Below are positions 1 through 64,000 of a stretch of DNA of 64,000 nt, piece by piece (positions within the stretch are counted from its first letter, which is position 1; each line of letters opens with the position of its first letter). Made by a program: the position numbers and the translations under genes. The DNA comes from Methylobacterium sp. WL1 (GTDB taxonomy: Bacteria > Pseudomonadota > Alphaproteobacteria > Rhizobiales > Beijerinckiaceae): contig NZ_CP042823.1 in the NCBI RefSeq assembly GCF_008000895.1, positions 2,570,001-2,634,000 of the forward strand, in the 5' to 3' direction. A model generated the notes under the pieces. It made no database searches, had not been told where the DNA came from, and saw only the letters and a program-made list of their open reading frames with translations.

Positions 1-298
1 GGTGTATACGCAGCTCAATCCCCGCCGTCAACACCGGGTCGTGAGTTTTTGAGCGTCGGGCGAACCCCCCCCTCCCCTCCCCTCCCCCGGCGCCATGTCT
101 CTCAAACAAGGCGCTGCTTGCTAGAAGGCGCTGCTTGGCCTTCCGTCCCTGGCGTGCGCGACGCCTCAATCTGGACATGCTACGCCCCGAGATGAGCAGC
201 CCGTACATGAATGGGACGGGCGGCATGGCGATCGGCCCGGCCGTGGATCATCAGGCTGGCGGGAGGCCCATGCGCCGTCGTCTATCCGGGGCCTTCGA
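1..298. other. Non-coding upstream stretch with C/T tract and short direct repeat
   Basis: No convincing gene is seen. Positions 64-90 form a nearly pure C/T tract. A 13-bp sequence (AAGGCGCTGCTTG) occurs twice in direct orientation, at 108-120 and 125-137. The rest is ordinary high-GC intergenic DNA leading to the peptidase gene that starts at 299, so its promoter probably lies here, although no clear -35/-10 pair is visible. Confidence 0.5.
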
Positions 299-2329
299 GT
301 GAAGCGCGAGCGACTCAAGATCGGTGATGTTGCCGCCCTCGCCCCTGGCGTGGGGCGCGGCGCTCAGGCCCCCCTCGATCTCCTCGGCGCCGACGCGACC
401 CAGATCGATCGCCGCGCGGTCAATTTGCGTTGGCTCTGCGCTAGCACGCTGACCGGTCTTACCGGTGCCGGCCTGATCGCCGCCGCGTTGCACGTATCCC
501 TCCAGGGTGATGTCTCCTTCGCGGCGATCCCGGAGAAGGCCACCATCATGGCGCGCCCGCAGCCGAGCGAGAGCGGCGCCAACATCGCCCGCAAGGGCGA
601 CCGGCTCGTTCGCAACCTGATGATCGCCTCCGCCAAGCAGAGCTTTCGCGCGCCGGTCACCGTGCGGCTGGGGGACCGCGAGATCATCAAGGCCAAGGCC
701 TTCGTGCGGATCACCGCCCCGCTGTCGATGACCACGGGCGTCTATGCCGGTGATCTGCCGCGCTTCGATCCGATGAAGTTCGTCTCCGACGAGCCCCTGG
801 AGCGCGCGCCGGATGCCGCCGCCGACGCACCGGGCGCCGAGGTCACGGTGGTCAAGCGCGACCTCGCCGACGCTGCCATCGATCCGAATGCGCCGGCCCT
901 GACCGACGACGACGTCACCGCCCAGGTCGAGGAGGAGCGGCGCATCGCGGCCGAGGCCGGGCGCCGGGCCGCCATCCCGATCGCCCCTCAGATCCTCTTG
1001 TCGCGCACGCTCCAGCAGGGCGCCGGCGGCGACGCGGAGGCGGCCGCCGCCAAGGACACCAACCCGTTCAAGGCGATCGAGGTGCTGGTCGTCCCCGAGA
1101 ACGTCACCAAGGTCGCCAAGGTCGAGTTGAAGCCGAACGAGGCGCCGCTCGTGGAGGAGCGCGACGTCGCGTTCAAGCGGGGCGACACCCTGGAGACACT
1201 CCTGAAGGCCACCGGCATGGCCGGCGACGAGCAGATCCGCGCGATCGTCGCCGCGCTGGGCGGAAAGAGCCGCACCGGCGCCCTCACCGAGGGGCAGCAG
1301 ATGCGGGTGCAGGTCGCCCCGGGCCCGCGTCCCGGCGATCCGCGCCAGGTCACCCGCGTGGTGCTGTACGGCGAGAGCGGCATCGAGGGCATCGCCGCCC
1401 TCAACGACCGCAACGCCTTCGTCTCGGTGACGCCCCCGACCGAGGACGCCCCGTCCGCCAAGTCGCAGCCGCAGGCTGAGGCCGGCGAGGACGAGGACGA
1501 GGATTCGGGCTCGGGGCCGCGGCTGTATCAGAGCCTCTACGAGACGGCCGCGCGCCACGACCTGCCGCGCGCCACGGTCGAGGACATCGTCCGGGTGTTC
1601 AGCTACGACCTCGACTTCCAGCGCCGCATCGCCAGCGGCGACGGGCTGGACGTGTTCTACACCTACGACGACGAGGCCTCCGCCGACCGGCCTGACCTGC
1701 TCTACGCGGCGCTGACGCTCGGCGGCGAGACCCGCAAGGTCTACCGCTTCCAGTCCCCGGACGACGGCACGATCGATTACCTCGACGACCAGGGGCGCTC
1801 CCTCAAGAAGTTCCTGCTGCGCAAGCCGATCCCGGACGGCATCATGCGCTCCGGCTTCGGCTACCGCCGCCACCCGATCCTTGGCTATGCCAAGCTGCAT
1901 ACCGGCGTGGACTGGGCGAACCCGATCGGGACGCCGATCGCCGCGGCGGGCAACGGCGTGGTGATCCGGGCCGAGATGACCTCGGGCTACGGCAACCGGG
2001 TCGAGATCCAGCACGTGAACGGCTACGTCACGACCTACAACCACATGTCGCGGTTCGGCCGGGGCGTGAAGGAGGGTGTCCGGGTCCGCCAGGGGCAGAT
2101 CATCGGCTATCTCGGTTCCACCGGCCTCTCGACTGGGCCACACCTCCATTACGAGGTGATCATCAACGGCCACTTCGTCGACCCGATGAAGATTCGCGTG
2201 CCCCGCGGCCGCGAGCTCGACGGGCGGATGCTGAGCGAGTTCAAGCGCCAGCGCGAGCAGATCGACGCGACCATGCTCAAATCGAAGAGCGCTACGGCGC
2301 TGGCGCAGCGCGACGCCGCCGTGCGCTGA
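299..2329 (+). CDS. M23 family metallopeptidase (LytM-type cell-wall endopeptidase), membrane anchored
   Basis: Probable periplasmic peptidoglycan endopeptidase. The 676-residue product has a short cytoplasmic N-terminus, one hydrophobic segment at about residues 47-68, a long low-complexity acidic/Ala-rich middle, and a C-terminal M23 domain. The zinc-site motifs are visible: LHTGVDWA (H-x3-D) and the later HLHYEV (H-x-H), with the typical GYGNRVEIQH strand between them. The length and architecture resemble alphaproteobacterial M23 proteins that cut septal or lateral wall crosslinks or activate amidases. The start is a GTG at 299; the nearby ATG at 270 is out of frame. The downstream gene is on the other strand, so this is a single-gene unit. 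Family assignment is firm; the cellular role is inferred. Confidence 0.9.
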   Translation: MKRERLKIGDVAALAPGVGRGAQAPLDLLGADATQIDRRAVNLRWLCASTLTGLTGAGLIAAALHVSLQGDVSFAAIPEKATIMARPQPSESGANIARKGDRLVRNLMIASAKQSFRAPVTVRLGDREIIKAKAFVRITAPLSMTTGVYAGDLPRFDPMKFVSDEPLERAPDAAADAPGAEVTVVKRDLADAAIDPNAPALTDDDVTAQVEEERRIAAEAGRRAAIPIAPQILLSRTLQQGAGGDAEAAAAKDTNPFKAIEVLVVPENVTKVAKVELKPNEAPLVEERDVAFKRGDTLETLLKATGMAGDEQIRAIVAALGGKSRTGALTEGQQMRVQVAPGPRPGDPRQVTRVVLYGESGIEGIAALNDRNAFVSVTPPTEDAPSAKSQPQAEAGEDEDEDSGSGPRLYQSLYETAARHDLPRATVEDIVRVFSYDLDFQRRIASGDGLDVFYTYDDEASADRPDLLYAALTLGGETRKVYRFQSPDDGTIDYLDDQGRSLKKFLLRKPIPDGIMRSGFGYRRHPILGYAKLHTGVDWANPIGTPIAAAGNGVVIRAEMTSGYGNRVEIQHVNGYVTTYNHMSRFGRGVKEGVRVRQGQIIGYLGSTGLSTGPHLHYEVIINGHFVDPMKIRVPRGRELDGRMLSEFKRQREQIDATMLKSKSATALAQRDAAVR

Positions 2330-2345
2330 ACGAGCTGGGCGTCCG

Positions 2346-3209
2346 TCATCCGAACCCGAGCCGCGCCCGGATCTGCTCGGGCGTGACCCCCGCAGCCCTC
2401 AGGTCGGCCAGGCTCTGCGAGGCGCGCGACTTGGCGAGCTTCTCTCCCCCGGGATCCAGGATCAGCCGGTGGTGGCGGTAGCGCGGGACCGGTAAATCGA
2501 GCCGGTGCTGAAGCAGGACGTGCAGGTCGGCGGCCGCTTCCAGGTCCTGGCCGCGCACCACGTGGGTGATCCCCTCCTCCGCGTCGTCGTGAACGACGGC
2601 GAGGTGGTAGCTCGTCGGTACGTCCCGGCGGGCGATTACGGCGTCGCCCCAGCGCGCTGGATCTGCCTGGACCCATTGCGTGCCGGATCCGTCGAAGGCG
2701 GTGTAGCCCAGCCGGTCGCCGCCGCGGCGCAGGGCGGCTTCCATGTCGAGGCGCCAGGTATGCGGCGCGTTCCCGGCAAGACGCTCGGCCACGATCGCTG
2801 GATCGAGCCCGCGGCAGGTTCCCGGATAGAGCGGCGCTCCGTCGGGGTCGTGCGGGTGTCCGGCCTGGGCGGCGGCCTGCGTGCGGATCTGCCCGCGTGA
2901 GCAGAAGCAGGGATAGGCGAGGCCCCGGCCGATCAGGCCATCGAGCAGTGCCCGGTAGGCGCCCATGTGCCGGGATTGGTGCCGCACCGGCTCCGGATAG
3001 GTCAGGCCCAGCCAGGCGAGGTCGGCGACAACCGCCGCGACCAACTCCGGCTTCGAGCGGACGGGATCGATATCCTCGATCCGCAGGCGGCAGAGGCCGC
3101 CCATTCGCCGGGCGAGGTCGGCGTTGAGCAGGGCCGAATAGGCATGACCGAGGTGGAGCCGTCCGTTCGGGCTCGGCGCGAAGCGGAGGACCGGCGAGCC
3201 CGCCCTCAC
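2346..3209 (-). CDS. gluQ: Glutamyl-Q tRNA(Asp) synthetase
   Basis: Truncated glutamyl-tRNA synthetase paralogue that lacks the anticodon-binding domain. In the known family it transfers glutamate onto queuosine 34 of tRNA(Asp). The 287-residue protein opens with the class I motif FAPSPNGRLHLGH and ends soon after the KMSKS-like EKLAKSRAS. The zinc-site pattern of the family, CxC followed by YxxxC, is seen as CFC and YPGTC. The start is the GTG at 3209, whose GTGA overlaps the stop of the upstream 93-residue gene, which suggests translational coupling; a longer open frame upstream is only the shadow of that gene. Confidence is high on family and length. Confidence 0.93.
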   Translation of the reverse strand: MRAGSPVLRFAPSPNGRLHLGHAYSALLNADLARRMGGLCRLRIEDIDPVRSKPELVAAVVADLAWLGLTYPEPVRHQSRHMGAYRALLDGLIGRGLAYPCFCSRGQIRTQAAAQAGHPHDPDGAPLYPGTCRGLDPAIVAERLAGNAPHTWRLDMEAALRRGGDRLGYTAFDGSGTQWVQADPARWGDAVIARRDVPTSYHLAVVHDDAEEGITHVVRGQDLEAAADLHVLLQHRLDLPVPRYRHHRLILDPGGEKLAKSRASQSLADLRAAGVTPEQIRARLGFG

Positions 3210-3487
3210 CCGTCGCGGTGACGCAGGCAGTGCGGGGTGCCGGTCTGGCAGGCGATGCCCGGAAGCGAGCAGGCCGGCCCCTCCGCGAGGCGCTGGCAGA
3301 CCCGGCAGCCGTCGGTCCATTCCAGGCAGGCCGGGTCGTCGGCGACGGAGCGCGCGGGCGCCGGGTGGCGGGCCGGCAGCAGTTCGCCGAGCAGCACCGT
3401 GGCGATCATGAGGATCGCGACGCCCCAGGCGGCGAGGGCGCCGCTGGATGAACGCGGGGCGGGCGGCGTGGTGGGCGCTGTCGACAT
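3206..3487 (-). CDS. Small Cys-rich single-pass membrane protein, hypothetical
   Basis: A 93-residue protein of unknown function with a Pro/Ser/Thr-rich N-terminus, one hydrophobic segment (about residues 19-36, AAWGVAILMIATVLLGEL) and a C-terminal portion holding six cysteines (in CLEWTDGCRVCQR and CSLPGIACQ...CL). If the tail is periplasmic it could form disulfides or bind a metal; this is inference. Its TGA overlaps the GTG start of gluQ, so both are probably translated from one message. I do not recognise a named family. Confidence 0.75.
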   Translation of the reverse strand: MSTAPTTPPAPRSSSGALAAWGVAILMIATVLLGELLPARHPAPARSVADDPACLEWTDGCRVCQRLAEGPACSLPGIACQTGTPHCLRHRDG

Positions 3488-3540
3488 GGTCGTCCTGTTG
3501 GCGCGGCCTGCGCCCTCCTGTCAACGCGGGTGTACCCCGG

Positions 3541-5577
3541 TCAGGCGGCCTGCGCGGTCCGGTCTTCCAACAGGCCCGGAAGCAGCTTCAGATTGAGCGG
3601 CTTGGCCAGGAAATCGTCGAAGCCGGCTTCGCGTGCGGCGATCTCGTCCTCGCGGCCGGCATTGGCCGTGAGAGCGACGAGATGCAACCGGGGACCCTCG
3701 CCCGCGGCTTCAGCAGCCCGGATGCAGCGGGCGGTCTCGTGGCCGTCGAGGCGCGGCATGCGGATGTCGATCAGGGCGAGATCGAACGGGCCGGCCGTCG
3801 CCAGCCGCTCCAGCGCCTCGACGCCGTCGACCGCATGGACGACTTCGGCGCCGAGGCGCTCCAGCGCACGCGTCGCCAGCAGGGCGTTGATCGGGTTGTC
3901 CTCGGCGAGCAGGATCCGCTGGCCGGTTCCCGTCCGGACCGGGGCCGGTGCCGGGATCGCGGCGGATTCGACCGTCGGCGGTGGGGCGAGCAGCCGCTCG
4001 AATAGCGAGCGGGCCCGGACCGGCTTGATCAGGTATCCGTCGAAGCCCGCCGCGCCGGGGGCCCCGAAGCCGCGGCGGTCGAAGGGGGACAGCAGGACCA
4101 GGCTGCAGCGCACCCCGCAGGCATGCGCGGCGTCGGCGATCTGGCGGACCGCCGCGTCGCCCAGCGCCCGGTCCGCCAACACCGCGTCGAAGGCAGCGCC
4201 CGACAGGGCGTCGAGGCCGTCGTCCAGGGTTCCGACGATCACCGTCGCGGCGCCCGCCCGGGACAGGCTGCGGGCGAGGTACGGCGCCTGGTAGGGCGAG
4301 TCGGCCACGATCAGGCAGCGCCGTCCCTCGAGCCGCGGCAGGGGAACCGGGTCGGCGCGCTCGGTCTCGGCGTCCGGCAGCGGCAGGACGACCTGGAAGG
4401 TCGAGCCGCGTCCCAGGCGCGAATCCGCCTCGATCCGTCCGTCCATGCCGGTGACCAAGCGGCGGGTGATGGCGAGGCCCAGGCCGGTGCCTTCGTGGCT
4501 CCGGCTGGCGCTGCCGTCGCCCTGCTCGAACTCCTCGAACAGGACCGGCAAGCGCTCCTCCGGGATGCCAGGGCCCGTATCGGAGACGGCCAGGACCACC
4601 TCCCCTCCCCCACCCGGCATGCGGGCGAAGGTCAGGCTCACGCCGACGCCGCCGCGCTCCGTGAACTTGATGGCGTTGCCGGCGAGATTGATCAAAATCT
4701 GCCGGACGCGATCCGCATCGCCGACGAGCGCGCGGGGAAAATCCTCGGTGACGTCGAGGGCGATCTCGATGCCCTTGTCCTGGGCTCGCGGGGCCAGCAG
4801 CTCCACGACGCTCTCGGCCAGGGCCGGCAGGTCGAACGGCTCGGCCGCGAGGTCGAGGCGCCCGGCTTCGATCCGCGAGAAGTCGAGCACGCCGTCGATC
4901 AGCCCGAGCAGGGCCTGTCCGCTGGTGCGCACGGCCTCCACGTAGGTCCGCTGCTCCAGGTCGAGGGCGGTGCCGAGCACGAGGTCGGCCATTCCGAGGA
5001 TGCCGTTCAGCGGCGTCCGCATCTCGTGGCTGACGGTGGCGAGGAAGCGCGACTTCGCCACGCTCGCAGCCTCGGCGCGTTCGAGGGCGGCGTCGCGGCT
5101 GCGCAGCGCCTCGACCCGGGCGGTGACGTCTCGCCCGGCCCGCAGCCAGTGCATCGCGTCGCCGTGTGCGACCGGCATCTCCACGAAGGCGAACCAGCGC
5201 ACCTGCCCGTCCACCGAGCGGACCTGCGCCTCCATGCGGCGCACGCCGTCCTCCCCGACCTCGACGGCGTTCCGCTCCAGGATCTCCAGATCGATCTGCG
5301 CGCCGAGCAGGTCGATCGCCGGTCGGCCGAAGAGAAGGGCGTACGCGTCGTTGGCGTAGGTGATGCGGCCGCGGGCGTCGCGCTGGACGATCACCTCGGT
5401 GGTGGCCGCGACCAGGGCGCGGTAGCGGTCCTCGCTCTCGCTGATCCGCCAGATGCGGTCGTGCAGCCGCTCGGCCTCGGCCTCGTCCGGTCGCCCGCGC
5501 CGGGCGCGCCAATGGCCGAGCGCCAGGGCTGCCGCGATGAGCAGCGCCAGCACGAGCGCGATATCCTTGACGACCAT
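3541..5577 (-). CDS. Hybrid sensor histidine kinase (PAS, HisKA, HATPase, two receiver domains)
   Basis: A 678-residue hybrid kinase. Domains in order: N-terminal transmembrane helix (about 5-21), PAS domain (about 45-155), HisKA with the phospho-accepting His184 in TVSHEMRTPLNG, HATPase with N box NAIKFTERGG and G boxes DTGPGIPE and GTGLGLAI, a first receiver-like domain (about 418-530) and a canonical C-terminal receiver (about 553-672, Asp604 in LIDIRMP, Lys in FLAKP). The first receiver is degenerate: it has only one early acidic residue, and the candidate phospho-Asp is Asp469 in LADRAL. No response regulator or output gene lies beside it, so the phosphorelay partner is elsewhere. The ATG start at 5577 is clear. 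Confidence 0.9.
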   Translation of the reverse strand: MVVKDIALVLALLIAAALALGHWRARRGRPDEAEAERLHDRIWRISESEDRYRALVAATTEVIVQRDARGRITYANDAYALLFGRPAIDLLGAQIDLEILERNAVEVGEDGVRRMEAQVRSVDGQVRWFAFVEMPVAHGDAMHWLRAGRDVTARVEALRSRDAALERAEAASVAKSRFLATVSHEMRTPLNGILGMADLVLGTALDLEQRTYVEAVRTSGQALLGLIDGVLDFSRIEAGRLDLAAEPFDLPALAESVVELLAPRAQDKGIEIALDVTEDFPRALVGDADRVRQILINLAGNAIKFTERGGVGVSLTFARMPGGGGEVVLAVSDTGPGIPEERLPVLFEEFEQGDGSASRSHEGTGLGLAITRRLVTGMDGRIEADSRLGRGSTFQVVLPLPDAETERADPVPLPRLEGRRCLIVADSPYQAPYLARSLSRAGAATVIVGTLDDGLDALSGAAFDAVLADRALGDAAVRQIADAAHACGVRCSLVLLSPFDRRGFGAPGAAGFDGYLIKPVRARSLFERLLAPPPTVESAAIPAPAPVRTGTGQRILLAEDNPINALLATRALERLGAEVVHAVDGVEALERLATAGPFDLALIDIRMPRLDGHETARCIRAAEAAGEGPRLHLVALTANAGREDEIAAREAGFDDFLAKPLNLKLLPGLLEDRTAQAA

Positions 5578-5768
5578 GGATGCCTCCCCGGCTTCAGGCC
5601 GGCTCGGTGCAGGATCGCAGGTGAACCTGAAGGTCGCGTTGGGAAAAGCGCTTAACCGCCGGTTGCAGCATCCGCGGCGCCGCCCCGCAAAACATCGCCT
5701 TGGCGCGATCCGAATTCGGGCTCAAGAGTTGCTTGCCAGGACGATCCGTCCGGACGGAGACAGAATTG

Positions 5769-7412
5769 ATGCCGGGTGAGCATTACGACGTGATCGTCGT
5801 TGGATCCGGCCCTGGCGGCGGGACGATGGCGTGGCGCCTGGCGCAGACCGGCAAGCGCATCCTCCTGATCGAGCGCGGCGACTATCTGCTGCGCGAGCCG
5901 CGCAACTGGGACAGCCAGGCGGTGATCGTCGACGGCTACTACCAGACCAAGGAGACCTGGTACTCCTCCGACGGCGCCAGCTTCCAGCCGGGCCTGCACT
6001 ACTACGTCGGCGGCAATTCGAAATTCTACGGCTCGGTCCTGTTCCGGCTCCGGGAAAAGGACTTTTCGGACATCCGCCACGAGGACGGCATCGCACCCGC
6101 CTGGCCCGTCGGCTACGACGAGTTCGAGCCGCATTACCAGGCCGCCGAGGAGCTGTTCCACGTCCACGGCCAGCGCGGCGAGGATCCGACCGAGCCCTGG
6201 TCGCGCAAGCCCTACGCTCATCCGCCGGTGTCCCACGAGCCGCGGATCCAGCAGCTGTTCGACAACCTGAAGGATGCCGGGCATCACCCGTTCCACCTGC
6301 CAGTCGGCGTGCGGCTGGTGGAGAAGGACGGACGCGCGGTGTCGACCTCGCCCTGCATCAAGTGCGAATCCTTCGATGGTTTCCCTTGCCCGACCAACGG
6401 CAAGTCCGACGCGCAGACGATGGTGGTCGATCCGGCCCTGCGCGACTGCCCGAACCTGACGTTGCTCACGCGTACTTATGTCGAGCGCCTTGTCACCGAC
6501 CCCAGCGGTCGTACCGTGACCGGCGTGGCCGGCACCCGCGACGACGCGCCGTTCGAGGCCTCCGCCGACCTCGTCGTCGTGGCCTGCGGGGCGCTCTCCT
6601 CGGCGCTGCTGCTGCTGCGCTCGGCCAGCGACCGGCACCCGGACGGCCTCGCCAACGGCTCCGGACAGGTCGGGCGCAACTACATGCGCCACAACAATTC
6701 GACGGTGCTGGCTATTTCGAAGGTGCCGAACCCGACCCGTTTCCAGAAGACGCTCGGTCTCAACGACTTCTACTTCGGCGACCCGGACCGGAAGGACGAC
6801 TGGGACTTCCCGCTGGGCCACATCCAGATGGTCGGCAAGTCCGACGGCGCCCAGATCCACGGCGAGGGGCTGCCGGGCTTCCTGCAATGGTTTCCCAACA
6901 AGCCGTTCGACTGGATCGCGAAGCACTCCGTCGATTTCTGGTTGACCTCGGAGGACGTCCCGCTGGCCCAGAACCGGGTCTACTACAAGGATGGCAAGGT
7001 CCATCTCGACCTCACCGAGACCAACGTGGAGGCGCACAAGCGGCTGCGGCGCAAGCTGCATGAGATCTGCAGCTTCACCGACATGCACCCGCACCTGTTC
7101 GACCGTTCGCTCTACCTCGGCAAGAACATCCCGATCGGCGGCACCGCGCACCAGGCGGGGACTTTGCGGTTCGGGGACGACCCGGCGACCTCCGTGCTGG
7201 ACCGGAACTGCAAGGCGCATGAACTCGACAACCTCTACGTCACCGACGCGAGCTTCTTCCCGTCGATCGGCGCAGTGAACCCGACGCTCACGATCATCGC
7301 CAACGCGCTGCGGGTGGCCGACCATCTGATCGAGCGGATGGGCGCCAGGAACGAGATCGCTCCGCCGCGCCTGTTCGACCACACCGAGCCGCGGGAGCCG
7401 GTGCCGGCGTGA
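5769..7412 (+). CDS. GMC-family FAD-dependent oxidoreductase (choline/glucose dehydrogenase type)
   Basis: A 547-residue flavoprotein. The N-terminus carries the Rossmann FAD motif VVGSGPGGG, and the C-terminal GMC signature carries the catalytic pair His461 (GGTAHQAGT) and Asn504 (AVNPTLTIIANAL). In the family these residues abstract the alcohol proton during oxidation of sugars, alcohols or choline. There is no signal peptide at the chosen start, ATG 5769; a longer reading frame from 5700 would add an untypical Arg-rich leader before the FAD strand. A LysR-type regulator follows 52 bp downstream in the same direction. The substrate cannot be read from the sequence. Confidence 0.9.
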   Translation: MPGEHYDVIVVGSGPGGGTMAWRLAQTGKRILLIERGDYLLREPRNWDSQAVIVDGYYQTKETWYSSDGASFQPGLHYYVGGNSKFYGSVLFRLREKDFSDIRHEDGIAPAWPVGYDEFEPHYQAAEELFHVHGQRGEDPTEPWSRKPYAHPPVSHEPRIQQLFDNLKDAGHHPFHLPVGVRLVEKDGRAVSTSPCIKCESFDGFPCPTNGKSDAQTMVVDPALRDCPNLTLLTRTYVERLVTDPSGRTVTGVAGTRDDAPFEASADLVVVACGALSSALLLLRSASDRHPDGLANGSGQVGRNYMRHNNSTVLAISKVPNPTRFQKTLGLNDFYFGDPDRKDDWDFPLGHIQMVGKSDGAQIHGEGLPGFLQWFPNKPFDWIAKHSVDFWLTSEDVPLAQNRVYYKDGKVHLDLTETNVEAHKRLRRKLHEICSFTDMHPHLFDRSLYLGKNIPIGGTAHQAGTLRFGDDPATSVLDRNCKAHELDNLYVTDASFFPSIGAVNPTLTIIANALRVADHLIERMGARNEIAPPRLFDHTEPREPVPA

Positions 7413-7464
7413 CGGCCGCGCTCTGCTATGGAGGGGACCCGACCTCGAACCGAGCGCAGCGCGC

Positions 7465-8403
7465 GTGGCCATCGACCATATCGACCTCAGCCGGATTGAC
7501 CTGAACCTGCTCGTCGCCCTCGATGCGCTGCTCGACGAGCGCAGCGTCACCCGGGCGGCGGCGCGGATCGGCGTCGGCCAGTCGGCGATGAGTTCGAGCC
7601 TCGCCAGGCTGCGCCGCCTGTTCGACGACGAATTGCTCACGCGCGCGCCCGACGGGATGCGGCCGACGCCGCGGGCCCTGAAACTGGTCGAGCCGTTGCG
7701 GGCCACGTTGCGGCAGATCCAGGCCCTCGTCCACCGGGAGGAGCGGTTCGATCCGGCCACCGTCGAGCGCAGCTTCACGCTGAGCCTGCCGGACAGCGTC
7801 GAGGTCCTGATCGGGCCCCGGCTAATCGCGCAGCTGCGCCGGGACGCGCCGGGGATCCGGCTGCTGCTGCGTTCCGTCGAGCGGGCTCGCATCCTCGACG
7901 AGCTGGATGCCGACCGGGTCGATCTGGCCATCGGGTTCTTCACCGAGGGGCAACTGCATCACAAGCAGCGGCTGCTCTACCGCGACAGCTACGTGGTCCT
8001 GTTCAACGCCGACCTGATCGGGATCCAGCCGCCGATCGGGCTCGATGACTACCTGCGTTTCCCGCACGTCCTGACCTCGTTGCGGGAGACGGCCCACGGA
8101 GTCGTGGACGACGCGCTGGCGGCGCTGGGGCGCTCGCGCATCCTCGCGGTGACCACGCCGCGCTTCCTCGTGGTGCCGTTCATGGTCCGCGCCGCGCCGG
8201 TGATCGCCACCATGCACGCGAGGCTGGCGACTTCCTTCGCCAGCACGCTCTCCCTGGCGGTCAGCCCGGTGCCGGTGGCGCTCGACGAGGTGGTGGTGTC
8301 GATGCTGTGGCACGCCTCCTACGATCGCGATCCCGCCCATCGCTGGCTGCGCGATTTGCTGGTGCGCCTCGCCAACGAAGCCCCGACCTTCGGGATGCTG
8401 TGA
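7465..8403 (+). CDS. LysR family transcriptional regulator (NodD-like class)
   Basis: A 312-residue LysR regulator starting at GTG 7465. The N-terminal winged helix-turn-helix (about residues 10-69) shows the class pattern DLNLLVALDALLDERSVTRAA followed by QSAMSSSLARLRRLF; the remainder is the periplasmic-binding-like effector domain (LSLPDSVEVLIGPRL, VDLAIGF). The phrase order is that of the NodD/NahR-like branch. It lies 52 bp downstream of the GMC oxidoreductase on the same strand, which suggests co-transcription or regulation of that gene. The ligand is unknown. Confidence 0.9.
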   Translation: MAIDHIDLSRIDLNLLVALDALLDERSVTRAAARIGVGQSAMSSSLARLRRLFDDELLTRAPDGMRPTPRALKLVEPLRATLRQIQALVHREERFDPATVERSFTLSLPDSVEVLIGPRLIAQLRRDAPGIRLLLRSVERARILDELDADRVDLAIGFFTEGQLHHKQRLLYRDSYVVLFNADLIGIQPPIGLDDYLRFPHVLTSLRETAHGVVDDALAALGRSRILAVTTPRFLVVPFMVRAAPVIATMHARLATSFASTLSLAVSPVPVALDEVVVSMLWHASYDRDPAHRWLRDLLVRLANEAPTFGML

Positions 8404-8448
8404 GCGCGATTCCTTTTGGACTTCGGCTTCGTCCCGTAAGAATCGCGC
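8404..8448. terminator. Imperfect hairpin between convergent genes
   Basis: Arms GCGCGATTC (8404-8412) and GAATCGCGC (8440-8448) are perfectly complementary, with an inner GGAC/GTCC pair. The hairpin lies directly after the LysR stop and before the convergent DUF2252 gene. It lacks a strong T-run, so it may be a weak bidirectional terminator or a dispersed intergenic repeat. Confidence 0.45.
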
Positions 8449-8499
8449 GCGGCGCACCGGGTGCGCCGAACAGAGGCGGCGCGCGCCTTCAGAGGTCCA

Positions 8500-9990
8500 T
8501 CACAGGCAAGGATCGTCGGCAGCCTCCAGCCGCCCGTCGGCGATCGCGGCGCGAAACAGGCGGAAATCCTCGGCGTTGCGCTCCGCATAAGAGGCTGCCC
8601 AGTCGGCCAGGGCCTCCCGCAGGTCCGGGTTCTTGCCGCGGCCGCAATAGCCGGCGATCGCCGCGGCGTCTCCGGTGCGGGCATGGGCCCGGGCCAGGAG
8701 AGCCCCGTAGGCGTAAGAGAAGGTCAGGAGCGACGGCCCGGACATGTCGGAGAGCGGGATCGCGCCCTTCAGGTTCTTCATCTGGCGCACGTAGAACGGA
8801 CGGCCCTCGATGGTGGTCCAGCCGAGCAGCGGGTCGCCCACCGCTTGCAGCAGGCGCTGACCGTAGATGACCCGTTCGCCCTCGTGGCCCGCATAGGGCT
8901 CCGGCATCCCGGGCAGGTAGGGGCCGTGGGCCGGGCGAACCGCCTCCTTGACCTGCAGGAAGAGCGCGTCCCGATCGGAGTTCCCGCACAAGAGCGCCAC
9001 ATAGGCCCGCGTCCCGACGCTGCCGACCCCGACGACGCGATGGGCGACATCGATGACCTGATAGCGATCGAGCATGAATCGCCGCTCGCGCGGCAGGGTC
9101 TCGGCGTAGCGCTCCAGCCCCGAGACGACCTGCTGGCGGGTGGTCTCGTCGACCGGGGTCAGGATCGGCGCGTCGGTCCGGAAGCGCCAACCGCCGTCGA
9201 TGCGCCGCTCGGCCATCTGGGCCAAGAGGCTGCGGTTGTTCTTGCGGCGGGCCTTCTCGACCGACCGGCGCACCACCGAACGGGCCTCCGGATCCATCCG
9301 GATCCCGCCGAGTTCAGCCAAATCCGCCCGGGTTGTTTGGTACCAGACCTCAAGGGAGCCCTGCGGCGCCAGGCGCCGCATCGTGCGCTGGTAGCCCGAC
9401 ACCGCGGCCATCACGGCGGCCCTGCGCGATTCGGCCGGCGTGCCGGCATCGGCCGTGGCGACCGTGATCCCGGCGCAGAGCCGCTTCAAATCCCATTCCC
9501 ACGGGCCGACCGTGACCTCGTCGAAGTCGTTGAGGTCGAGGACGATGTCGCGCTGCGGGGTGCCGAACAGGCCGAAATTGTCGATATGGGCATCGCCGTT
9601 CATGACCACGTCGATGCCGCTGCGCGGACCGCGCGACAGGTCCCAGGCCATCACGTGGGCGGCGCCACGCAGGAACGCGAACGGGCTCGTCGCCATCCTG
9701 GCGACCCGCAGCGGGATCAGATGCGCCTGCCGACCCTCATGGGCCGCCGCGATCAGGCCGACCGGATCGGGGCGATCCGGCTCCGAGCGCAGGGCCGCGT
9801 GGTCCTGGTGCGGGACCTTCGCGCGCATCGCCTTGCCGGCCTGCCGGCGCTTGTCCCAGGGCTCGACGCCGGCCCGGAGATCGATCCGCGGGAAGTCCGC
9901 GAGCGGCGCCAGCACGACATCCTCGGTCGGTTCGTCGCCGGCCGGAAGCAACGTCGCGGCCCGCGTCTCGTCGTTTGGCACCTTGTCCAT
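8500..9990 (-). CDS. DUF2252 family protein
   Basis: A 496-residue cytoplasmic protein of the DUF2252 family. Recognisable features are the kinase-fold-like stretches MNGDAHIDNFG and VLDLNDFDE (H and D residues placed as in aminoglycoside phosphotransferase-like folds) and the late VGVGSVGTRAYVALL. The molecular function of the family is not established; a small-molecule kinase-like activity is an inference. I chose the ATG at 9990, because an upstream in-frame extension to 10188 reads through the promoter region shared with the divergent ThDP enzyme gene. The 279-bp gap to that gene probably holds both promoters. Confidence 0.88.
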   Translation of the reverse strand: MDKVPNDETRAATLLPAGDEPTEDVVLAPLADFPRIDLRAGVEPWDKRRQAGKAMRAKVPHQDHAALRSEPDRPDPVGLIAAAHEGRQAHLIPLRVARMATSPFAFLRGAAHVMAWDLSRGPRSGIDVVMNGDAHIDNFGLFGTPQRDIVLDLNDFDEVTVGPWEWDLKRLCAGITVATADAGTPAESRRAAVMAAVSGYQRTMRRLAPQGSLEVWYQTTRADLAELGGIRMDPEARSVVRRSVEKARRKNNRSLLAQMAERRIDGGWRFRTDAPILTPVDETTRQQVVSGLERYAETLPRERRFMLDRYQVIDVAHRVVGVGSVGTRAYVALLCGNSDRDALFLQVKEAVRPAHGPYLPGMPEPYAGHEGERVIYGQRLLQAVGDPLLGWTTIEGRPFYVRQMKNLKGAIPLSDMSGPSLLTFSYAYGALLARAHARTGDAAAIAGYCGRGKNPDLREALADWAASYAERNAEDFRLFRAAIADGRLEAADDPCL

Positions 9991-10269
9991 GATCCCCCGC
10001 CGAACCGAGTAGGCGACAACCTTGACCGTACTCGGTCGGTCCCAGACGGCCTCATTCACGTACACGATAGGATTGGCACCGCTCTGTGACCTTTCAGCCT
10101 CGGCGGCCCTTGACCACACTACAGGCCAGTCCTCTAACCGGTCGCCTATTCGAAGGGTGTCCGTCCCGATCCGAACCGTGCGAATCACCGGTGTGCAGAC
10201 GGTGGATCGGGCGTGTGGATCGGGCCGGGCCGGACGGCGCCGTCGGGCGCCGCATCAGTGGGACATCAC

Positions 10270-11922
10270 ATGCCCAAGGGCTCAGATCTACTCGTTGCGG
10301 CCCTGGAGAACGAGGGCGTCGACCGCATCTTCGGCATACCGGGCGAGGAGAACCTCGACGTCGTCGAGTCGCTCCGTACCTCCAAGATCGAGCTGGTGCT
10401 GACCCGTCACGAGCAGGCGGCGAGCTTCATGGCGGCGACGCACGGCCGTCTCACCGGCCGGCCGGGCGTGTGCCTCTCGACGCTGGGCCCGGGCGCCCTG
10501 AACTTCTCGACCGGCGCGGCCTACGCCCACCTCGGCGCGATGCCGATGATCATCATCACCGGCCAGAAGGGCATCCTGTCCTCGCGGCAGGCGAAGTTCC
10601 AGATCGTCGACGTGATCAGCTCGATGAAGCCGATCACCAAGATGGCCCGGCAGATCGTCTCGGCCTCCTCGATCCCGACGATCGTCCGCGACGCCTTCCG
10701 GGTCGCCACCGAGGAGCGTCCCGGGCCGGTGCTGCTGGAGCTGCCGGAGGACATCGCCGCCGAGCAGGCCGAGGCCTACGTCGTGCCGCCGCATCCGATC
10801 GACATCCCGGTCGCCCACCCGACCGCGATCGAGCGGGCCGCCGCCATGATCCTCGCGGCCAAGCGGCCGCTCGTCATGCTGGGGGCCGCCGCCAGCCGGC
10901 CGCGCGCCACGGGCGACCTCGGCGGCTTCGTCCGGCGCACCCAGATCCCGTTCTTCACCACCCAGATGGGCAAGGGCACGGTCGCCAGCGGCACCAGCCT
11001 CTACATGGGTACCGCGGCACTCTCCGAGCGCGACTACGTACACGAGGCGATCGACAAGGCCGACCTGATCATCGCGATCGGCCACGACACGATCGAGAAG
11101 CCGCCCTTCTTCATGGGCCAGGCCGACCAGAAGGTGCTCCACATCGGCTACATGCCGGCCAACGTCGAGCAGGTCTACTATCCCGACGCCGAGGTGGTGG
11201 GCGACCTCGGGCCGACCCTGCAGCTCCTCGCCGACAAGCTGGAGGGCAAGCTGCCGAACGCCGGCGCCCTGCTGCACCTGCGCGAGCACATCCTCGACCA
11301 CATCGCCGACCGGGCCGGCGAGGACCGCTTCCCGGTCACGCCCCAGCGGCTGGTGCGCGACGTCCGGCGGGTGATTCCGGAGGACGGGATCGTGTGCCTC
11401 GACAACGGCATGTACAAGATCTGGTTCGCCCGGAACTACCGCACCTACGTCGCCAACACGCTGCTGCTCGACAATGCGCTCGCCACCATGGGCGCGGGCC
11501 TGCCCTCCGCCATGATGGCGGCGATGCTCTACCCGAACCGCCGCGTCATGGCGGTGTGCGGCGACGGCGGCTTCATGATGAACAGCCAGGAATTGGAGAC
11601 CGCGGTGCGGCTCAAGCTCAACCTGGTCGTGCTGATCCTCGACGACTCGGCCTACGGGATGATCCGCTGGAAGCAGGCGGTCGATAAGTTTGCCGACTAC
11701 GGGATGACCTTCGGCAACCCGGATTTCGTCCTCTACGCGCAGGCCTACGGTGCCAAGGGCCACCGCGTGGAGGCCGTCAACGACCTGGTCCCGACCCTGG
11801 ACCGGGCGTTTGCCGAAGGCGGCGTGCACCTGGTCGCGGTACCGATCGATTACTCGGAGAACACGCGTGTTCTCGTTGAGGAGCTGCGCGAGAAGGTAAA
11901 GGATTTCGAGCCGGCCGAGTGA
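10270..11922 (+). CDS. Thiamine-diphosphate-dependent decarboxylase (acetolactate synthase-like; candidate 2-oxoglutarate decarboxylase)
   Basis: A 550-residue ThDP enzyme of the acetolactate synthase/pyruvate decarboxylase superfamily. Glu48 (TRHEQ), which activates the cofactor in this family, is present. The ThDP/Mg motif begins GDGG at 431, but the position that is usually Asn-Asn/Asn-Asp reads LDDS (458-459). The N-terminal phrase IFGIPGEENLD differs from classical catabolic AlsS/BudB (GIPGAKID) and, from memory, matches the group containing cyanobacterial 2-oxoglutarate decarboxylase, often annotated as acetolactate synthase. There is no ilvN-type regulatory subunit or acetolactate decarboxylase next to it; instead an Fe-alcohol dehydrogenase follows by 43 bp and succinate-semialdehyde dehydrogenase lies further on. 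Superfamily is certain; the 2-oxoglutarate substrate is inferred from context. ATG 10270 was chosen over an upstream GTG-like extension. Confidence 0.85.
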   Translation: MPKGSDLLVAALENEGVDRIFGIPGEENLDVVESLRTSKIELVLTRHEQAASFMAATHGRLTGRPGVCLSTLGPGALNFSTGAAYAHLGAMPMIIITGQKGILSSRQAKFQIVDVISSMKPITKMARQIVSASSIPTIVRDAFRVATEERPGPVLLELPEDIAAEQAEAYVVPPHPIDIPVAHPTAIERAAAMILAAKRPLVMLGAAASRPRATGDLGGFVRRTQIPFFTTQMGKGTVASGTSLYMGTAALSERDYVHEAIDKADLIIAIGHDTIEKPPFFMGQADQKVLHIGYMPANVEQVYYPDAEVVGDLGPTLQLLADKLEGKLPNAGALLHLREHILDHIADRAGEDRFPVTPQRLVRDVRRVIPEDGIVCLDNGMYKIWFARNYRTYVANTLLLDNALATMGAGLPSAMMAAMLYPNRRVMAVCGDGGFMMNSQELETAVRLKLNLVVLILDDSAYGMIRWKQAVDKFADYGMTFGNPDFVLYAQAYGAKGHRVEAVNDLVPTLDRAFAEGGVHLVAVPIDYSENTRVLVEELREKVKDFEPAE

Positions 11923-11965
11923 TTCCGTCGCAGAATCGATCCCGGCACAACAACAGGGCAGCGCG

Positions 11966-13141
11966 ATGAACCCGTTCACCTTCCAGACAACCCCGAACGT
12001 GTTGTTCGAGGCCGGCGCCGCGAAGAAACTTCCGGAGATCGTCGGCACCTTCGGGGCCAAGCGCGTTCTGCTGGTCACCGACAAGGGCGTGCGCAAGGCC
12101 GGCCTGACCGAGGCCGCCGAGGCAGCGCTGGCGGCGGCCGGCATCGCCATCGACGTCTACGAGGACGTGGTCGCCGACCCGCCCTCCACGGTGATCGAGG
12201 CGGCGGCCAAGCGGGCCCGGGAACTCGGGACCGATCTCGTCCTGTCGATCGGCGGCGGCTCGGCGCTCGATACCGCCAAGCTGGTGGCCTACCTGGCGAA
12301 GTCCGACGAGCCGCTCGACTCGATCTACGGCGTCGGCTTGGCCAAGGGCGACCGGCTGCCGCTGATCCTGGTGCCGACCACCGCCGGGACAGGCTCCGAG
12401 GTCACGCCGATCTCAATCGTCACGACGCCGACCACCGAGAAGAAGGGCGTCGTCGCGCCGAAACTCCTGCCTGACTGGGCGGTACTCGATCCCGAGTTGA
12501 CCCTGGGCCTGCCGGCCCACGTCACCGCGGCCACCGGCATCGACGCCATGGTCCACGCCATCGAGGCGTTCACCAGCAAGAACAAGAAGAACCCGATCTC
12601 GGATCAGCTCGCCAAGCAGGCCCTGGCCCTGCTCTCGGCGAACATCCGCACCGCCTGCTCGGACGGCCGCAACCTCGAAGCGCGCTCCGGCATGCTGCTC
12701 GGTTCGATGCTCGCCGGCATGGCCTTCGCCAACGCGCCGGTGGCGGCGGTGCACGCGCTGGCCTATCCGGTCGGCGCGATCTTCCACGTGCCGCACGGGC
12801 TCTCCAACGCCCTGGTGCTGATGGGGGTGATGCGCTTCAACCTGTCCCACGCGGAGGCGCTCTACGCCGAGCTGGCGCCGATCCTGGATCCGGCGGCGGC
12901 CGATCTCCCGCCGGCCGAGGCGGCCGCCCGCTTCGTCGAAAGCCTCGACGCGATCTGCCGCGACTGCAAGGTCCCGGCCTCGCTCGCGGAGGTCGGTGTC
13001 GCGCAGAAGGATCTGGAGCGGATGGCCACCGACGCGATGAAGCAGACGCGGCTCCTCGTGAACAATCCCCGCGAGGTCACCTACGACGACGCCTACGCGA
13101 TCTACAGCGAGGCGCTCGGCGAGGCGCGCTCGGCGGCCTGA
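11966..13141 (+). CDS. Iron-containing (group III) alcohol dehydrogenase; candidate 4-hydroxybutyrate dehydrogenase
   Basis: A 391-residue group III alcohol dehydrogenase. It has the dinucleotide motif IGGGSALDTAK (95-105) and the four metal ligands Asp193, His197 (GIDAMVHAIEAF), His263 (AAVHALAYPVG) and His277 (VPHGLSNAL). Members reduce aldehydes or oxidise alcohols, including succinic semialdehyde/4-hydroxybutyrate, 1,3-propanediol and lactaldehyde. It lies 43 bp after the ThDP enzyme and 58 bp before phaE, all on the same strand, so one transcript is likely. The 4-hydroxybutyrate assignment comes from neighbours only; an acetaldehyde or other alcohol substrate is possible. Confidence 0.9.
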   Translation: MNPFTFQTTPNVLFEAGAAKKLPEIVGTFGAKRVLLVTDKGVRKAGLTEAAEAALAAAGIAIDVYEDVVADPPSTVIEAAAKRARELGTDLVLSIGGGSALDTAKLVAYLAKSDEPLDSIYGVGLAKGDRLPLILVPTTAGTGSEVTPISIVTTPTTEKKGVVAPKLLPDWAVLDPELTLGLPAHVTAATGIDAMVHAIEAFTSKNKKNPISDQLAKQALALLSANIRTACSDGRNLEARSGMLLGSMLAGMAFANAPVAAVHALAYPVGAIFHVPHGLSNALVLMGVMRFNLSHAEALYAELAPILDPAAADLPPAEAAARFVESLDAICRDCKVPASLAEVGVAQKDLERMATDAMKQTRLLVNNPREVTYDDAYAIYSEALGEARSAA

Positions 13142-13199
13142 AACGGCCCGACAACCGGCCCGCCAAGGAGGCCGGAGAACCGCGAGGAGGTGCGCCGTC

Positions 13200-14027
13200 A
13201 TGGACCAGTTCGACGCGTTCAAGGCGATGGGCGAGTTCTGGACCCGTGCCGGCGCCGGCTTCTTCGCCCCCGGGGCCGCGCCGGGCTTCTCGTGGCCGAC
13301 CCCGCCGCAGACCGATCTCTCCAGCCTCGCCACGGCGCAGAGTCATCTCGCCCAGGCCTGGGCTTCGGCGACCGCCCTGTCGCAGACTTTGACCACATCG
13401 CTGCAGGGGGGCGCCGGAGCGCCGGACCCGACCGCCGGAGCGGTGCTGGCGCGTATCTTCGATCCACAGGCCTGGCTCGGCGGCTCGGCCGAGTTCGACG
13501 CGGCTTTGACGCGGATGTCCGAGGGGCCCCAGCTCGCCGACCTGTGGCAGACCGAGCGGCGCTACGGCGCGCTGTTCACCGCCTGGGCGGCGTTGCGGCG
13601 GGCGCAGGCCGAGCACCAGGCCGTGATGCTGGAGGCCTGGACCCGGGCGGCCGGGACCTTCGCCAAGGAGGCCAATGACCGAGCCGAGCGCGGCGAGGGC
13701 TTCAGCTCCGCCCGCGAGATGATGACCCGCTGGACCGAGACCGCCAACGCGGTGCTGCTGGATGTCCAGCGCTCCGAGGCGTTCCTGGCCTCGCAGCGGG
13801 TGGTGCTGAAGGCATCGACCGACCTGCGGCTCGCCCAACAGGACCTCTCGGCCTTCCTGTCGGATTTCTACGGGCAGCCGACCCGGGCCGAACTGGACGA
13901 CGTGCAAAAGAGCCTGACCGAGCTGCGCCGGGAAGTCCGGGCCCTGCGCCGGGAGCGCCGGGAGGCTGCCCGGGCCTCCAGGGCCAACGGCACCGCCGCG
14001 CCGGCAACGGAGGACGCGCATGGCTGA
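13200..14027 (+). CDS. phaE: Class III polyhydroxyalkanoate synthase subunit PhaE
   Basis: A 275-residue Ala-rich helical protein. The C-terminus holds the recognisable PhaE ending FYGQPTRAELDDVQKSLTEL followed by a basic Arg-rich helix. PhaE is the non-catalytic partner that forms the active class III synthase with PhaC at the granule surface. A strong ribosome-binding site (GAGGAGG, 13184-13190) precedes the ATG. The last eight bases overlap the phaC start, so the subunits are translationally coupled, which supports the call. The family is divergent in sequence, so the assignment leans on the C-terminal motif plus context. Confidence 0.87.
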   Translation: MDQFDAFKAMGEFWTRAGAGFFAPGAAPGFSWPTPPQTDLSSLATAQSHLAQAWASATALSQTLTTSLQGGAGAPDPTAGAVLARIFDPQAWLGGSAEFDAALTRMSEGPQLADLWQTERRYGALFTAWAALRRAQAEHQAVMLEAWTRAAGTFAKEANDRAERGEGFSSAREMMTRWTETANAVLLDVQRSEAFLASQRVVLKASTDLRLAQQDLSAFLSDFYGQPTRAELDDVQKSLTELRREVRALRRERREAARASRANGTAAPATEDAHG

Positions 14028-14079
14028 CAAGGGCATGGCTGACAAGGGCATGGCCGGCGAAGGCATGGCCGACAAGGGG
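14020..14079 (+). repeat. Four 15-bp tandem repeats at the phaC start
   Basis: Units begin at 14020, 14035, 14050 and 14065; the first two are identical (ATGGCTGACAAGGGC) and the others differ by a few bases. Each unit begins with an in-frame ATG, so copy-number change would keep phaC in frame while adding or removing five residues. Only the first ATG is well spaced from the ribosome-binding site. Confidence 0.85.
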
Positions 14080-15258
14080 GGAGCGGACCGGGCCGCCCCG
14101 AAGGCTCCGACTACGCCGCTCCCGCTCAACCCCGCCGAGATGATGGCCGAGGTCGCCGAGCTCGGCCGCCGCATCAGTGCGGGTGCCAAGCTGTTCGCGG
14201 ACGTGCGCGACGCCGACGTGCAGATCGCCACCACGCCCAAGGACCTGGTCTGGAGCCAGGACAAGGTCTCGCTCTACCGCTACCGGCCGCTTGCCGAGAG
14301 CAAGGGCCTGCCGCCGGTGCTGATCGTCTACGGTCTGATCGGCCGCTACACGATGGCCGATCTGCAGGAGGACCGCTCGCTGGTCCGCAACCTGCTCAAT
14401 CTCGGCCTCGACCTCTACGTGGTCGATTGGGGCAATCCCGGCCGGGCCGACCGCTACGTCACCATCGACGACTACGTCGACGATTACCTCGCCGAATGCG
14501 TCGCCTTCATCGGAGCAGCGGCGGGGCGCGAAAAAATCAACCTGCTGGGGATCTGCGAGGGCGGCGTCTTCACCACCTGCTACGCGGCACTGTACCCGGA
14601 GCGCGTCAACGCGATGGTGCTGACGATCACGCCGATCGACTTCCACGCCGATACACGCGAGTCCCGGGCCGGCCACGGCTTCATCAACGTCTGGACCCGC
14701 TCCCTGTCGCCGGAAGACGTGGACCGCCTGATCGATGCGCAAGGCTCGCTGCCCGGGGCGTTCATGGGCTCGGTGTTCTCGATGATGACGCCGATGCGGA
14801 CCATGACGAAGTACAACCTGGACTTGCTCGACGCCCTCGACGACAAGAAGAAGTTCCTGAACTTCCTGCGCATGGAGAAGTGGATCGCCGACCGGCCGGA
14901 CCATCCCGGCGAGGCGGCCAAGCAGTGGCTCAAGGATCTCTACCAGGACAACAAGCTGGTCCAGAGCACCTTCGTGCTCGGCGGCCGCACGGTCGATCTG
15001 AAGCGGATCGCCTGCCCGGTGCTGAACGTCTTCGCCCAGGACGACCACATCATCCCGCCGGCGACGTCGCAGGCGCTCAAGGACAAGATCGGCACCGACG
15101 ACTACACCGAGCTCGGCTTGCCCGGCGGCCATGTCGGCGTCTTCGTCGGCGGCAAGGCGCAGAAGTTGCTGGGCTCCGGCATCGCCGATTGGCTGGGTGC
15201 GCGTGGGGAGGGTGATGCGCCGCGACAGGGGAGCTGCCGGGTGCACGTTCGTGGATGA
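14020..15258 (+). CDS. phaC: Class III polyhydroxyalkanoate synthase catalytic subunit PhaC
   Basis: A 412-residue alpha/beta-hydrolase-fold synthase that polymerises hydroxyacyl-CoA. The lipase-like box reads GICEGG with nucleophile Cys179; the other triad members are Asp341/342 (FAQDDHIIPP) and His371 (PGGHVGVF). The length is class III (about 355 core) rather than class I/II (about 560), matching the adjacent phaE. A GGAGGA ribosome-binding site sits at 14009-14014. The N-terminus begins with four near-identical pentapeptides encoded by 15-bp repeats, giving four in-frame ATGs. The last 17 residues run past the usual end into repeat-rich DNA. Substrate range cannot be read from the sequence; class III enzymes prefer short-chain monomers, including 4-hydroxybutyryl-CoA in some cases. 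Confidence 0.93.
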   Translation: MADKGMADKGMAGEGMADKGGADRAAPKAPTTPLPLNPAEMMAEVAELGRRISAGAKLFADVRDADVQIATTPKDLVWSQDKVSLYRYRPLAESKGLPPVLIVYGLIGRYTMADLQEDRSLVRNLLNLGLDLYVVDWGNPGRADRYVTIDDYVDDYLAECVAFIGAAAGREKINLLGICEGGVFTTCYAALYPERVNAMVLTITPIDFHADTRESRAGHGFINVWTRSLSPEDVDRLIDAQGSLPGAFMGSVFSMMTPMRTMTKYNLDLLDALDDKKKFLNFLRMEKWIADRPDHPGEAAKQWLKDLYQDNKLVQSTFVLGGRTVDLKRIACPVLNVFAQDDHIIPPATSQALKDKIGTDDYTELGLPGGHVGVFVGGKAQKLLGSGIADWLGARGEGDAPRQGSCRVHVRG

Positions 15259-15276
15259 GAGGCGCGCCGCTTATCC

Positions 15277-15439
15277 CCCTCCCCCCTCTGCGGGGGAGGG
15301 TACCCTGCGCAGCAGGAGGGGAGAGAGGCAGCGCGACAGTAGTGGATGGGGCTTCCGGCGCGACTTCTCTGGATACCGCGCTCCCCTCTCCCGACCTGGC
15401 CTGACGGCCGGCCCACCCTCCCCCGCAGTAGGGGGAGGG
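15277..15439. repeat. Pair of dispersed palindromic repeats (REP-like, CCCTCCCCC hairpins)
   Basis: Two hairpins with identical arms, CCCTCCCCC and GGGGGAGGG, occur at 15277-15300 and 15416-15439, each with a six-base loop, and C/T-rich and G/A-rich tracts lie between them. Such composite palindromes are common intergenic repeats in Rhizobiales. They follow phaC directly and may act as a terminator or mRNA stabiliser. Confidence 0.7.
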
Positions 15440-15498
15440 AAACCGCGCGGATCTCGCGCCATCTTGCGGGTTTGTATCGCCGGTCGATCCAAAGCTCT

Positions 15499-15623
15499 CC
15501 CTCATCCTGAGGTGCGGTCGGGCAGCGGCCGCCTCGAAGGAGCCCTCCAGAAATCGCTGCGATCCCTGGAGGGCTCCTTCGAGGCCCGGCGGTCTGCGAT
15601 CGCCGGGGACCTCAGGATGAGGG
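15499..15623. repeat. 125-bp composite inverted repeat (rhizobial-type intergenic palindrome)
   Basis: Outer arms CCCTCATCCTGAGGT (15499-15513) and its exact complement (15609-15623) flank inner arms of 20 bp (15531-15550 and 15566-15585) that are also perfectly complementary. The element resembles the CTCATCCTGAGG family of dispersed repeats in Methylobacterium and Bradyrhizobium. It ends about 80 bp before the CoA-transferase gene and separates it from phaEC. Confidence 0.8.
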
Positions 15624-15701
15624 CGGTGGGTAGGATCGACCGGTCGAATGATCGCCGCGCTTGGCGCGGCGCTCTCAATTCCAGGCTCCGAGGATAACCG
15701 C

Positions 15702-17714
15702 ATGGGCAGCCTGAAGAACAAGATCGTCAGCGCCGACGAGGCGCTCGCCATCCTGCAGGACGGCGACATGGTCGCGGTCTCGGGGTTCGTCGGTATCGGT
15801 ACGCCGGATGAGCTGATCCTGGCCCTGGCCCGGCGGTTCGAGGCCGGCCAGGGCCCGCATGGGCTCGGGCTGATGTTCGCCGCCGCGCCCGGCGATGGCA
15901 AGGAGCGCGGCCTCAACCGGCTGGCGATCCCGGGGCTGGTGCGTCGCGTCGTCGGCGGTCACTGGGCGCTTGTACCCAAGCTGGCGAAGATGGCGATCGC
16001 CGGCGAGATCGAGGCCTACAACCTGCCGCTCGGGGTGGTCTCGCATCTCTACCGGGAGATCGCCGCCCACACGCCGGGCCACATCACCAAGGTCGGGCTG
16101 CGCACCTTCGTGGATCCGCGGCTCGAAGGCGGCAAGCTCAACGCCGTGACCCGCGAGGACCTGGTCAGCGTGGTCGAGCTCGGCGGCGAGTCCTGGCTGC
16201 ACTACAAGGCCTTTCCGGTGAACATCGCGCTGATCCGCGGCACCACGGCGGACCCGGCCGGCAACATCACCATGGAGCGCGAGGCGCTCACCCTCGACAA
16301 CCTCGCTGCCGCCATGGCGGCCAAGAACTCGGGTGGCTTCGTCATCGCCCAGGTCGAGCGCCTAGCCGAGGCCGGCTCGCTCGCGCCCCGCGAGGTGCAG
16401 GTACCCGGGGTGCTGGTCGATTGCGTGGTGCTGAGCCAGCCGGAGAACCACCGTCAGACCTACGGCACGCCCTACAACCACGCCTTCACGGGCCGCCAGC
16501 GCGTGCCGCTCGACCGGATCCCGCCGATCCCGCTCGATGCCCGCAAGGTCATCGCCCGGCGCTGCGCCTTCGAGCTGCCCCCCGGCGGCGTGGTCAATCT
16601 CGGCATCGGCATGCCCGAGGGGGTGGCGGCGGTCGCCGCCGAGGAGCGGGTGCTGAAATACCTGACGCTCACCGCCGAGCCCGGAGTGATCGGCGGCTTG
16701 CCGCAGGGCGGGCTCGATTTCGGCGCCGCCCTCAACCCGGCGGCGGTGCTGCACCAGAACCAGCAATTCGACTTCTACGACGGCGGCGGCCTCGACCTCG
16801 CCTGCCTGGGGCTCGCGCAATGCGACGCCGAGGGCAACGTCAACGTCAGCCGCTTCGGCAAGCGGCTCGCCGGCGCCGGCGGCTTCATCAACATCTCGCA
16901 GAACGCCAAGAGCCTGGTGTTCGCCGGCACCTTCACGGCCGACGGGCTGGAGGTGGTCGTCGAGGGCGACGGCATCCGGATCGTCACCGAGGGACGCTCC
17001 CGGAAGTTCATCGCCGCTGTGGAGCAGGTGACCTTCTCGGGCGCTTACGCGGCCGAGCGTGGCCAGCCGGTGCTCTACGTGACTGAGCGCTGCGTGTTCC
17101 GCCGGACCAAGGCCGGCATGGAGCTGGCCGAGGTCGCCCCCGGGGTCGACATCGCGCGGGACATCCTCGGGCAGATGGGATTCACGCCGATCGTGCAGGA
17201 CCCGAAGCCCATGGATCCGCGGCTGTTCCGCGATGCCGTCATGGGGCTGGAGCCCTGGCTCCTCGGGCTCTCCCTGTCTGAGCGGATCAGCTACGACCGG
17301 GAACGCAACATCCTGTTCTCGAACCTCGAAGGCTTCCAGGTCAGGACTATCGACGACGTCGAACTGGTGCGCCGCGAATACGAGCGCGCCTGCCAGGAAA
17401 TCGGTCGCAAGGTCCACCTGATCGCCAATTACGATGGATTCGAGATCGACCCGACAGTGAGCGATGCCTATTTCTCGGCGATCGCTTATCTGGAGAACCG
17501 GTACTACGAGACTGCTTCGCGCTACACGACGAGCGCGTTCTTGCGATTAAAACTCGGTGCCTCGTTGGCGAGCCGCGATCTGGCTCCGCATGTCTTCGAG
17601 ACAAAAGCCGAGGCGCAGGCGAGGAATACGGCCCAGAGCGTGCCCCTCAAGCCGCGGACGGATCTGTCTCAGCCAGACAGGCCGCAGCCGCCGAAGGAAC
17701 CGTTGAATGCCTGA
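15702..17714 (+). CDS. Family I CoA-transferase (propionate/acetoacetate CoA-transferase type) with C-terminal extension
   Basis: A 670-residue protein. Residues 1 to about 517 are a fused alpha-beta family I CoA-transferase like Pct/YdiF; the catalytic glutamate is Glu326 in LTAEPGVIGG, and the glycine motif GVVNLGIGMPEG is present. A further 150 residues of unfamiliar sequence follow. Such enzymes move CoA between acetyl-CoA and small hydroxy- or keto-acids (propionate, lactate, 3- or 4-hydroxybutyrate). ATG 15702 with an upstream CGAGGATA was chosen. The 3' end overlaps the succinate-semialdehyde dehydrogenase start by 8 bp, implying coupling. Between phaEC and ssadh, a role in making hydroxybutyryl-CoA for polymerisation is a reasonable inference. 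Confidence 0.88.
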   Translation: MGSLKNKIVSADEALAILQDGDMVAVSGFVGIGTPDELILALARRFEAGQGPHGLGLMFAAAPGDGKERGLNRLAIPGLVRRVVGGHWALVPKLAKMAIAGEIEAYNLPLGVVSHLYREIAAHTPGHITKVGLRTFVDPRLEGGKLNAVTREDLVSVVELGGESWLHYKAFPVNIALIRGTTADPAGNITMEREALTLDNLAAAMAAKNSGGFVIAQVERLAEAGSLAPREVQVPGVLVDCVVLSQPENHRQTYGTPYNHAFTGRQRVPLDRIPPIPLDARKVIARRCAFELPPGGVVNLGIGMPEGVAAVAAEERVLKYLTLTAEPGVIGGLPQGGLDFGAALNPAAVLHQNQQFDFYDGGGLDLACLGLAQCDAEGNVNVSRFGKRLAGAGGFINISQNAKSLVFAGTFTADGLEVVVEGDGIRIVTEGRSRKFIAAVEQVTFSGAYAAERGQPVLYVTERCVFRRTKAGMELAEVAPGVDIARDILGQMGFTPIVQDPKPMDPRLFRDAVMGLEPWLLGLSLSERISYDRERNILFSNLEGFQVRTIDDVELVRREYERACQEIGRKVHLIANYDGFEIDPTVSDAYFSAIAYLENRYYETASRYTTSAFLRLKLGASLASRDLAPHVFETKAEAQARNTAQSVPLKPRTDLSQPDRPQPPKEPLNA

Positions 17715-19179
17715 GTCCGACACTTTCACCCTGAAGGACCGGAGCCTCCTGGTCGAATCCTGCCTGATCGGCGGGGAATGGTCGAAGGCCGGGTCCGGCA
17801 CGATCGACGTCACCAACCCGGCCACCGGCGCGGTGATCGCCCGGGTGCCGAACGCCGGCGCCGACGAGACCCGCCGGGCGATCCAGTCCGCCCACGCGGC
17901 CTATCCGGCCTGGCGCGCGAAGACCGCCAACGAGCGCGCCGTGCTGCTGCGCAAGCTCGCCGCCCTGGTCACCGAGAACCAGGAGGATCTGGCGCAGATC
18001 CTCACCGCCGAGCAGGGCAAGTCGCTGACCGAATCCCGCGGCGAGGTCGCGATGTCGGCGGCCTACGTGCTGTGGTTCGCCGAGGAGGCGCGGCGCGTCT
18101 ACGGCGACGTGATCCCCTCCCCCTGGGGTGACCGCAAGATCCTGGTCACCAAGGAGCCGGTGGGCGTGGTCGCGGCCATCACCCCGTGGAACTTCCCGTC
18201 CTCGATGATCGCCCGCAAGATCGCCCCGGCGCTGGCCGCCGGCTGCCCGATCGTGATCAAGCCGGCCTCGCAGACCCCGCTCTCGGGCCTCGCCTGGGGT
18301 GTGCTGTGCGAGAAGGCCGGCTTCCCGGCCGGGACCGTCAGCATCCTCACTGGCTCGGCCCGGGCCATTGGCGGTGAGATGACCGGCAACCCGCTGGTCA
18401 AGAAGATCACGTTCACCGGCTCCACCGAGGTCGGCAAGGTGCTGCTCGAGCAGGCTTCTCACACGGTGAAGAAGGTCTCGATGGAGTTGGGCGGCAACGC
18501 GCCGTTCATCGTGTTCGACGACGCCGACCTCGACCGGGCCGTGGCTGGCGCGATGCTCGCCAAGTACCGCAACTCCGGCCAGACCTGCATCTGCACCAAC
18601 CGCTTCCTGGTGCAGGACGGGATCTACGACGCCTTCGCGGACAAGATGGCCGAGGCCGCCAACCGCCTGAAGGTCGGCAACGGCATCGAGGAGGGCGTCG
18701 CCCAGGGGCCGCTGATCGACATGGCCGCGGTGGAGAAGACCGAGGCCCATATCCGCGACGCCGTCGAGAAGGGCGGCCGGGTGGTCGCGGGCGGGCATCG
18801 CCACGCGTCGGGCGGCCAGTTCTTCGAGCCGACCGTGATCACCGGCGCGACCCCAGACATGGCGGTGGCCCGGGAGGAGACGTTCGGGCCGCTGGCGCCG
18901 CTGTTCCGGTTCCGCGACGAGGCGGAGGCGATCCGCATGGCCAACGACACCGAGTTCGGCTTGGCCTGCTACTTCTACACCCGCGACCTCGGCCGCACCT
19001 TCCGGGTCGCCGAGGCGCTGGAATACGGCATGGTCGGGATCAACGAGGGCATCATCACCACCGAGGTGGCGCCCTTCGGCGGCGTGAAGGAATCCGGCCT
19101 GGGCCGCGAGGGCTCCTACCAGGGCATCGAGGATTACCTAAACACCAAGTATCTCTGCGTCGGCGGCCTCGGCGCGTGA
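17707..19179 (+). CDS. gabD: NAD(P)-dependent succinate-semialdehyde dehydrogenase
   Basis: A 490-residue aldehyde dehydrogenase of the GabD type. It has [10 protein letters not shown] for cofactor binding, general base Glu260 (MELGG) and catalytic Cys294 in GQTCICTNR. The CxC pair (Cys294/Cys296) is the SSADH hallmark that can form a regulatory disulfide. It converts succinic semialdehyde to succinate in the GABA shunt and in 2-oxoglutarate bypasses. The ATG overlaps the CoA-transferase stop by 8 bp. No GABA transaminase gene is nearby, so the semialdehyde may instead come from the ThDP decarboxylase upstream. Glutarate-semialdehyde is an alternative substrate. Confidence 0.92.
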
Positions 19180-19187
19180 ATTCGTTG

Positions 19188-19220
19188 GACCGGATGGCAC
19201 GCGCCGCGCGCCATCCGGTC
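19188..19220. terminator. Bidirectional hairpin between convergent gabD and acetyltransferase genes
   Basis: Perfect 11-bp arms GACCGGATGGC (19188-19198) and GCCATCCGGTC (19210-19220) lie 9 bp after the gabD stop and 27 bp before the convergent stop. There is no U-run, so factor-independent termination is uncertain. Confidence 0.5.
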
Positions 19221-19246
19221 TCGCGCGCGGGAATCGCTACTCCGCG

Positions 19247-19834
19247 TCAGGGCGCGGATGCGTAATGCTCCCGCTCGTCGTCGCTGATCGGCCGGATGAC
19301 CCGGCACGGATTTCCGGCGGCCAGGACCCCGTCCGGCACGTCGCGCGTGACCACGCTGCCGGCGCCGATCACCGTGCGGGACCCGATGGTGACGCCCGGC
19401 AGGATCAGGGCGCCACCACCGACCCAGACGTCCGACCCGATTTCGACCGGCTTCCCGAATTCCTGGACCCGGCGCAGGGCCGCGTTGAACGGGTGCAGGG
19501 GCGTGAGGATCTGAACGGATGGGCCGAACAGCGTGAAGCTTCCGATCCGCACCCGGCAGACATCGAGGATCACGCAGTTGAAGTTAAAGAACACCCGCTC
19601 GCCGAGCTCGATGTTCGAGCCGTAATCGCAGAAGAACGGCGGCTGCATCCAGACCGTATCGCCGCCGGCCGCGAAGATCTGCTGGCACAGGTCCCGGCGG
19701 TGATCCGCGTCGGCCTCGCCTGACGCGTTGAGCAACTGGCAGAGATCCCGGGCCCGGATGCGGCCCGCGACGAGTTCGGGATCGAGGGCGTCGTAGAGTT
19801 CCCCCGCCAGCATCTTGTCCCGCTCGGTCCGCAT
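19247..19834 (-). CDS. Maltose O-acetyltransferase-like hexapeptide-repeat acetyltransferase
   Basis: A 195-residue left-handed beta-helix acetyltransferase of the Maa/LacA/NodL class. Seen: the N-terminal Maa domain (MLAGELYDALDPEL), hexapeptide turns through the middle, and the active-site region ILTPLHPFN with the catalytic His, then GSDVWVGGGALILPGVTIG. It uses acetyl-CoA to acetylate a sugar hydroxyl. The start is ATG 19834 rather than 19840, because GGGGAGG sits directly against 19840 but is correctly spaced (about 6 nt) from 19834. It is divergent from a tetR gene, with a perfect 24-bp palindrome between them, so TetR control is likely. The sugar acceptor is unknown. Confidence 0.88.
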   Translation of the reverse strand: MRTERDKMLAGELYDALDPELVAGRIRARDLCQLLNASGEADADHRRDLCQQIFAAGGDTVWMQPPFFCDYGSNIELGERVFFNFNCVILDVCRVRIGSFTLFGPSVQILTPLHPFNAALRRVQEFGKPVEIGSDVWVGGGALILPGVTIGSRTVIGAGSVVTRDVPDGVLAAGNPCRVIRPISDDEREHYASAP

Positions 19835-19905
19835 CGGCATCCTCCCCGTTCAAGCTCCGCAGCGATGCGGGCTCGGTCCCGGCCAGCCCTTCCGGTCCGG
19901 TCCAA

Positions 19906-19929
19906 CGATGCGTACATATGTACGCATCG
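19906..19929. promoter_or_regulatory. Perfect 24-bp palindrome, probable TetR operator
   Basis: The half-site CGATGCGTACAT is followed directly by its exact reverse complement. It lies in the 198-bp gap between the divergent acetyltransferase and TetR-family genes, 72 bp upstream of the acetyltransferase start and about 100 bp before tetR. Length, symmetry and place are what an autoregulatory TetR operator would show. Confidence 0.7.
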
Positions 19930-20032
19930 GACGCGAATGCCAATTCCCGCCCGTCCGGGAATCTTGCCAACGAATCTCGCCCAGAAATTTCGTCCAGGGA
20001 TCTCGTCTGGAAATCGCGTGCAGGAGCCCCGC

Positions 20033-20578
20033 GTGCCCTCGTCCCAGCGCCGTTACGACCCGGACCGCCGCGCCCGCATCGTGCAGGCGACCCTCGACGT
20101 CATCGCCGAGCACGGGGTCGCGGGGACGACGCATCGCCGGGTCGCGGTTGCGGCCGACGTGCCGCTCGGCTCGATGACCTATCACTTCTCCGGCCTGGAC
20201 GAGCTGCTCACCCAGGCGTTCACCTTGCTGGCCGATACGGTCTCGACACGCTTCGCCGAGCGGCTGGGGGAAGCCGCGGATCGGTCCGAGGCGTTCGAAG
20301 CCGTGGTCGACCTCATCGTGGACGACAGCTGGGCGAGCCCGCGGACCATGCTGCTGAGCTACGAGCTCTACGCCTTCGCCGCCCGCAACCCGCCGCTGCG
20401 CCGCGTCATGCAGGACTGGATGGAGAAGAGCCGTGCGGCACTCCGGCAACATTTCTCGGCCGACGTGGCTAAGGCCCTGGATGCCTTGATCGAGGGCTTG
20501 TCGATTCACCGCTCGGTGGATCCGGAGCCGATGGATCGCGTCGATGTCCGCGCTCTGGTCGAACGCGTCGCCTCCTGA
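20033..20578 (+). CDS. TetR/AcrR family transcriptional regulator
   Basis: A 181-residue repressor. The N-terminal helix-turn-helix is clear: RRARIVQATLDVIAEHGVAG, then THRRVAVAADVPLGSMTYHF; the C-terminal ligand domain is helical and ends with a conserved-looking EGLSIHRS stretch. The start is GTG 20033 with CAGGAG at 20021-20026; an ORF extending back to 19865 would read through the operator palindrome and is rejected. It probably represses itself and the divergent acetyltransferase. The inducer is unknown. Confidence 0.88.
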   Translation: MPSSQRRYDPDRRARIVQATLDVIAEHGVAGTTHRRVAVAADVPLGSMTYHFSGLDELLTQAFTLLADTVSTRFAERLGEAADRSEAFEAVVDLIVDDSWASPRTMLLSYELYAFAARNPPLRRVMQDWMEKSRAALRQHFSADVAKALDALIEGLSIHRSVDPEPMDRVDVRALVERVAS

Positions 20579-20700
20579 GGACGATGCGCCCGGCCCGGCG
20601 CCATCGCGTTACGTCCGGGTGCCTGTCGCGGCTTTCACGCGGCGCGCATCCCCGGCGGCTCCCTGCCGCAAAGCCGGCTTCGACGGCGGAATGCGCGGTG

Positions 20701-21360
20701 TCAGGCCGGTTGCGTGTTGTGAATCTGGTCGAAGTCCAGTGATGCCGTGTCGATCACGATCTGCGTCCGGCTGATCACTTCGAGCTTGCGCAGGATCTCC
20801 GAGACATGGGCCTTCACGGTGGAATCGCCGACGTGAAGCTCATGGGCGATCTGCTTGTTCAACTTGCCCTGGCGGATCATCATCAGCACCCGCAATTGCT
20901 GCGGCGTGAGCCGGGCCACGCGCTCGGCCAGGGGGGCCTTCTTGGCATGCGGCGACGGCGCGCTCGCCTCTGCGAAGCCGGGGGGCAGGAACAATGCGCC
21001 GCTCATCACCTCGGTGATCGCCCGGGTCAGGGTGCTCTTGTCCATCGCCTTGGGCACGAAGCCGGCGGCTCCGTGCTGCAGGGCCTCCCGGACGATGCGC
21101 GGGTCCTCGTGGCCCGACACGATCAGGATCGGGATGCGCGGGAAGCGGGCCCGGACCGTGATCAGGCCGTCGAAGCCGGTGACCCCCCGCATGGACAGGT
21201 CGAGGAGCGTCAGGTCGATGCCGCGGTTCTCGGCCAGCACCGCGCAGGCGGCCTCGATCCCGTCGGCCTCGTGCAGGACGGCGTCCGGATGGGCGAGGCG
21301 GATCGTGGCCGCCAGGGCGTCACGGAACAGCGGATGGTCGTCGACGATCAGGAGTTGCAC
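20701..21360 (-). CDS. LuxR/NarL-type response regulator
   Basis: A 219-residue two-domain regulator: a receiver domain with acidic pair (LLIVDDHPLF), phospho-Asp in LTLLDLSMRG and Lys in GFVPKAMD, then a LuxR helix-turn-helix (LTPQQLRVLMMIRQGKLNKQIAHELHVGDSTVKAHVSEIL in sense, positions about 158-200). The start is GTG 21360 with AGGA 8-12 nt upstream; the longer frame to 21501 adds a basic low-complexity leader. No histidine kinase is adjacent, so the cognate sensor is elsewhere. Confidence 0.9.
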   Translation of the reverse strand: MQLLIVDDHPLFRDALAATIRLAHPDAVLHEADGIEAACAVLAENRGIDLTLLDLSMRGVTGFDGLITVRARFPRIPILIVSGHEDPRIVREALQHGAAGFVPKAMDKSTLTRAITEVMSGALFLPPGFAEASAPSPHAKKAPLAERVARLTPQQLRVLMMIRQGKLNKQIAHELHVGDSTVKAHVSEILRKLEVISRTQIVIDTASLDFDQIHNTQPA

Positions 21361-21707
21361 GGTCGAAGCGGTTCCTCGCTCGAGATCCGCATGCGGGACC
21401 CTTGGGACATCGGAAACCTGATCGATGCGGTGCCGGGGCGCAAGCGGCCGAGGAGGAGGCCGCTCACCGCCGCCGATCCGGGCGGCGCGGCGCGGTTTCA
21501 CCGGTAAGGCCTGGTCAGGGCGACCCGATCGATCTCGGCGCTGGTCTGTGCGCGACGGGGCCGGGATGAACGCAATCTGGCTGCCGAGCTCAGCCGGTCG
21601 GGCGGATCCGGGAACCGGTCCGCCAAGCTGCGCGGCGCGCCGGCACTCGGCACGCCGTCGACCTTCATGTGCGCAATCTCACGCCCGCGGAACGCGGCTC
21701 GCTTGAC

Positions 21708-21760
21708 CCTTTACATGATCATCGTCATGTTTGTGATACATGATGATGATCATGTAAAGG
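21708..21760. promoter_or_regulatory. Long inverted repeat over the SDR promoter
   Basis: Two 23-base arms (21708-21730 and 21738-21760) are complementary with a single mismatch around a 7-base loop. A TTTACA (21710-21715) and a TGATAC near 21734 could serve as -35/-10, so the repeat would cover the promoter of the SDR gene that starts at 21776. It may be an operator for an unlinked repressor or a stable 5' mRNA hairpin. The stretch is AT-richer than its surroundings. Confidence 0.6.
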
Positions 21761-21775
21761 ATAAGGATCGAGCCC

Positions 21776-22564
21776 ATGTCCAGCAAGCCTGCCATCCTGA
21801 TCACCGGTGCCTCGTCGGGCATCGGTGCGGTCTATGCCGACCGCTTCGCCCATCGCGGCCACGATCTCGTTCTGGTCGCCCGGGACGCCGACCGCCTGGG
21901 GGCGCTGGCCGAGCGCCTGCGCCGAGAGGCCGGCGTCGCGGTCGACATCCTCCCGGCCGACCTGACCCGTCCGGCCGACCTCGCCGCCGTCGAGACCCGC
22001 CTGCGCACGGATGCCCGGATCGGCGTGCTGGTGAACAATGCCGGCGCGGCGCTCACCGGCAGCTTCGTCGGCCAGGATCCCGAGCAAGTCGCGGCGCTGA
22101 TCGCCCTCAATACAACCGCTCCGGCACGCCTCGCCGCTGCGGTCGCCCCGCGCTTCGCCGAGGCCGGTGAAGGCGCCATCATCAATATCGGTTCGGTGGT
22201 CGGCTTCGTCCCGGAATTCGGAATGGCGGTCTACGGCGCCACCAAGGCCTTCGTGCAGTATCTCAGCGCAGCGCTCCACGCCGAGCTCGGGCCGAAGGGC
22301 GTCTACGTCCAGGCGGTCCTGCCGGCGGCGACCCGCACCGAGATCTGGGAGCGCGCCGGACTCGACGTGAACAGCTTACCGGCCGTGATGGAGACGGGCG
22401 CCCTGGTGGACGCCGCCCTGGTCGGCTTCGACCTCCGTGAGCCGGTGACGATCCCGCCCCTGCCCGACGCCGCGCAGTGGGACGCGTACGATCGGGCGCG
22501 GACCGCGATGATCCCGAATCTCGGCCAGGTCCAACCCGCGGAGCGCTACCGGGCCGCGGGCTGA
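21776..22564 (+). CDS. Short-chain dehydrogenase/reductase (SDR)
   Basis: A 262-residue classical SDR. Cofactor motif TGASSGIG at residues 10-17, NNAG (LVNNAGA), the active-site Ser in IINIGSVVG and YxxxK in YGATKAF are all present. The lack of an early basic pair after the second strand and the ARDADR motif suggest NADP(H) use. The substrate is unknown. The promoter lies within the long inverted repeat immediately upstream. It stands alone: the next gene, a serine hydrolase, starts 104 bp later. Confidence 0.9.
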   Translation: MSSKPAILITGASSGIGAVYADRFAHRGHDLVLVARDADRLGALAERLRREAGVAVDILPADLTRPADLAAVETRLRTDARIGVLVNNAGAALTGSFVGQDPEQVAALIALNTTAPARLAAAVAPRFAEAGEGAIINIGSVVGFVPEFGMAVYGATKAFVQYLSAALHAELGPKGVYVQAVLPAATRTEIWERAGLDVNSLPAVMETGALVDAALVGFDLREPVTIPPLPDAAQWDAYDRARTAMIPNLGQVQPAERYRAAG

Positions 22565-22668
22565 CATCCGGGGCGAATCGCCAGGACGTTCCCGGGAACG
22601 CCCTGGCGCGGCGCATGCGTGCCGGTCCGTCGGTGCTATGACCACCCGGTGCCGACGGGAGAACGGGC

Positions 22669-23799
22669 GTGACGCAGGGGACCGAGCCGTATTGTCCGAC
22701 GCAGACGTGGGAGACCCTGAGGCCCGAGGCCGCCGGGCTCGATGCCGCGGCCCTGGCCGAGGCGATCGCCTATGCCGAGGCGAACGAGAGCCCTTGGCCG
22801 CGCAGCCTCTACTACCCGGACGGACGCTATGTCGGCCTGGTCGAGTGGAACGAGCGCGGGCCCTGGAGCGACATCGGCGGGCCGGTGCGACCGCGGGGCG
22901 GCCCGGCCGGCGTGATCCTGAAGGGCGGCCGACGCGTGGCCGCCTGGGGCGATACACGGCGCCCCGACATGACCTTCTCCATCGCGAAGAGTTATCTGGC
23001 CGTCCTGGCCGGGCTCGCGCACGATGACGGGCTGATCCCGGACGTGGATGCGCCCGTTCGGGACAGCGTCCCGGATCCTCTCCTCGAGGGTCCGCGGAAC
23101 GGCGCGATCACCTGGCGGCACCTGCTGCAGCAATCGAGCGAGTGGCAGGGCACGCTGTTCGGAAAGTCCGACCAGGTCGATCATTTCCGCCAGATCGGTC
23201 CCGGGGCGGACAACAGCCGCAAGGGCGAGCGTCGCGCGCTCCAGGCCCCGGGCAGCCATTACGAATACAACGACGTGCGGGTGAACCTCCTGGCGTATTG
23301 CCTGATGCGCCGCTTCGGCCGCGCGTTGCCGGAGGTGCTGCGCACGCGGATCTTCGAGCCGATCGGTGCGTCCCACGATTGGGCGTGGCACGGCTACGAC
23401 AACGCCTGGGTCGAGATCGATGGGGCCCGGATCCAGTCGGTGCCCGGTGGCGGCCATTGGGGCGGCGGCCTGTTCATCGGCGCGGACGACCATGCGCGCT
23501 TCGGGCTCCTGATCGCCCACGGCGGCGTCTGGGCCGGACGCCGGCTCCTGTCGGAGCGGTGGAACCGCGCGATGCTGACGCCGTCGCCGACGCTCGCGAA
23601 TTACGGCTACCTATGGTGGCTGAACCGCGGTCCGACCGCCAAGCCCGAACTGCCGGAGTCCGCGTTCAGCGCGCTCGGGGCCGGCAACAACGTGATCTGG
23701 GTCGATCCGGACCACGACCTCGTCGCCGTGCTGCGCTGGATCGACAAGGCGGCCCTCGATGGATTCCTGCGGCGGCTGGTCGGTGCGGTGCGCAGCTAA
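22669..23799 (+). CDS. Serine hydrolase, beta-lactamase/penicillin-binding-protein-like (class C fold, S12)
   Basis: A 376-residue protein with the S12 beta-lactamase-like active site: Ser104-x-x-Lys107 (FSIAKS) and a Tyr-x-Asn-type motif in YEYND (about 198). It has no signal peptide, so it is probably cytoplasmic and more likely an esterase or amidase than a beta-lactamase. The start is GTG 22669. The stop codon region overlaps the remnant LysR reading frame on the other strand. Confidence 0.85.
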   Translation: MTQGTEPYCPTQTWETLRPEAAGLDAAALAEAIAYAEANESPWPRSLYYPDGRYVGLVEWNERGPWSDIGGPVRPRGGPAGVILKGGRRVAAWGDTRRPDMTFSIAKSYLAVLAGLAHDDGLIPDVDAPVRDSVPDPLLEGPRNGAITWRHLLQQSSEWQGTLFGKSDQVDHFRQIGPGADNSRKGERRALQAPGSHYEYNDVRVNLLAYCLMRRFGRALPEVLRTRIFEPIGASHDWAWHGYDNAWVEIDGARIQSVPGGGHWGGGLFIGADDHARFGLLIAHGGVWAGRRLLSERWNRAMLTPSPTLANYGYLWWLNRGPTAKPELPESAFSALGAGNNVIWVDPDHDLVAVLRWIDKAALDGFLRRLVGAVRS

Positions 23800-23970
23800 G
23801 GCGTCGCCGGCTGGCGCTGTCGATCGATGGTGCCCTCGGCCCGGACGAAATCCAGGAAGGCCCGGAGCACCGGCCGCATCAGATGGCGGTTCGGATAATA
23901 GAGGAAGAAGCCCGGAAAGCGCGGGCACCAATCCGCGAGCACGCGGACCAGCCGGCCGGAGGCGAGGTAG
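23796..23970 (-). pseudogene. C-terminal remnant of a LysR family regulator
   Basis: The reverse strand encodes about 55 residues matching the end of a LysR effector domain (LASGRLVRVLADWCPRFPGF and YYPNRHLMRPVLRAFLDFV). The DNA-binding domain and most of the effector domain are missing; past about 23970 the frame becomes the antisense of an aldo/keto reductase fragment. This is a truncated remnant left by a deletion. Confidence 0.7.
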
Positions 23971-24258
23971 GCCGAGAACCTGGCGGCCAACCAGGCTCTG
24001 CTCGATGCGCTGGCCGCCATGGCGGCCGACAAGGGCGTCACGCCCGCTCAGCTCGCCCTGGCCTGGGTGCTCCACCGGGGCGGCGGCATCGTGCCGATCC
24101 CGGGTGCCCGCAAGATCCGGCACCTCGAAGAGAACGCCGCCGCCGCGGAGATCACGCTGAGCGTGGACGACCTCAGCGCGATCGACGCGGCGATGCCGCC
24201 GGAGGCAGTCAGCGGCCGCCGCTACACCGACGCCGCGCTGGCGCTTGTGGAGGGGTGA
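23971..24258 (+). pseudogene. C-terminal remnant of an aldo/keto reductase
   Basis: The forward frame from about 23971 encodes the last 95 residues of an aldo/keto reductase: AENLAANQALLDAL, then VTPAQLALAWVL and the NADPH-binding VPIPGARKIRHLEEN. The catalytic N-terminal half (Asp, Tyr, Lys, His) is absent, so it cannot be an active enzyme. It abuts the LysR remnant head to head; LysR regulators often sit divergent from such reductases, so one deletion probably removed the 5' parts of both. Confidence 0.75.
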
Positions 24259-24280
24259 TCGCGGCCCGGGAGAAGACGCC

Positions 24281-25438
24281 TCAGGCCGCCATCGCCGAGA
24301 CCGTCTCGGCGATGGCGCGCGCCCGGGGGACGAGGCTCGCCACCTCCAGATATTCCTCGGGCGAGTGCGCCTTGCCGCCGACCGGCCCGACCGCGCACAG
24401 CGTCGGGCACCCGACGCTCGCGGTGAAGCCGGAATCGGCGCAGCCGCCGGCGAACTCGCCCTCGATCCGGACTCCATGCTGCGCGCTGACCTGCGCGTAG
24501 GTCTCGAACAGCGCGCGCGAGGCCTCGTCCTGCACCAGGGGCAGGAACTCGCCCTTGATGGTCAGCTGCGCCCGGGTATCCGGCACGGTCGCACCGTCCA
24601 CTATCGCGGCGATCCGGCCCATGGCCGCGTCCCGGTCCGCCGGGGTGACGTAGCGCAGGTCGATCTCGCAGGTCGCCCGGGGCGCCACGGTGTTTACCGA
24701 CTGGCCGCCCGAGACCAGCCCGACATTCACCGTGATGCCACGGTCGAGATCGGTGATCGCGTGGAGCGCGGTAATCTTGTGGGCGAGCTCGCCGATGGCG
24801 CTGCGCCCGTCGGCGTAGTTGCCGCCGGAATGGGCAGCCTTGCCGTGGACCTCCATGTGCATGAACACACCGCCCTTGCGGCCGGTGACGACGTTCCCGG
24901 ACGGCCGGCCAGGCTCGGCGTTGAGCACCGCGCGGGCGCCGCGGGCGGTCTCCTCGATGATCGGCCGGCAGGCCGGCGAGCCGATCTCCTCGTCGCTCGT
25001 GAACAGGCCTACCAGCGGCACCGGCGCGCCACCGGCCTGCTGGTAGGCCGCCAGCACGAAGGCGTTCATGACCAGCCCGGCCTTCATGTCGGCGACGCCC
25101 GGCCCGTAGGCGCGGCCCTCCGTGATCCGGAACGGCCGGTGGGCGACCTCGCCCTTCGGGAAGACCGTGTCGCGGTGGCCCATCAGCACGACCGGCCGGT
25201 TCGCGCCGCCGGATCCGGCGACCTGCGCCTTCAGCGCGTCGCCGTAATCCTCCACCGGGATGGTGGTGACCGAGACGCCGTGCTCGGCCAGGAAGAACGC
25301 GATGCGGGCGCCGACCGCGTCGACCCCGGCCTTGTCGTAGGAGCCGGAATCGATGTTCACCAGCTCCTCGAGCAGGGCCAGCATGGCGCCCTCCTGTCCT
25401 TCGAGCCAGCGGATCGCGGCGGCGTCTCTCTCGGTCAT
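24281..25438 (-). CDS. M20 family metallopeptidase (glutamate carboxypeptidase/CPG2-like)
   Basis: A 385-residue zinc peptidase. The metal-binding sequence is visible: MGHRDTVF (His), GVADMKAG (bridging Asp), SDEEIGS (catalytic and binding Glu), NAEPGRPSG and the C-terminal KAHSPEEY His. The central dimerisation domain (EVHGKAAHSGG) is intact. The family removes C-terminal glutamate from peptides or folates or hydrolyses related amides. There is no signal peptide, so it is cytoplasmic. It follows glmS by 24 bp on the same strand and may be co-transcribed, although no functional link is obvious. Confidence 0.9.
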   Translation of the reverse strand: MTERDAAAIRWLEGQEGAMLALLEELVNIDSGSYDKAGVDAVGARIAFFLAEHGVSVTTIPVEDYGDALKAQVAGSGGANRPVVLMGHRDTVFPKGEVAHRPFRITEGRAYGPGVADMKAGLVMNAFVLAAYQQAGGAPVPLVGLFTSDEEIGSPACRPIIEETARGARAVLNAEPGRPSGNVVTGRKGGVFMHMEVHGKAAHSGGNYADGRSAIGELAHKITALHAITDLDRGITVNVGLVSGGQSVNTVAPRATCEIDLRYVTPADRDAAMGRIAAIVDGATVPDTRAQLTIKGEFLPLVQDEASRALFETYAQVSAQHGVRIEGEFAGGCADSGFTASVGCPTLCAVGPVGGKAHSPEEYLEVASLVPRARAIAETVSAMAA

Positions 25439-25462
25439 CGGGGTCCCTGTTGGTCGGTGCGG

Positions 25463-27289
<1,827 letters not shown>

Positions 27290-27457
27290 GGGATGTCTCT
27301 CGCTTTGACGCCCGGGTGGCCGCGCGCGGACGCGCCGCGCAAGCTCCGGGCCGTTCGCTCACCGCCGAGCCGAGCGTCACGTGTACCGGATCAGGGCCGC
27401 GCAGGGCCAGCCCCGGCCGAATCGATGCTGATGTGCGCGGTCGCCTCGGCGGTTCTT

Positions 27458-28390
27458 TTATGAGGGCGCGGGCCCGCGCGTGACGATGGCTGCGTTCCGT
27501 CCCGACCAGTGACTGGCGAGTACCGAGCCCGACAGGTTGTGCCACACGGAAAAGACCGCGCCCGGCAGGGCGGCCAGCGGCGAGAAATAGAGCTTGCCCA
27601 GCGCCGCCGCGAGGCCGGAATTCTGCATGCCGACTTCCAGGGCCAAGGTTCGGCAGGTGCCCTCATCGAAGCCGAGCAGGCGCCCGCTCCAGTAGCCGCA
27701 GACCAGACCGGCTCCGTTGTGCAACACTACCGCCAGCAGCACGAGTGGGCCGACGGCCGCGATGCTCGCCCCGCTGCCGGCCACGACGGCGCCGATGATC
27801 AGCAGGATGGCGATCATCGACACGGCGGGCAGAGCCCGCTCGATGCGCCCGACGAGTCGCGGCGCGAGCCGGTTGAGCGCCAGCCCCAGAGCCACCGGCG
27901 CGGCCACGATCTCCACGAGGCTGGCCAGGAGCCCCGCCACGTCCACCGGCACGGCGGCGTCGACGTAGAGGCGCACCAGCAGCGGCGTCGCCACGAGACC
28001 CACCAGCGTCGACGCCGTGGCGATCGTCACCGACAGCGCGACATCGCCACCGGCGATGTAGACCATCAGGGTGGAGCTCGTGCCGCTGGCGACGCTGCCG
28101 ACCAGCACCATGCCGGTCGTGAGCTCGGTGCCCATGCCGAGGGCGTGGGCGATGGCCCAGGCGGCGGCAGGCATCACGAGGTAGTGGACGACCACCCCGG
28201 CCACGACCGGCGCGGGCCGGGCCAGGATCCGGCCGAAATCCGCGGGCGTCAGCGTCACGCCGAGGGCGAACATGATCACGGCCAGCAAGATTGCGACGTG
28301 CGGGAGCACCGGCAGGAACACGTCCGGCGCGAAATAGGCCGTGGCCGCTGCCAGGACGGCGCAGACGGGAAACAAGCGGTTGAGCAGCAT
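27458..28390 (-). CDS. Bile acid:sodium symporter (BASS) family transporter
   Basis: A 310-residue integral membrane protein with about nine hydrophobic helices. The family signatures are seen: [47 protein letters not shown] (about residues 70-110) and [14 protein letters not shown]. Bacterial members carry bile acids, pantoate-type acids or other organic anions with sodium; the substrate cannot be told. The start is ATG 28390; the open frame upstream to 28579 is a basic non-membrane extension and is rejected. There is an unusually long 557-bp gap upstream. Confidence 0.9.
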
Positions 28391-28947
28391 CGTGCGGGTC
28401 GATGTCCGGAAGGGCGGCGGCCGTGTCCCAGCTGCGCCGATGTGCGTCAAGCGCAGCCGTTCCGCAGGGTATCGCTGTCGGGTCAAGCTCTCCCTGCCGG
28501 GGCGTCGGCGGTTGTCCAGCGCGACCGAATCGAGGGGCGGCTTCCGGGACGGGCGGACCATGGTTCGCGCGACCGGCAAAGGTCGGAGGCTGAACGGCCA
28601 CCTTAACGTGGTGAACGGACAGGCGGGATCGCCCGCGGGTCGTCATGCCGTGATCGGAGCGTCGCCCCAGCACACATATCCCGACACCCGCCTGCAGGCA
28701 TGCGCTCAGCATGCCTCCGGTCAATGGTGTGACGTTGTTATGAAAATTGGGACAGGTCTTACTACAATCATCTGGGCCGCTGGCTCTTTGCCTGATCAAT
28801 TGAGATGCGGCGGATACGGAACGTCCGCTACCTTCGGGGCAGCCGAGGGACGCCGCCCCGAGCCAAAAATGCCGGGCGACCGACATCGGTCGCAATCAAC
28901 AATCGCACGACTGAGCGGATCGAGAGCCGGCCCCGGATCCGCGGGCG
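28391..28947. other. 557-bp non-coding stretch between transporter and glmU
   Basis: No gene is supported; open frames here are short and of shadow composition. The part from about 28690 to 28820 is AT-richer than its surroundings and holds small inverted repeats (for example GCATGC and GCGGA/TCCGC). It must hold the promoter of the BASS transporter and the end of the glmU transcript; a small RNA cannot be ruled out. Confidence 0.4.
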
Positions 28948-30401
<1,454 letters not shown>

Positions 30402-31973
30402 TCAGCGCAGTGCCAGAGCCCCGTGATGGGCCGAGCCGTGAGCGTAATGCTCGCGGCGGCGCTCGATCGAACTCGGGATCCGCAACGATTCCCGGTACTT
30501 GGCTACGGTCCGGCGGGCGATGTCGACACCCTCGCCGCGCAGCTTCTGCACCAGCGCGTCGTCGGAGAGCACGTCGTCCGGCGTCTCGCCGTCGACGAGC
30601 TGCTTGATCCGGTGGCGCACGGCTTCCGACGAATGGGCCGCCATGCCGGCCGCGCCCGGGATCGCGGCGGTGAAGAAGTACTTCATCTCCAGGGTGCCGC
30701 GGCTCGTCCCGATCGCCTTGTTGGAGGTCACCCGGGACACGGTCGATTCGTGCATGCCGATCGCCTCGGCCACGGTCTTGAGGTTCAGGGGGCGCAGATG
30801 CGTGACGCCGTGGACGAAGAACCCGTCCTGCTGGCGCACGATCTCGGTGGCGACCTTCAGGATCGTGCGGGCACGCTGTTCCAGCGACCGGGTGAGCCAG
30901 TTGGCGTTCTGCAGCGCCTCGGACAGGAAAGCCTTGTCGCCCTCGGCGGAGGCGCCGCGCACGACCCGGGCATAGTAGCTCTGGTTGACCAGCACCCGCG
31001 GCAGCGCCTCGCTGTTGAGCTCGACCAGCCAGGACCCGTCCGGGGCGGCGCGCACGAACACGTCCGGGATCAGCACTTCGACGGCGCTCGATCCGAAGGC
31101 CCGTCCGGGCTTTGGATCGAGCCTTCGGATCTCGCCCAGCATCTCGACGAGATCCTCATCGTCCACGCCGCACAGACGGCGCAGGGCGGTGAAATCGCGC
31201 TTGGCCACGAGGTCTAGACGGGAGACCAGGGCCTGCATCGCCGGGTCATACCGGTCGCGCTCGCGCAGCTGGATCGCCAGGCACTCGGCGAGGTCCCGGG
31301 CGGCGATGCCGGGCGGGTCGAAGCTCTGGACCTGGGTCAGCACCCGAGCCACCGTGTCGGCGTCCGCGCCGAGGCGCTGGGCCACGCCCTCCACCGTCTC
31401 GCGCAGGTATCCGGCCTCGTCGACCGCGTCGATCAGGAAGCCGCCGATTAGCCGCTCCACCGGATCCCGCGTCGCCAGCTCGAGCTGGCCCGCGAGGTGG
31501 TCCCGCAGGGAGATCTCGGCCGTCAGGGCCGCCTCGAAATCCGGCGCCTCGGAATCGAAGCTGCCGCCGCTGCTGCCGTAGGGCGGCGGGGTCAACGAGA
31601 GCATGTCGCCCGCGGAGGATTCCTGGACCTGCGTGGGGGCGTCGTCGGGGAAGACGTTGTCGAGCCGCGCGTCGAAATCGGTCTCGATCTCACCGCGGCT
31701 CGGATTGAGCTCCGGCGGCTGCCACGAATCGGGATCTGATGCGTCGAACGACTCGCCTGAGGCCTCGCTCGACGGACCGGCCGCTTCAGCGTCACCGGTC
31801 GCGGGTCCCTCGGCTTCGGCGCGTTCCAGAAGAGGGTTCCGCTCCAGCTCGGTCTCGACATAGGCGGCGAGATCGAGATGCGACAGTTGCAGGAGTTTGA
31901 TCGCTTGCAGGAGCTGCGGCGTCATTACCAGGGCTTGGCCCTGACGCACTTCCAGCCGTTGCACCAAACTCAT
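30402..31973 (-). CDS. rpoN: RNA polymerase sigma-54 factor
   Basis: A 523-residue sigma-54. Region I begins MSLVQRLEVRQGQALVMTPQL and is glutamine- and leucine-rich; an acidic region II follows (about 55-150), then the core-binding domain, the HTH (AEAIGMHESTVSRVTSNK) and the RpoN box ARRTVAKYRE near the C-terminus. It directs transcription at -24/-12 promoters with enhancer-binding ATPases, typically for nitrogen and other regulated genes. ATG 31973 is preferred to an upstream TTG at 31985 because it matches the conserved family start. No hpf or ptsN gene follows, unlike in many proteobacteria. Confidence 0.96.
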   Translation of the reverse strand: MSLVQRLEVRQGQALVMTPQLLQAIKLLQLSHLDLAAYVETELERNPLLERAEAEGPATGDAEAAGPSSEASGESFDASDPDSWQPPELNPSRGEIETDFDARLDNVFPDDAPTQVQESSAGDMLSLTPPPYGSSGGSFDSEAPDFEAALTAEISLRDHLAGQLELATRDPVERLIGGFLIDAVDEAGYLRETVEGVAQRLGADADTVARVLTQVQSFDPPGIAARDLAECLAIQLRERDRYDPAMQALVSRLDLVAKRDFTALRRLCGVDDEDLVEMLGEIRRLDPKPGRAFGSSAVEVLIPDVFVRAAPDGSWLVELNSEALPRVLVNQSYYARVVRGASAEGDKAFLSEALQNANWLTRSLEQRARTILKVATEIVRQQDGFFVHGVTHLRPLNLKTVAEAIGMHESTVSRVTSNKAIGTSRGTLEMKYFFTAAIPGAAGMAAHSSEAVRHRIKQLVDGETPDDVLSDDALVQKLRGEGVDIARRTVAKYRESLRIPSSIERRREHYAHGSAHHGALALR

Positions 31974-32347
31974 AAGAGGCCCCAATGCCCTTTCAGCGTG
32001 AACGACCAGCCGGGCGACGCTGCCAGCGGCATGGTTATTGCTTGTCGTGCACGATCACCTCTAAACCGATCTCCCGCGCCCGTCAAAGTACGTGGCAGCT
32101 CATGGGTGTTGGCAAATGCCTGATCGGGACCGGCTCGTGGTGCCGGAGCCACATCCGATGGGTCTCCAATCTCGTGATGAAGCTTTAACGAAGCTCTTAG
32201 CGAGCGCCGCCGCTCAGGAGCAGGTGCGCGTCATCGGTTCAGGCTACCGCAGAAATGTCAGACCACATAATACGACTGAAGCGAGAATTTGTGGAGTAAA
32301 AATAGTCAATTGAGCAGGAGTTGTAAGAATTGTATTTGGTATTGTTT

Positions 32348-32381
32348 AGAAATGATAAACACTTTAAAGTTAATCATTTCT
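32348..32381. repeat. 34-bp AT-rich near-palindrome
   Basis: Outer arms AGAAATGAT and ATCATTTCT are exactly complementary and enclose the perfect 10-bp palindrome ACTTTAAAGT. The sequence is strongly AT-rich in a GC-rich genome and lies about 200 bp from the tRNA-Leu fragment. It could be a protein-binding site of a lost mobile element. Confidence 0.55.
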
Positions 32382-32588
32382 GGATGTGCTGCTTCTTCTG
32401 CTCTTCGCGAAGGTTTCGGCTGTCTGAAACGAATCTGCGCGATGTTCCGTCCCGCCTGCGACAGGGGGGAGCCGGTGGATCGGCAAGAACCTGTCCACAG
32501 GGCTGCCGCCTACGCTGGAGAGATGCGCGAGGATGATTGGTGCAGCCACGCCGTTGGTCGGAGGCGTTGCAATCGAAACAGCCCTCGA

Positions 32589-32665
32589 TGCGGACGGTGG
32601 GACTCGAACCCGCACGGCCGTGCGGCGCAAGTTTTCAAGAACCGTGCGGTGAACCTCACGAGCAG
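32589..32665 (-). pseudogene. 3'-end copy of tRNA-Leu (partial tRNA, att-like)
   Basis: The 27 bases at 32589-32615 match the 3' end of the intact tRNA-Leu at 36522-36548 with one difference, and weaker similarity continues through the variable and anticodon regions to about 32660. The 5' acceptor strand and D-arm are absent, the T-stem carries an unpaired A-C, and the anticodon-loop equivalent reads TGA rather than TAA, so it is not a working tRNA. Such partial tRNAs mark the far end of elements integrated in tRNA genes. Confidence 0.7.
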
Positions 32666-32736
32666 CGGATGGCGAGCGACGGGAACGGTATGAGCCGCTC
32701 TCGGGTTGGTCAAAGCCGCCGCCTCAACCTGGGGAT

Positions 32737-33084
32737 GTGGCCAGGAGCAAGCGTTTGTTCAAAGTACCGGCACTGACAGCTGGGCTGTTCGCAGCCAGCT
32801 TGTTTATCGCACCCATGCAAGCGTCAGCGGCTCAGATCGGCATCGGAGCCGTACCGGAAGCTGCTTCTGCGGTGCAAGAGATCCAGTATGGCTACGGGGG
32901 GCCCCGCTTCGGACCCGGCTTCGGCGGTCACCGCCACGGCTATGGCGGCCCGCGCGGCTACGGGCGCGGCTATGGCTATGGGAGAGGGTATGGCCGCGGC
33001 TACGGCGGTGGGCGGGGCTACGGTCGCGGTTATGGCCGGGGTTACGGCCACGGATATGGGTATGGAGGCCGAGGAGGCTTCTAA
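32737..33084 (+). CDS. Secreted Gly/Tyr/Arg-rich repeat protein, hypothetical
   Basis: A 115-residue protein with a signal peptide (LTAGLFAASLFIAPMQASA, cleavage about residue 31) and a C-terminal half made of GYGRGYGR-type repeats. Such glycine-tyrosine-arginine-rich exported proteins are common in Methylobacterium, with no defined function; surface or nucleic-acid/metal binding are guesses. The start is GTG 32737. A terminator-like hairpin follows at 33228. Confidence 0.7.
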   Translation: MARSKRLFKVPALTAGLFAASLFIAPMQASAAQIGIGAVPEAASAVQEIQYGYGGPRFGPGFGGHRHGYGGPRGYGRGYGYGRGYGRGYGGGRGYGRGYGRGYGHGYGYGGRGGF

Positions 33085-33384
33085 AAGCCCCTACCAAGTC
33101 GGTCGTATTGAGTGTGCCCGCATCCGAGACATGGTGGGTGCGGCGCCATGACGAGGTTATCTTCGTCAGCATCCAGGGTATGGCCGACGCGATTTCAGAC
33201 TCCCCCGAGTTCGAGGTCACAACCTTCGCCCCGCCGGCAGCCGCCGCGCGGGGCTTTTTCGTAGGTCGCCTAATGATCGGTAGGATTGGCGCGATCCCCG
33301 CCGGCGGGCGTCTGGACGGCGATCCGTGGAACCGACTTAGGCGGGTGCCGCTTTAACAGCAGAACGCTTTGGCATGAGGTACCC
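33085..33384. other. 300-bp non-coding stretch
   Basis: No gene is supported. It includes the terminator at 33228-33259 for the repeat-protein gene upstream and, near its right end, the ribosome-binding site (ATGAGGT) of the 57-residue gene at 33385. Confidence 0.5.
33228..33259 (+). terminator. Rho-independent terminator
   Basis: Arms GCCCCGC (33228-33234) and GCGGGGC (33248-33254) are followed directly by TTTTT. It stands about 145 bp beyond the stop of the secreted repeat-protein gene. Confidence 0.7.
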
Positions 33385-33558
33385 ATGACCATCTTTCAGG
33401 TGAGGCAGAAGAGCAGCAGGGCAGTGCTTTGGACGGGTAAGGCTGAGAGTGCGGATCGCGCACTCGATGTTGCCGCGCAGGCTGCCGGGTACCACGCTTT
33501 CGCCGATCTCCCGGAGGCCTTGCAGTCCAATATGGCCGCCGAGGCCGTGAAGATCTGA
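33385..33558 (+). CDS. 57-residue hypothetical protein
   Basis: A small, balanced-composition protein beginning MTIFQVRQKSSRAVLWTG and ending EALQSNMAAEAVKI. It has no signal peptide or membrane segment. A good ribosome-binding site (ATGAGGT, spacing about 5) precedes ATG 33385, and a strong terminator follows within 20 bp of the stop, so it looks like a complete small transcription unit. The family is not recognised. Confidence 0.65.
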   Translation: MTIFQVRQKSSRAVLWTGKAESADRALDVAAQAAGYHAFADLPEALQSNMAAEAVKI

Positions 33559-33576
33559 AGATCTCAATTCGGTTGA

Positions 33577-33617
33577 GAAAAGCCCGCCCGGCTCAGCGCC
33601 GCGGCGGGCTTTCCTTT
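33577..33617 (+). terminator. Rho-independent terminator
   Basis: AAAGCCCGCC and its partner GGCGGGCTTT form a strong stem ending in TTTCCTTT, starting 19 bp after the stop of the 57-residue gene. Confidence 0.8.
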
Positions 33618-33682
33618 GTGTGCATCTGCGATTGATGCTCACCGGGTCTGAGGCTTATCCCCAGCGGCGTTGGATCGGAGAA

Positions 33683-33712
33683 GCCCGCCCGGTTCGCCGG
33701 CGCGGGCCTTTT
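33683..33712 (+). terminator. Second terminator-like hairpin
   Basis: Arms GCCCGC (33683-33688) and GCGGGC (33702-33707), with a CCGG-TTCG-CCGG tetraloop core, are followed by TTTT. It may back up the terminator at 33577 or close an unseen short transcript. Confidence 0.6.
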
Positions 33713-33750
33713 CGCGGCCGGTCACTCAGGACCGTGCCGACGCCTCTCGA

Positions 33751-34107
33751 TCAACAGCTCAGCTTACGGCCTTCCGCCATGCCGACCTTCCGGTAGTGTT
33801 CCAGACCGGACTTGATTGCTCGACCAATGACCGCCCGGCGCACGTCCGGGTTACAGCGCAGATACTCCGCCTCGTTGAAAGCGTAGTCGCCACGCTGGCC
33901 TCGCGATCCTCGGTCGTTATCCCGATCGTAATCGCGTCGGTCACGATCGCCAAAGCCCCGGTCGCCATACCCGCGATCTCCGTAGCCCCTGTCGCGGGAG
34001 CCATAGTCGCCGCGATCGTAGTCGCGCCCGCCATAGGGCTGTGCGAAGGCCGGAGCCACGCTGCCCAGCAGTGCCAGACCCAAGACGGCCGCTGAAATCA
34101 CCTTCAT
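33751..34107 (-). CDS. Secreted protein with Asp/Arg/Gly/Tyr repeats and a conserved NPDVR tail
   Basis: A 118-residue protein: a signal peptide (MKVISAAVLGLALLGSVAPAFA), about 50 residues of DRGYG-type repeats, then a structured tail EAEYLRCNPDVRRAVIGRAI followed by SGLEHYRKVGMAEGR. The tail resembles a short repeat (x-NPDV-x-AV...HY...G..EGR) seen in many alphaproteobacterial exported proteins. Probably periplasmic or extracellular. Function unknown. The ATG at 34107 has a GAGGAAAA upstream. Confidence 0.75.
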   Translation of the reverse strand: MKVISAAVLGLALLGSVAPAFAQPYGGRDYDRGDYGSRDRGYGDRGYGDRGFGDRDRRDYDRDNDRGSRGQRGDYAFNEAEYLRCNPDVRRAVIGRAIKSGLEHYRKVGMAEGRKLSC

Positions 34108-34276
34108 TCGGTTTTCCTCCCCATTGCGAGGCTAGAACGCTTTCGGCGAAGGGTGGTTCGATGAAGCGGTCGCCTTCGCGATCGACCGACCCCAGAAATG
34201 GTCTGCCCCTTGGGCAGATGGAGCCGAGGCCGAGCGCACAACGCGGGAGCGTCAGCCGGCGTGGGCAAACAGCCCC

Positions 34277-34840
34277 TCACTGTTTCTGGCAGGCGTTCGG
34301 AGGGCTCTTGAGGGCAGCTTTCGCTTTCGGATCGCCCTCGAAGGCGCTCTCGACCAGGAGCCCGCATCGCGAGGTCGGCTTGTCCAGATACTGGCTCGCC
34401 ACATCGCCGACGCATGCCGAGCAGAGGCCAATCCGCGCGAGGGTGTCTTCCGAATCATACCGACGCAGCTGCCCTGGCGTGAACTTTTCGCGGATGATGT
34501 CGACGGGATAATAGGTCTCCTCGTCATCTTGGTCGTTCGATTTCGGGCCGATCTTGCAGTTGGTGAGGCGCAACGCCTCGACCGTCTCGCCCTTCACGGT
34601 CAGGTGGGTCGGGTAGCAGTGGCCGCCGTGGGAGCAGAACACGGCCCGCTTCGTCGCCTTGTTGATCCGGTACTGCGTGATGCCGCCATCGAGCTCGCCC
34701 TTCTCCAGGATCGCGTCAGGCGCTTCCATGGCCGGGACGTCGCGCAGCGCGATCGCCTGGCAGGCGTCCCATGCGTAGGCCCTATCGCTGGCCCCACCGG
34801 TGGCGGCGGCGAAGGCGAGGGCGGCGAGGGCTGTGCGCAT
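34277..34840 (-). CDS. Secreted Cys-rich hypothetical protein
   Basis: A 187-residue protein with a signal peptide (MRTALAALAFAAATGGASDRAYA) and eight cysteines in the mature part (for example FCSHGGHCYPTHL, GLCSACVGD, NACQKQ), suggesting disulfides in the periplasm. The start is ATG 34840, because an upstream extension to 35062 is low-complexity Arg/Pro-rich sequence. Family and function not recognised; similar signal-peptide sequence opens the broken gene at 36144. Confidence 0.7.
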   Translation of the reverse strand: MRTALAALAFAAATGGASDRAYAWDACQAIALRDVPAMEAPDAILEKGELDGGITQYRINKATKRAVFCSHGGHCYPTHLTVKGETVEALRLTNCKIGPKSNDQDDEETYYPVDIIREKFTPGQLRRYDSEDTLARIGLCSACVGDVASQYLDKPTSRCGLLVESAFEGDPKAKAALKSPPNACQKQ

Positions 34841-35060
34841 CCCGGTAGGGTTACCCGAGGCCCGACTTCCGGCAAGCCATCCAGGACGGCGCGCAGCCGA
34901 AAGAATGCGCGGCACCCTCCCAGGCGCTGAACAGACGGCAAGGCCGAAGGGCGCTCGAAGCGCCTGATAGCGCTGGCGTTCTTCAACGCGATCCACAGCT
35001 CTCCACCACCGTGTCGCCGGCCGAGTTCGCGCCCCGCTGAACCGCGCGGCCGGATCTGGC

Positions 35061-35582
35061 ATGTTCCGCTTTCGTTCCAGAACGGAGGCGATGGCGGTGG
35101 GGTCTCTGCGGGATGTTCTGCCCGGGCGGGTCTACGTGGATTGCTCGTCCTGCAAGCGATCCGGCCGGTATTCGGTCGCGAGCCTCCGGGAGCGGTTCGG
35201 GCCGGATGTGTCGACGCTCGATATCCTGCGCATCCTGACGGCCTCGTGCCGGTACCAGCGCCCGCCCGGCTCGCCGCCCGCGCGGAAATACGAGCACCTG
35301 TGTCTGGCCGCGATCACGCTGCCGCCGCCCGCGCGCCCGACGACACCGGTCCCGCCGGGCGTGCCCTTCACCATCGAGGTCTGGAAGGAAACGGGCGGCT
35401 GCGTCGAGGCGCAACTCGCGGTGATCTATCCGATCGCCATGGCGCGGGTCGCGTTCGAGACCGCGTGCGAGCTGTGGCCGAAGCACGAGGTCACGCTTCG
35501 GGATCGCTGTCGGATCGTGGCGCGGCGAGAACGGCCGGAACTGCCCGCCAGCGCGGAAACTGCCGCCGCACCTCCTCCCTGA
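35061..35582 (+). CDS. Hypothetical protein with N-terminal CxxC zinc-ribbon-like motif
   Basis: A 173-residue cytoplasmic protein. The opening VYVDCSSCKRSGRYSV, then RERFGPD and a later Cys resemble small zinc-ribbon proteins frequent in Methylobacterium genomes; the middle is Pro-rich. Translation may start at ATG 35061 or ATG 35091. Function unknown. The 3' end overlaps a possible winged-helix frame on the other strand by about 90 bp. Confidence 0.65.
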   Translation: MFRFRSRTEAMAVGSLRDVLPGRVYVDCSSCKRSGRYSVASLRERFGPDVSTLDILRILTASCRYQRPPGSPPARKYEHLCLAAITLPPPARPTTPVPPGVPFTIEVWKETGGCVEAQLAVIYPIAMARVAFETACELWPKHEVTLRDRCRIVARRERPELPASAETAAAPPP

Positions 35583-35703
35583 TCGCCAGGCCTTCAGCTT
35601 CAAGGCGCGCCAGCCCCAGGGTAGCCTCCCTGCCCCGGTCCCCTCCTCGGATCCCCACACGTTCAGCGATTTGCCTGGCGGTTGCGGGTTCTCTCGTGAG
35701 CAC
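35491..35703 (-). CDS. Possible small winged-helix protein
   Basis: A 70-residue frame opening MLTREPATARQIAERVGI, with a following helix (EATLGLARLEAEGLAIREE) that looks like the DNA-binding part of a winged-helix regulator; related sequence continues upstream in the same frame without an evident start. It overlaps genes on both sides, so it may be a remnant or a chance frame. Confidence 0.3.
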   Translation of the reverse strand: MLTREPATARQIAERVGIRGGDRGREATLGLARLEAEGLAIREEVRRQFPRWRAVPAVLAAPRSDSDPEA

Positions 35704-36144
35704 GGCGAGGATCCGGGCTCGGGTGTCCTTGCGCGGCCGCGCGCCGGTGCGCGCCGCTACTGCAGCCTCCCGGTCGTCGCCGCCGCGGTGCAGTGACCTC
35801 GATCTCGGACGTCTTGATGATCGTCACCACAGCCTCGAAGCCAGAGCCGGTCGGGGTGAACGCCACATCGACGGTGCAGATGGGCTTGGCAAGCGACGCG
35901 ACCCCATTGCACGGGCCGATCAGCTTCTCGGCCATCGCATCTGTCGTCCCGCCGAGCCCGGACGCATCCAGCCGGAGGCGTCGACCGTCTGCTTCCGCCT
36001 CGCACACGAACCCATCGCGGCCTGAATCGACGCACCGGATCCCGCGGACTGCAACTGCCTGGCCTCTATAGCCTTTTGGATCGTCTGAGCCTGTGCCCTA
36101 TCTGCAGCAACAACGAAGGCGAGGACTGCAAGGGCTGTGCGCAT
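35663..36144 (-). pseudogene. Secreted hypothetical protein, broken by a frameshift
   Basis: The first frame starts at ATG 36144 with a signal peptide (MRTALAVLAFVVAADRAQA) and runs to about 36008; there the coherent sequence continues in a second frame (CEAEADGRRLRLDASGLGG ... VDVAFTPTGSGFEAVVTII). A single missing base in the GGGTTCGTG stretch explains the shift. After about 35800 the sequence loses protein-like character. Either a sequencing error or a decayed gene. Family not recognised. Confidence 0.55.
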
Positions 36145-36521
36145 GATAGCATAACAGTCGCGGCGCGGGCGCTAGCAAACGAGCCAACGATGGCGTGCCG
36201 TGGGTTCAAGTCCCGTTGGGCGTGCAGCAGGGCCAAATCGTTTCCCCCTGCCATCGCAGGGATCGTCCACGCGCCAAATCGGCATTGCTGCTGGTGGCTT
36301 CAATTCTTTCTCGGGCGAGATCGTCATGCCACTGAGCATCAAGCCTGATTCGAAGCTCGGTCTCGGATCCCGGAGCGGCGTCGCTCGCAGATCATTTGGC
36401 AGCGTGCGGGCGATCGAAGTCCCAAGGGGCATGAGCGCCGGCCATCACGCAGCTTTTGCTGTGACCCCGGATAATACCCCAACCGGTTCGGCCGGGTACC
36501 CCGAAACCTGCCCAGTGTTGG
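36145..36521. other. 377-bp non-coding stretch before tRNA-Leu
   Basis: No gene is supported. Open frames here run antisense to the tRNA and are artefacts. A GGGTTCAAGTCCC near 36205-36217 looks like a tRNA T-arm but has no matching acceptor or anticodon arms. Confidence 0.5.
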
Positions 36522-36605
36522 TGCGGACGGCGGGACTCGAACCCGCACAGCCTTGCGGCCGCAAGATTTTAAGTCTCGTGCGTCTACCGGTTCCGCCACG
36601 TCCGC
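36522..36605 (-). tRNA. tRNA-Leu (anticodon UAA)
   Basis: An 84-nt gene on the minus strand. Acceptor strands GCGGACG and CGTCCGC pair fully with discriminator A; the D-arm GGCGGAACCGGTAGACGC, anticodon loop CTTAAAA (UAA), a long class II variable arm (TGCGGCCGCAAGGC) and T-arm GCGGGTTCGAGTCCCGC are all intact. CCA is not encoded. Its 3' end is duplicated at 32589-32615. Confidence 0.95.
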
Positions 36606-36639
36606 ATGATCCCCTCGGTAGCCGCGACGGGGCACGCGA

Positions 36640-37814
36640 TCAAGCCGGGGGCGTCCAGCTGTACAGCCAGGCGTAGCGGTCGCGCATGCCGTCGGGGCCG
36701 AGGCGGGCCATCACGGCGTTGCGGGCGAGGCCCACGAGGCCGCCGGCGTGGTAGGTCCGGCCGTTGGCGCGGGCGGCCTTCTGAACCCGCCGGACCCGGG
36801 CGGTGCGGTCCGTGGCGTAAGCCGCGAGCGCCGCCGGGACGTCCGCGTGGTCGGTCAGCGACCGCGCCAGCACGGCGGCGTCCTCGATCGCCAGGGCCGC
36901 GCCCTGGGCCAGGTAGGGCAGGACCGGATGCGCGGCGTCGCCGATCAGCGCGACCCGGCCTGAGGCCATCGGATGGGCCACGGCCCGGTCGGCGAGCGAC
37001 CAGACCAACCAGGAATCGGGCAGGCCCAGCAGGTCGCGCAGCGGCCCGGCGCAGCCGCGGAAATGGGCGCGCAGCACGGCGGGCTCGCCGAGGCGGCCCC
37101 AATCCTCGTCGCCCACCGCCTCGGGCACCACCGCCACGACGTTGAGGAAGCGCCCGCTCCGCACCGGGTAGTGGACGACGTGCCGTCCGCGGCCGAGCCA
37201 CAGGCCGGTGGCCGAGCCCGCAGCGCCTCCGGCACCGCCTCGCTCGGAATCAGGGCGCGCCATGCGGCCGCGCGGCCCGGCCGGATCGGAGCCGCGTCGA
37301 GATGACCGCGCAGGCGCGAGCGCAGGCCGTCGGCGCCGATCACGAGGTCGAACGGCAACGCCTGCGCGCCGCCGCTGCTGCTCTCGGCGGTCAGGACGGC
37401 GCCGGCACCGGTCTCGGCCAGCCCGGTGATCGCGCGGCCCATCATCAGCCGGATCGCCGGGCGGCTGCGCAGGGCGTCGAGCAGCAGCGTCTGGAGGTCG
37501 GCCCGGTGGATCACGTAATAGGGCGCGCCGAAGCGCTGCTGCGCCGGCCCGCCGAGGCTGACGCCGCCGATCCTCCGGCCGCTGTCGAGGGCGCGGACCT
37601 CGACCGCCGGCGGCTCGCTCGCGGCCCGGCGCAGCGCCGTCGAGAGGCCGAGGCCGGCCAGCACCCGGCTGGCGTTCGGGGAGACCTGGATCCCGGCCCC
37701 GACTTCGCTGAAGCCGGTGCGGCGCTCGATCACCGTCACGGAATGCCCGGCATCCGACAGCGCCAGGGCGGCGGTCAGACCGCCGATCCCGGCCCCGACG
37801 ATCCCGATTTCCAA
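36640..37814 (-). pseudogene. FAD-dependent monooxygenase (salicylate hydroxylase-like), frameshifted
   Basis: Group A flavin monooxygenase read in two frames. The first (from a TTG at about 37814) carries the FAD motif IGIVGAGIGGLTAAL, ERRTGFSEVGAGIQ and FDLVIGADGLRS. Near 37217-37222, in a CCCG run, the sense passes to a second frame with ATGLWLGRGRHVVHYPV, the second FAD motif ALIGDAAHPVLPYLAQGAA and the C-terminus to 36640. One missing base explains it. The intact protein would be about 390 residues and hydroxylate an aromatic substrate with NAD(P)H and O2. The start follows the zinc-finger gene closely, so the two were probably an operon. Could be a sequencing error. Confidence 0.75.
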
Positions 37815-37849
37815 GGGCGTTCGACTGTCCGTGGGCAATGTGGGGTGTG

Positions 37850-38107
37850 CTACTCCGCGGCGACCGTGGCCGCGTCGTGCCAGACGCAGGCCTGCGGATC
37901 CGCCTCGTCGGCCTTGAGGCCGGCACGGTAGCGATAGAGCGTCGAGCAGTACTGGCAGATGATCTCGGTGTCGGCGCCCATGTCGAGGAACACGTGCGGG
38001 TGATCGAACGGCGGTAGCGCGCCGATGCACATGAATTCCTTCACCCCGACAGCGACCACCGGGACGCCCGGCTCGTTGTGGAAGTGCGGTACCGCCTTGC
38101 CTGCCAT
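37850..38107 (-). CDS. Zinc-finger (CHCC) domain protein, NDUFS6-like
   Basis: An 85-residue protein of the zf-CHCC family (related to mitochondrial complex I subunit NDUFS6). Ligands are visible as Cys in FMCIGA, His in PFDHPH and the CxxC of ICQYCSTLYRY. Alphaproteobacterial members are thought to work with complex I assembly; here that is inference. The start is ATG 38107 after rejecting a longer low-complexity frame. It is divergent from map (172-bp gap) and upstream of the monooxygenase. Confidence 0.88.
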   Translation of the reverse strand: MAGKAVPHFHNEPGVPVVAVGVKEFMCIGALPPFDHPHVFLDMGADTEIICQYCSTLYRYRAGLKADEADPQACVWHDAATVAAE

Positions 38108-38279
38108 ACGGCCCTCGCCTGCCCCAGACCCGTCCACGGGGCGAATCTGCCCGGGCATCCCCGGGCGCCATGATCCCGCTTATGCCGCCAGCCCCGCGGC
38201 CCGCGCAAGCCTCCCCCGCCGCGCGTCCGCGCGCCGTTCCGCGCATGCGGCTTGGCCTGCCGCGCCGCGCACCGTACAT

Positions 38280-39149
38280 ATGCAGGACACCCGCTCTCCG
38301 ACGCCGCAAAAAGTCTCGACGATGCAACAGGAACAGGCCACCGCGCAGGGTACGCGCCGGGCGCCGGAGCCGCCGATCCACGGCCCGGAGGGATTCGAGG
38401 GCATGCGTCGGGCCGGGCGCCTGACGGCCGAGGCTCTCGATCTGCTGATGGAGGCGACCCAGCCCGGCGTCACCACCGAGGAGCTCGACAAGCTCGCCTA
38501 CACCTTCGCGATGGATCACGGCGCCTATCCCGCGTCGCTGCTCTATCGCGGCTATCCGAAGTCGATCTGCACCTCGATCAACCACGTGGTCTGCCACGGC
38601 ATCCCGAACGACAAGCCCCTGCGCGAGGGCGACATCGTCAACCTGGATTGCTGCCTGATCCTCGACGGCTGGCACGGCGATTCGAGCCGGATGGCCTATG
38701 TCGGCGAGGTTCCCCGCAAGGCGCAGCGCCTGTGCGAGATCACCTACGAGGCGCTGATGCGCGGCGTCGCGGCGGTGAAGCCGGGCGGATCGACCAACGA
38801 TATCGGCCGGGCGATCCAGACGTTTGCCGAGAGCGAGCGCTGCTCGGTGGTCCGCGACTTCTGCGGCCACGGGCTCGGGCGGATCTACCACGACGCGCCG
38901 ACCATCCTGCACTACGTCGAGGCGAGCTACGACGTGCCGCTGAAGCCGGGCCAGTTCTTCACGATCGAGCCGATGATCAATCTCGGCCGCCCGGCCGTGA
39001 AGGTCCTGGGCGACGGCTGGACCGCGGTGACCCGGGACCGCTCGCTCTCGGCCCAGTTCGAGCACACCGTGGCGGTGACCGAGACCGGCGTCGAGATCTT
39101 CACGGTCTCGCCGAAGGGGCTGCATCAGCCCATCAACCCGGCGGCCTGA
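38280..39149 (+). CDS. map: Type I methionine aminopeptidase
   Basis: A 289-residue enzyme (275 if it starts at ATG 38322) that removes N-terminal Met from new proteins. The five metal ligands are visible: Asp in VNLDCC, Asp in WHGDSSR, His in CGHGLG, Glu in TIEPM and Glu in QFEHT. Neither ATG has a strong ribosome-binding site, and the first 40 residues are not conserved in the family, so the start is uncertain. radC starts 7 bp after its stop, implying one transcript. Confidence 0.95.
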   Translation: MQDTRSPTPQKVSTMQQEQATAQGTRRAPEPPIHGPEGFEGMRRAGRLTAEALDLLMEATQPGVTTEELDKLAYTFAMDHGAYPASLLYRGYPKSICTSINHVVCHGIPNDKPLREGDIVNLDCCLILDGWHGDSSRMAYVGEVPRKAQRLCEITYEALMRGVAAVKPGGSTNDIGRAIQTFAESERCSVVRDFCGHGLGRIYHDAPTILHYVEASYDVPLKPGQFFTIEPMINLGRPAVKVLGDGWTAVTRDRSLSAQFEHTVAVTETGVEIFTVSPKGLHQPINPAA

Positions 39150-39155
39150 CCGGCC

Positions 39156-39890
39156 ATGGCTGCGGACGACGGGGCGGCCGGGCTGTTCCCCGCGAGCGCC
39201 GCGCCGGTCGCCAAGGAGCCGCCGCATTTCCACGGCCATCGCGACCGCCTGCGGGAGAAGTTCGCGGTAGCCGGAGCCGAGGCGTTGCCGGACTACGAGC
39301 TTCTGGAACTCGTCCTGTTCCGGGCGATCCCCCGACGGGACGTGAAGCCCCTGGCCAAGGCCCTGGTCGCACGGTTCGGCAGCTTCGCCGAGGTCCTGAG
39401 CGCCGAGCCGGCCCGGCTGATGGAGGTCGAGGGCGTGAGCGCCGGGGTCGCCGCCGACCTCAAGCTGATCGAAGCGGCGGGACGGCGGCTCGCCCGCGGC
39501 GCGCTGCGCGAGCGCGCGGTGCTCAATTCCTGGAGCGCGCTGAGCGAGTACCTGCGGGCCACCATGGCGTTCGCGGCGCGCGAGGAGTTCCGCATCCTGT
39601 TCCTCGACAAGCGCAACCACCTGATCGCCGACGAGGTCCAGGGCCGCGGCACGGTCGACCACACGCCGGTCTATCCCCGGGAGGTCGCCCGCCGGGCCCT
39701 GGAACTCTCGGCCACCGCGATCATCCTGGCCCACAACCACCCGTCGGGCGATCCCAGTCCGTCCACGGCCGACGTCGCGATGACTCGCGAAATCGTGTCG
39801 GTGCTGGCACCACTGAAGATTGTAGTGCACGACCATATCATCCTGGGTCGAAACGGACATGCCAGCCTGAAAGGCCTCAAGCTGTTCTGA
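39156..39890 (+). CDS. radC: RadC family JAB1/MPN-domain protein
   Basis: A 244-residue protein: an N-terminal helix-hairpin-helix region ([20 protein letters not shown] and [13 protein letters not shown]) and a C-terminal JAMM metalloprotease-like domain (Glu early in DEVQGRG, then [19 protein letters not shown] with the H-x-H...D zinc ligands). Despite the name its role in DNA repair is doubtful; genetic evidence points to a protease-like or nuclease-associated function in other bacteria. It lies 7 bp after map. Confidence 0.93.
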
Positions 39891-39985
39891 TCTTCCGGCC
39901 GACTTGAGCGTTGGTGCCCGCGCGTATAGCCCTGCTGGGTGGCGCGTCTCTTGCCTGAAGAGCGGGAGCGTTAGGGAGAATCGGA

Positions 39986-41425
39986 ATGGCGTTGACGGCC
40001 TTCGACGAGATGAACGGGATCGGCAACGGCGCCGCCGACCCGGCCGCCGTCCGCGACGCCTATGGCAAGCTGAAGACCTGGCTCGAGACCACGCCGCCCG
40101 AGCATTTCAACACCCGCCGCAGCCAGGCCGAGTTGCTGTTCCGCCGGATCGGAATCACCTTCGCGGTCTACGGCGACAACGAATCGACCGAGCGGCTGAT
40201 CCCGTTCGACATCATCCCGCGGGTGATCACCAAGCCGGAGTGGGATTTCCTCGAGCGCGGGCTGAAGCAGCGGGTGACCGCGATCAACCTGTTCCTGAAG
40301 GACGTCTACGGCGCGCAGGAATGCATCAAGGCCGGCATCATCCCGGCCGACCTCGTCTACCGCAACGCCCATTACCGGATGGAGATGCGCTCGTTCCGGG
40401 TCCCGCACGACCTCTACGTCCACGTCGCCGGCATCGACATCGTCCGCACCGGCGAGAAGGACTTCTTCGTCCTGGAGGACAATGCCCGGATCCCGTCCGG
40501 CGTGTCCTACATGCTGGAGAACCGGGAGGTGATGCTGCGGCTGTTCCCGGACCTGTTCTCCAAGCACCGGGTCGCGCCGGTCGAGAACTACCCGGACGCC
40601 CTGCTGGCGACCCTGCGCAGCCTCGCACCGGGCTCCACCACGCGCGACCCCACGGTGGTGCTGCTGACCCCCGGCCGCTACAACTCGGCCTTCTACGAGC
40701 ACTCGTTCCTGGCCGACAAGCTCGGTGTCGAGCTGGTGGAGGCGTCCGACCTCTTCACCAAGGACGACGTGGTCTACATGCGCACCACCGAGGGGCCGCG
40801 CCGGGTCGACGTCATCTACCGCCGCCTCGACGACGACTTCCTGGATCCCCTGGTGTTCCGCCCCGATTCGGTCCTCGGCGTGCCGGGCCTGATGAACGCC
40901 TACGAGCGCGGCTCCGTGACCCTGGCCAACGCCGTGGGCACCGGCATCTCGGACGACAAGGCCGTCTACAGCTACATGCCGGAGATCGTGAAGTTCTTCA
41001 CCGGCGAGGAGCCGATCCTGCACAACGTGCCGACCTATCGCTGCCGTGAGAAGGAGTCCTTCGCCTACGTGATGGACAACCTGTCCCAGCTGGTGGTGAA
41101 GGAGGTCAACGGATCGGGCGGCTACGGCATGCTGGTCGGGCCGCATGCGAGCAAGCGCGAGATCGACGATTTCGCCAAGAAGCTCAAGCATGCCCCGGAC
41201 GGGTTCATCGCCCAGCCGACCCTGTCGCTCTCGACCTGCCCGACCTTCGTGGCCTCCGGGGTCGCCCCGCGCCACGTCGACCTGCGGCCGTTCGTGCTGA
41301 ACGGCGCTGACCAGATCCGCATCGTGCCCGGGGGGCTGACCCGCGTCGCGCTGAAAGAGGGGTCCCTGGTTGTCAATTCCAGCCAGGGCGGTGGTACGAA
41401 GGATACCTGGGTGCTCGACGCTTAA
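39986..41425 (+). CDS. Circularly permuted ATP-grasp type 2 protein (DUF404/DUF407)
   Basis: A 479-residue ATP-grasp ligase-like protein, the first gene of a four-gene co-directional cluster with alpha-E, transglutaminase-like and Anbu proteins. Recognisable family phrases are DIIPRVITKPEWDFLERGL, GIDIVRTGEKDFFVLEDN, NGSGGYGMLVGPHA and the tail SLVVNSSQGGGTKDTWVLD. The fold suggests peptide-bond or amide formation with ATP. In the known association the set is thought to make and trim a small peptide or tag; no product is proven. The ATG at 39986 has GGGAGAA upstream. Confidence 0.93.
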   Translation: MALTAFDEMNGIGNGAADPAAVRDAYGKLKTWLETTPPEHFNTRRSQAELLFRRIGITFAVYGDNESTERLIPFDIIPRVITKPEWDFLERGLKQRVTAINLFLKDVYGAQECIKAGIIPADLVYRNAHYRMEMRSFRVPHDLYVHVAGIDIVRTGEKDFFVLEDNARIPSGVSYMLENREVMLRLFPDLFSKHRVAPVENYPDALLATLRSLAPGSTTRDPTVVLLTPGRYNSAFYEHSFLADKLGVELVEASDLFTKDDVVYMRTTEGPRRVDVIYRRLDDDFLDPLVFRPDSVLGVPGLMNAYERGSVTLANAVGTGISDDKAVYSYMPEIVKFFTGEEPILHNVPTYRCREKESFAYVMDNLSQLVVKEVNGSGGYGMLVGPHASKREIDDFAKKLKHAPDGFIAQPTLSLSTCPTFVASGVAPRHVDLRPFVLNGADQIRIVPGGLTRVALKEGSLVVNSSQGGGTKDTWVLDA

Positions 41426-41491
41426 GGTCCCCAGCGCTTCCACACTGCCAGACGCGCCGCCTGCCGCCGAGCCGATCCGAGTTCGCACACC

Positions 41492-42439
41492 ATGCTCTCC
41501 AGGACTGCCGACAACCTCTTCTGGCTCTCGCGTTACGTGGAGCGCGCCGACTTCGTCGCGCGCATCCTCGACGCGGCGCACCGGCTCGCCTCGCTGCCGA
41601 CCAGCTATGGTGGCGGCGAGACCAACGAGTGGGAATCCGCCCTCGCCTCGGCCGGTGATCCGGACCTGTTCAAGCCGCATTACAGTGTCGTGAATGCCGA
41701 CACGGTCTGCGACTTCCTGGCCTTCAGCCCGCACAATCCTTCGTCGATCCGCTCCTGCATCGAATCGGCCCGCGAGAACGCCCGCTCGGTGCGCACCGCG
41801 CTCACCACCGAGATGTGGGACGCGATCAACGGCGCCTGGCTGGAGCTGCGCAACTACGCCGGCAAGGAGCTCAGCCGCGACGAGTTCAGCCGCTTCCTCG
41901 ACTGGGTGAAGACTGTCTCGCTGACCTTCGACGGCTCGGCCTTCCGCACCATGCTGCGCAACGACGCGTTCTGGTTCACCCGACTCGGCACGGCGATCGA
42001 GCGGGCCGACAACACCGCCCGCATCCTCGACGTGAAGTACCAGATCCTGCTGCCGCAGAACGAGACGGTCGGCGGCAGCCTCGACTACTTCCAATGGACC
42101 ACGATCCTGCGCGAGGTGTCGGCCTTCAACGCCTATCACTGGGTCTATCGCGAGAGCGTCAAGCCGCTGCTGGTGGCGGACCTCCTGATGCTGAACAAGC
42201 AGATGCCGCGCTCCTTTGCCAATTGTTACAGCGTGATCGTCGAGTATCTCGACCTCGTCGCCGACGCCTACGGCCGCCGCGGCCCGAGCCAGCGTCTGGC
42301 CGGGAACATGCTGGCTAAGCTCGACAGCGAGGATATCGACCGCGTGTTCAACTCCGGGCTCCACGAGTTCGTCGAGGCGTTCATCGTGGAGAACAACAAG
42401 GTGGGCGAAGCCATCGCGAAGCAGTATCTGGTCGGGTAG
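41492..42439 (+). CDS. Alpha-E domain-containing protein
   Basis: A 315-residue all-helical protein of the alpha-E (DUF403) family: opening MLSRTADNLFWLSRYVERAD, WFTRLGTAIERADNTARILD in the middle and a C-terminal helix ending AIAKQYLVG. It always accompanies circularly permuted ATP-grasp proteins and is presumed to be their partner. It starts 66 bp after the ATP-grasp gene. Confidence 0.93.
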   Translation: MLSRTADNLFWLSRYVERADFVARILDAAHRLASLPTSYGGGETNEWESALASAGDPDLFKPHYSVVNADTVCDFLAFSPHNPSSIRSCIESARENARSVRTALTTEMWDAINGAWLELRNYAGKELSRDEFSRFLDWVKTVSLTFDGSAFRTMLRNDAFWFTRLGTAIERADNTARILDVKYQILLPQNETVGGSLDYFQWTTILREVSAFNAYHWVYRESVKPLLVADLLMLNKQMPRSFANCYSVIVEYLDLVADAYGRRGPSQRLAGNMLAKLDSEDIDRVFNSGLHEFVEAFIVENNKVGEAIAKQYLVG

Positions 42440-42563
42440 CGCATCGTCCCGGGGGTCGGATCCGGGGCGATGCGCCGAGCGTATGACGACGCATCATCGT
42501 CGCCCGAGCGCCGGCGAGACCGGTTCGGGCTGATGCAATCGGAAAGACAGACAGGCCCGGCGC

Positions 42564-43391
42564 ATGCGCATCCGCGTGGTCCACGAGACCATCTACACCT
42601 ACGAGCACCCGGCCCGCGGCCTCGTCCAGGTCATGCGCCTGACGCCGCGGGACCATGACGGGCAATATGTCCGCACCTGGCGGATCGACACCTCCATTGA
42701 CGGGCGGCTGACCGCCCGCGAGGACGGGTTCGGCAACATCGTCCACTGGTTCACCCCGGACGCGCCGGCCGACGCGCTGACCATCCGGGTCACCGGCGCA
42801 GTCGACACCGAGGATACCCACGGGGTTGTCCGCGGCACGGTCGAGCGCTTGCCCGACGAGTTCTACCTGCGGGACACGGATCTCTGCACGACGAGCGCGG
42901 AACTGCAGGTCTTCGCCGAGCGGGTCGCCACCGACGGCGACAGCAAGCCGCTCTCGGTGCTGCACCGCCTGCGCGACACCGTTCCTCAGACGGTGGTCTA
43001 CGAGCCGGGGCCGGCCGCCAACGGCGTGCCCGCCGCCACGGCATTTGCCGCCGGCAAGGGCATCTGCCAGGACCTGACCCACGTCTTCATCACCGCCGCC
43101 CGCCACCTCGGCATCCCGGCCCGCTACGTCGCGGGCTACCGCGCCCGGGGCGACGGCCAGGCCGATGTCGAGGCGCCGCACGGCTGGGCCGAGGCGCTGG
43201 TGCCGGATCTCGGCTGGGTGGCGTTCGACGCCTGCTACCAGGACACCCCGTCCGACGGCACGATCCGTGTCGCCTGCGGGCTGGATTATCTGGGCGCCGC
43301 GCCGATCCGCGGCAGCCGCACCGGTGGCGGAACCGAGACACTGGACGTCAAGCTCCGCGTCGAGCAAGGCAGGGACGCCGCACAGTCCTGA
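42564..43391 (+). CDS. Transglutaminase-like cysteine protease family protein
   Basis: A 275-residue protein with the N-terminal beta region of bacterial transglutaminase-like proteins (RVVHETIYTYEHPARGLVQV) and the Cys-His-Asp catalytic core: Cys in AAGKGICQDLTHVF, His in EAPHGWAEAL and Asp in WVAFDACY. There is no signal peptide, so it is a cytoplasmic peptidase or amide-forming enzyme. It is third gene of the Anbu operon, 124 bp after alpha-E. The role within the operon is not known. Confidence 0.93.
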   Translation: MRIRVVHETIYTYEHPARGLVQVMRLTPRDHDGQYVRTWRIDTSIDGRLTAREDGFGNIVHWFTPDAPADALTIRVTGAVDTEDTHGVVRGTVERLPDEFYLRDTDLCTTSAELQVFAERVATDGDSKPLSVLHRLRDTVPQTVVYEPGPAANGVPAATAFAAGKGICQDLTHVFITAARHLGIPARYVAGYRARGDGQADVEAPHGWAEALVPDLGWVAFDACYQDTPSDGTIRVACGLDYLGAAPIRGSRTGGGTETLDVKLRVEQGRDAAQS

Positions 43392-43505
43392 GTCCCTGCC
43401 TGATTCCCTGCCTGATTCTTCGCCTGATCCATCGCCCGTTTCCCTGATGGGCGGGCCGCCGGCTCGGCGAGAGCCGGAAACCCACCCCGCGAGAGCCCGA
43501 GATCC

Positions 43506-44255
43506 ATGACCTACTGCGTCGGTGTCCTCGTCGAGGAGGGGCTCGTGATGGTCGCCGACACCCGCACCAATGCGGGGCTCGACGACATCTCGACCTACCG
43601 TAAGCTCCACCACTTCAACGTGCCGGGCGAGCGGGTGATGATGCTGGCCTCGGCCGGCAACCTGTCGATCACCCAGTCGGTCCTGAGCCTGCTTCAGGAA
43701 GGTGTGCCCAGCGACGACGGCGAGCCGCCGCAGAAGCTGATCGAGGCGCCCACGATGTTCCAGGCGGCGCAGCTCATCGGGCGCGCCATCCGGCGGGTGC
43801 GGGCGATCGAGCGGGACGGGTTCGAGGCGGCCAGCATCCGGTTCTCGATCTCGCTGCTGTTCGGCGGCCAGATCGCCGGCGAGGGCATGCGGCTGTTCCT
43901 GATCTACTCGGCCGGCAACTTCATCGAGTGCAGCACCGACGCGCCCTTCCTCCAGATCGGCGAGCACAAGTACGGCAAGCCGATCCTCGACCGGGCGGTG
44001 AAGTTCGAGAGCGACCTCTACGACGCCCTCAAGGTCAGCCTCGTCTCGATGGATTCGACCATGCGGTCGAATCTCGGCGTCGGCCTGCCGATCGACATCG
44101 CGGTCGCCCGCCGCAACGGCCTCGACCTCGAGGTGAACCACCGGATCGAGGCCGGCGAGGGATATTTCCACGACCTGCGCGAGCGCTGGTCGGCCGCGCT
44201 CCGGGCCGCCCACAGGGCGATCCCGCGCCCGCCCTACGGCCCGACGGCCAAATAG
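43506..44255 (+). CDS. Anbu, proteasome-type peptidase
   Basis: A 249-residue Ntn-hydrolase of the Anbu type, a self-assembling relative of HslV and the proteasome beta subunit. It begins MTYCVGVLVEEGLVMVADTR: after Met removal Thr2 is the nucleophile, and Asp18 and the lysine further on (YRKLHHF) complete the active site. Known Anbu proteins sit beside the same ATP-grasp, alpha-E and transglutaminase genes. The ATG at 43506 is fixed by the need for Thr2. The cellular substrate is unknown. Confidence 0.93.
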   Translation: MTYCVGVLVEEGLVMVADTRTNAGLDDISTYRKLHHFNVPGERVMMLASAGNLSITQSVLSLLQEGVPSDDGEPPQKLIEAPTMFQAAQLIGRAIRRVRAIERDGFEAASIRFSISLLFGGQIAGEGMRLFLIYSAGNFIECSTDAPFLQIGEHKYGKPILDRAVKFESDLYDALKVSLVSMDSTMRSNLGVGLPIDIAVARRNGLDLEVNHRIEAGEGYFHDLRERWSAALRAAHRAIPRPPYGPTAK

Positions 44256-44271
44256 GGCCGGCCCGGTAAGG

Positions 44272-46041
44272 TCAGGTGGCCGGCTCGATGGCCCGGTCCG
44301 CGCTCCTGACCACGGCGCGCGTGTAATCCTCCCACAAAGCCGCGTAGAGCGGCACGGTTCGCAGCAGGTCGTCGTGCCGCCCGTCGCCGAGCAGGCGGCC
44401 GTCGTCGAGGACCAGGATCCGGTCGGCCTGGCGCGCCGCGGCGAGATGGTGGGTGACGAGGATCAGCAGCCGCTCGCGGCCCCAGGCCGTGAGGTTGCGC
44501 TCCAGTGCGAGGGCGGCTTCCGGGTCCAGGAAGGCGGTCGGCTCGTCGAGGAGTGCCACCGGCGGGTTGCGGATCACCGCACGGGCGATCGACAGCCGCT
44601 GGCGCTGGCCGCCCGACAGGGTCCGGCCGCCCTCGCCCAGGGACGTCTCGAGGCCTTCCGGCAGGGTTTCGACGAGCCCGCGCAGCCCGGCGAAATGCAG
44701 GGCTGCATCGAAGGCCGCCGCATCCGGTCGTTGCGTGGCGAGGTTTTCCCGCACGCTGCCGGAGAACAGCATCGTATCCTGATCCACGGTACCAATCTGA
44801 CCGCGCAGCCATCGGGGATCGTAATCCCGCAGGTCGGCACCGCCGATCTCGACCCGGCCGGTATAGTCGCGCTGCAGGCCGAGCAGGATGCGCAGCAGGG
44901 TCGACTTGCCCGAGCCGTTGCGTCCCACGATGGCGACGATGCCGCGCTCCGGCAGGGTCGCCCTCAGATCCCGCAGCGCCGGCCGCGCCGCACCCGGATA
45001 GGTCAGTGAGACACCGTCGAGGCAGATGCCGCCGGGACCGATCCGGCGCAGGGGCGGATGGCGGCCGGCCTGCTCGCGCGGCAGGCTGAGGAAGCCGCCG
45101 ATCTCGCGGATCGCGACGTTCACCTCCTGGGCCATGCGCAGGATGTCGGCGCTGCCGAGAAGCGGGCCGGTGATGCGGGCCGCGACCACCTGGATCGCCA
45201 AAAACTCGCCGACGGTCAGGTAGCCGCCATAGATCCGCCAGCAGCCCACGCCGATGACCAGCAGCGTCATCGCCCGCGAGACCGCCTGGGACCGGAGCCC
45301 GTAGCGCCGCTGCAGGTCCATGACGCCGCTCAGCTCGGCAAGCGTGTTGTCCGTCACCGTAATCCAGCGTCGCATCCGCCCGGCTTCGAGGGCGAGCGAC
45401 TTCACGGTGGCCAGGCCGTTAACGCTCTCGGCCAGTGTGCCGTCACGGACGCTGATCGACTGGTAATAGGCCTTCGCGGATTTCCAGATGCCGCTGATCT
45501 GGTTGCTCGCGATCATCACGATCAGCGGCGCCGCCACCGCGAGCGCCGCCCCGACCGCGACGTCGTAGTAGAGGACCAGGCCGAAGGCGACGAGCGCGCC
45601 GCCGGCATCGATCACCGTGTTCGGGATCTGATGCAGGACGAAGTCCCGGATCTTCGTGATCTGCTGGAAGTGGTTCAGGACCTCGCCGGACTTAAAGGCG
45701 GCACCGTCGATCCGCACCCGCAGCAGGTGGGCGAAGACGCGGCGGGAGATCCGGCGGTCGAGGAAGACCGCCAGCGCGATGATCAGGCGCCCCCGGAACG
45801 CGGTGAGCCCGACCTCGGCGGCGATCGACAGGAGTGCGAGCAGCGCCAGCCCGAGCAGGTGCAGGTCGGCCTGCCCGGCCACGATCGCGTCGACGATGCG
45901 CTGGGTGGCGACCGGAAAGACCAGCCCGGCGCCGTATCCCGCCGCGATCGCGATCAGGAGCCGGGCGACCTGCCCCCGGCGCAACGCGAGCGAACGGCCA
46001 AGCCAGCGCCAGCCGAAGGACGATCGGTCTGCCCGCAACAT
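44272..46041 (-). CDS. ABC transporter, fused membrane and ATP-binding domains (exporter type)
   Basis: A 589-residue half-transporter: a six-helix membrane domain (about residues 20-310, for example LLIAIAAGYGAGLVF), then the nucleotide-binding domain with Walker A VGRNGSGKST, Q-loop, signature LSGGQRQRLSIARA, Walker B PVALLDEPT and H-loop VTHHL. It resembles exporters of the MsbA/HlyB class without the peptidase domain. The start at ATG 46041 is chosen over a frame from 46116 that adds 25 unlikely residues. It is convergent with the Anbu operon and close behind thiE; the cargo is unknown, and no membrane-fusion protein is adjacent. Confidence 0.88.
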   Translation of the reverse strand: MLRADRSSFGWRWLGRSLALRRGQVARLLIAIAAGYGAGLVFPVATQRIVDAIVAGQADLHLLGLALLALLSIAAEVGLTAFRGRLIIALAVFLDRRISRRVFAHLLRVRIDGAAFKSGEVLNHFQQITKIRDFVLHQIPNTVIDAGGALVAFGLVLYYDVAVGAALAVAAPLIVMIASNQISGIWKSAKAYYQSISVRDGTLAESVNGLATVKSLALEAGRMRRWITVTDNTLAELSGVMDLQRRYGLRSQAVSRAMTLLVIGVGCWRIYGGYLTVGEFLAIQVVAARITGPLLGSADILRMAQEVNVAIREIGGFLSLPREQAGRHPPLRRIGPGGICLDGVSLTYPGAARPALRDLRATLPERGIVAIVGRNGSGKSTLLRILLGLQRDYTGRVEIGGADLRDYDPRWLRGQIGTVDQDTMLFSGSVRENLATQRPDAAAFDAALHFAGLRGLVETLPEGLETSLGEGGRTLSGGQRQRLSIARAVIRNPPVALLDEPTAFLDPEAALALERNLTAWGRERLLILVTHHLAAARQADRILVLDDGRLLGDGRHDDLLRTVPLYAALWEDYTRAVVRSADRAIEPAT

Positions 46042-46153
46042 CACCCCCGCGCTCCGAATCGGGCGCGGAGTGAGGCATACATTCGCGGCGCTGGCGACCG
46101 CTCCGCGTGGGTTCATCCGGGGACGCCGCGTCCGGGATGCGCCATACGGACGG

Positions 46154-46789
46154 TTAGGGCTGGCACCCGTCCCAGGCCGCCAGGATGCGACGGGCGGCGG
46201 CCATGGGCCCGGCGGCGCGCATCAGCGTGCCCATCACGGCGACCCCGGCTGCACCCGCATCCTGGCAGAGCGGGATGCGCTCCGGCGTGACGCCACCGAG
46301 GGCGACGATCGGCAGGCCGGCACGACGGGCCGCCGCTATGCCCTCCGGACCGAGGGCCGGGCCGTAGCCGGGCTTGCTGGCGGTGGGGAAGATGGGGCTC
46401 AGGGTGACATAGTCGGCGCCGGCCCCGGCGGCTGCCTCGACTTCCACGGGTGCGTGGGCCGAGATCCCGATCAGCGCATTCGGTCCGAGGGCCGCGCGGG
46501 CCGCCGTGATCCATTCCGGCCCGGTGCCGCCACCGAGATGCACGCCGTCCGCCCCGAGTGCTTCAGCCAGGGCGATGTCACCGCCGACCGTGAGGAACGC
46601 GCCCGCCGCACGGACCCTGGCGGCGATGCTGGCGCCGAGGCTGCGCCGCGCCTCCGGGTCGAGGTCGCGGTCGCGGAACCAGATCCAGCGGACGCCGCCG
46701 TCGAGCGCCGCCTGCACGGTGTCGGCCAGGGGCCGGGCGTGCCCGTGCCGGTCCGTCACTGCCAGCAGCCGCGACGGCAGCGGTCTCAC
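46154..46789 (-). CDS. thiE: Thiamine-phosphate synthase
   Basis: A 211-residue (beta/alpha)8 enzyme that joins the pyrimidine and thiazole halves of thiamine. Family features: [61 protein letters not shown] and [10 protein letters not shown]. The GTG start at 46789 overlaps the thiG stop (GTGA), so it is translated by coupling. Some residues of the canonical LR-KD motif are altered to FRDRD. Last gene of the TPP-riboswitch-controlled operon. Confidence 0.92.
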
Positions 46790-47589
46790 GAGCCGACGAG
46801 GCCGAGTTGCGGACTCGACGGATCGGCCCGGCCGCGGCGGGGGATGCGACCGGCGCAATAGGCATCGCGCCCGGCCTCGACCGCGCGGCCCATGGCCCGG
46901 GCCATCCGCACCGGGTCGTCGGCCTTGGCGATGGCGGTGTTGATCAGGCAGGCCGCCGCCCCGAGCTCCATGGCGATGACCGCATCCGAGGCGGTGCCGA
47001 TGCCGGCGTCGACGATCACCGGTACGCTCGCGCGGCGACAGATCAGCTCGATATTGGCCGGGTTGGCGACCCCCATGCCGGAGCCGATCAGCGAGCCCAT
47101 CGGCATGATCGCGGCGCAGCCGAGATCCTCCAGGCGCTGGCAGACGACCGGATCGTCGTTGCAGTAGGGCAGGACCACGAAGCCCTCGTCCACCAGATGC
47201 CGGCAGGCCTCGATCAACTCGGCCACATCGGGATAGAGGGTCTCCCGGTCGCCGATCACCTCGACCTTGATCCAGTTGGTGTCCAGAGCCTCCCGGGCGA
47301 GCTCGGCGGTCATGATCGCGTCGCGGGCGGTCTCGCAGCCGGCGGTGTTGGGCAGGAAGCGCTTGCCCTTGAGGATCCGCACGGTGTCCGAGCCGTGGCC
47401 CTGGAGCGAGACCCGGCGGATCGAGGCGGTGACGACCTCGGCCCCAGACGCCGCGACCGCGTCGCGCATGATCGCCTGGGTCGGGTAGCCGGCCGTGCCG
47501 ATGAACAGCCGCGAGGACAGCTCCGCCCCGGCGATGGTGAAGTGATCCGCCTCGGTCTCGGGGCGCAGCGGCGTGACGGTCTGGTCCAT
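46786..47589 (-). CDS. thiG: Thiazole synthase
   Basis: A 267-residue enzyme forming the thiazole ring from deoxyxylulose-5-phosphate, dehydroglycine and ThiS-thiocarboxylate. The imine-forming Lys is in [10 protein letters not shown], and phosphate-binding glycines occur in [11 protein letters not shown] and [11 protein letters not shown] strong AGGGAGGT precedes ATG 47589; a TTG two codons earlier is less likely. It lies between thiS and thiE in the operon. Confidence 0.96.
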
Positions 47590-47591
47590 GG

Positions 47592-47804
47592 TCAACCTCC
47601 CTGCATGGCGCGGACGATCTCGACCCGGTCGCCCTCGGCAACCGGCGTCTCGTCCCAGTCCCGGCGGCGCAGCACGCGGCCGTTCAGGGCGATGGCGATG
47701 CCCTGGGGGCTCTCGATACCGGTCTCGTCGGCCTCGGCCCGGAACAGGGCCGCGATGGTCTCGACCGCGAGATCCCGCATTTCTCCGTTCACCAGAAGCT
47801 TCAT
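47592..47804 (-). CDS. thiS: Sulfur carrier protein ThiS
   Basis: A 70-residue beta-grasp ubiquitin-like protein ending in the required Gly-Gly (VRAMQGG), whose C-terminus becomes a thiocarboxylate that donates sulfur to ThiG. It begins [13 protein letters not shown], typical for the family. Its ATG overlaps the thiO stop (ATGA), and thiG follows after 2 bp, so the operon is tightly coupled. No thiF gene is present here; adenylation must be done elsewhere. Confidence 0.95.
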
Positions 47805-49024
47805 GCCGAGGCCCTCGTGGGTTCGCGTCGGTCGAAGCGCGCCCGAGTGAACGGCTGTGCGATCTCCGGCAGCGCGCCGCGTGTGACGAGTTCGGCGACC
47901 GCCTCGGCCGTCACGGGGGCGAGCAGGTAGCCGTTGCGGTGATGGCCGGTGGCGACGAGGAGGCCCGGTGCGAGCGTGTCGATGATCGGCGCGTCGTCGT
48001 CCGAGGTCGGACGGTAGCCGCCCCACACGGCCTCGACCTCCATCTCCTCGATGCCGGGCAGCACCCGGCGCGCGCCCTCGAGCAGGGCGAAGAGGCCGCC
48101 GGCGGTGATGCCCGACCGGAAGCCGCAATCCTCGACCGTTGCGCCGACGATCAGCTGGCCGTCGCTCTTGGGCGCCATGTGGACCTGCTCGGTCCAGATC
48201 ATCCGGCTGAGCGTGCCGGTGCGCGCGGTGGTGCGCAGGGCCATCGACTGGCCCTTGAGCGGTCGCACCGGCAGGGCGAGATGTTCGGGCAGCAGGCCGC
48301 CCTCCCCGCTCCACGCGCCGGAGGCCAGCACGACGGTATCGGCCGTCACGGCCTCGTCGCCGGCCCGGATGCCGGTCACCGTTCCGCCGGACCAGTCGAG
48401 CCCGCTCACCGCCAGGCCCTCGACCAGCGTCACGCCGGCACGCCGACAGGCTTCGGCCAGTGCCGCCATAACGAGGCGGGGATCGACCTGGTGATCCAGT
48501 GGGCAATGGATTCCGGCGGTGACGGCCGGCCGCAGGGCGGGCTCAAGGCGCCGCACCTCGGTGCCCGGGAGCCACGCGGCGTCGAGGCCCGAGCGGCGCT
48601 GCAGGTCGTAGCGGAAGCGCAGGCGCTCGACCTCGTCGCGGCCGATGGCGACCACGACGGTCCCGTCCGCGCGATAATCGATCGGCAGGCCGGTCTCGGC
48701 TTCGAGGGCGTCGCGGAACCCCGGCCAGAGCCGGAGCGATTCGAGGGCGAGGGGCAGCAGCGGATCGGAGCCCGGCTCGTGCTCGGCGGCCGGGGCCAGC
48801 ATGCCGGTGGCGGCCAGGCTCGCACCCGCGCCGATCGTGTCGCGCTCGATGACGACCACCGCGCGGCCGGCGCGTGCGAGCCGCCAGGCGATCGACAGGC
48901 CGATCAACCCGCCGCCGACGACGGCGACATCGGCACGCGCCGGCAGCGAGGCCTGCGCGGCGAAGCCGCCCGGGAGGCGGCGGCGTCCGATCGGCGAAAC
49001 GGGGCGGTCAAAAGCCAAAGTCAT
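47801..49024 (-). CDS. thiO: Glycine oxidase ThiO
   Basis: A 407-residue FAD enzyme that oxidises glycine to the imine used by ThiG. The FAD motif [17 protein letters not shown] is at about residues 32-48, and the C-terminal [20 protein letters not shown] region is typical of ThiO/DAO enzymes. The start is ATG 49024. It is the first gene of the operon, about 80 bp downstream of the TPP riboswitch. The use of ThiO rather than ThiH implies an aerobic lifestyle. Confidence 0.94.
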
Positions 49025-49103
49025 CTCCGCGGAATTCCGTCGCGAAGATCGGGCCGTCTGCTTCGGTGAGAAGCGGTGACCTGCCATTCAGGCGGCCGCG
49101 GTC

Positions 49104-49212
49104 CAATCCCTACGCCGGTGTGAGCCGGATCAGGTTCGAAGGATTTCCGCGCCGCAGGTCCGGGGGACGTGCCAGCGGTTTCTCAGCCCCTTGCCGGGGA
49201 TCTCCCTGGAAC
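49104..49212 (-). promoter_or_regulatory. TPP (thi-box) riboswitch
   Basis: On the minus strand the conserved elements come in order: GGGGCTGAGAAA (about 49180-49195), CTTCGAACCTGATCCGGCT (about 49121-49140) and CGGCGTAGGGA (about 49107-49118), the aptamer core of TPP riboswitches. It precedes thiOSGE by about 80 bp, so thiamine pyrophosphate should switch the operon off, probably at translation initiation. Confidence 0.93.
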
Positions 49213-49673
49213 AGCGATAGATCTGATCGCGTAGGCCCCGCGGGTCAAGCCTGATACGGCGAGCCGCGGTCTGGGATGCAACATTCCTGGTGGCGCAGTC
49301 ACCGATCGGATCTCCGGCCCAGGGCCTAATTCTGATCGCGTCGCTTGCCGGTTGAGCGATATGCGCCATGCTCGATCATTGAAGGCGTCCGCGGCACGAG
49401 CGTGCATGCCGGCATACCTGCGTCAGCGATTCCCAATATTTTAATTTTTTTGAGTTATAATCAGTAATATTCAATGAATTTACCACAAGAAATAGTCGTT
49501 AATTTTGGAAAAGTACTTGAATAATTTCGCCATTTATAACGCTATATAAATAATGAAAATCAAAAAGTAAATTTAATGCGGGGGGCTAGATTGGGTGACG
49601 AAGAGGTTTGCGCTATCAAAAGACGCAGCACGATAAGAGGCGATGTAACGAAATTTTCTTTGGGTGTATTGGC
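49213..49673. other. AT-rich non-coding stretch upstream of the glycosyltransferase
   Basis: No gene is seen. From about 49430 to 49600 the sequence is mostly A and T, strikingly unlike the roughly 70% GC surroundings, with several TATAAT/TTGAGT-like boxes (for example around 49450-49465). The left part holds the promoter of the thi operon. It looks like horizontally acquired DNA. Confidence 0.6.
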
Positions 49674-50792
49674 ATGAATAGTTTTGGTCAAAAAATTTGC
49701 CTTTGCATGATCGTCAAGAATGAGTCTCACGTTATTCGCAGGTGTCTTGATTCTGTGAGATCCGTTATTGACCATTGGATCATTGTCGATACCGGCTCGA
49801 CGGATGGAACACAGGATGTCATCCGCGCAGCGATGGCAGACATGCCCGGTACGCTTGTGGAGAGACCCTGGGTCGATTTCGCCTTCAACCGCACCGAGGC
49901 TTTAAAATTAGCGCGCCCGCACGCCGCATATAGTTTGATCATCGATGCCGACGATCAATTGATAATTCCCAATGATTTCTCGATGCCGAAGCTCATTGCG
50001 GCAGGGTACATGATGACGATTTTGGATGAAAATACAGAATACTGGCGTATACAACTGGTTAAAAATAATAAAAATTGGCGCTATCGAGGCGTCGTGCATG
50101 AATTTCTGGAGTGCCAAAAGGACCCGCCAACACCCAAGCTGCCGCTTGCCATGCGTCGCGGCGACGATGGAGCTCGTCATCGCGATCGGTCGTCGGAACG
50201 ACGAGATTTGGCGGTTCTGGAAAGAGCGTTAGCTGCTGAAAAAGACCCATTCATGATCGCGCGATACACGTTCTATCTCGCGCGATCTTATCGCGATGTC
50301 GGCGAAGATCTCAAGGCACTGGATTGTTATCTGAAGCGAAGCAGCCTCGGGTATTGGAAGGAAGAAGTATACATCAGTTTATTGAACGCTGCCTGGCTCA
50401 TGGAGAAATTGAATGAGCCCGCGGAAAAAGTCCTGAAGCTGTACGATCGCATGATTCCCGTCTGTCCGGCACGGGCTGAGGCACGCCACAGCGCTAGCCA
50501 ATACTGCAGACGCAAGGAGAAGTTTGCGGCGGGATACCGGTATGCGGAGTCCGGACTGTCCCTCAAGGCGCCAAAAGAAGGCATCGCAATAATGCCCTGG
50601 GTTTACGATTTTGGATTGCTGGAAGAATTTTCAATTCACGCTTATCACACGGCGCAACACAAGGCCTGCGCGGCGGCGTGCCTGAAAATACTCGACCTGC
50701 CGGAAGTTCCAGACGAGGTTCTCACCCGGACCGCAGCCTTGGCGAACGCAGTTCTAGTCAAGATGGCCGAGTCGGTGCCTGGATCGGGATAA
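49674..50792 (+). CDS. Family 2 glycosyltransferase with TPR-like C-terminal region
   Basis: A 372-residue protein. The N-terminal GT-A domain has CLCMIVKNESHVIRRCLDS, VDTGSTDGT and the metal-binding DADDQ; the C-terminal half is helical with pairs such as RYTFYLARSYRDVGEDLKALDCY, typical of TPR-containing glycosyltransferases that act on surface or intracellular glycans. The start is ATG 49674. GC content is far below that of neighbouring genes, codon use includes many A/T-ending codons, and the gene lies alone between the thi operon and adenylate cyclase, so recent transfer is likely. The acceptor is unknown. Confidence 0.85.
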   Translation: MNSFGQKICLCMIVKNESHVIRRCLDSVRSVIDHWIIVDTGSTDGTQDVIRAAMADMPGTLVERPWVDFAFNRTEALKLARPHAAYSLIIDADDQLIIPNDFSMPKLIAAGYMMTILDENTEYWRIQLVKNNKNWRYRGVVHEFLECQKDPPTPKLPLAMRRGDDGARHRDRSSERRDLAVLERALAAEKDPFMIARYTFYLARSYRDVGEDLKALDCYLKRSSLGYWKEEVYISLLNAAWLMEKLNEPAEKVLKLYDRMIPVCPARAEARHSASQYCRRKEKFAAGYRYAESGLSLKAPKEGIAIMPWVYDFGLLEEFSIHAYHTAQHKACAAACLKILDLPEVPDEVLTRTAALANAVLVKMAESVPGSG

Positions 50793-50957
50793 TCCCAGCA
50801 CAGGTCTACGATCTTTCGATTATGGAGAGCCTAAAAGCTGGGGCAGTCGGAAAAATATCCGCGTCACACGGCTAAGCACAGAGGTTCTAAACGGCACTGA
50901 TGTCATTGTTACGTATGGGGGCGAATTTATCAGTCCTGTGACATTTTGCGAAAACTC

Positions 50958-52217
50958 TCAGCTCGGCGCACGCGGCCGCAGGAATTTCGGGCGGAACACC
51001 GCCATGGGCTCGCGGAAGCCGTCGAGGACGTGCTCGCCCAGGGGGATCGGATCGCCCCAGAGGAAGTCCACGAACGGCTTCGACATCAGCAGCGGCTCGC
51101 CGAGCTGGCGGTTCAGCCGGGCGATCCGGCTGGCGAGGTTCACGTCGCGGCCGATGACCGTGAAGTCGAGCCGGGAGCCCGAGCCGACATTGCCGTAGGC
51201 GGCCTCGCCGTGGTGGAGCGCGATTCCCGCCGCCACCGGCACCGAGAACTGATGCAGGGCGTTGGCCTCGTCGAGGGCCGCCAGCGCGTTCTGGGCCGCA
51301 GTGAGCGCCCCCTTGGCGGCCCCCCCGAGATCGTCGCCCGATTCCCGGAAGATCGCCAGCAAGCCATCGCCCAGATACTTCAGGACCTCGCCGCCCTCAC
51401 GCTCGATCGGCGGCACCAGGCAGTCGAAGAACACGTTGAGCAGTCCGACCGCCTCCTCGGGAGTCATGTCGGCGGAGGTCCGGGTGTAGTCCCGCATGTC
51501 GGCGAATAGGATCGCCGAGCGGATCCGCGTCACCTGTCCGCGGCGGATGTCGCCGGCCAGGATCGCCCGGTGCGGCTCGTCGCCGACATAGAGGCGCAGC
51601 ACGTGGTCGAGTTGCTTGTTGAGGACGCGCATCTCTGCGACGGCGGCGAGCGCCGGCATGACGAAGCGGAGGATCGCGATGTCGTCCTCGCCGAACCCGT
51701 CGGGCGCCTTCGTCGCGAAGGTGATCCCGTTCTTGGTGCCGTTGGTGAAGAACAGCGGCGCCACGACGTAGTGGGTGTAGCCGCCGGCCTTCAGGTCCGG
51801 GATGATCGCGTAGGCATCGTCCGGCGTCTCGGCGACGTCGAGGATCAGCCACTCGCCGGTCTCGTGGACGGTGTGGAACGGGCTGTTAAGATAAGCCTCC
51901 TGCGAGCGGCCCCCGTGCGGGAACAGCCGCACGCTGGTGCCGCCGTCCCGGGTCCAGACCCGGCCCACGCCGGCATATTCCGAGTGCAGGGTGTCGATCG
52001 CGGTGGAGGCCCGATCCACCGGCACGCCGATAGCGATCAGCCGCTCGGCGAGGCCGGACAGCATGTCCTCGGCCTTCTGCAGCCGGGCGCCCTCGCCCAA
52101 CAGCCAGTCGCGGATGCCCACCGAGGGCTGGAGCGCGCCGAAGGGCACGTCGTCGGCTTCGGAGCCGTCCGCGAAGGCCGTCGGCAATCCGGGCGTTGGC
52201 GGGCGGCGTTCGAGCAT
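50958..52217 (-). CDS. Class III adenylate/guanylate cyclase with N-terminal GAF-like domain
   Basis: A 419-residue cytoplasmic cyclase. About residues 50-205 form a GAF-like sensory domain ([18 protein letters not shown]); the catalytic domain begins at [11 protein letters not shown] (metal-binding Asp) and continues with [16 protein letters not shown] (second metal Asp) and [20 protein letters not shown] (transition-state Asn/Arg). All residues for catalysis appear present. It makes cyclic AMP (purine specificity cannot be settled here). No partner regulator is nearby. Confidence 0.92.
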
Positions 52218-52293
52218 GGCGCCAAGGTGGGGGCCGCGCAGCAGCCGCCTGGCAACGCGGTCGGAGGAGGCGCCGCGGGGGCCGCGACGGGGC

Positions 52294-54294
<2,001 letters not shown>

Positions 54295-54494
54295 GATCAG
54301 CCTATTGTTTCGGGTGCGGCGCGCTGCGGGGGCCTGAGTAAGGCCGCTCCACGCCGTCGGCGCCGCGATACTTGCGAGTGGCCCCGGATTGCTCCGGACG
54401 CCTTGAGTCGTCGGGTTCCGTATGCAAGCCCGAGGCTTGACCAATTGTTAACTAACGCGGGGTTCGGCCCGTCGCCACCGCCATCGCACGGCCG

Positions 54495-56393
54495 TCATGC
54501 GGCGGTCGAGTCGTTCGACACCGGCTTGTCGGCTTCAGCCTCGGCAGCGATGACGGTCTCCAGCCTCGCCTTGACTTCGCAGAGCCATGCCCACCCGGCA
54601 TCGGTCGGATCGTCTTCGAACGCCTGCCGTGCTTCGCGAAGTTCGCTATGTAGCGCGCCAGCCTGCCGGTGCAAGATCATCGCCTGTCTGAGAGCGTCCG
54701 CGCGCTGCTGCGGATCGGCGTGCGGGGACAGCGTAATCCGGTCTCGGGACCGGGCGAGCGCCAGAATCCGCTCCGCCGCCTCTCCGAGACCGGCCCGTGT
54801 GATGCGGGTTTGCAACAGGTCCGCGTTCGTTTGTCCATCCTCTGCGGCACAAGCGACCAGGACCGACAGGAGCGCCCGCGCGTCGGGGTGCTCGAAGTCG
54901 AGTTCCGAGACCTCGTCGCCGAAATCGCTGAGCATCTCCGGGTGGACCAGCAATGTGCCGGCGATCACCGCCTCGCGCACCGGCGCCGCCCCGGAGAAGC
55001 CCGCCGAGGCGGTCATCGAGGCGCTGGGGCTGCCGGTGATCCGCGGCGAGACCGGTTCGCCCGGGCGGACGAAGCGGCGGTTCTGCCCCTTCGGCCCGGA
55101 CCCGGGCCCGCTGGACCGCGCGTTCCGGGGCGACAGGCTGCGCAGCCGCTCCTCGATGTCGTCGCGGTAGTAGCGCTTGACGGTCTCGTCGCGGATCGTG
55201 GCGACGGTGGCGCGCAGCGTCTGGGTCAGGCCGGCCCGGCGCTCGGGCGTATCGGCCGGCCCCGATTCGAGCGCGCGGCGCCAGAGCAGCTCGGACAGCG
55301 GCAGCGCGGCCTGCAGCACCTGGTCGATCGCCCCGGGACCGCCCGAGCGCAGCAGGTCGTCGGGATCCTGACCGCCCGGCAGCAGGGCGATCCGAAGCGA
55401 GCGGCCGGGCTCCAGGGCCGGCAGGGCGATGTCGAGCGCCCGGAAGGCCGCCCGCTGCCCGGCCTTGTCGCCGTCGAAGCAGAGGATCGGCTCGTCGGCG
55501 TGGCGCCATAGCAAGGCCAGCTGGTCCTCGGTCAGCGCGGTGCCGAGCGGCGCCACCGTCTCGGGATGGCCGGCCAGCGTCATGGCGATGACGTCGACGT
55601 AGCCCTCGACCGCGATGATCGAGCTGCGCTCGTGGGAGGCCTTGCGCGCGCCGTGGAGGTTGTAGAGCGTCCGGCCCTTGTGGAAGAGCGGCGTCTCGGG
55701 CGAATTCAGATACTTGGCGCGCACCTCCTTGGCGAGCGCCCGCCCCCCAAAGGCGACGACCCGGCCGCGGGTGTCAGTGATCGGGAACATCACCCGGTCG
55801 CGGAAATAATCGTACGGGACCGAGACATCCTCGCCGCCGGCGAGCAGGCCCAGCTCGACCATCAGCGCCTTGTCGACCCCCTGCCCGGCCAGGTGGTCAC
55901 GCAGGGCGTAGCGCTCGTTCGGCGCGTAGCCGAGCCGGAAGGCCCGCTGCGTGTCGTCCTTGAGCCCCCGGCGTTCGAGATAGGCCCGCGCCTCGCTGCC
56001 CGGCCCGGCCCGCAGGCGGTCCTCGAACCACCGCGCGGCCATCTCCATGACCTCGAAAGCCCCGGCGCGCTGCTTCTCGGCGACGCGGGTATCTTCCGTG
56101 GGCGCCGGCAGGCTGACGCCGGCCTCGCTCGCCAGCCGCTCCACGGCCTCGGGAAAGCTCAGGCCCTCCGTCTCCATCAGGAACGTGAAGATGTCGCCGT
56201 GCTTGGACGATGAGAAGCAGTGATAGAACTGCTTCTGGTCGTTCACGTAGAAGGACGGCGTCTTCTCGGCGTTGAACGGCGACAGGCCGCGCCATTCGCG
56301 GCCGGCCTTCTTCAGCTGCACCCGTCGGCCGACCACGGCCGAGGCCGGCAGCCGGGCGCGGATCTCTTCCAGGATGTGGGGCGGATAGCGCAC
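54495..56393 (-). CDS. dnaG: DNA primase
   Basis: A 632-residue replication primase: an N-terminal CHC2-like domain, a Toprim catalytic core (IAVEGYVDVIAM and LCFDGDKAGQRAA) and a helicase-interacting C-terminal region. The zinc-ribbon ligand positions read Ser38, Asn41, Cys59 and Ser62 (GLSPFNAEKTPSF ... FYHCFSSSKHGD) instead of Cys, His, Cys, Cys, so metal binding is probably lost, as in other alphaproteobacteria. It lies upstream of rpoD and downstream of yqeY on the same strand. Confidence 0.97.
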   Translation of the reverse strand: MRYPPHILEEIRARLPASAVVGRRVQLKKAGREWRGLSPFNAEKTPSFYVNDQKQFYHCFSSSKHGDIFTFLMETEGLSFPEAVERLASEAGVSLPAPTEDTRVAEKQRAGAFEVMEMAARWFEDRLRAGPGSEARAYLERRGLKDDTQRAFRLGYAPNERYALRDHLAGQGVDKALMVELGLLAGGEDVSVPYDYFRDRVMFPITDTRGRVVAFGGRALAKEVRAKYLNSPETPLFHKGRTLYNLHGARKASHERSSIIAVEGYVDVIAMTLAGHPETVAPLGTALTEDQLALLWRHADEPILCFDGDKAGQRAAFRALDIALPALEPGRSLRIALLPGGQDPDDLLRSGGPGAIDQVLQAALPLSELLWRRALESGPADTPERRAGLTQTLRATVATIRDETVKRYYRDDIEERLRSLSPRNARSSGPGSGPKGQNRRFVRPGEPVSPRITGSPSASMTASAGFSGAAPVREAVIAGTLLVHPEMLSDFGDEVSELDFEHPDARALLSVLVACAAEDGQTNADLLQTRITRAGLGEAAERILALARSRDRITLSPHADPQQRADALRQAMILHRQAGALHSELREARQAFEDDPTDAGWAWLCEVKARLETVIAAEAEADKPVSNDSTAA

Positions 56394-56513
56394 GGGGCCT
56401 GCGGATCGACTGCCTGACCGTTGGATATAGCGCGCCCGGGCGGTCCGAGTCCCGCCCGGGCGGTCGATCGTTCGATCAGGCGGGGGATTGTGGGGAGAGC
56501 CGGCGCCTCGGTC

Positions 56514-56975
56514 TCAGCCCTTCGCCGCCAGCGCGGCCTTCACCAGCCCGCTCGCCTTGCCGAAATCCATCCGGCCCGCGAAGGTGCCCTTCAGGGCGGC
56601 GATGACGCGGCCCATGTCCTTCTGGCCGGCGGCGCCGGTCTCGAGGATCGCGGCGTCGACCGCCGCCTTCATCTCGGCCTCGTCCATCTGCTTGGGCAGG
56701 AACGCCTCGATGATCGCGATCTCGGAGCGCTCGTTGGCGGCGAGTTCCGGGCGTCCGCCCTGCTCGTAGACCGTAGCCGATTCGGTGCGCTGCTTGATCA
56801 TCTTCTGGAGCAGCGACAGGATCTCCTCGTCGGAGGCCGGCTCCTTGCCGAGGCCGCGAGCCTCGATGTCCTTGTCCTTGAGGGCGGCCTGGATCATCCG
56901 CACGGTGGCGAGCTTGTCCTTGTCGCCGGCCTTCATGGCCTCCTTCATCTCGGTGGTGAGGCGGGCGCGCAGCAT
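56514..56975 (-). CDS. GatB/YqeY domain-containing protein
   Basis: A 153-residue helical protein of the YqeY family, related to the tRNA-binding tail of GatB. It begins MLRARLTTEMKEAMKAGDKD and ends with FGKASGLVKAALAAKG. The family may bind tRNA, but its function is unproven. It is divergent from carA with a 192-bp gap and upstream of dnaG (120 bp), an order conserved in Rhizobiales. Confidence 0.93.
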   Translation of the reverse strand: MLRARLTTEMKEAMKAGDKDKLATVRMIQAALKDKDIEARGLGKEPASDEEILSLLQKMIKQRTESATVYEQGGRPELAANERSEIAIIEAFLPKQMDEAEMKAAVDAAILETGAAGQKDMGRVIAALKGTFAGRMDFGKASGLVKAALAAKG

Positions 56976-57167
56976 CTCGATGAACCTTTTGATGGGAGAA
57001 ACGGGGGGCTGGCCTGCACTTTGCGGGTGTTGAGCCTCGTCGGCCGCACGGCCACATTGACCCGATCGCGGGCCGCTCGCTAAGAGCGCCGCACACGATC
57101 ATGCCGCCAGCCGAGCGTACCGCATCGCGGTGCCTGCCTTCGGCCGGACATAAGCGAGACCGACCCG

Positions 57168-58415
57168 ATGCTGCAAGACGCCGCCGCGCAGGCCTCCAAA
57201 TCCGCTGGCTCCAAAGCCGCTGCCCCCGAGCCCTGGGCGGAGCCCGTCGCGACGGCCCTGCTGGTGCTGGCCGACGGGACCATCCTGGAGGGCTTCGGCA
57301 TCGGCCGGACCGGCGTCGCCGACGGTGAGGTCTGCTTCAACACGGCGATGACCGGCTACCAGGAGATCCTGACGGACCCGTCCTATGCCGGGCAGATCGT
57401 CACCTTCACGTTCCCGCATATCGGCAATGTCGGCACCAACGACGAGGATCTGGAGAGCCTCGAGGCGGCCCCGGCCTCGGGCGTGCGCGGCACCGTGATC
57501 GCCTCGGCGGTGACCAAGCCGTCGAGCTGGCGGTCGTCGTCACATCTCGACGGCTGGCTCGACGCCCGCGGCATCGTCGGGATCACCGGGGTGGACACAA
57601 GGGCGCTCACCGCCCGCATCCGCGACGGCGGAATGCCCAACGCCGTGATCGCCAACGATCCCGAGGGCCGGTTCGACCGGGAGGCCCTGAAGGCCCGGGC
57701 CGCGGCCCTCGCCCCGATGGAGGGCCTCGACCTCGTGCCGCCGGTGACCAGCCGCGCCAACTCGGAATGGTCCGAGACCGTCTGGGCGCTCGGCGACGGC
57801 TACGGCAAGCGCGCGCCCGGCGAGGGCCTGAAGGTCGTGGCGATCGATTACGGCGTGAAGCGCAACATCCTGCGGCTGCTGGCCCAGGCCGGCTGCGACG
57901 TCACCGTGGTACCGGCCACCACCAGCGCCGAGGAGATCCTGGCGCTGAAGCCCGACGGGGTGTTCCTGTCCAACGGTCCCGGCGACCCGGCGGCGACCGG
58001 CACCTATGCCGTGCCGGTGATCCGCAAGCTGCTGGACGAGAAGGTGCCGACCTTCGGCATCTGCCTGGGGCACCAGCTCATGGGCCTCGCGCTCGGCGGC
58101 CGGACGCTGAAGATGGGTCAGGGCCATCACGGGGCGAATCACCCGGTCAAGGACAAGACCACCGGCCGGGTCGAGATCGTCTCGATGAACCACGGCTTCG
58201 CGGTGGATCCCGCGAGCCTGCCGGCCAGCGCGGTCGAGACCCATGTCTCGCTGTTCGACGGCTCGAATTGCGGGCTCACCCTCACCGACCGCCCGGCCTT
58301 CTCGGTGCAGCACCATCCCGAGGCTTCGCCTGGCCCGCGCGACAGCCACTACCTGTTCGAGCGCTTCGTCGCGCTGATGCGCTCCGGTGCGCCGGAGACC
58401 GCGAAGGACGCCTGA
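57168..58415 (+). CDS. carA: Carbamoyl-phosphate synthase small subunit
   Basis: A 415-residue glutaminase subunit feeding ammonia to CarB for arginine and pyrimidine synthesis. An N-terminal extension of about 25 residues (MLQDAAAQASKSAGSKAAA) precedes the conserved core, starting at LVLADGTILEGFG. The class I amidotransferase triad is present: Cys in FGICLGHQL, then His/Glu in FSVQHHPEAS. ATG 57168 was chosen. carB lies 1.3 kb downstream, with two small genes between them. Confidence 0.97.
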   Translation: MLQDAAAQASKSAGSKAAAPEPWAEPVATALLVLADGTILEGFGIGRTGVADGEVCFNTAMTGYQEILTDPSYAGQIVTFTFPHIGNVGTNDEDLESLEAAPASGVRGTVIASAVTKPSSWRSSSHLDGWLDARGIVGITGVDTRALTARIRDGGMPNAVIANDPEGRFDREALKARAAALAPMEGLDLVPPVTSRANSEWSETVWALGDGYGKRAPGEGLKVVAIDYGVKRNILRLLAQAGCDVTVVPATTSAEEILALKPDGVFLSNGPGDPAATGTYAVPVIRKLLDEKVPTFGICLGHQLMGLALGGRTLKMGQGHHGANHPVKDKTTGRVEIVSMNHGFAVDPASLPASAVETHVSLFDGSNCGLTLTDRPAFSVQHHPEASPGPRDSHYLFERFVALMRSGAPETAKDA

Positions 58416-58537
58416 TCGGTCCGCGTCGGCGCGATCCCATTCAGGCCGCGCCGGGGTCACAAAATCCGCGAATTCCGGCGGCTTATAGAACCCATCGACG
58501 GGCCGCACATGGCGGTTCCGTCCGGGGGGATTGCCGG

Positions 58538-58915
58538 ATGACCATCGACGAGGCGCGCGACGACTTCTCCCGCCTGCACCGGACTTTCACGTTCCATCTC
58601 GGTGTCGCGGCCAGCCTCGCCTGGGCGACCGCGCTCTACGCCGCCGTCTACGCCCCCTGGGTGCGCAACATCCGCGCCCTGATCGATCCCGCCGCCGGCC
58701 TGGACCGGGTCGAGAGCACGGTGTCCTACCTGTTCGCGATGCCGGCCGTGCTCGCGTTCGCCTGGGTGTCCCTGTATTTCGGCCGCGAGATGCTGCGCCG
58801 GGCGCAAACGCTCTCGAACGTCGCGCTCGAATTCGCCGCCGCCGCCCTGGTCGCCTTCGGAATCTTCTACCTGTCGATCGACCGGGCGCTCGCCGCGCTT
58901 CACGCCGGATTCTGA
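58538..58915 (+). CDS. Small membrane protein, hypothetical
   Basis: A 125-residue protein with about three hydrophobic helices (VAASLAWATALYAAVYAPW, STVSYLFAMPAVLAFAWVSL, AAAALVAFGIFYLSI) after a charged N-terminus. No family recognised. It starts at ATG 58538 with GGGGGGA upstream, between carA and pseudoazurin. An unrelated longer frame upstream belongs to a carA shadow. Confidence 0.7.
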   Translation: MTIDEARDDFSRLHRTFTFHLGVAASLAWATALYAAVYAPWVRNIRALIDPAAGLDRVESTVSYLFAMPAVLAFAWVSLYFGREMLRRAQTLSNVALEFAAAALVAFGIFYLSIDRALAALHAGF

Positions 58916-58946
58916 GCGGGGACAACGGGCCGCCCCCGCCGGACCC

Positions 58947-59381
58947 CTACTGCACCTTCTCGAACAGCGGCTCGAAGCGCTTGGCGGCGAGCTTGCCGTG
59001 CTGGACCGCCTTTGCGGCCTCGAGGTTCTCCGGCTTGTCGCCGACCTCGATCAGGCCGACCATGCCCATGATGTAGTGCGGCGAGCACTTGAAGCCGTAG
59101 AGGCCGGGCGTGTCGAAGGTCACAGCCTCCTCCTTGCCGACCACGGTCTTGAAGGTCGGCGCGCCCTCGGGCGCCATGCCCTTGATGAGTTCGGCGTTGT
59201 GGCCCTTGTCGGCCGGCACGAACCGGACCGTGTCCCCGGGCTGAATCTTCACGAAGGCCGGATCGAAGACCATCATCCCGCTCGGGCCGTTGTTGAGCGT
59301 CTTAACGGAGACTTCCGTCGCCCGTGCGCCGGCTGCCGCGCCGAGCAGAAGCATCGCCGCGCTGAACGTTTCCCTGATCAT
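58947..59381 (-). CDS. Pseudoazurin (type I blue copper protein)
   Basis: A 144-residue periplasmic electron carrier with a signal peptide (MIRETFSAAMLLLGAAAGARA). The four type I copper ligands have exactly the spacing of pseudoazurin: His61 (GHNAEL), Cys99 and His102 (KCSPHY) and Met107. It donates electrons to copper nitrite reductase or other periplasmic oxidases, and in methylotrophs may accept from amine dehydrogenases; no such partner lies in the window. ATG 59381 was chosen over a TTG two codons upstream. It is bounded by an inverted repeat 23 bp upstream. Confidence 0.93.
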   Translation of the reverse strand: MIRETFSAAMLLLGAAAGARATEVSVKTLNNGPSGMMVFDPAFVKIQPGDTVRFVPADKGHNAELIKGMAPEGAPTFKTVVGKEEAVTFDTPGLYGFKCSPHYIMGMVGLIEVGDKPENLEAAKAVQHGKLAAKRFEPLFEKVQ

Positions 59382-59403
59382 CGTCAATCTCGAATTGTTA
59401 TCG

Positions 59404-59431
59404 TTTCAATCGACGGACCCGTCGATCGAAA
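59404..59431. promoter_or_regulatory. 28-bp inverted repeat upstream of pseudoazurin, possible operator
   Basis: Arms of 13 bases (TTTCAATCGACGG and its partner) pair with one mismatch around a 2-base centre. It ends 23 bp upstream of the pseudoazurin start codon, a position suited to a regulator-binding site near the promoter or a 5' leader hairpin. It is not the classic FNR box. Confidence 0.5.
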
Positions 59432-59686
59432 GAGCTTTATGGAGCCGGAAACGACTCGGCAATGCCGTTCGCCAACAGGCGAAGACTTCAGAACTATTTG
59501 AATCTGGCGTGAGGCCCGCGGACCCGCCTGCAACGCCCCGCACCATCGCCGAACGCGCACGGCCTTCCAATGCGCCGATCCGCCGTGTAAACGCGGCGCT
59601 CAACGACAATCCCGCCACGCGCGTCCGGGAGCAGGGCCGATCCGAGCCGTGCCCGATCGGGCGCGCTTGGCCTGAAAAGGCCGCAG

Positions 59687-63160
<3,474 letters not shown>

Positions 63161-63189
63161 GCCTCAGGGTCCCGCTGACTTAACTTCGT

Positions 63190-63228
63190 GGCCCGGGGAG
63201 AGTGCTTCACTCTCGGCCGGGCCTCTTC
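63190..63228 (+). terminator. Hairpin terminator after carB
   Basis: The stem GGCCCGG...AGAGTG pairs with CACTCT...CCGGGCC around a CTT loop, followed by TCTTCATT. It sits between carB and greA and also lies within the greA leader, so it may reduce read-through. Confidence 0.6.
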
Positions 63229-63244
63229 ATTGTGGCGCGAGACG

Positions 63245-63727
63245 ATGACGATAGACAAGGTTCCGATCACGGTGCGCGGTTTCGCGGCTCTCGAGGAGGA
63301 GCTGAAGCACCGCCAGCAGGTGGAGCGCCAGCGCATCGTCGCGGCCATCGCCGAAGCCCGCGCGCACGGCGACCTGTCCGAGAACGCCGAGTATCACGCT
63401 GCCAAGGAGGCTCAGTCCCACAACGAGGGACGCGTGATGGAACTCGAGAGCATGATTGCGCGGGCCGAGATCATCGACGTCGCGAAGCTGTCCGGCGACA
63501 AGATCAAGTTCGGCGCCACCGTGAAGCTCGTCGACGACGACACGGAGGAGGAGAAGACCTACCAGATCGTGGGCGAGCCCGAGGCCGACGTGCATGCGGG
63601 CCGGGTCTCGATCACGTCCCCGATCGCGCGGGCGCTGATCGGCAAGGGTGTCGGCGACACGGTCGAGGTGACGACGCCGGGCGGCGGTAAGTCGTACGAG
63701 GTCGTCGGCGTCCAGTTCGGCGGCTGA
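63245..63727 (+). CDS. greA: Transcription elongation factor GreA
   Basis: A 160-residue factor that rescues backtracked RNA polymerase by stimulating cleavage. The N-terminal coiled coil carries [20 protein letters not shown] with the two acidic tip residues (Asp, Glu) intact, and the C-terminal FKBP-like domain ends [17 protein letters not shown] and a short tail. ATG 63245 is used; a longer frame from 63188 lies within the terminator hairpin. Confidence 0.97.
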
Positions 63728-63732
63728 GCGCG

Positions 63733-64000
63733 ATGCGCGCGTATGCCCGGAGCTGGCTCGCCGGCCTCCTCCTGCTGTGCGGGCTGGTGCCGGCCTCGGC
63801 GGCCGGCGATTTTCCGCCGACCGCGACCTTCTCCGACGTCCGGGTCGACGTGCGGCCCCTGCGGGACAAGGGCGCCGGCCTCCAGGCCGACGCGCTCGCG
63901 GCCGACCTGAGCGCGGCCCTGCGCAAGACTTTCGCGGGGCGGATCGGCGGCGCCGGACCGCGTCTGGTGGTGGTCGTGACGGCGCTGTCGTTGCGCCCCT
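63733..64000 (+). CDS. Secreted hypothetical protein, cut by the window end
   Basis: The first 89 residues are visible. It starts with a signal peptide (MRAYARSWLAGLLLLCGLVPASA) 5 bp after the greA stop, so it is probably co-transcribed. The rest (TATFSDVRVDVRPLRDKGAG, then RLVVVVTALSL) is not recognised. Its 3' end lies outside the window. Confidence 0.75.
   Translation, partial: MRAYARSWLAGLLLLCGLVPASAAGDFPPTATFSDVRVDVRPLRDKGAGLQADALAADLSAALRKTFAGRIGGAGPRLVVVVTALSLRP

Follow-up and report, generated by a model that had tools for sequence, protein, structure and literature searches.

A probable natural operon for 4-hydroxybutyrate polyester synthesis from 2-oxoglutarate in Methylobacterium

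Polyhydroxyalkanoate (PHA) synthase genes in Methylobacterium sp. WL1 stand among genes for a ThDP enzyme, an Fe-dependent alcohol dehydrogenase (Fe-ADH), a CoA-transferase and a semialdehyde dehydrogenase, raising the question of which polymer such a cluster makes and from which precursor. The cluster lies in a 64,000-nucleotide stretch of DNA, referred to here as the window. Gene content, order, conservation and active-site residues were observed directly; from these, together with homologues, we infer the ThDP enzyme's substrate, the CoA donor, the granule monomer and a role as a metabolic sink, and conclude that the cluster is probably an operon making a 4-hydroxybutyrate (4HB) polyester from 2-oxoglutarate. 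Its features are as follows.

7465..8403, + strand: candidate LysR-type regulator upstream of the operon (domain match)
10270..11922, + strand: ThDP enzyme, proposed 2-oxoglutarate decarboxylase (database name acetolactate synthase large subunit; NF006187, K383/K468, neighbours of homologues)
11966..13141, + strand: Fe-ADH, proposed succinic semialdehyde (SSA) reductase of GhbD type (Pfam Fe-ADH, identity to the S. meliloti HM006 enzyme, metal ligands)
13200..14027, + strand: PhaE, PHA synthase subunit (PF09712, 66.4 bits, cut-off 25.7)
14020..15258, + strand: PhaC, class III PHA synthase with a GICEGG box (TIGR01836, Cys-Asp-His)
15259..15701, no strand: gap of 443 bp with palindromic repeats (a pair at 15277-15439, a hairpin at 15531-15585)
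15702..17714, + strand: family I CoA-transferase, proposed to form 4HB-CoA (PF01144, 114 bits; YdiF the best PDB match, 431 bits)
17707..19179, + strand: GabD, succinate-semialdehyde dehydrogenase (SSADH; TIGR01780, best PDB matches SSADHs)

The six co-directional genes reported by the first-pass annotation are present in its order on the + strand between 10270 and 19179, with agreeing domain calls, as are the two 8-bp overlaps it recorded, between phaE and phaC (14020-14027) and between the CoA-transferase gene and gabD (17707-17714), and, in alignments, the active-site residues of PhaC, Fe-ADH, the CoA-transferase and the ThDP enzyme. Its description of a consecutive run holds for order but needs correction for spacing, the PhaC and CoA-transferase genes being separated by the repeat-bearing gap. 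For the CoA-transferase, a start at ATG 15702 is favoured; the search query began two codons upstream, at 15696. The arrangement is not a product of chance, since the same gene order is found repeatedly within the genus and outside it, and dN/dS is low in most pairs (0.03-0.25 for most pairs in five comparisons, with maxima of 0.32 for PhaC, 0.48 for GabD and 0.61 for PhaE).

In the proposed route, the ThDP enzyme would decarboxylate 2-oxoglutarate to SSA and CO2, the Fe-ADH would reduce SSA to 4HB with NAD(P)H, the CoA-transferase would form 4-hydroxybutyryl-CoA, and PhaE-PhaC would polymerise this to poly-4HB (P4HB), with surplus SSA drained to succinate by GabD; the whole may serve as a sink for carbon and reductant beside the ordinary TCA cycle. 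A bypass of the 2-oxoglutarate dehydrogenase step had also been suggested, with the remark that no phaA, phaB or 2-oxoglutarate dehydrogenase gene lies here; the remark is correct for the six-gene run, but sucA and PhaB are encoded elsewhere in the same genome, together with a class I PhaC, and since sucA is present no bypass is needed, so that a TCA bypass by necessity is rejected. The remainder of the route is supported by gene context and homologues, with the position of the ThDP enzyme outside the KGD clade counting against it.

Comparison of gene neighbourhoods across Methylobacterium, a check that the first-pass annotation had put forward, recovered the complete six-gene set in 14 of the 18 genus genomes holding the ThDP family of the window (own genome included; 37 genomes searched). 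The six genes are contiguous in 13 of these, again including the genome under study, and GabD lies 2.1 kb off in the fourteenth. The ThDP gene is first in every complete genus operon seen; as points against the route, three genus genomes carry it with none of the query genes adjoining, and two plasmids carry it with a Zn-ADH and a CoA-transferase, PhaE and PhaC being absent from the stretch seen. Of 111 genomes from the genus, 42 carry the operon-type PhaC, which is rare elsewhere (6/289 in a class sample; 3/397 in an order sample, own included). That 2-oxoglutarate is the input is indicated by homologous operons in which the genes immediately upstream encode isocitrate dehydrogenase, alone or together with aconitase: a Bosea plasmid has the order acnA-IDH-ThDP-FeADH-PhaE-PhaC-CoAT-phasin, and in a member of the same genus as the window (L033) isocitrate dehydrogenase ends ~50 bp before the ThDP gene and is 77% identical to that of Bosea, which itself scores under the cut-off of its model (443 vs 510). 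The same input is suggested by five operons (L124, L202, L203, L216 and L246) in which the ThDP slot is filled by a KGD-type (cyanobacterial-type) enzyme, 54-60% identical to cyanobacterial enzymes in the four of the five compared. Window-type ThDP genes adjoin an aldehyde or alcohol dehydrogenase gene in 35 of 42 loci.

The synthase resembles canonical class III PhaEC in that PhaC exceeds the class III cut-off (TIGR01836, 381.5 bits vs 365.3), with Cys-Asp-His kept, and PhaE adjoins it; PhaE exceeds the cut-off for PHA_synth_III_E (PF09712) and falls under that of TIGR01834 (74/155). It differs in that the window PhaC is 40-45% identical to the class III PhaCs sampled from other proteobacteria and has GICEGG for GICQGG. 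Class III synthases are known for 3-hydroxybutyrate (3HB), and with PhaB and a class I PhaC encoded in the same genome the PhaEC might also take 3HB-CoA from the ordinary pathway, giving a polymer mainly of 3HB or a copolymer with 4HB as a minor component. This reading, unlikely on balance though to be taken seriously, is countered by the company that PhaEC keeps, Fe-ADH and mostly also a CoA-transferase in the examined operon loci, and by the box itself: operon PhaCs from 30 of 33 loci have GICEGG, the other class III PhaCs sampled GICQGG. The tree branch parting operon PhaCs from other PhaCs has values of 93/77 and is not starred.

The CoA-transferase has a CoA_trans domain and a Glu aligned with a Glu of YdiF, which we take to be the catalytic one. 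In favour of the 4HB polyester, GabD exceeds the SSADH cut-off (TIGR01780, 688.7 bits vs 646.35) while remaining under the stricter NF008415 (731/828). The Fe-ADH has the metal ligands D193/H197/H263/H277, with D, H, H and H kept in 18 of 18 rows, and scores under the cut-off of NF058672, the model for Cupriavidus-type 4-hydroxybutyrate dehydrogenase (256/500 bits). Its probable activity on SSA is assigned by analogy with the Fe-ADH of a homologous Sinorhizobium meliloti operon, that of strain HM006, to which it is 68% identical over 384 residues; purified GhbD of HM006 reduced SSA, according to the available text of a 2025 preprint (PMC12636752), and this assay supports the step from SSA to 4HB.

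The HM006 operons pha-1/pha-2 (ghbD-phaE-phaC2-ghbT-acs) have been proposed in that preprint to serve a symbiotic P4HB cycle, with SSA taken to come from GABA; its available text contains none of the words 'decarboxylase', 'acetolactate' or 'ketoglutarate', and the available main text mentions neither GC-MS nor NMR (PMC12636752). The rhizobial order ghbD-phaE-phaC-ghbT is that of Fe-ADH, PhaE, PhaC and CoA-transferase in the window, and the HM006 stretch (L207) is 68% identical to it in Fe-ADH, 58% in PhaC and 58% in CoA-transferase. In contrast to HM006, an uninterrupted ThDP gene precedes this set in the window and gabD follows the CoA-transferase gene, where the rhizobial operon has acs, and the 64-kb window contains no acs match. 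On several rhizobial plasmids the ThDP gene is divided into two ORFs that seem to be coupled; of 13 rhizobial copies examined, 4 have internal stops and one is a remnant; and rhizobial dN/dS is mostly 0.35-0.9, rising above 1 in three close pairs, as against 0.05-0.20, indicating purifying selection, in the genus. The view that the rhizobial ThDP genes are plain pseudogenes is weakened by the coupled restart and the kept catalytic residues, although the high dN/dS counts the other way. The interrupted copies, which suggest that Fe-ADH-PhaEC may work without the ThDP enzyme in rhizobia, and the naming of GABA as the likely SSA source in bacteroids would fit an arrangement in which the last steps run from SSA to P4HB as proposed, with SSA supplied by GABA catabolism and the ThDP enzyme doing something else. 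We consider a GABA origin improbable for the window operon: it is opposed by the purifying selection on the genus ThDP gene and its constant first place in complete operons, by the second, KGD-type subfamily in the same slot and by the isocitrate dehydrogenase or aconitase-isocitrate dehydrogenase genes that precede it. The passages available on bacteroid expression contain nothing on the operon.

Decarboxylation of 2-oxoglutarate, the preferred first step, turns on the substrate of the ThDP enzyme. Three TPP domains are present, Glu48 and GDG are kept, and the protein scores 834 bits against NF006187 (cut-off 509), a model whose own name is acetolactate synthase. The enzyme is 40-42% identical to cyanobacterial enzymes and 30-36% to AlsS. 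A tree with KGDs and AlsS, which the first-pass annotation had called for, places it in a separate clade outside the cyanobacterial KGDs, leaving room for AlsS kinship; with that identity, it is classed not as a cyanobacterial-type KGD but only as working like one, and its substrate cannot be read from the tree alone. In two ThDP trees the KGD side is joined instead by a pair of AlsS proteins on a long branch (97/81 and 93/84), and holding window-type and KGD-type enzymes together was not rejected by the AU test (p-AU 0.223); with trees and test indecisive, reliance falls on gene context.

Two lysines also point to 2-oxoglutarate. Docking in the cyanobacterial (Microcystis) enzyme put K386 and K471 near 2-oxoglutarate, and lysine is found at both positions in 41 of 41 window-type rows (K383 and K468 in the window), whereas two AlsS proteins encoded beside budA have H/Y and Q. 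The window enzyme matches Microcystis E50, K386, A408, M410, D435, D462, Y465 and K471, in a comparison that leaves out Gln254 and Tyr531. Against the reading, it has N, M, Y and M for V382, A384, H385 and L467, and position 471 is H instead of K in all five of the KGD-type enzymes from operons. An identity as a genuine acetolactate synthase, or as a pyruvate decarboxylase, with the cluster then making another hydroxyacid polymer or being a mere neighbourhood, is suggested by the database name and the AlsS kinship that the tree allows but is highly improbable given that neither AlsS model is reached (NF006378 443/510 and TIGR02418 409/551 bits), that identity to AlsS is low, that the AlsS residues are absent from the two lysine positions, that the operon holds an SSADH and an SSA-reductase homologue, and that a Nostoc protein (L101), whose gene adjoins one for an aldehyde dehydrogenase, reaches 877 bits against NF006187, the model named 'acetolactate synthase'. 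The family so named may be in part a decarboxylase family.

In its first step the proposed 2-oxoglutarate route resembles the cyanobacterial shunt of 2-oxoglutarate decarboxylase and SSADH, as described in the available text of PMC10418658, with which it shares the NCBIfam model, catalytic and lysine residues and, in many loci, an adjoining semialdehyde dehydrogenase; beyond the divergence of its ThDP enzyme, the window operon would add reduction, CoA activation and polymerisation. The same logic, from 2-oxoglutarate to 4HB polyester, was engineered in Synechococcus PCC 7002 with ogdA, gbd1, cat2 and phaABEC, a system designed from several organisms and including phaAB for 3HB, according to the sections available (PMC8659255, PMC7147479), whereas the window version would be natural and self-contained.

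More broadly, we lean towards a natural alphaproteobacterial operon, patchy and partly plasmid-borne, that would turn 2-oxoglutarate into a P4HB store as an overflow for TCA carbon and reductant. 2-Oxoglutarate decarboxylases from two subfamilies would have been recruited to it, along with, in some cases, an isocitrate dehydrogenase and an aconitase of its own. The rhizobial decarboxylase would be split into two coupled subunit genes, which may have passed for pseudogenes, in which case bacteroid SSA need not be derived from GABA; this would give a rhizobial pathway that has now been linked to the loss of nitrogen fixation a testable source of SSA. The polyester P4HB is in medical use, and an operon of natural origin that brings its own decarboxylase for 2-oxoglutarate would constitute a ready enzyme set, its PhaC being present in over a third of sampled species of the genus. 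Work on an unexplained route in Hydrogenophaga pseudoflava has been called for in the literature passages available.

Upstream of the window operon, no FNR/FixK, NifA or sigma-54 box rises above random window stretches, and regulation was therefore dropped as evidence; the candidate LysR-type regulator is kept beside some operons of the genus.

The best reading of the six genes at 10270-19179 is the one put forward in the first-pass annotation, a pathway from 2-oxoglutarate to a 4-hydroxybutyrate (4HB) polyester, and we consider it likely. Their order, shared strand and both 8-bp overlaps hold on the window sequence, and domain and family models uphold the assignments of all six products; the description of the genes as consecutive is correct as to order, but PhaC and the CoA-transferase are parted by 443 bp with palindromic repeats.

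10270-19179, + strand: operon of ThDP enzyme, Fe-alcohol dehydrogenase (Fe-ADH), PhaE, PhaC, family I CoA-transferase and GabD
14020-15258, + strand: PhaC
15277-15439: pair of palindromic repeats in the gap that follows PhaC
15531-15585: palindromic hairpin in the same gap

The size of this gap varies among other genomes of the genus, being short in homologous locus L043, for example. In the proposed route, the ThDP enzyme would convert 2-oxoglutarate to succinic semialdehyde (SSA), the Fe-ADH would reduce SSA to 4HB, and the CoA-transferase and PhaEC would yield 4HB-CoA and its polyester (P4HB); the operon would act as an overflow, consuming NAD(P)H, giving off CO2 and putting C4 units into storage, with GabD returning SSA to succinate. 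Elsewhere in the 6.25-Mb genome lie sucA (1119 bits), a class I PhaC (742 bits) and PhaB (366 bits), so that the genome has the E1 gene of 2-oxoglutarate dehydrogenase and ordinary genes for PHB alongside the operon.

A 2025 preprint describes ghbD, phaE, phaC2, ghbT and acs on pSymA of S. meliloti HM006, reporting that purified GhbD reduces SSA with NADH or NADPH, that SSA and 4HB (GHB) increase in nodules, that granules are absent when the locus is missing, and that symbiosis is restored when ghbD is lost but not when phaC2 is. Its authors propose a P4HB cycle in which the SSA would likely come from GABA (PMC12636752). The Fe-ADH, PhaC and CoA-transferase of the HM006 stretch (L207) are 68%, 58% and 58% identical to those of the window, whose Fe-ADH and PHA part therefore has an experimentally studied homologue; to this part the window adds the ThDP gene and GabD. 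No earlier description of a 2-oxoglutarate-fed version was found in the open-access literature searched, and the operon is probably a new variant of the P4HB route just proposed for S. meliloti, equipped with its own 2-oxoglutarate decarboxylase.

The ThDP enzyme bears the database name acetolactate synthase large subunit, and scores below the cut-offs of models for the acetolactate synthase AlsS. On the family model that it matches, NF006187, a Nostoc protein (L101) whose gene adjoins an aldehyde dehydrogenase gene scores 877 bits, so that cyanobacterial enzymes also come under the acetolactate synthase label. Assays have identified those from Synechocystis, Synechococcus PCC 7002 and Microcystis as 2-oxoglutarate decarboxylases (KGDs), and with the Microcystis enzyme neither pyruvate nor any of four further 2-oxo acids gave detectable aldehyde (PMC10418658). 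In Microcystis numbering, transferred via motifs (offset 2 at Glu50, 3 from 382 on), the window enzyme keeps K386, A408, M410, D435, D462, Y465 and K471, and has N, M, Y and M in place of V382, A384, H385 and L467. Within the window-type subfamily, positions 386 and 471 are lysine in 41 of 41 rows, two of which represent one plasmid and one (L048) a 37% outlier. The KGD-type subfamily (at least 118 loci) yielded 99 alignment rows, 14 loci having no match over 400 residues and 5 short ones being dropped; among the matches listed, position 471 is K in 79 rows, H in 19 and N in 1, while V382, A384, H385, K386 and W388 were set by the search pattern and are uninformative as conservation. Two AlsS proteins with genes adjoining budA have H or Y at 386 and Q at 471.

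Two maximum-likelihood trees, of 62 and 49 rows, unite the window-type enzymes in a single group with support 100/100, neighboured by PDB 13bb, and the cyanobacterial KGDs in a separate one. The long AlsS branch groups with the KGD side (97/81 and 93/84), and a union of window-type and KGD-type enzymes against AlsS and two AHAS-like paralogues from the same genome is not rejected (p-AU 0.223). Identity to the window enzyme is 40-42% for cyanobacteria, 43% for 13bb, 30-36% for AlsS and 29-30% for the paralogues. The suggested comparison with characterised 2-oxoglutarate decarboxylases and AlsS therefore assigns the enzyme neither to AlsS nor to the cyanobacterial-type KGDs.

Neighbouring genes in homologous operons point to the putative substrate. 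The Bosea vaviloviae plasmid NZ_CP017148 has the order aconitase, isocitrate/isopropylmalate-family dehydrogenase, ThDP enzyme, Fe-ADH, PhaE, PhaC, CoA-transferase, phasin and alpha/beta hydrolase; the aconitase exceeds AcnA cut-offs, and the dehydrogenase has isocitrate dehydrogenase as its best model, yet under the cut-off (443 of 510 bits). In L033 (genome G035) a dehydrogenase gene whose product has 77% identity to that of Bosea stops ~50 bp short of the ThDP gene; fragments or interrupted matches of this dehydrogenase occur upstream of the ThDP gene in L196 and L197, and, for L207 and L208, on the opposite strand. KGD-type enzymes (motif DVGAHK), all with H at 471, stand ahead of Fe-ADH-PhaE-PhaC-CoA-transferase in five operons (L124, a Rhizobiaceae MAG, L202, L203, L216 and L246); the first four, which are those included in the tree, share 54-60% identity with the cyanobacterial enzymes and group there with the KGDs. 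A near same-strand aldehyde dehydrogenase accompanies 14/42 window-type loci, an alcohol dehydrogenase 21/42 and either 35/42 (own excluded); the corresponding numbers for 123 KGD-classed loci among the matches listed, many of them partial and one (L065) without the motif, are 55, 7 and 62. An FMN-type glutamate synthase neighbours 2/42 and 8 of 123, respectively, again among the matches listed. A counter-context is provided by plasmids of Skermanella (L052) and Caballeronia (L057), where a window-type ThDP gene accompanies Zn-ADH and CoA-transferase genes and no PhaE or PhaC was seen in the fetched stretches, so that 4HB-CoA or another hydroxyacyl-CoA may serve other uses. In L052, an L-arabinonate dehydratase gene lies upstream of these, and a gene for a MetX-like esterase lies downstream. 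The operon is followed by a gene for acetate-CoA ligase in both L197 (S. meliloti ml21) and L064 (R. johnstonii pRlX2), the latter with an additional phasin gene.

NF006187 exceeds its cut-off in 25/61 genomes searched, including 18/37 of the genus (own included). Neighbourhoods were taken for all 26 such places, the own place being the window, and the comparison across the genus found all six genes uninterrupted in 13 of the 18 ThDP-bearing genomes, own included. G035 has the first five genes, two other ORFs intervening before GabD, which lies ~2.1 kb away, and its small plasmid bears a further ThDP-FeADH-PhaE set whose PhaC is broken; another aldehyde dehydrogenase accompanies the ThDP gene in G001, and none of the query genes stands beside it in G014, G019 and G023. 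PhaC was found in 42/111 genus genomes (E <= 1e-100), two matches being just 47% identical and perhaps of another kind, and is rare outside the genus (class sample 6/289 and order sample 3/397, own included in each, E <= 1e-80; 42/72,556 plasmid records, E <= 1e-60). Across five within-genus comparisons, dN/dS was 0.05-0.20 for the ThDP enzyme, 0.07-0.23 for Fe-ADH, 0.17-0.61 for PhaE, 0.07-0.32 for PhaC, 0.03-0.20 for the CoA-transferase and 0.09-0.48 for GabD. In plasmid operon copies of Methylobacterium sp. CB376 and 4-46 (L054 12733-13844 and L211), PhaC is spread over two reading frames, and the fetched stretches gave no match to the CoA-transferase.

The lipase box of the window and other operon PhaCs reads GICEGG in 30 and GICQGG in 3 of 33 loci with the motif (from 34 loci, with some plasmids or genomes represented twice; L064 gave no match). 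Other PhaC loci have GICQGG in 32/41; of the nine with GICEGG, seven repeat genes of the window or of other operons, and two come from G184, a short contig with PhaE and PhaC the only genes recognised. One might speculate that GICEGG is tied to 4HB specificity.

Among 13 rhizobial ThDP copies from ten loci, two are continuous (L197, L064), four have internal stops (first copies of L196, L200 and L210; L209), one is a remnant (L199), and six consist of two ORFs parted near residue 170, where by Pfam limits the N-terminal TPP domain gives way to the central one.

L196, 18213-19798: two-ORF ThDP, second copy
L198, 4270-5819: two-ORF ThDP
L200, 15706-17066: two-ORF ThDP, second copy
L207, 4500-6094: two-ORF ThDP
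L208, 4509-6085: two-ORF ThDP
L210, 13126-14735: two-ORF ThDP, second copy

Rather than being pseudogenes, the split genes may encode the two subunits of a decarboxylase. In all six, the first-ORF end overlaps a start codon (ATG, GTG or TTG) that is closely preceded by a GGAGG-like sequence, and both halves are open at dS up to ~0.8, but dN/dS is mostly 0.35-0.9; Glu48 and Lys383 are kept in 8/8 aligned rhizobial copies and Lys468 in the 7/7 extending that far, in altered surroundings. The continuous L197 is without two bases present at the split site of L207, and the Fe-ADH gene adjoining the second L196 copy is in two frames. According to the preprint, the annotation has two pseudogenes upstream of the HM006 genes (PMC12636752); these would correspond to the two ThDP ORFs of L207. 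In L208, a sequence some 139 bp ahead of the ThDP gene has zero mismatches to the sigma-54 -24/-12 consensus, against two in the best-matching of 300 stretches drawn at random from the more GC-rich window; its counterpart in L207 has a spacing one base shorter.
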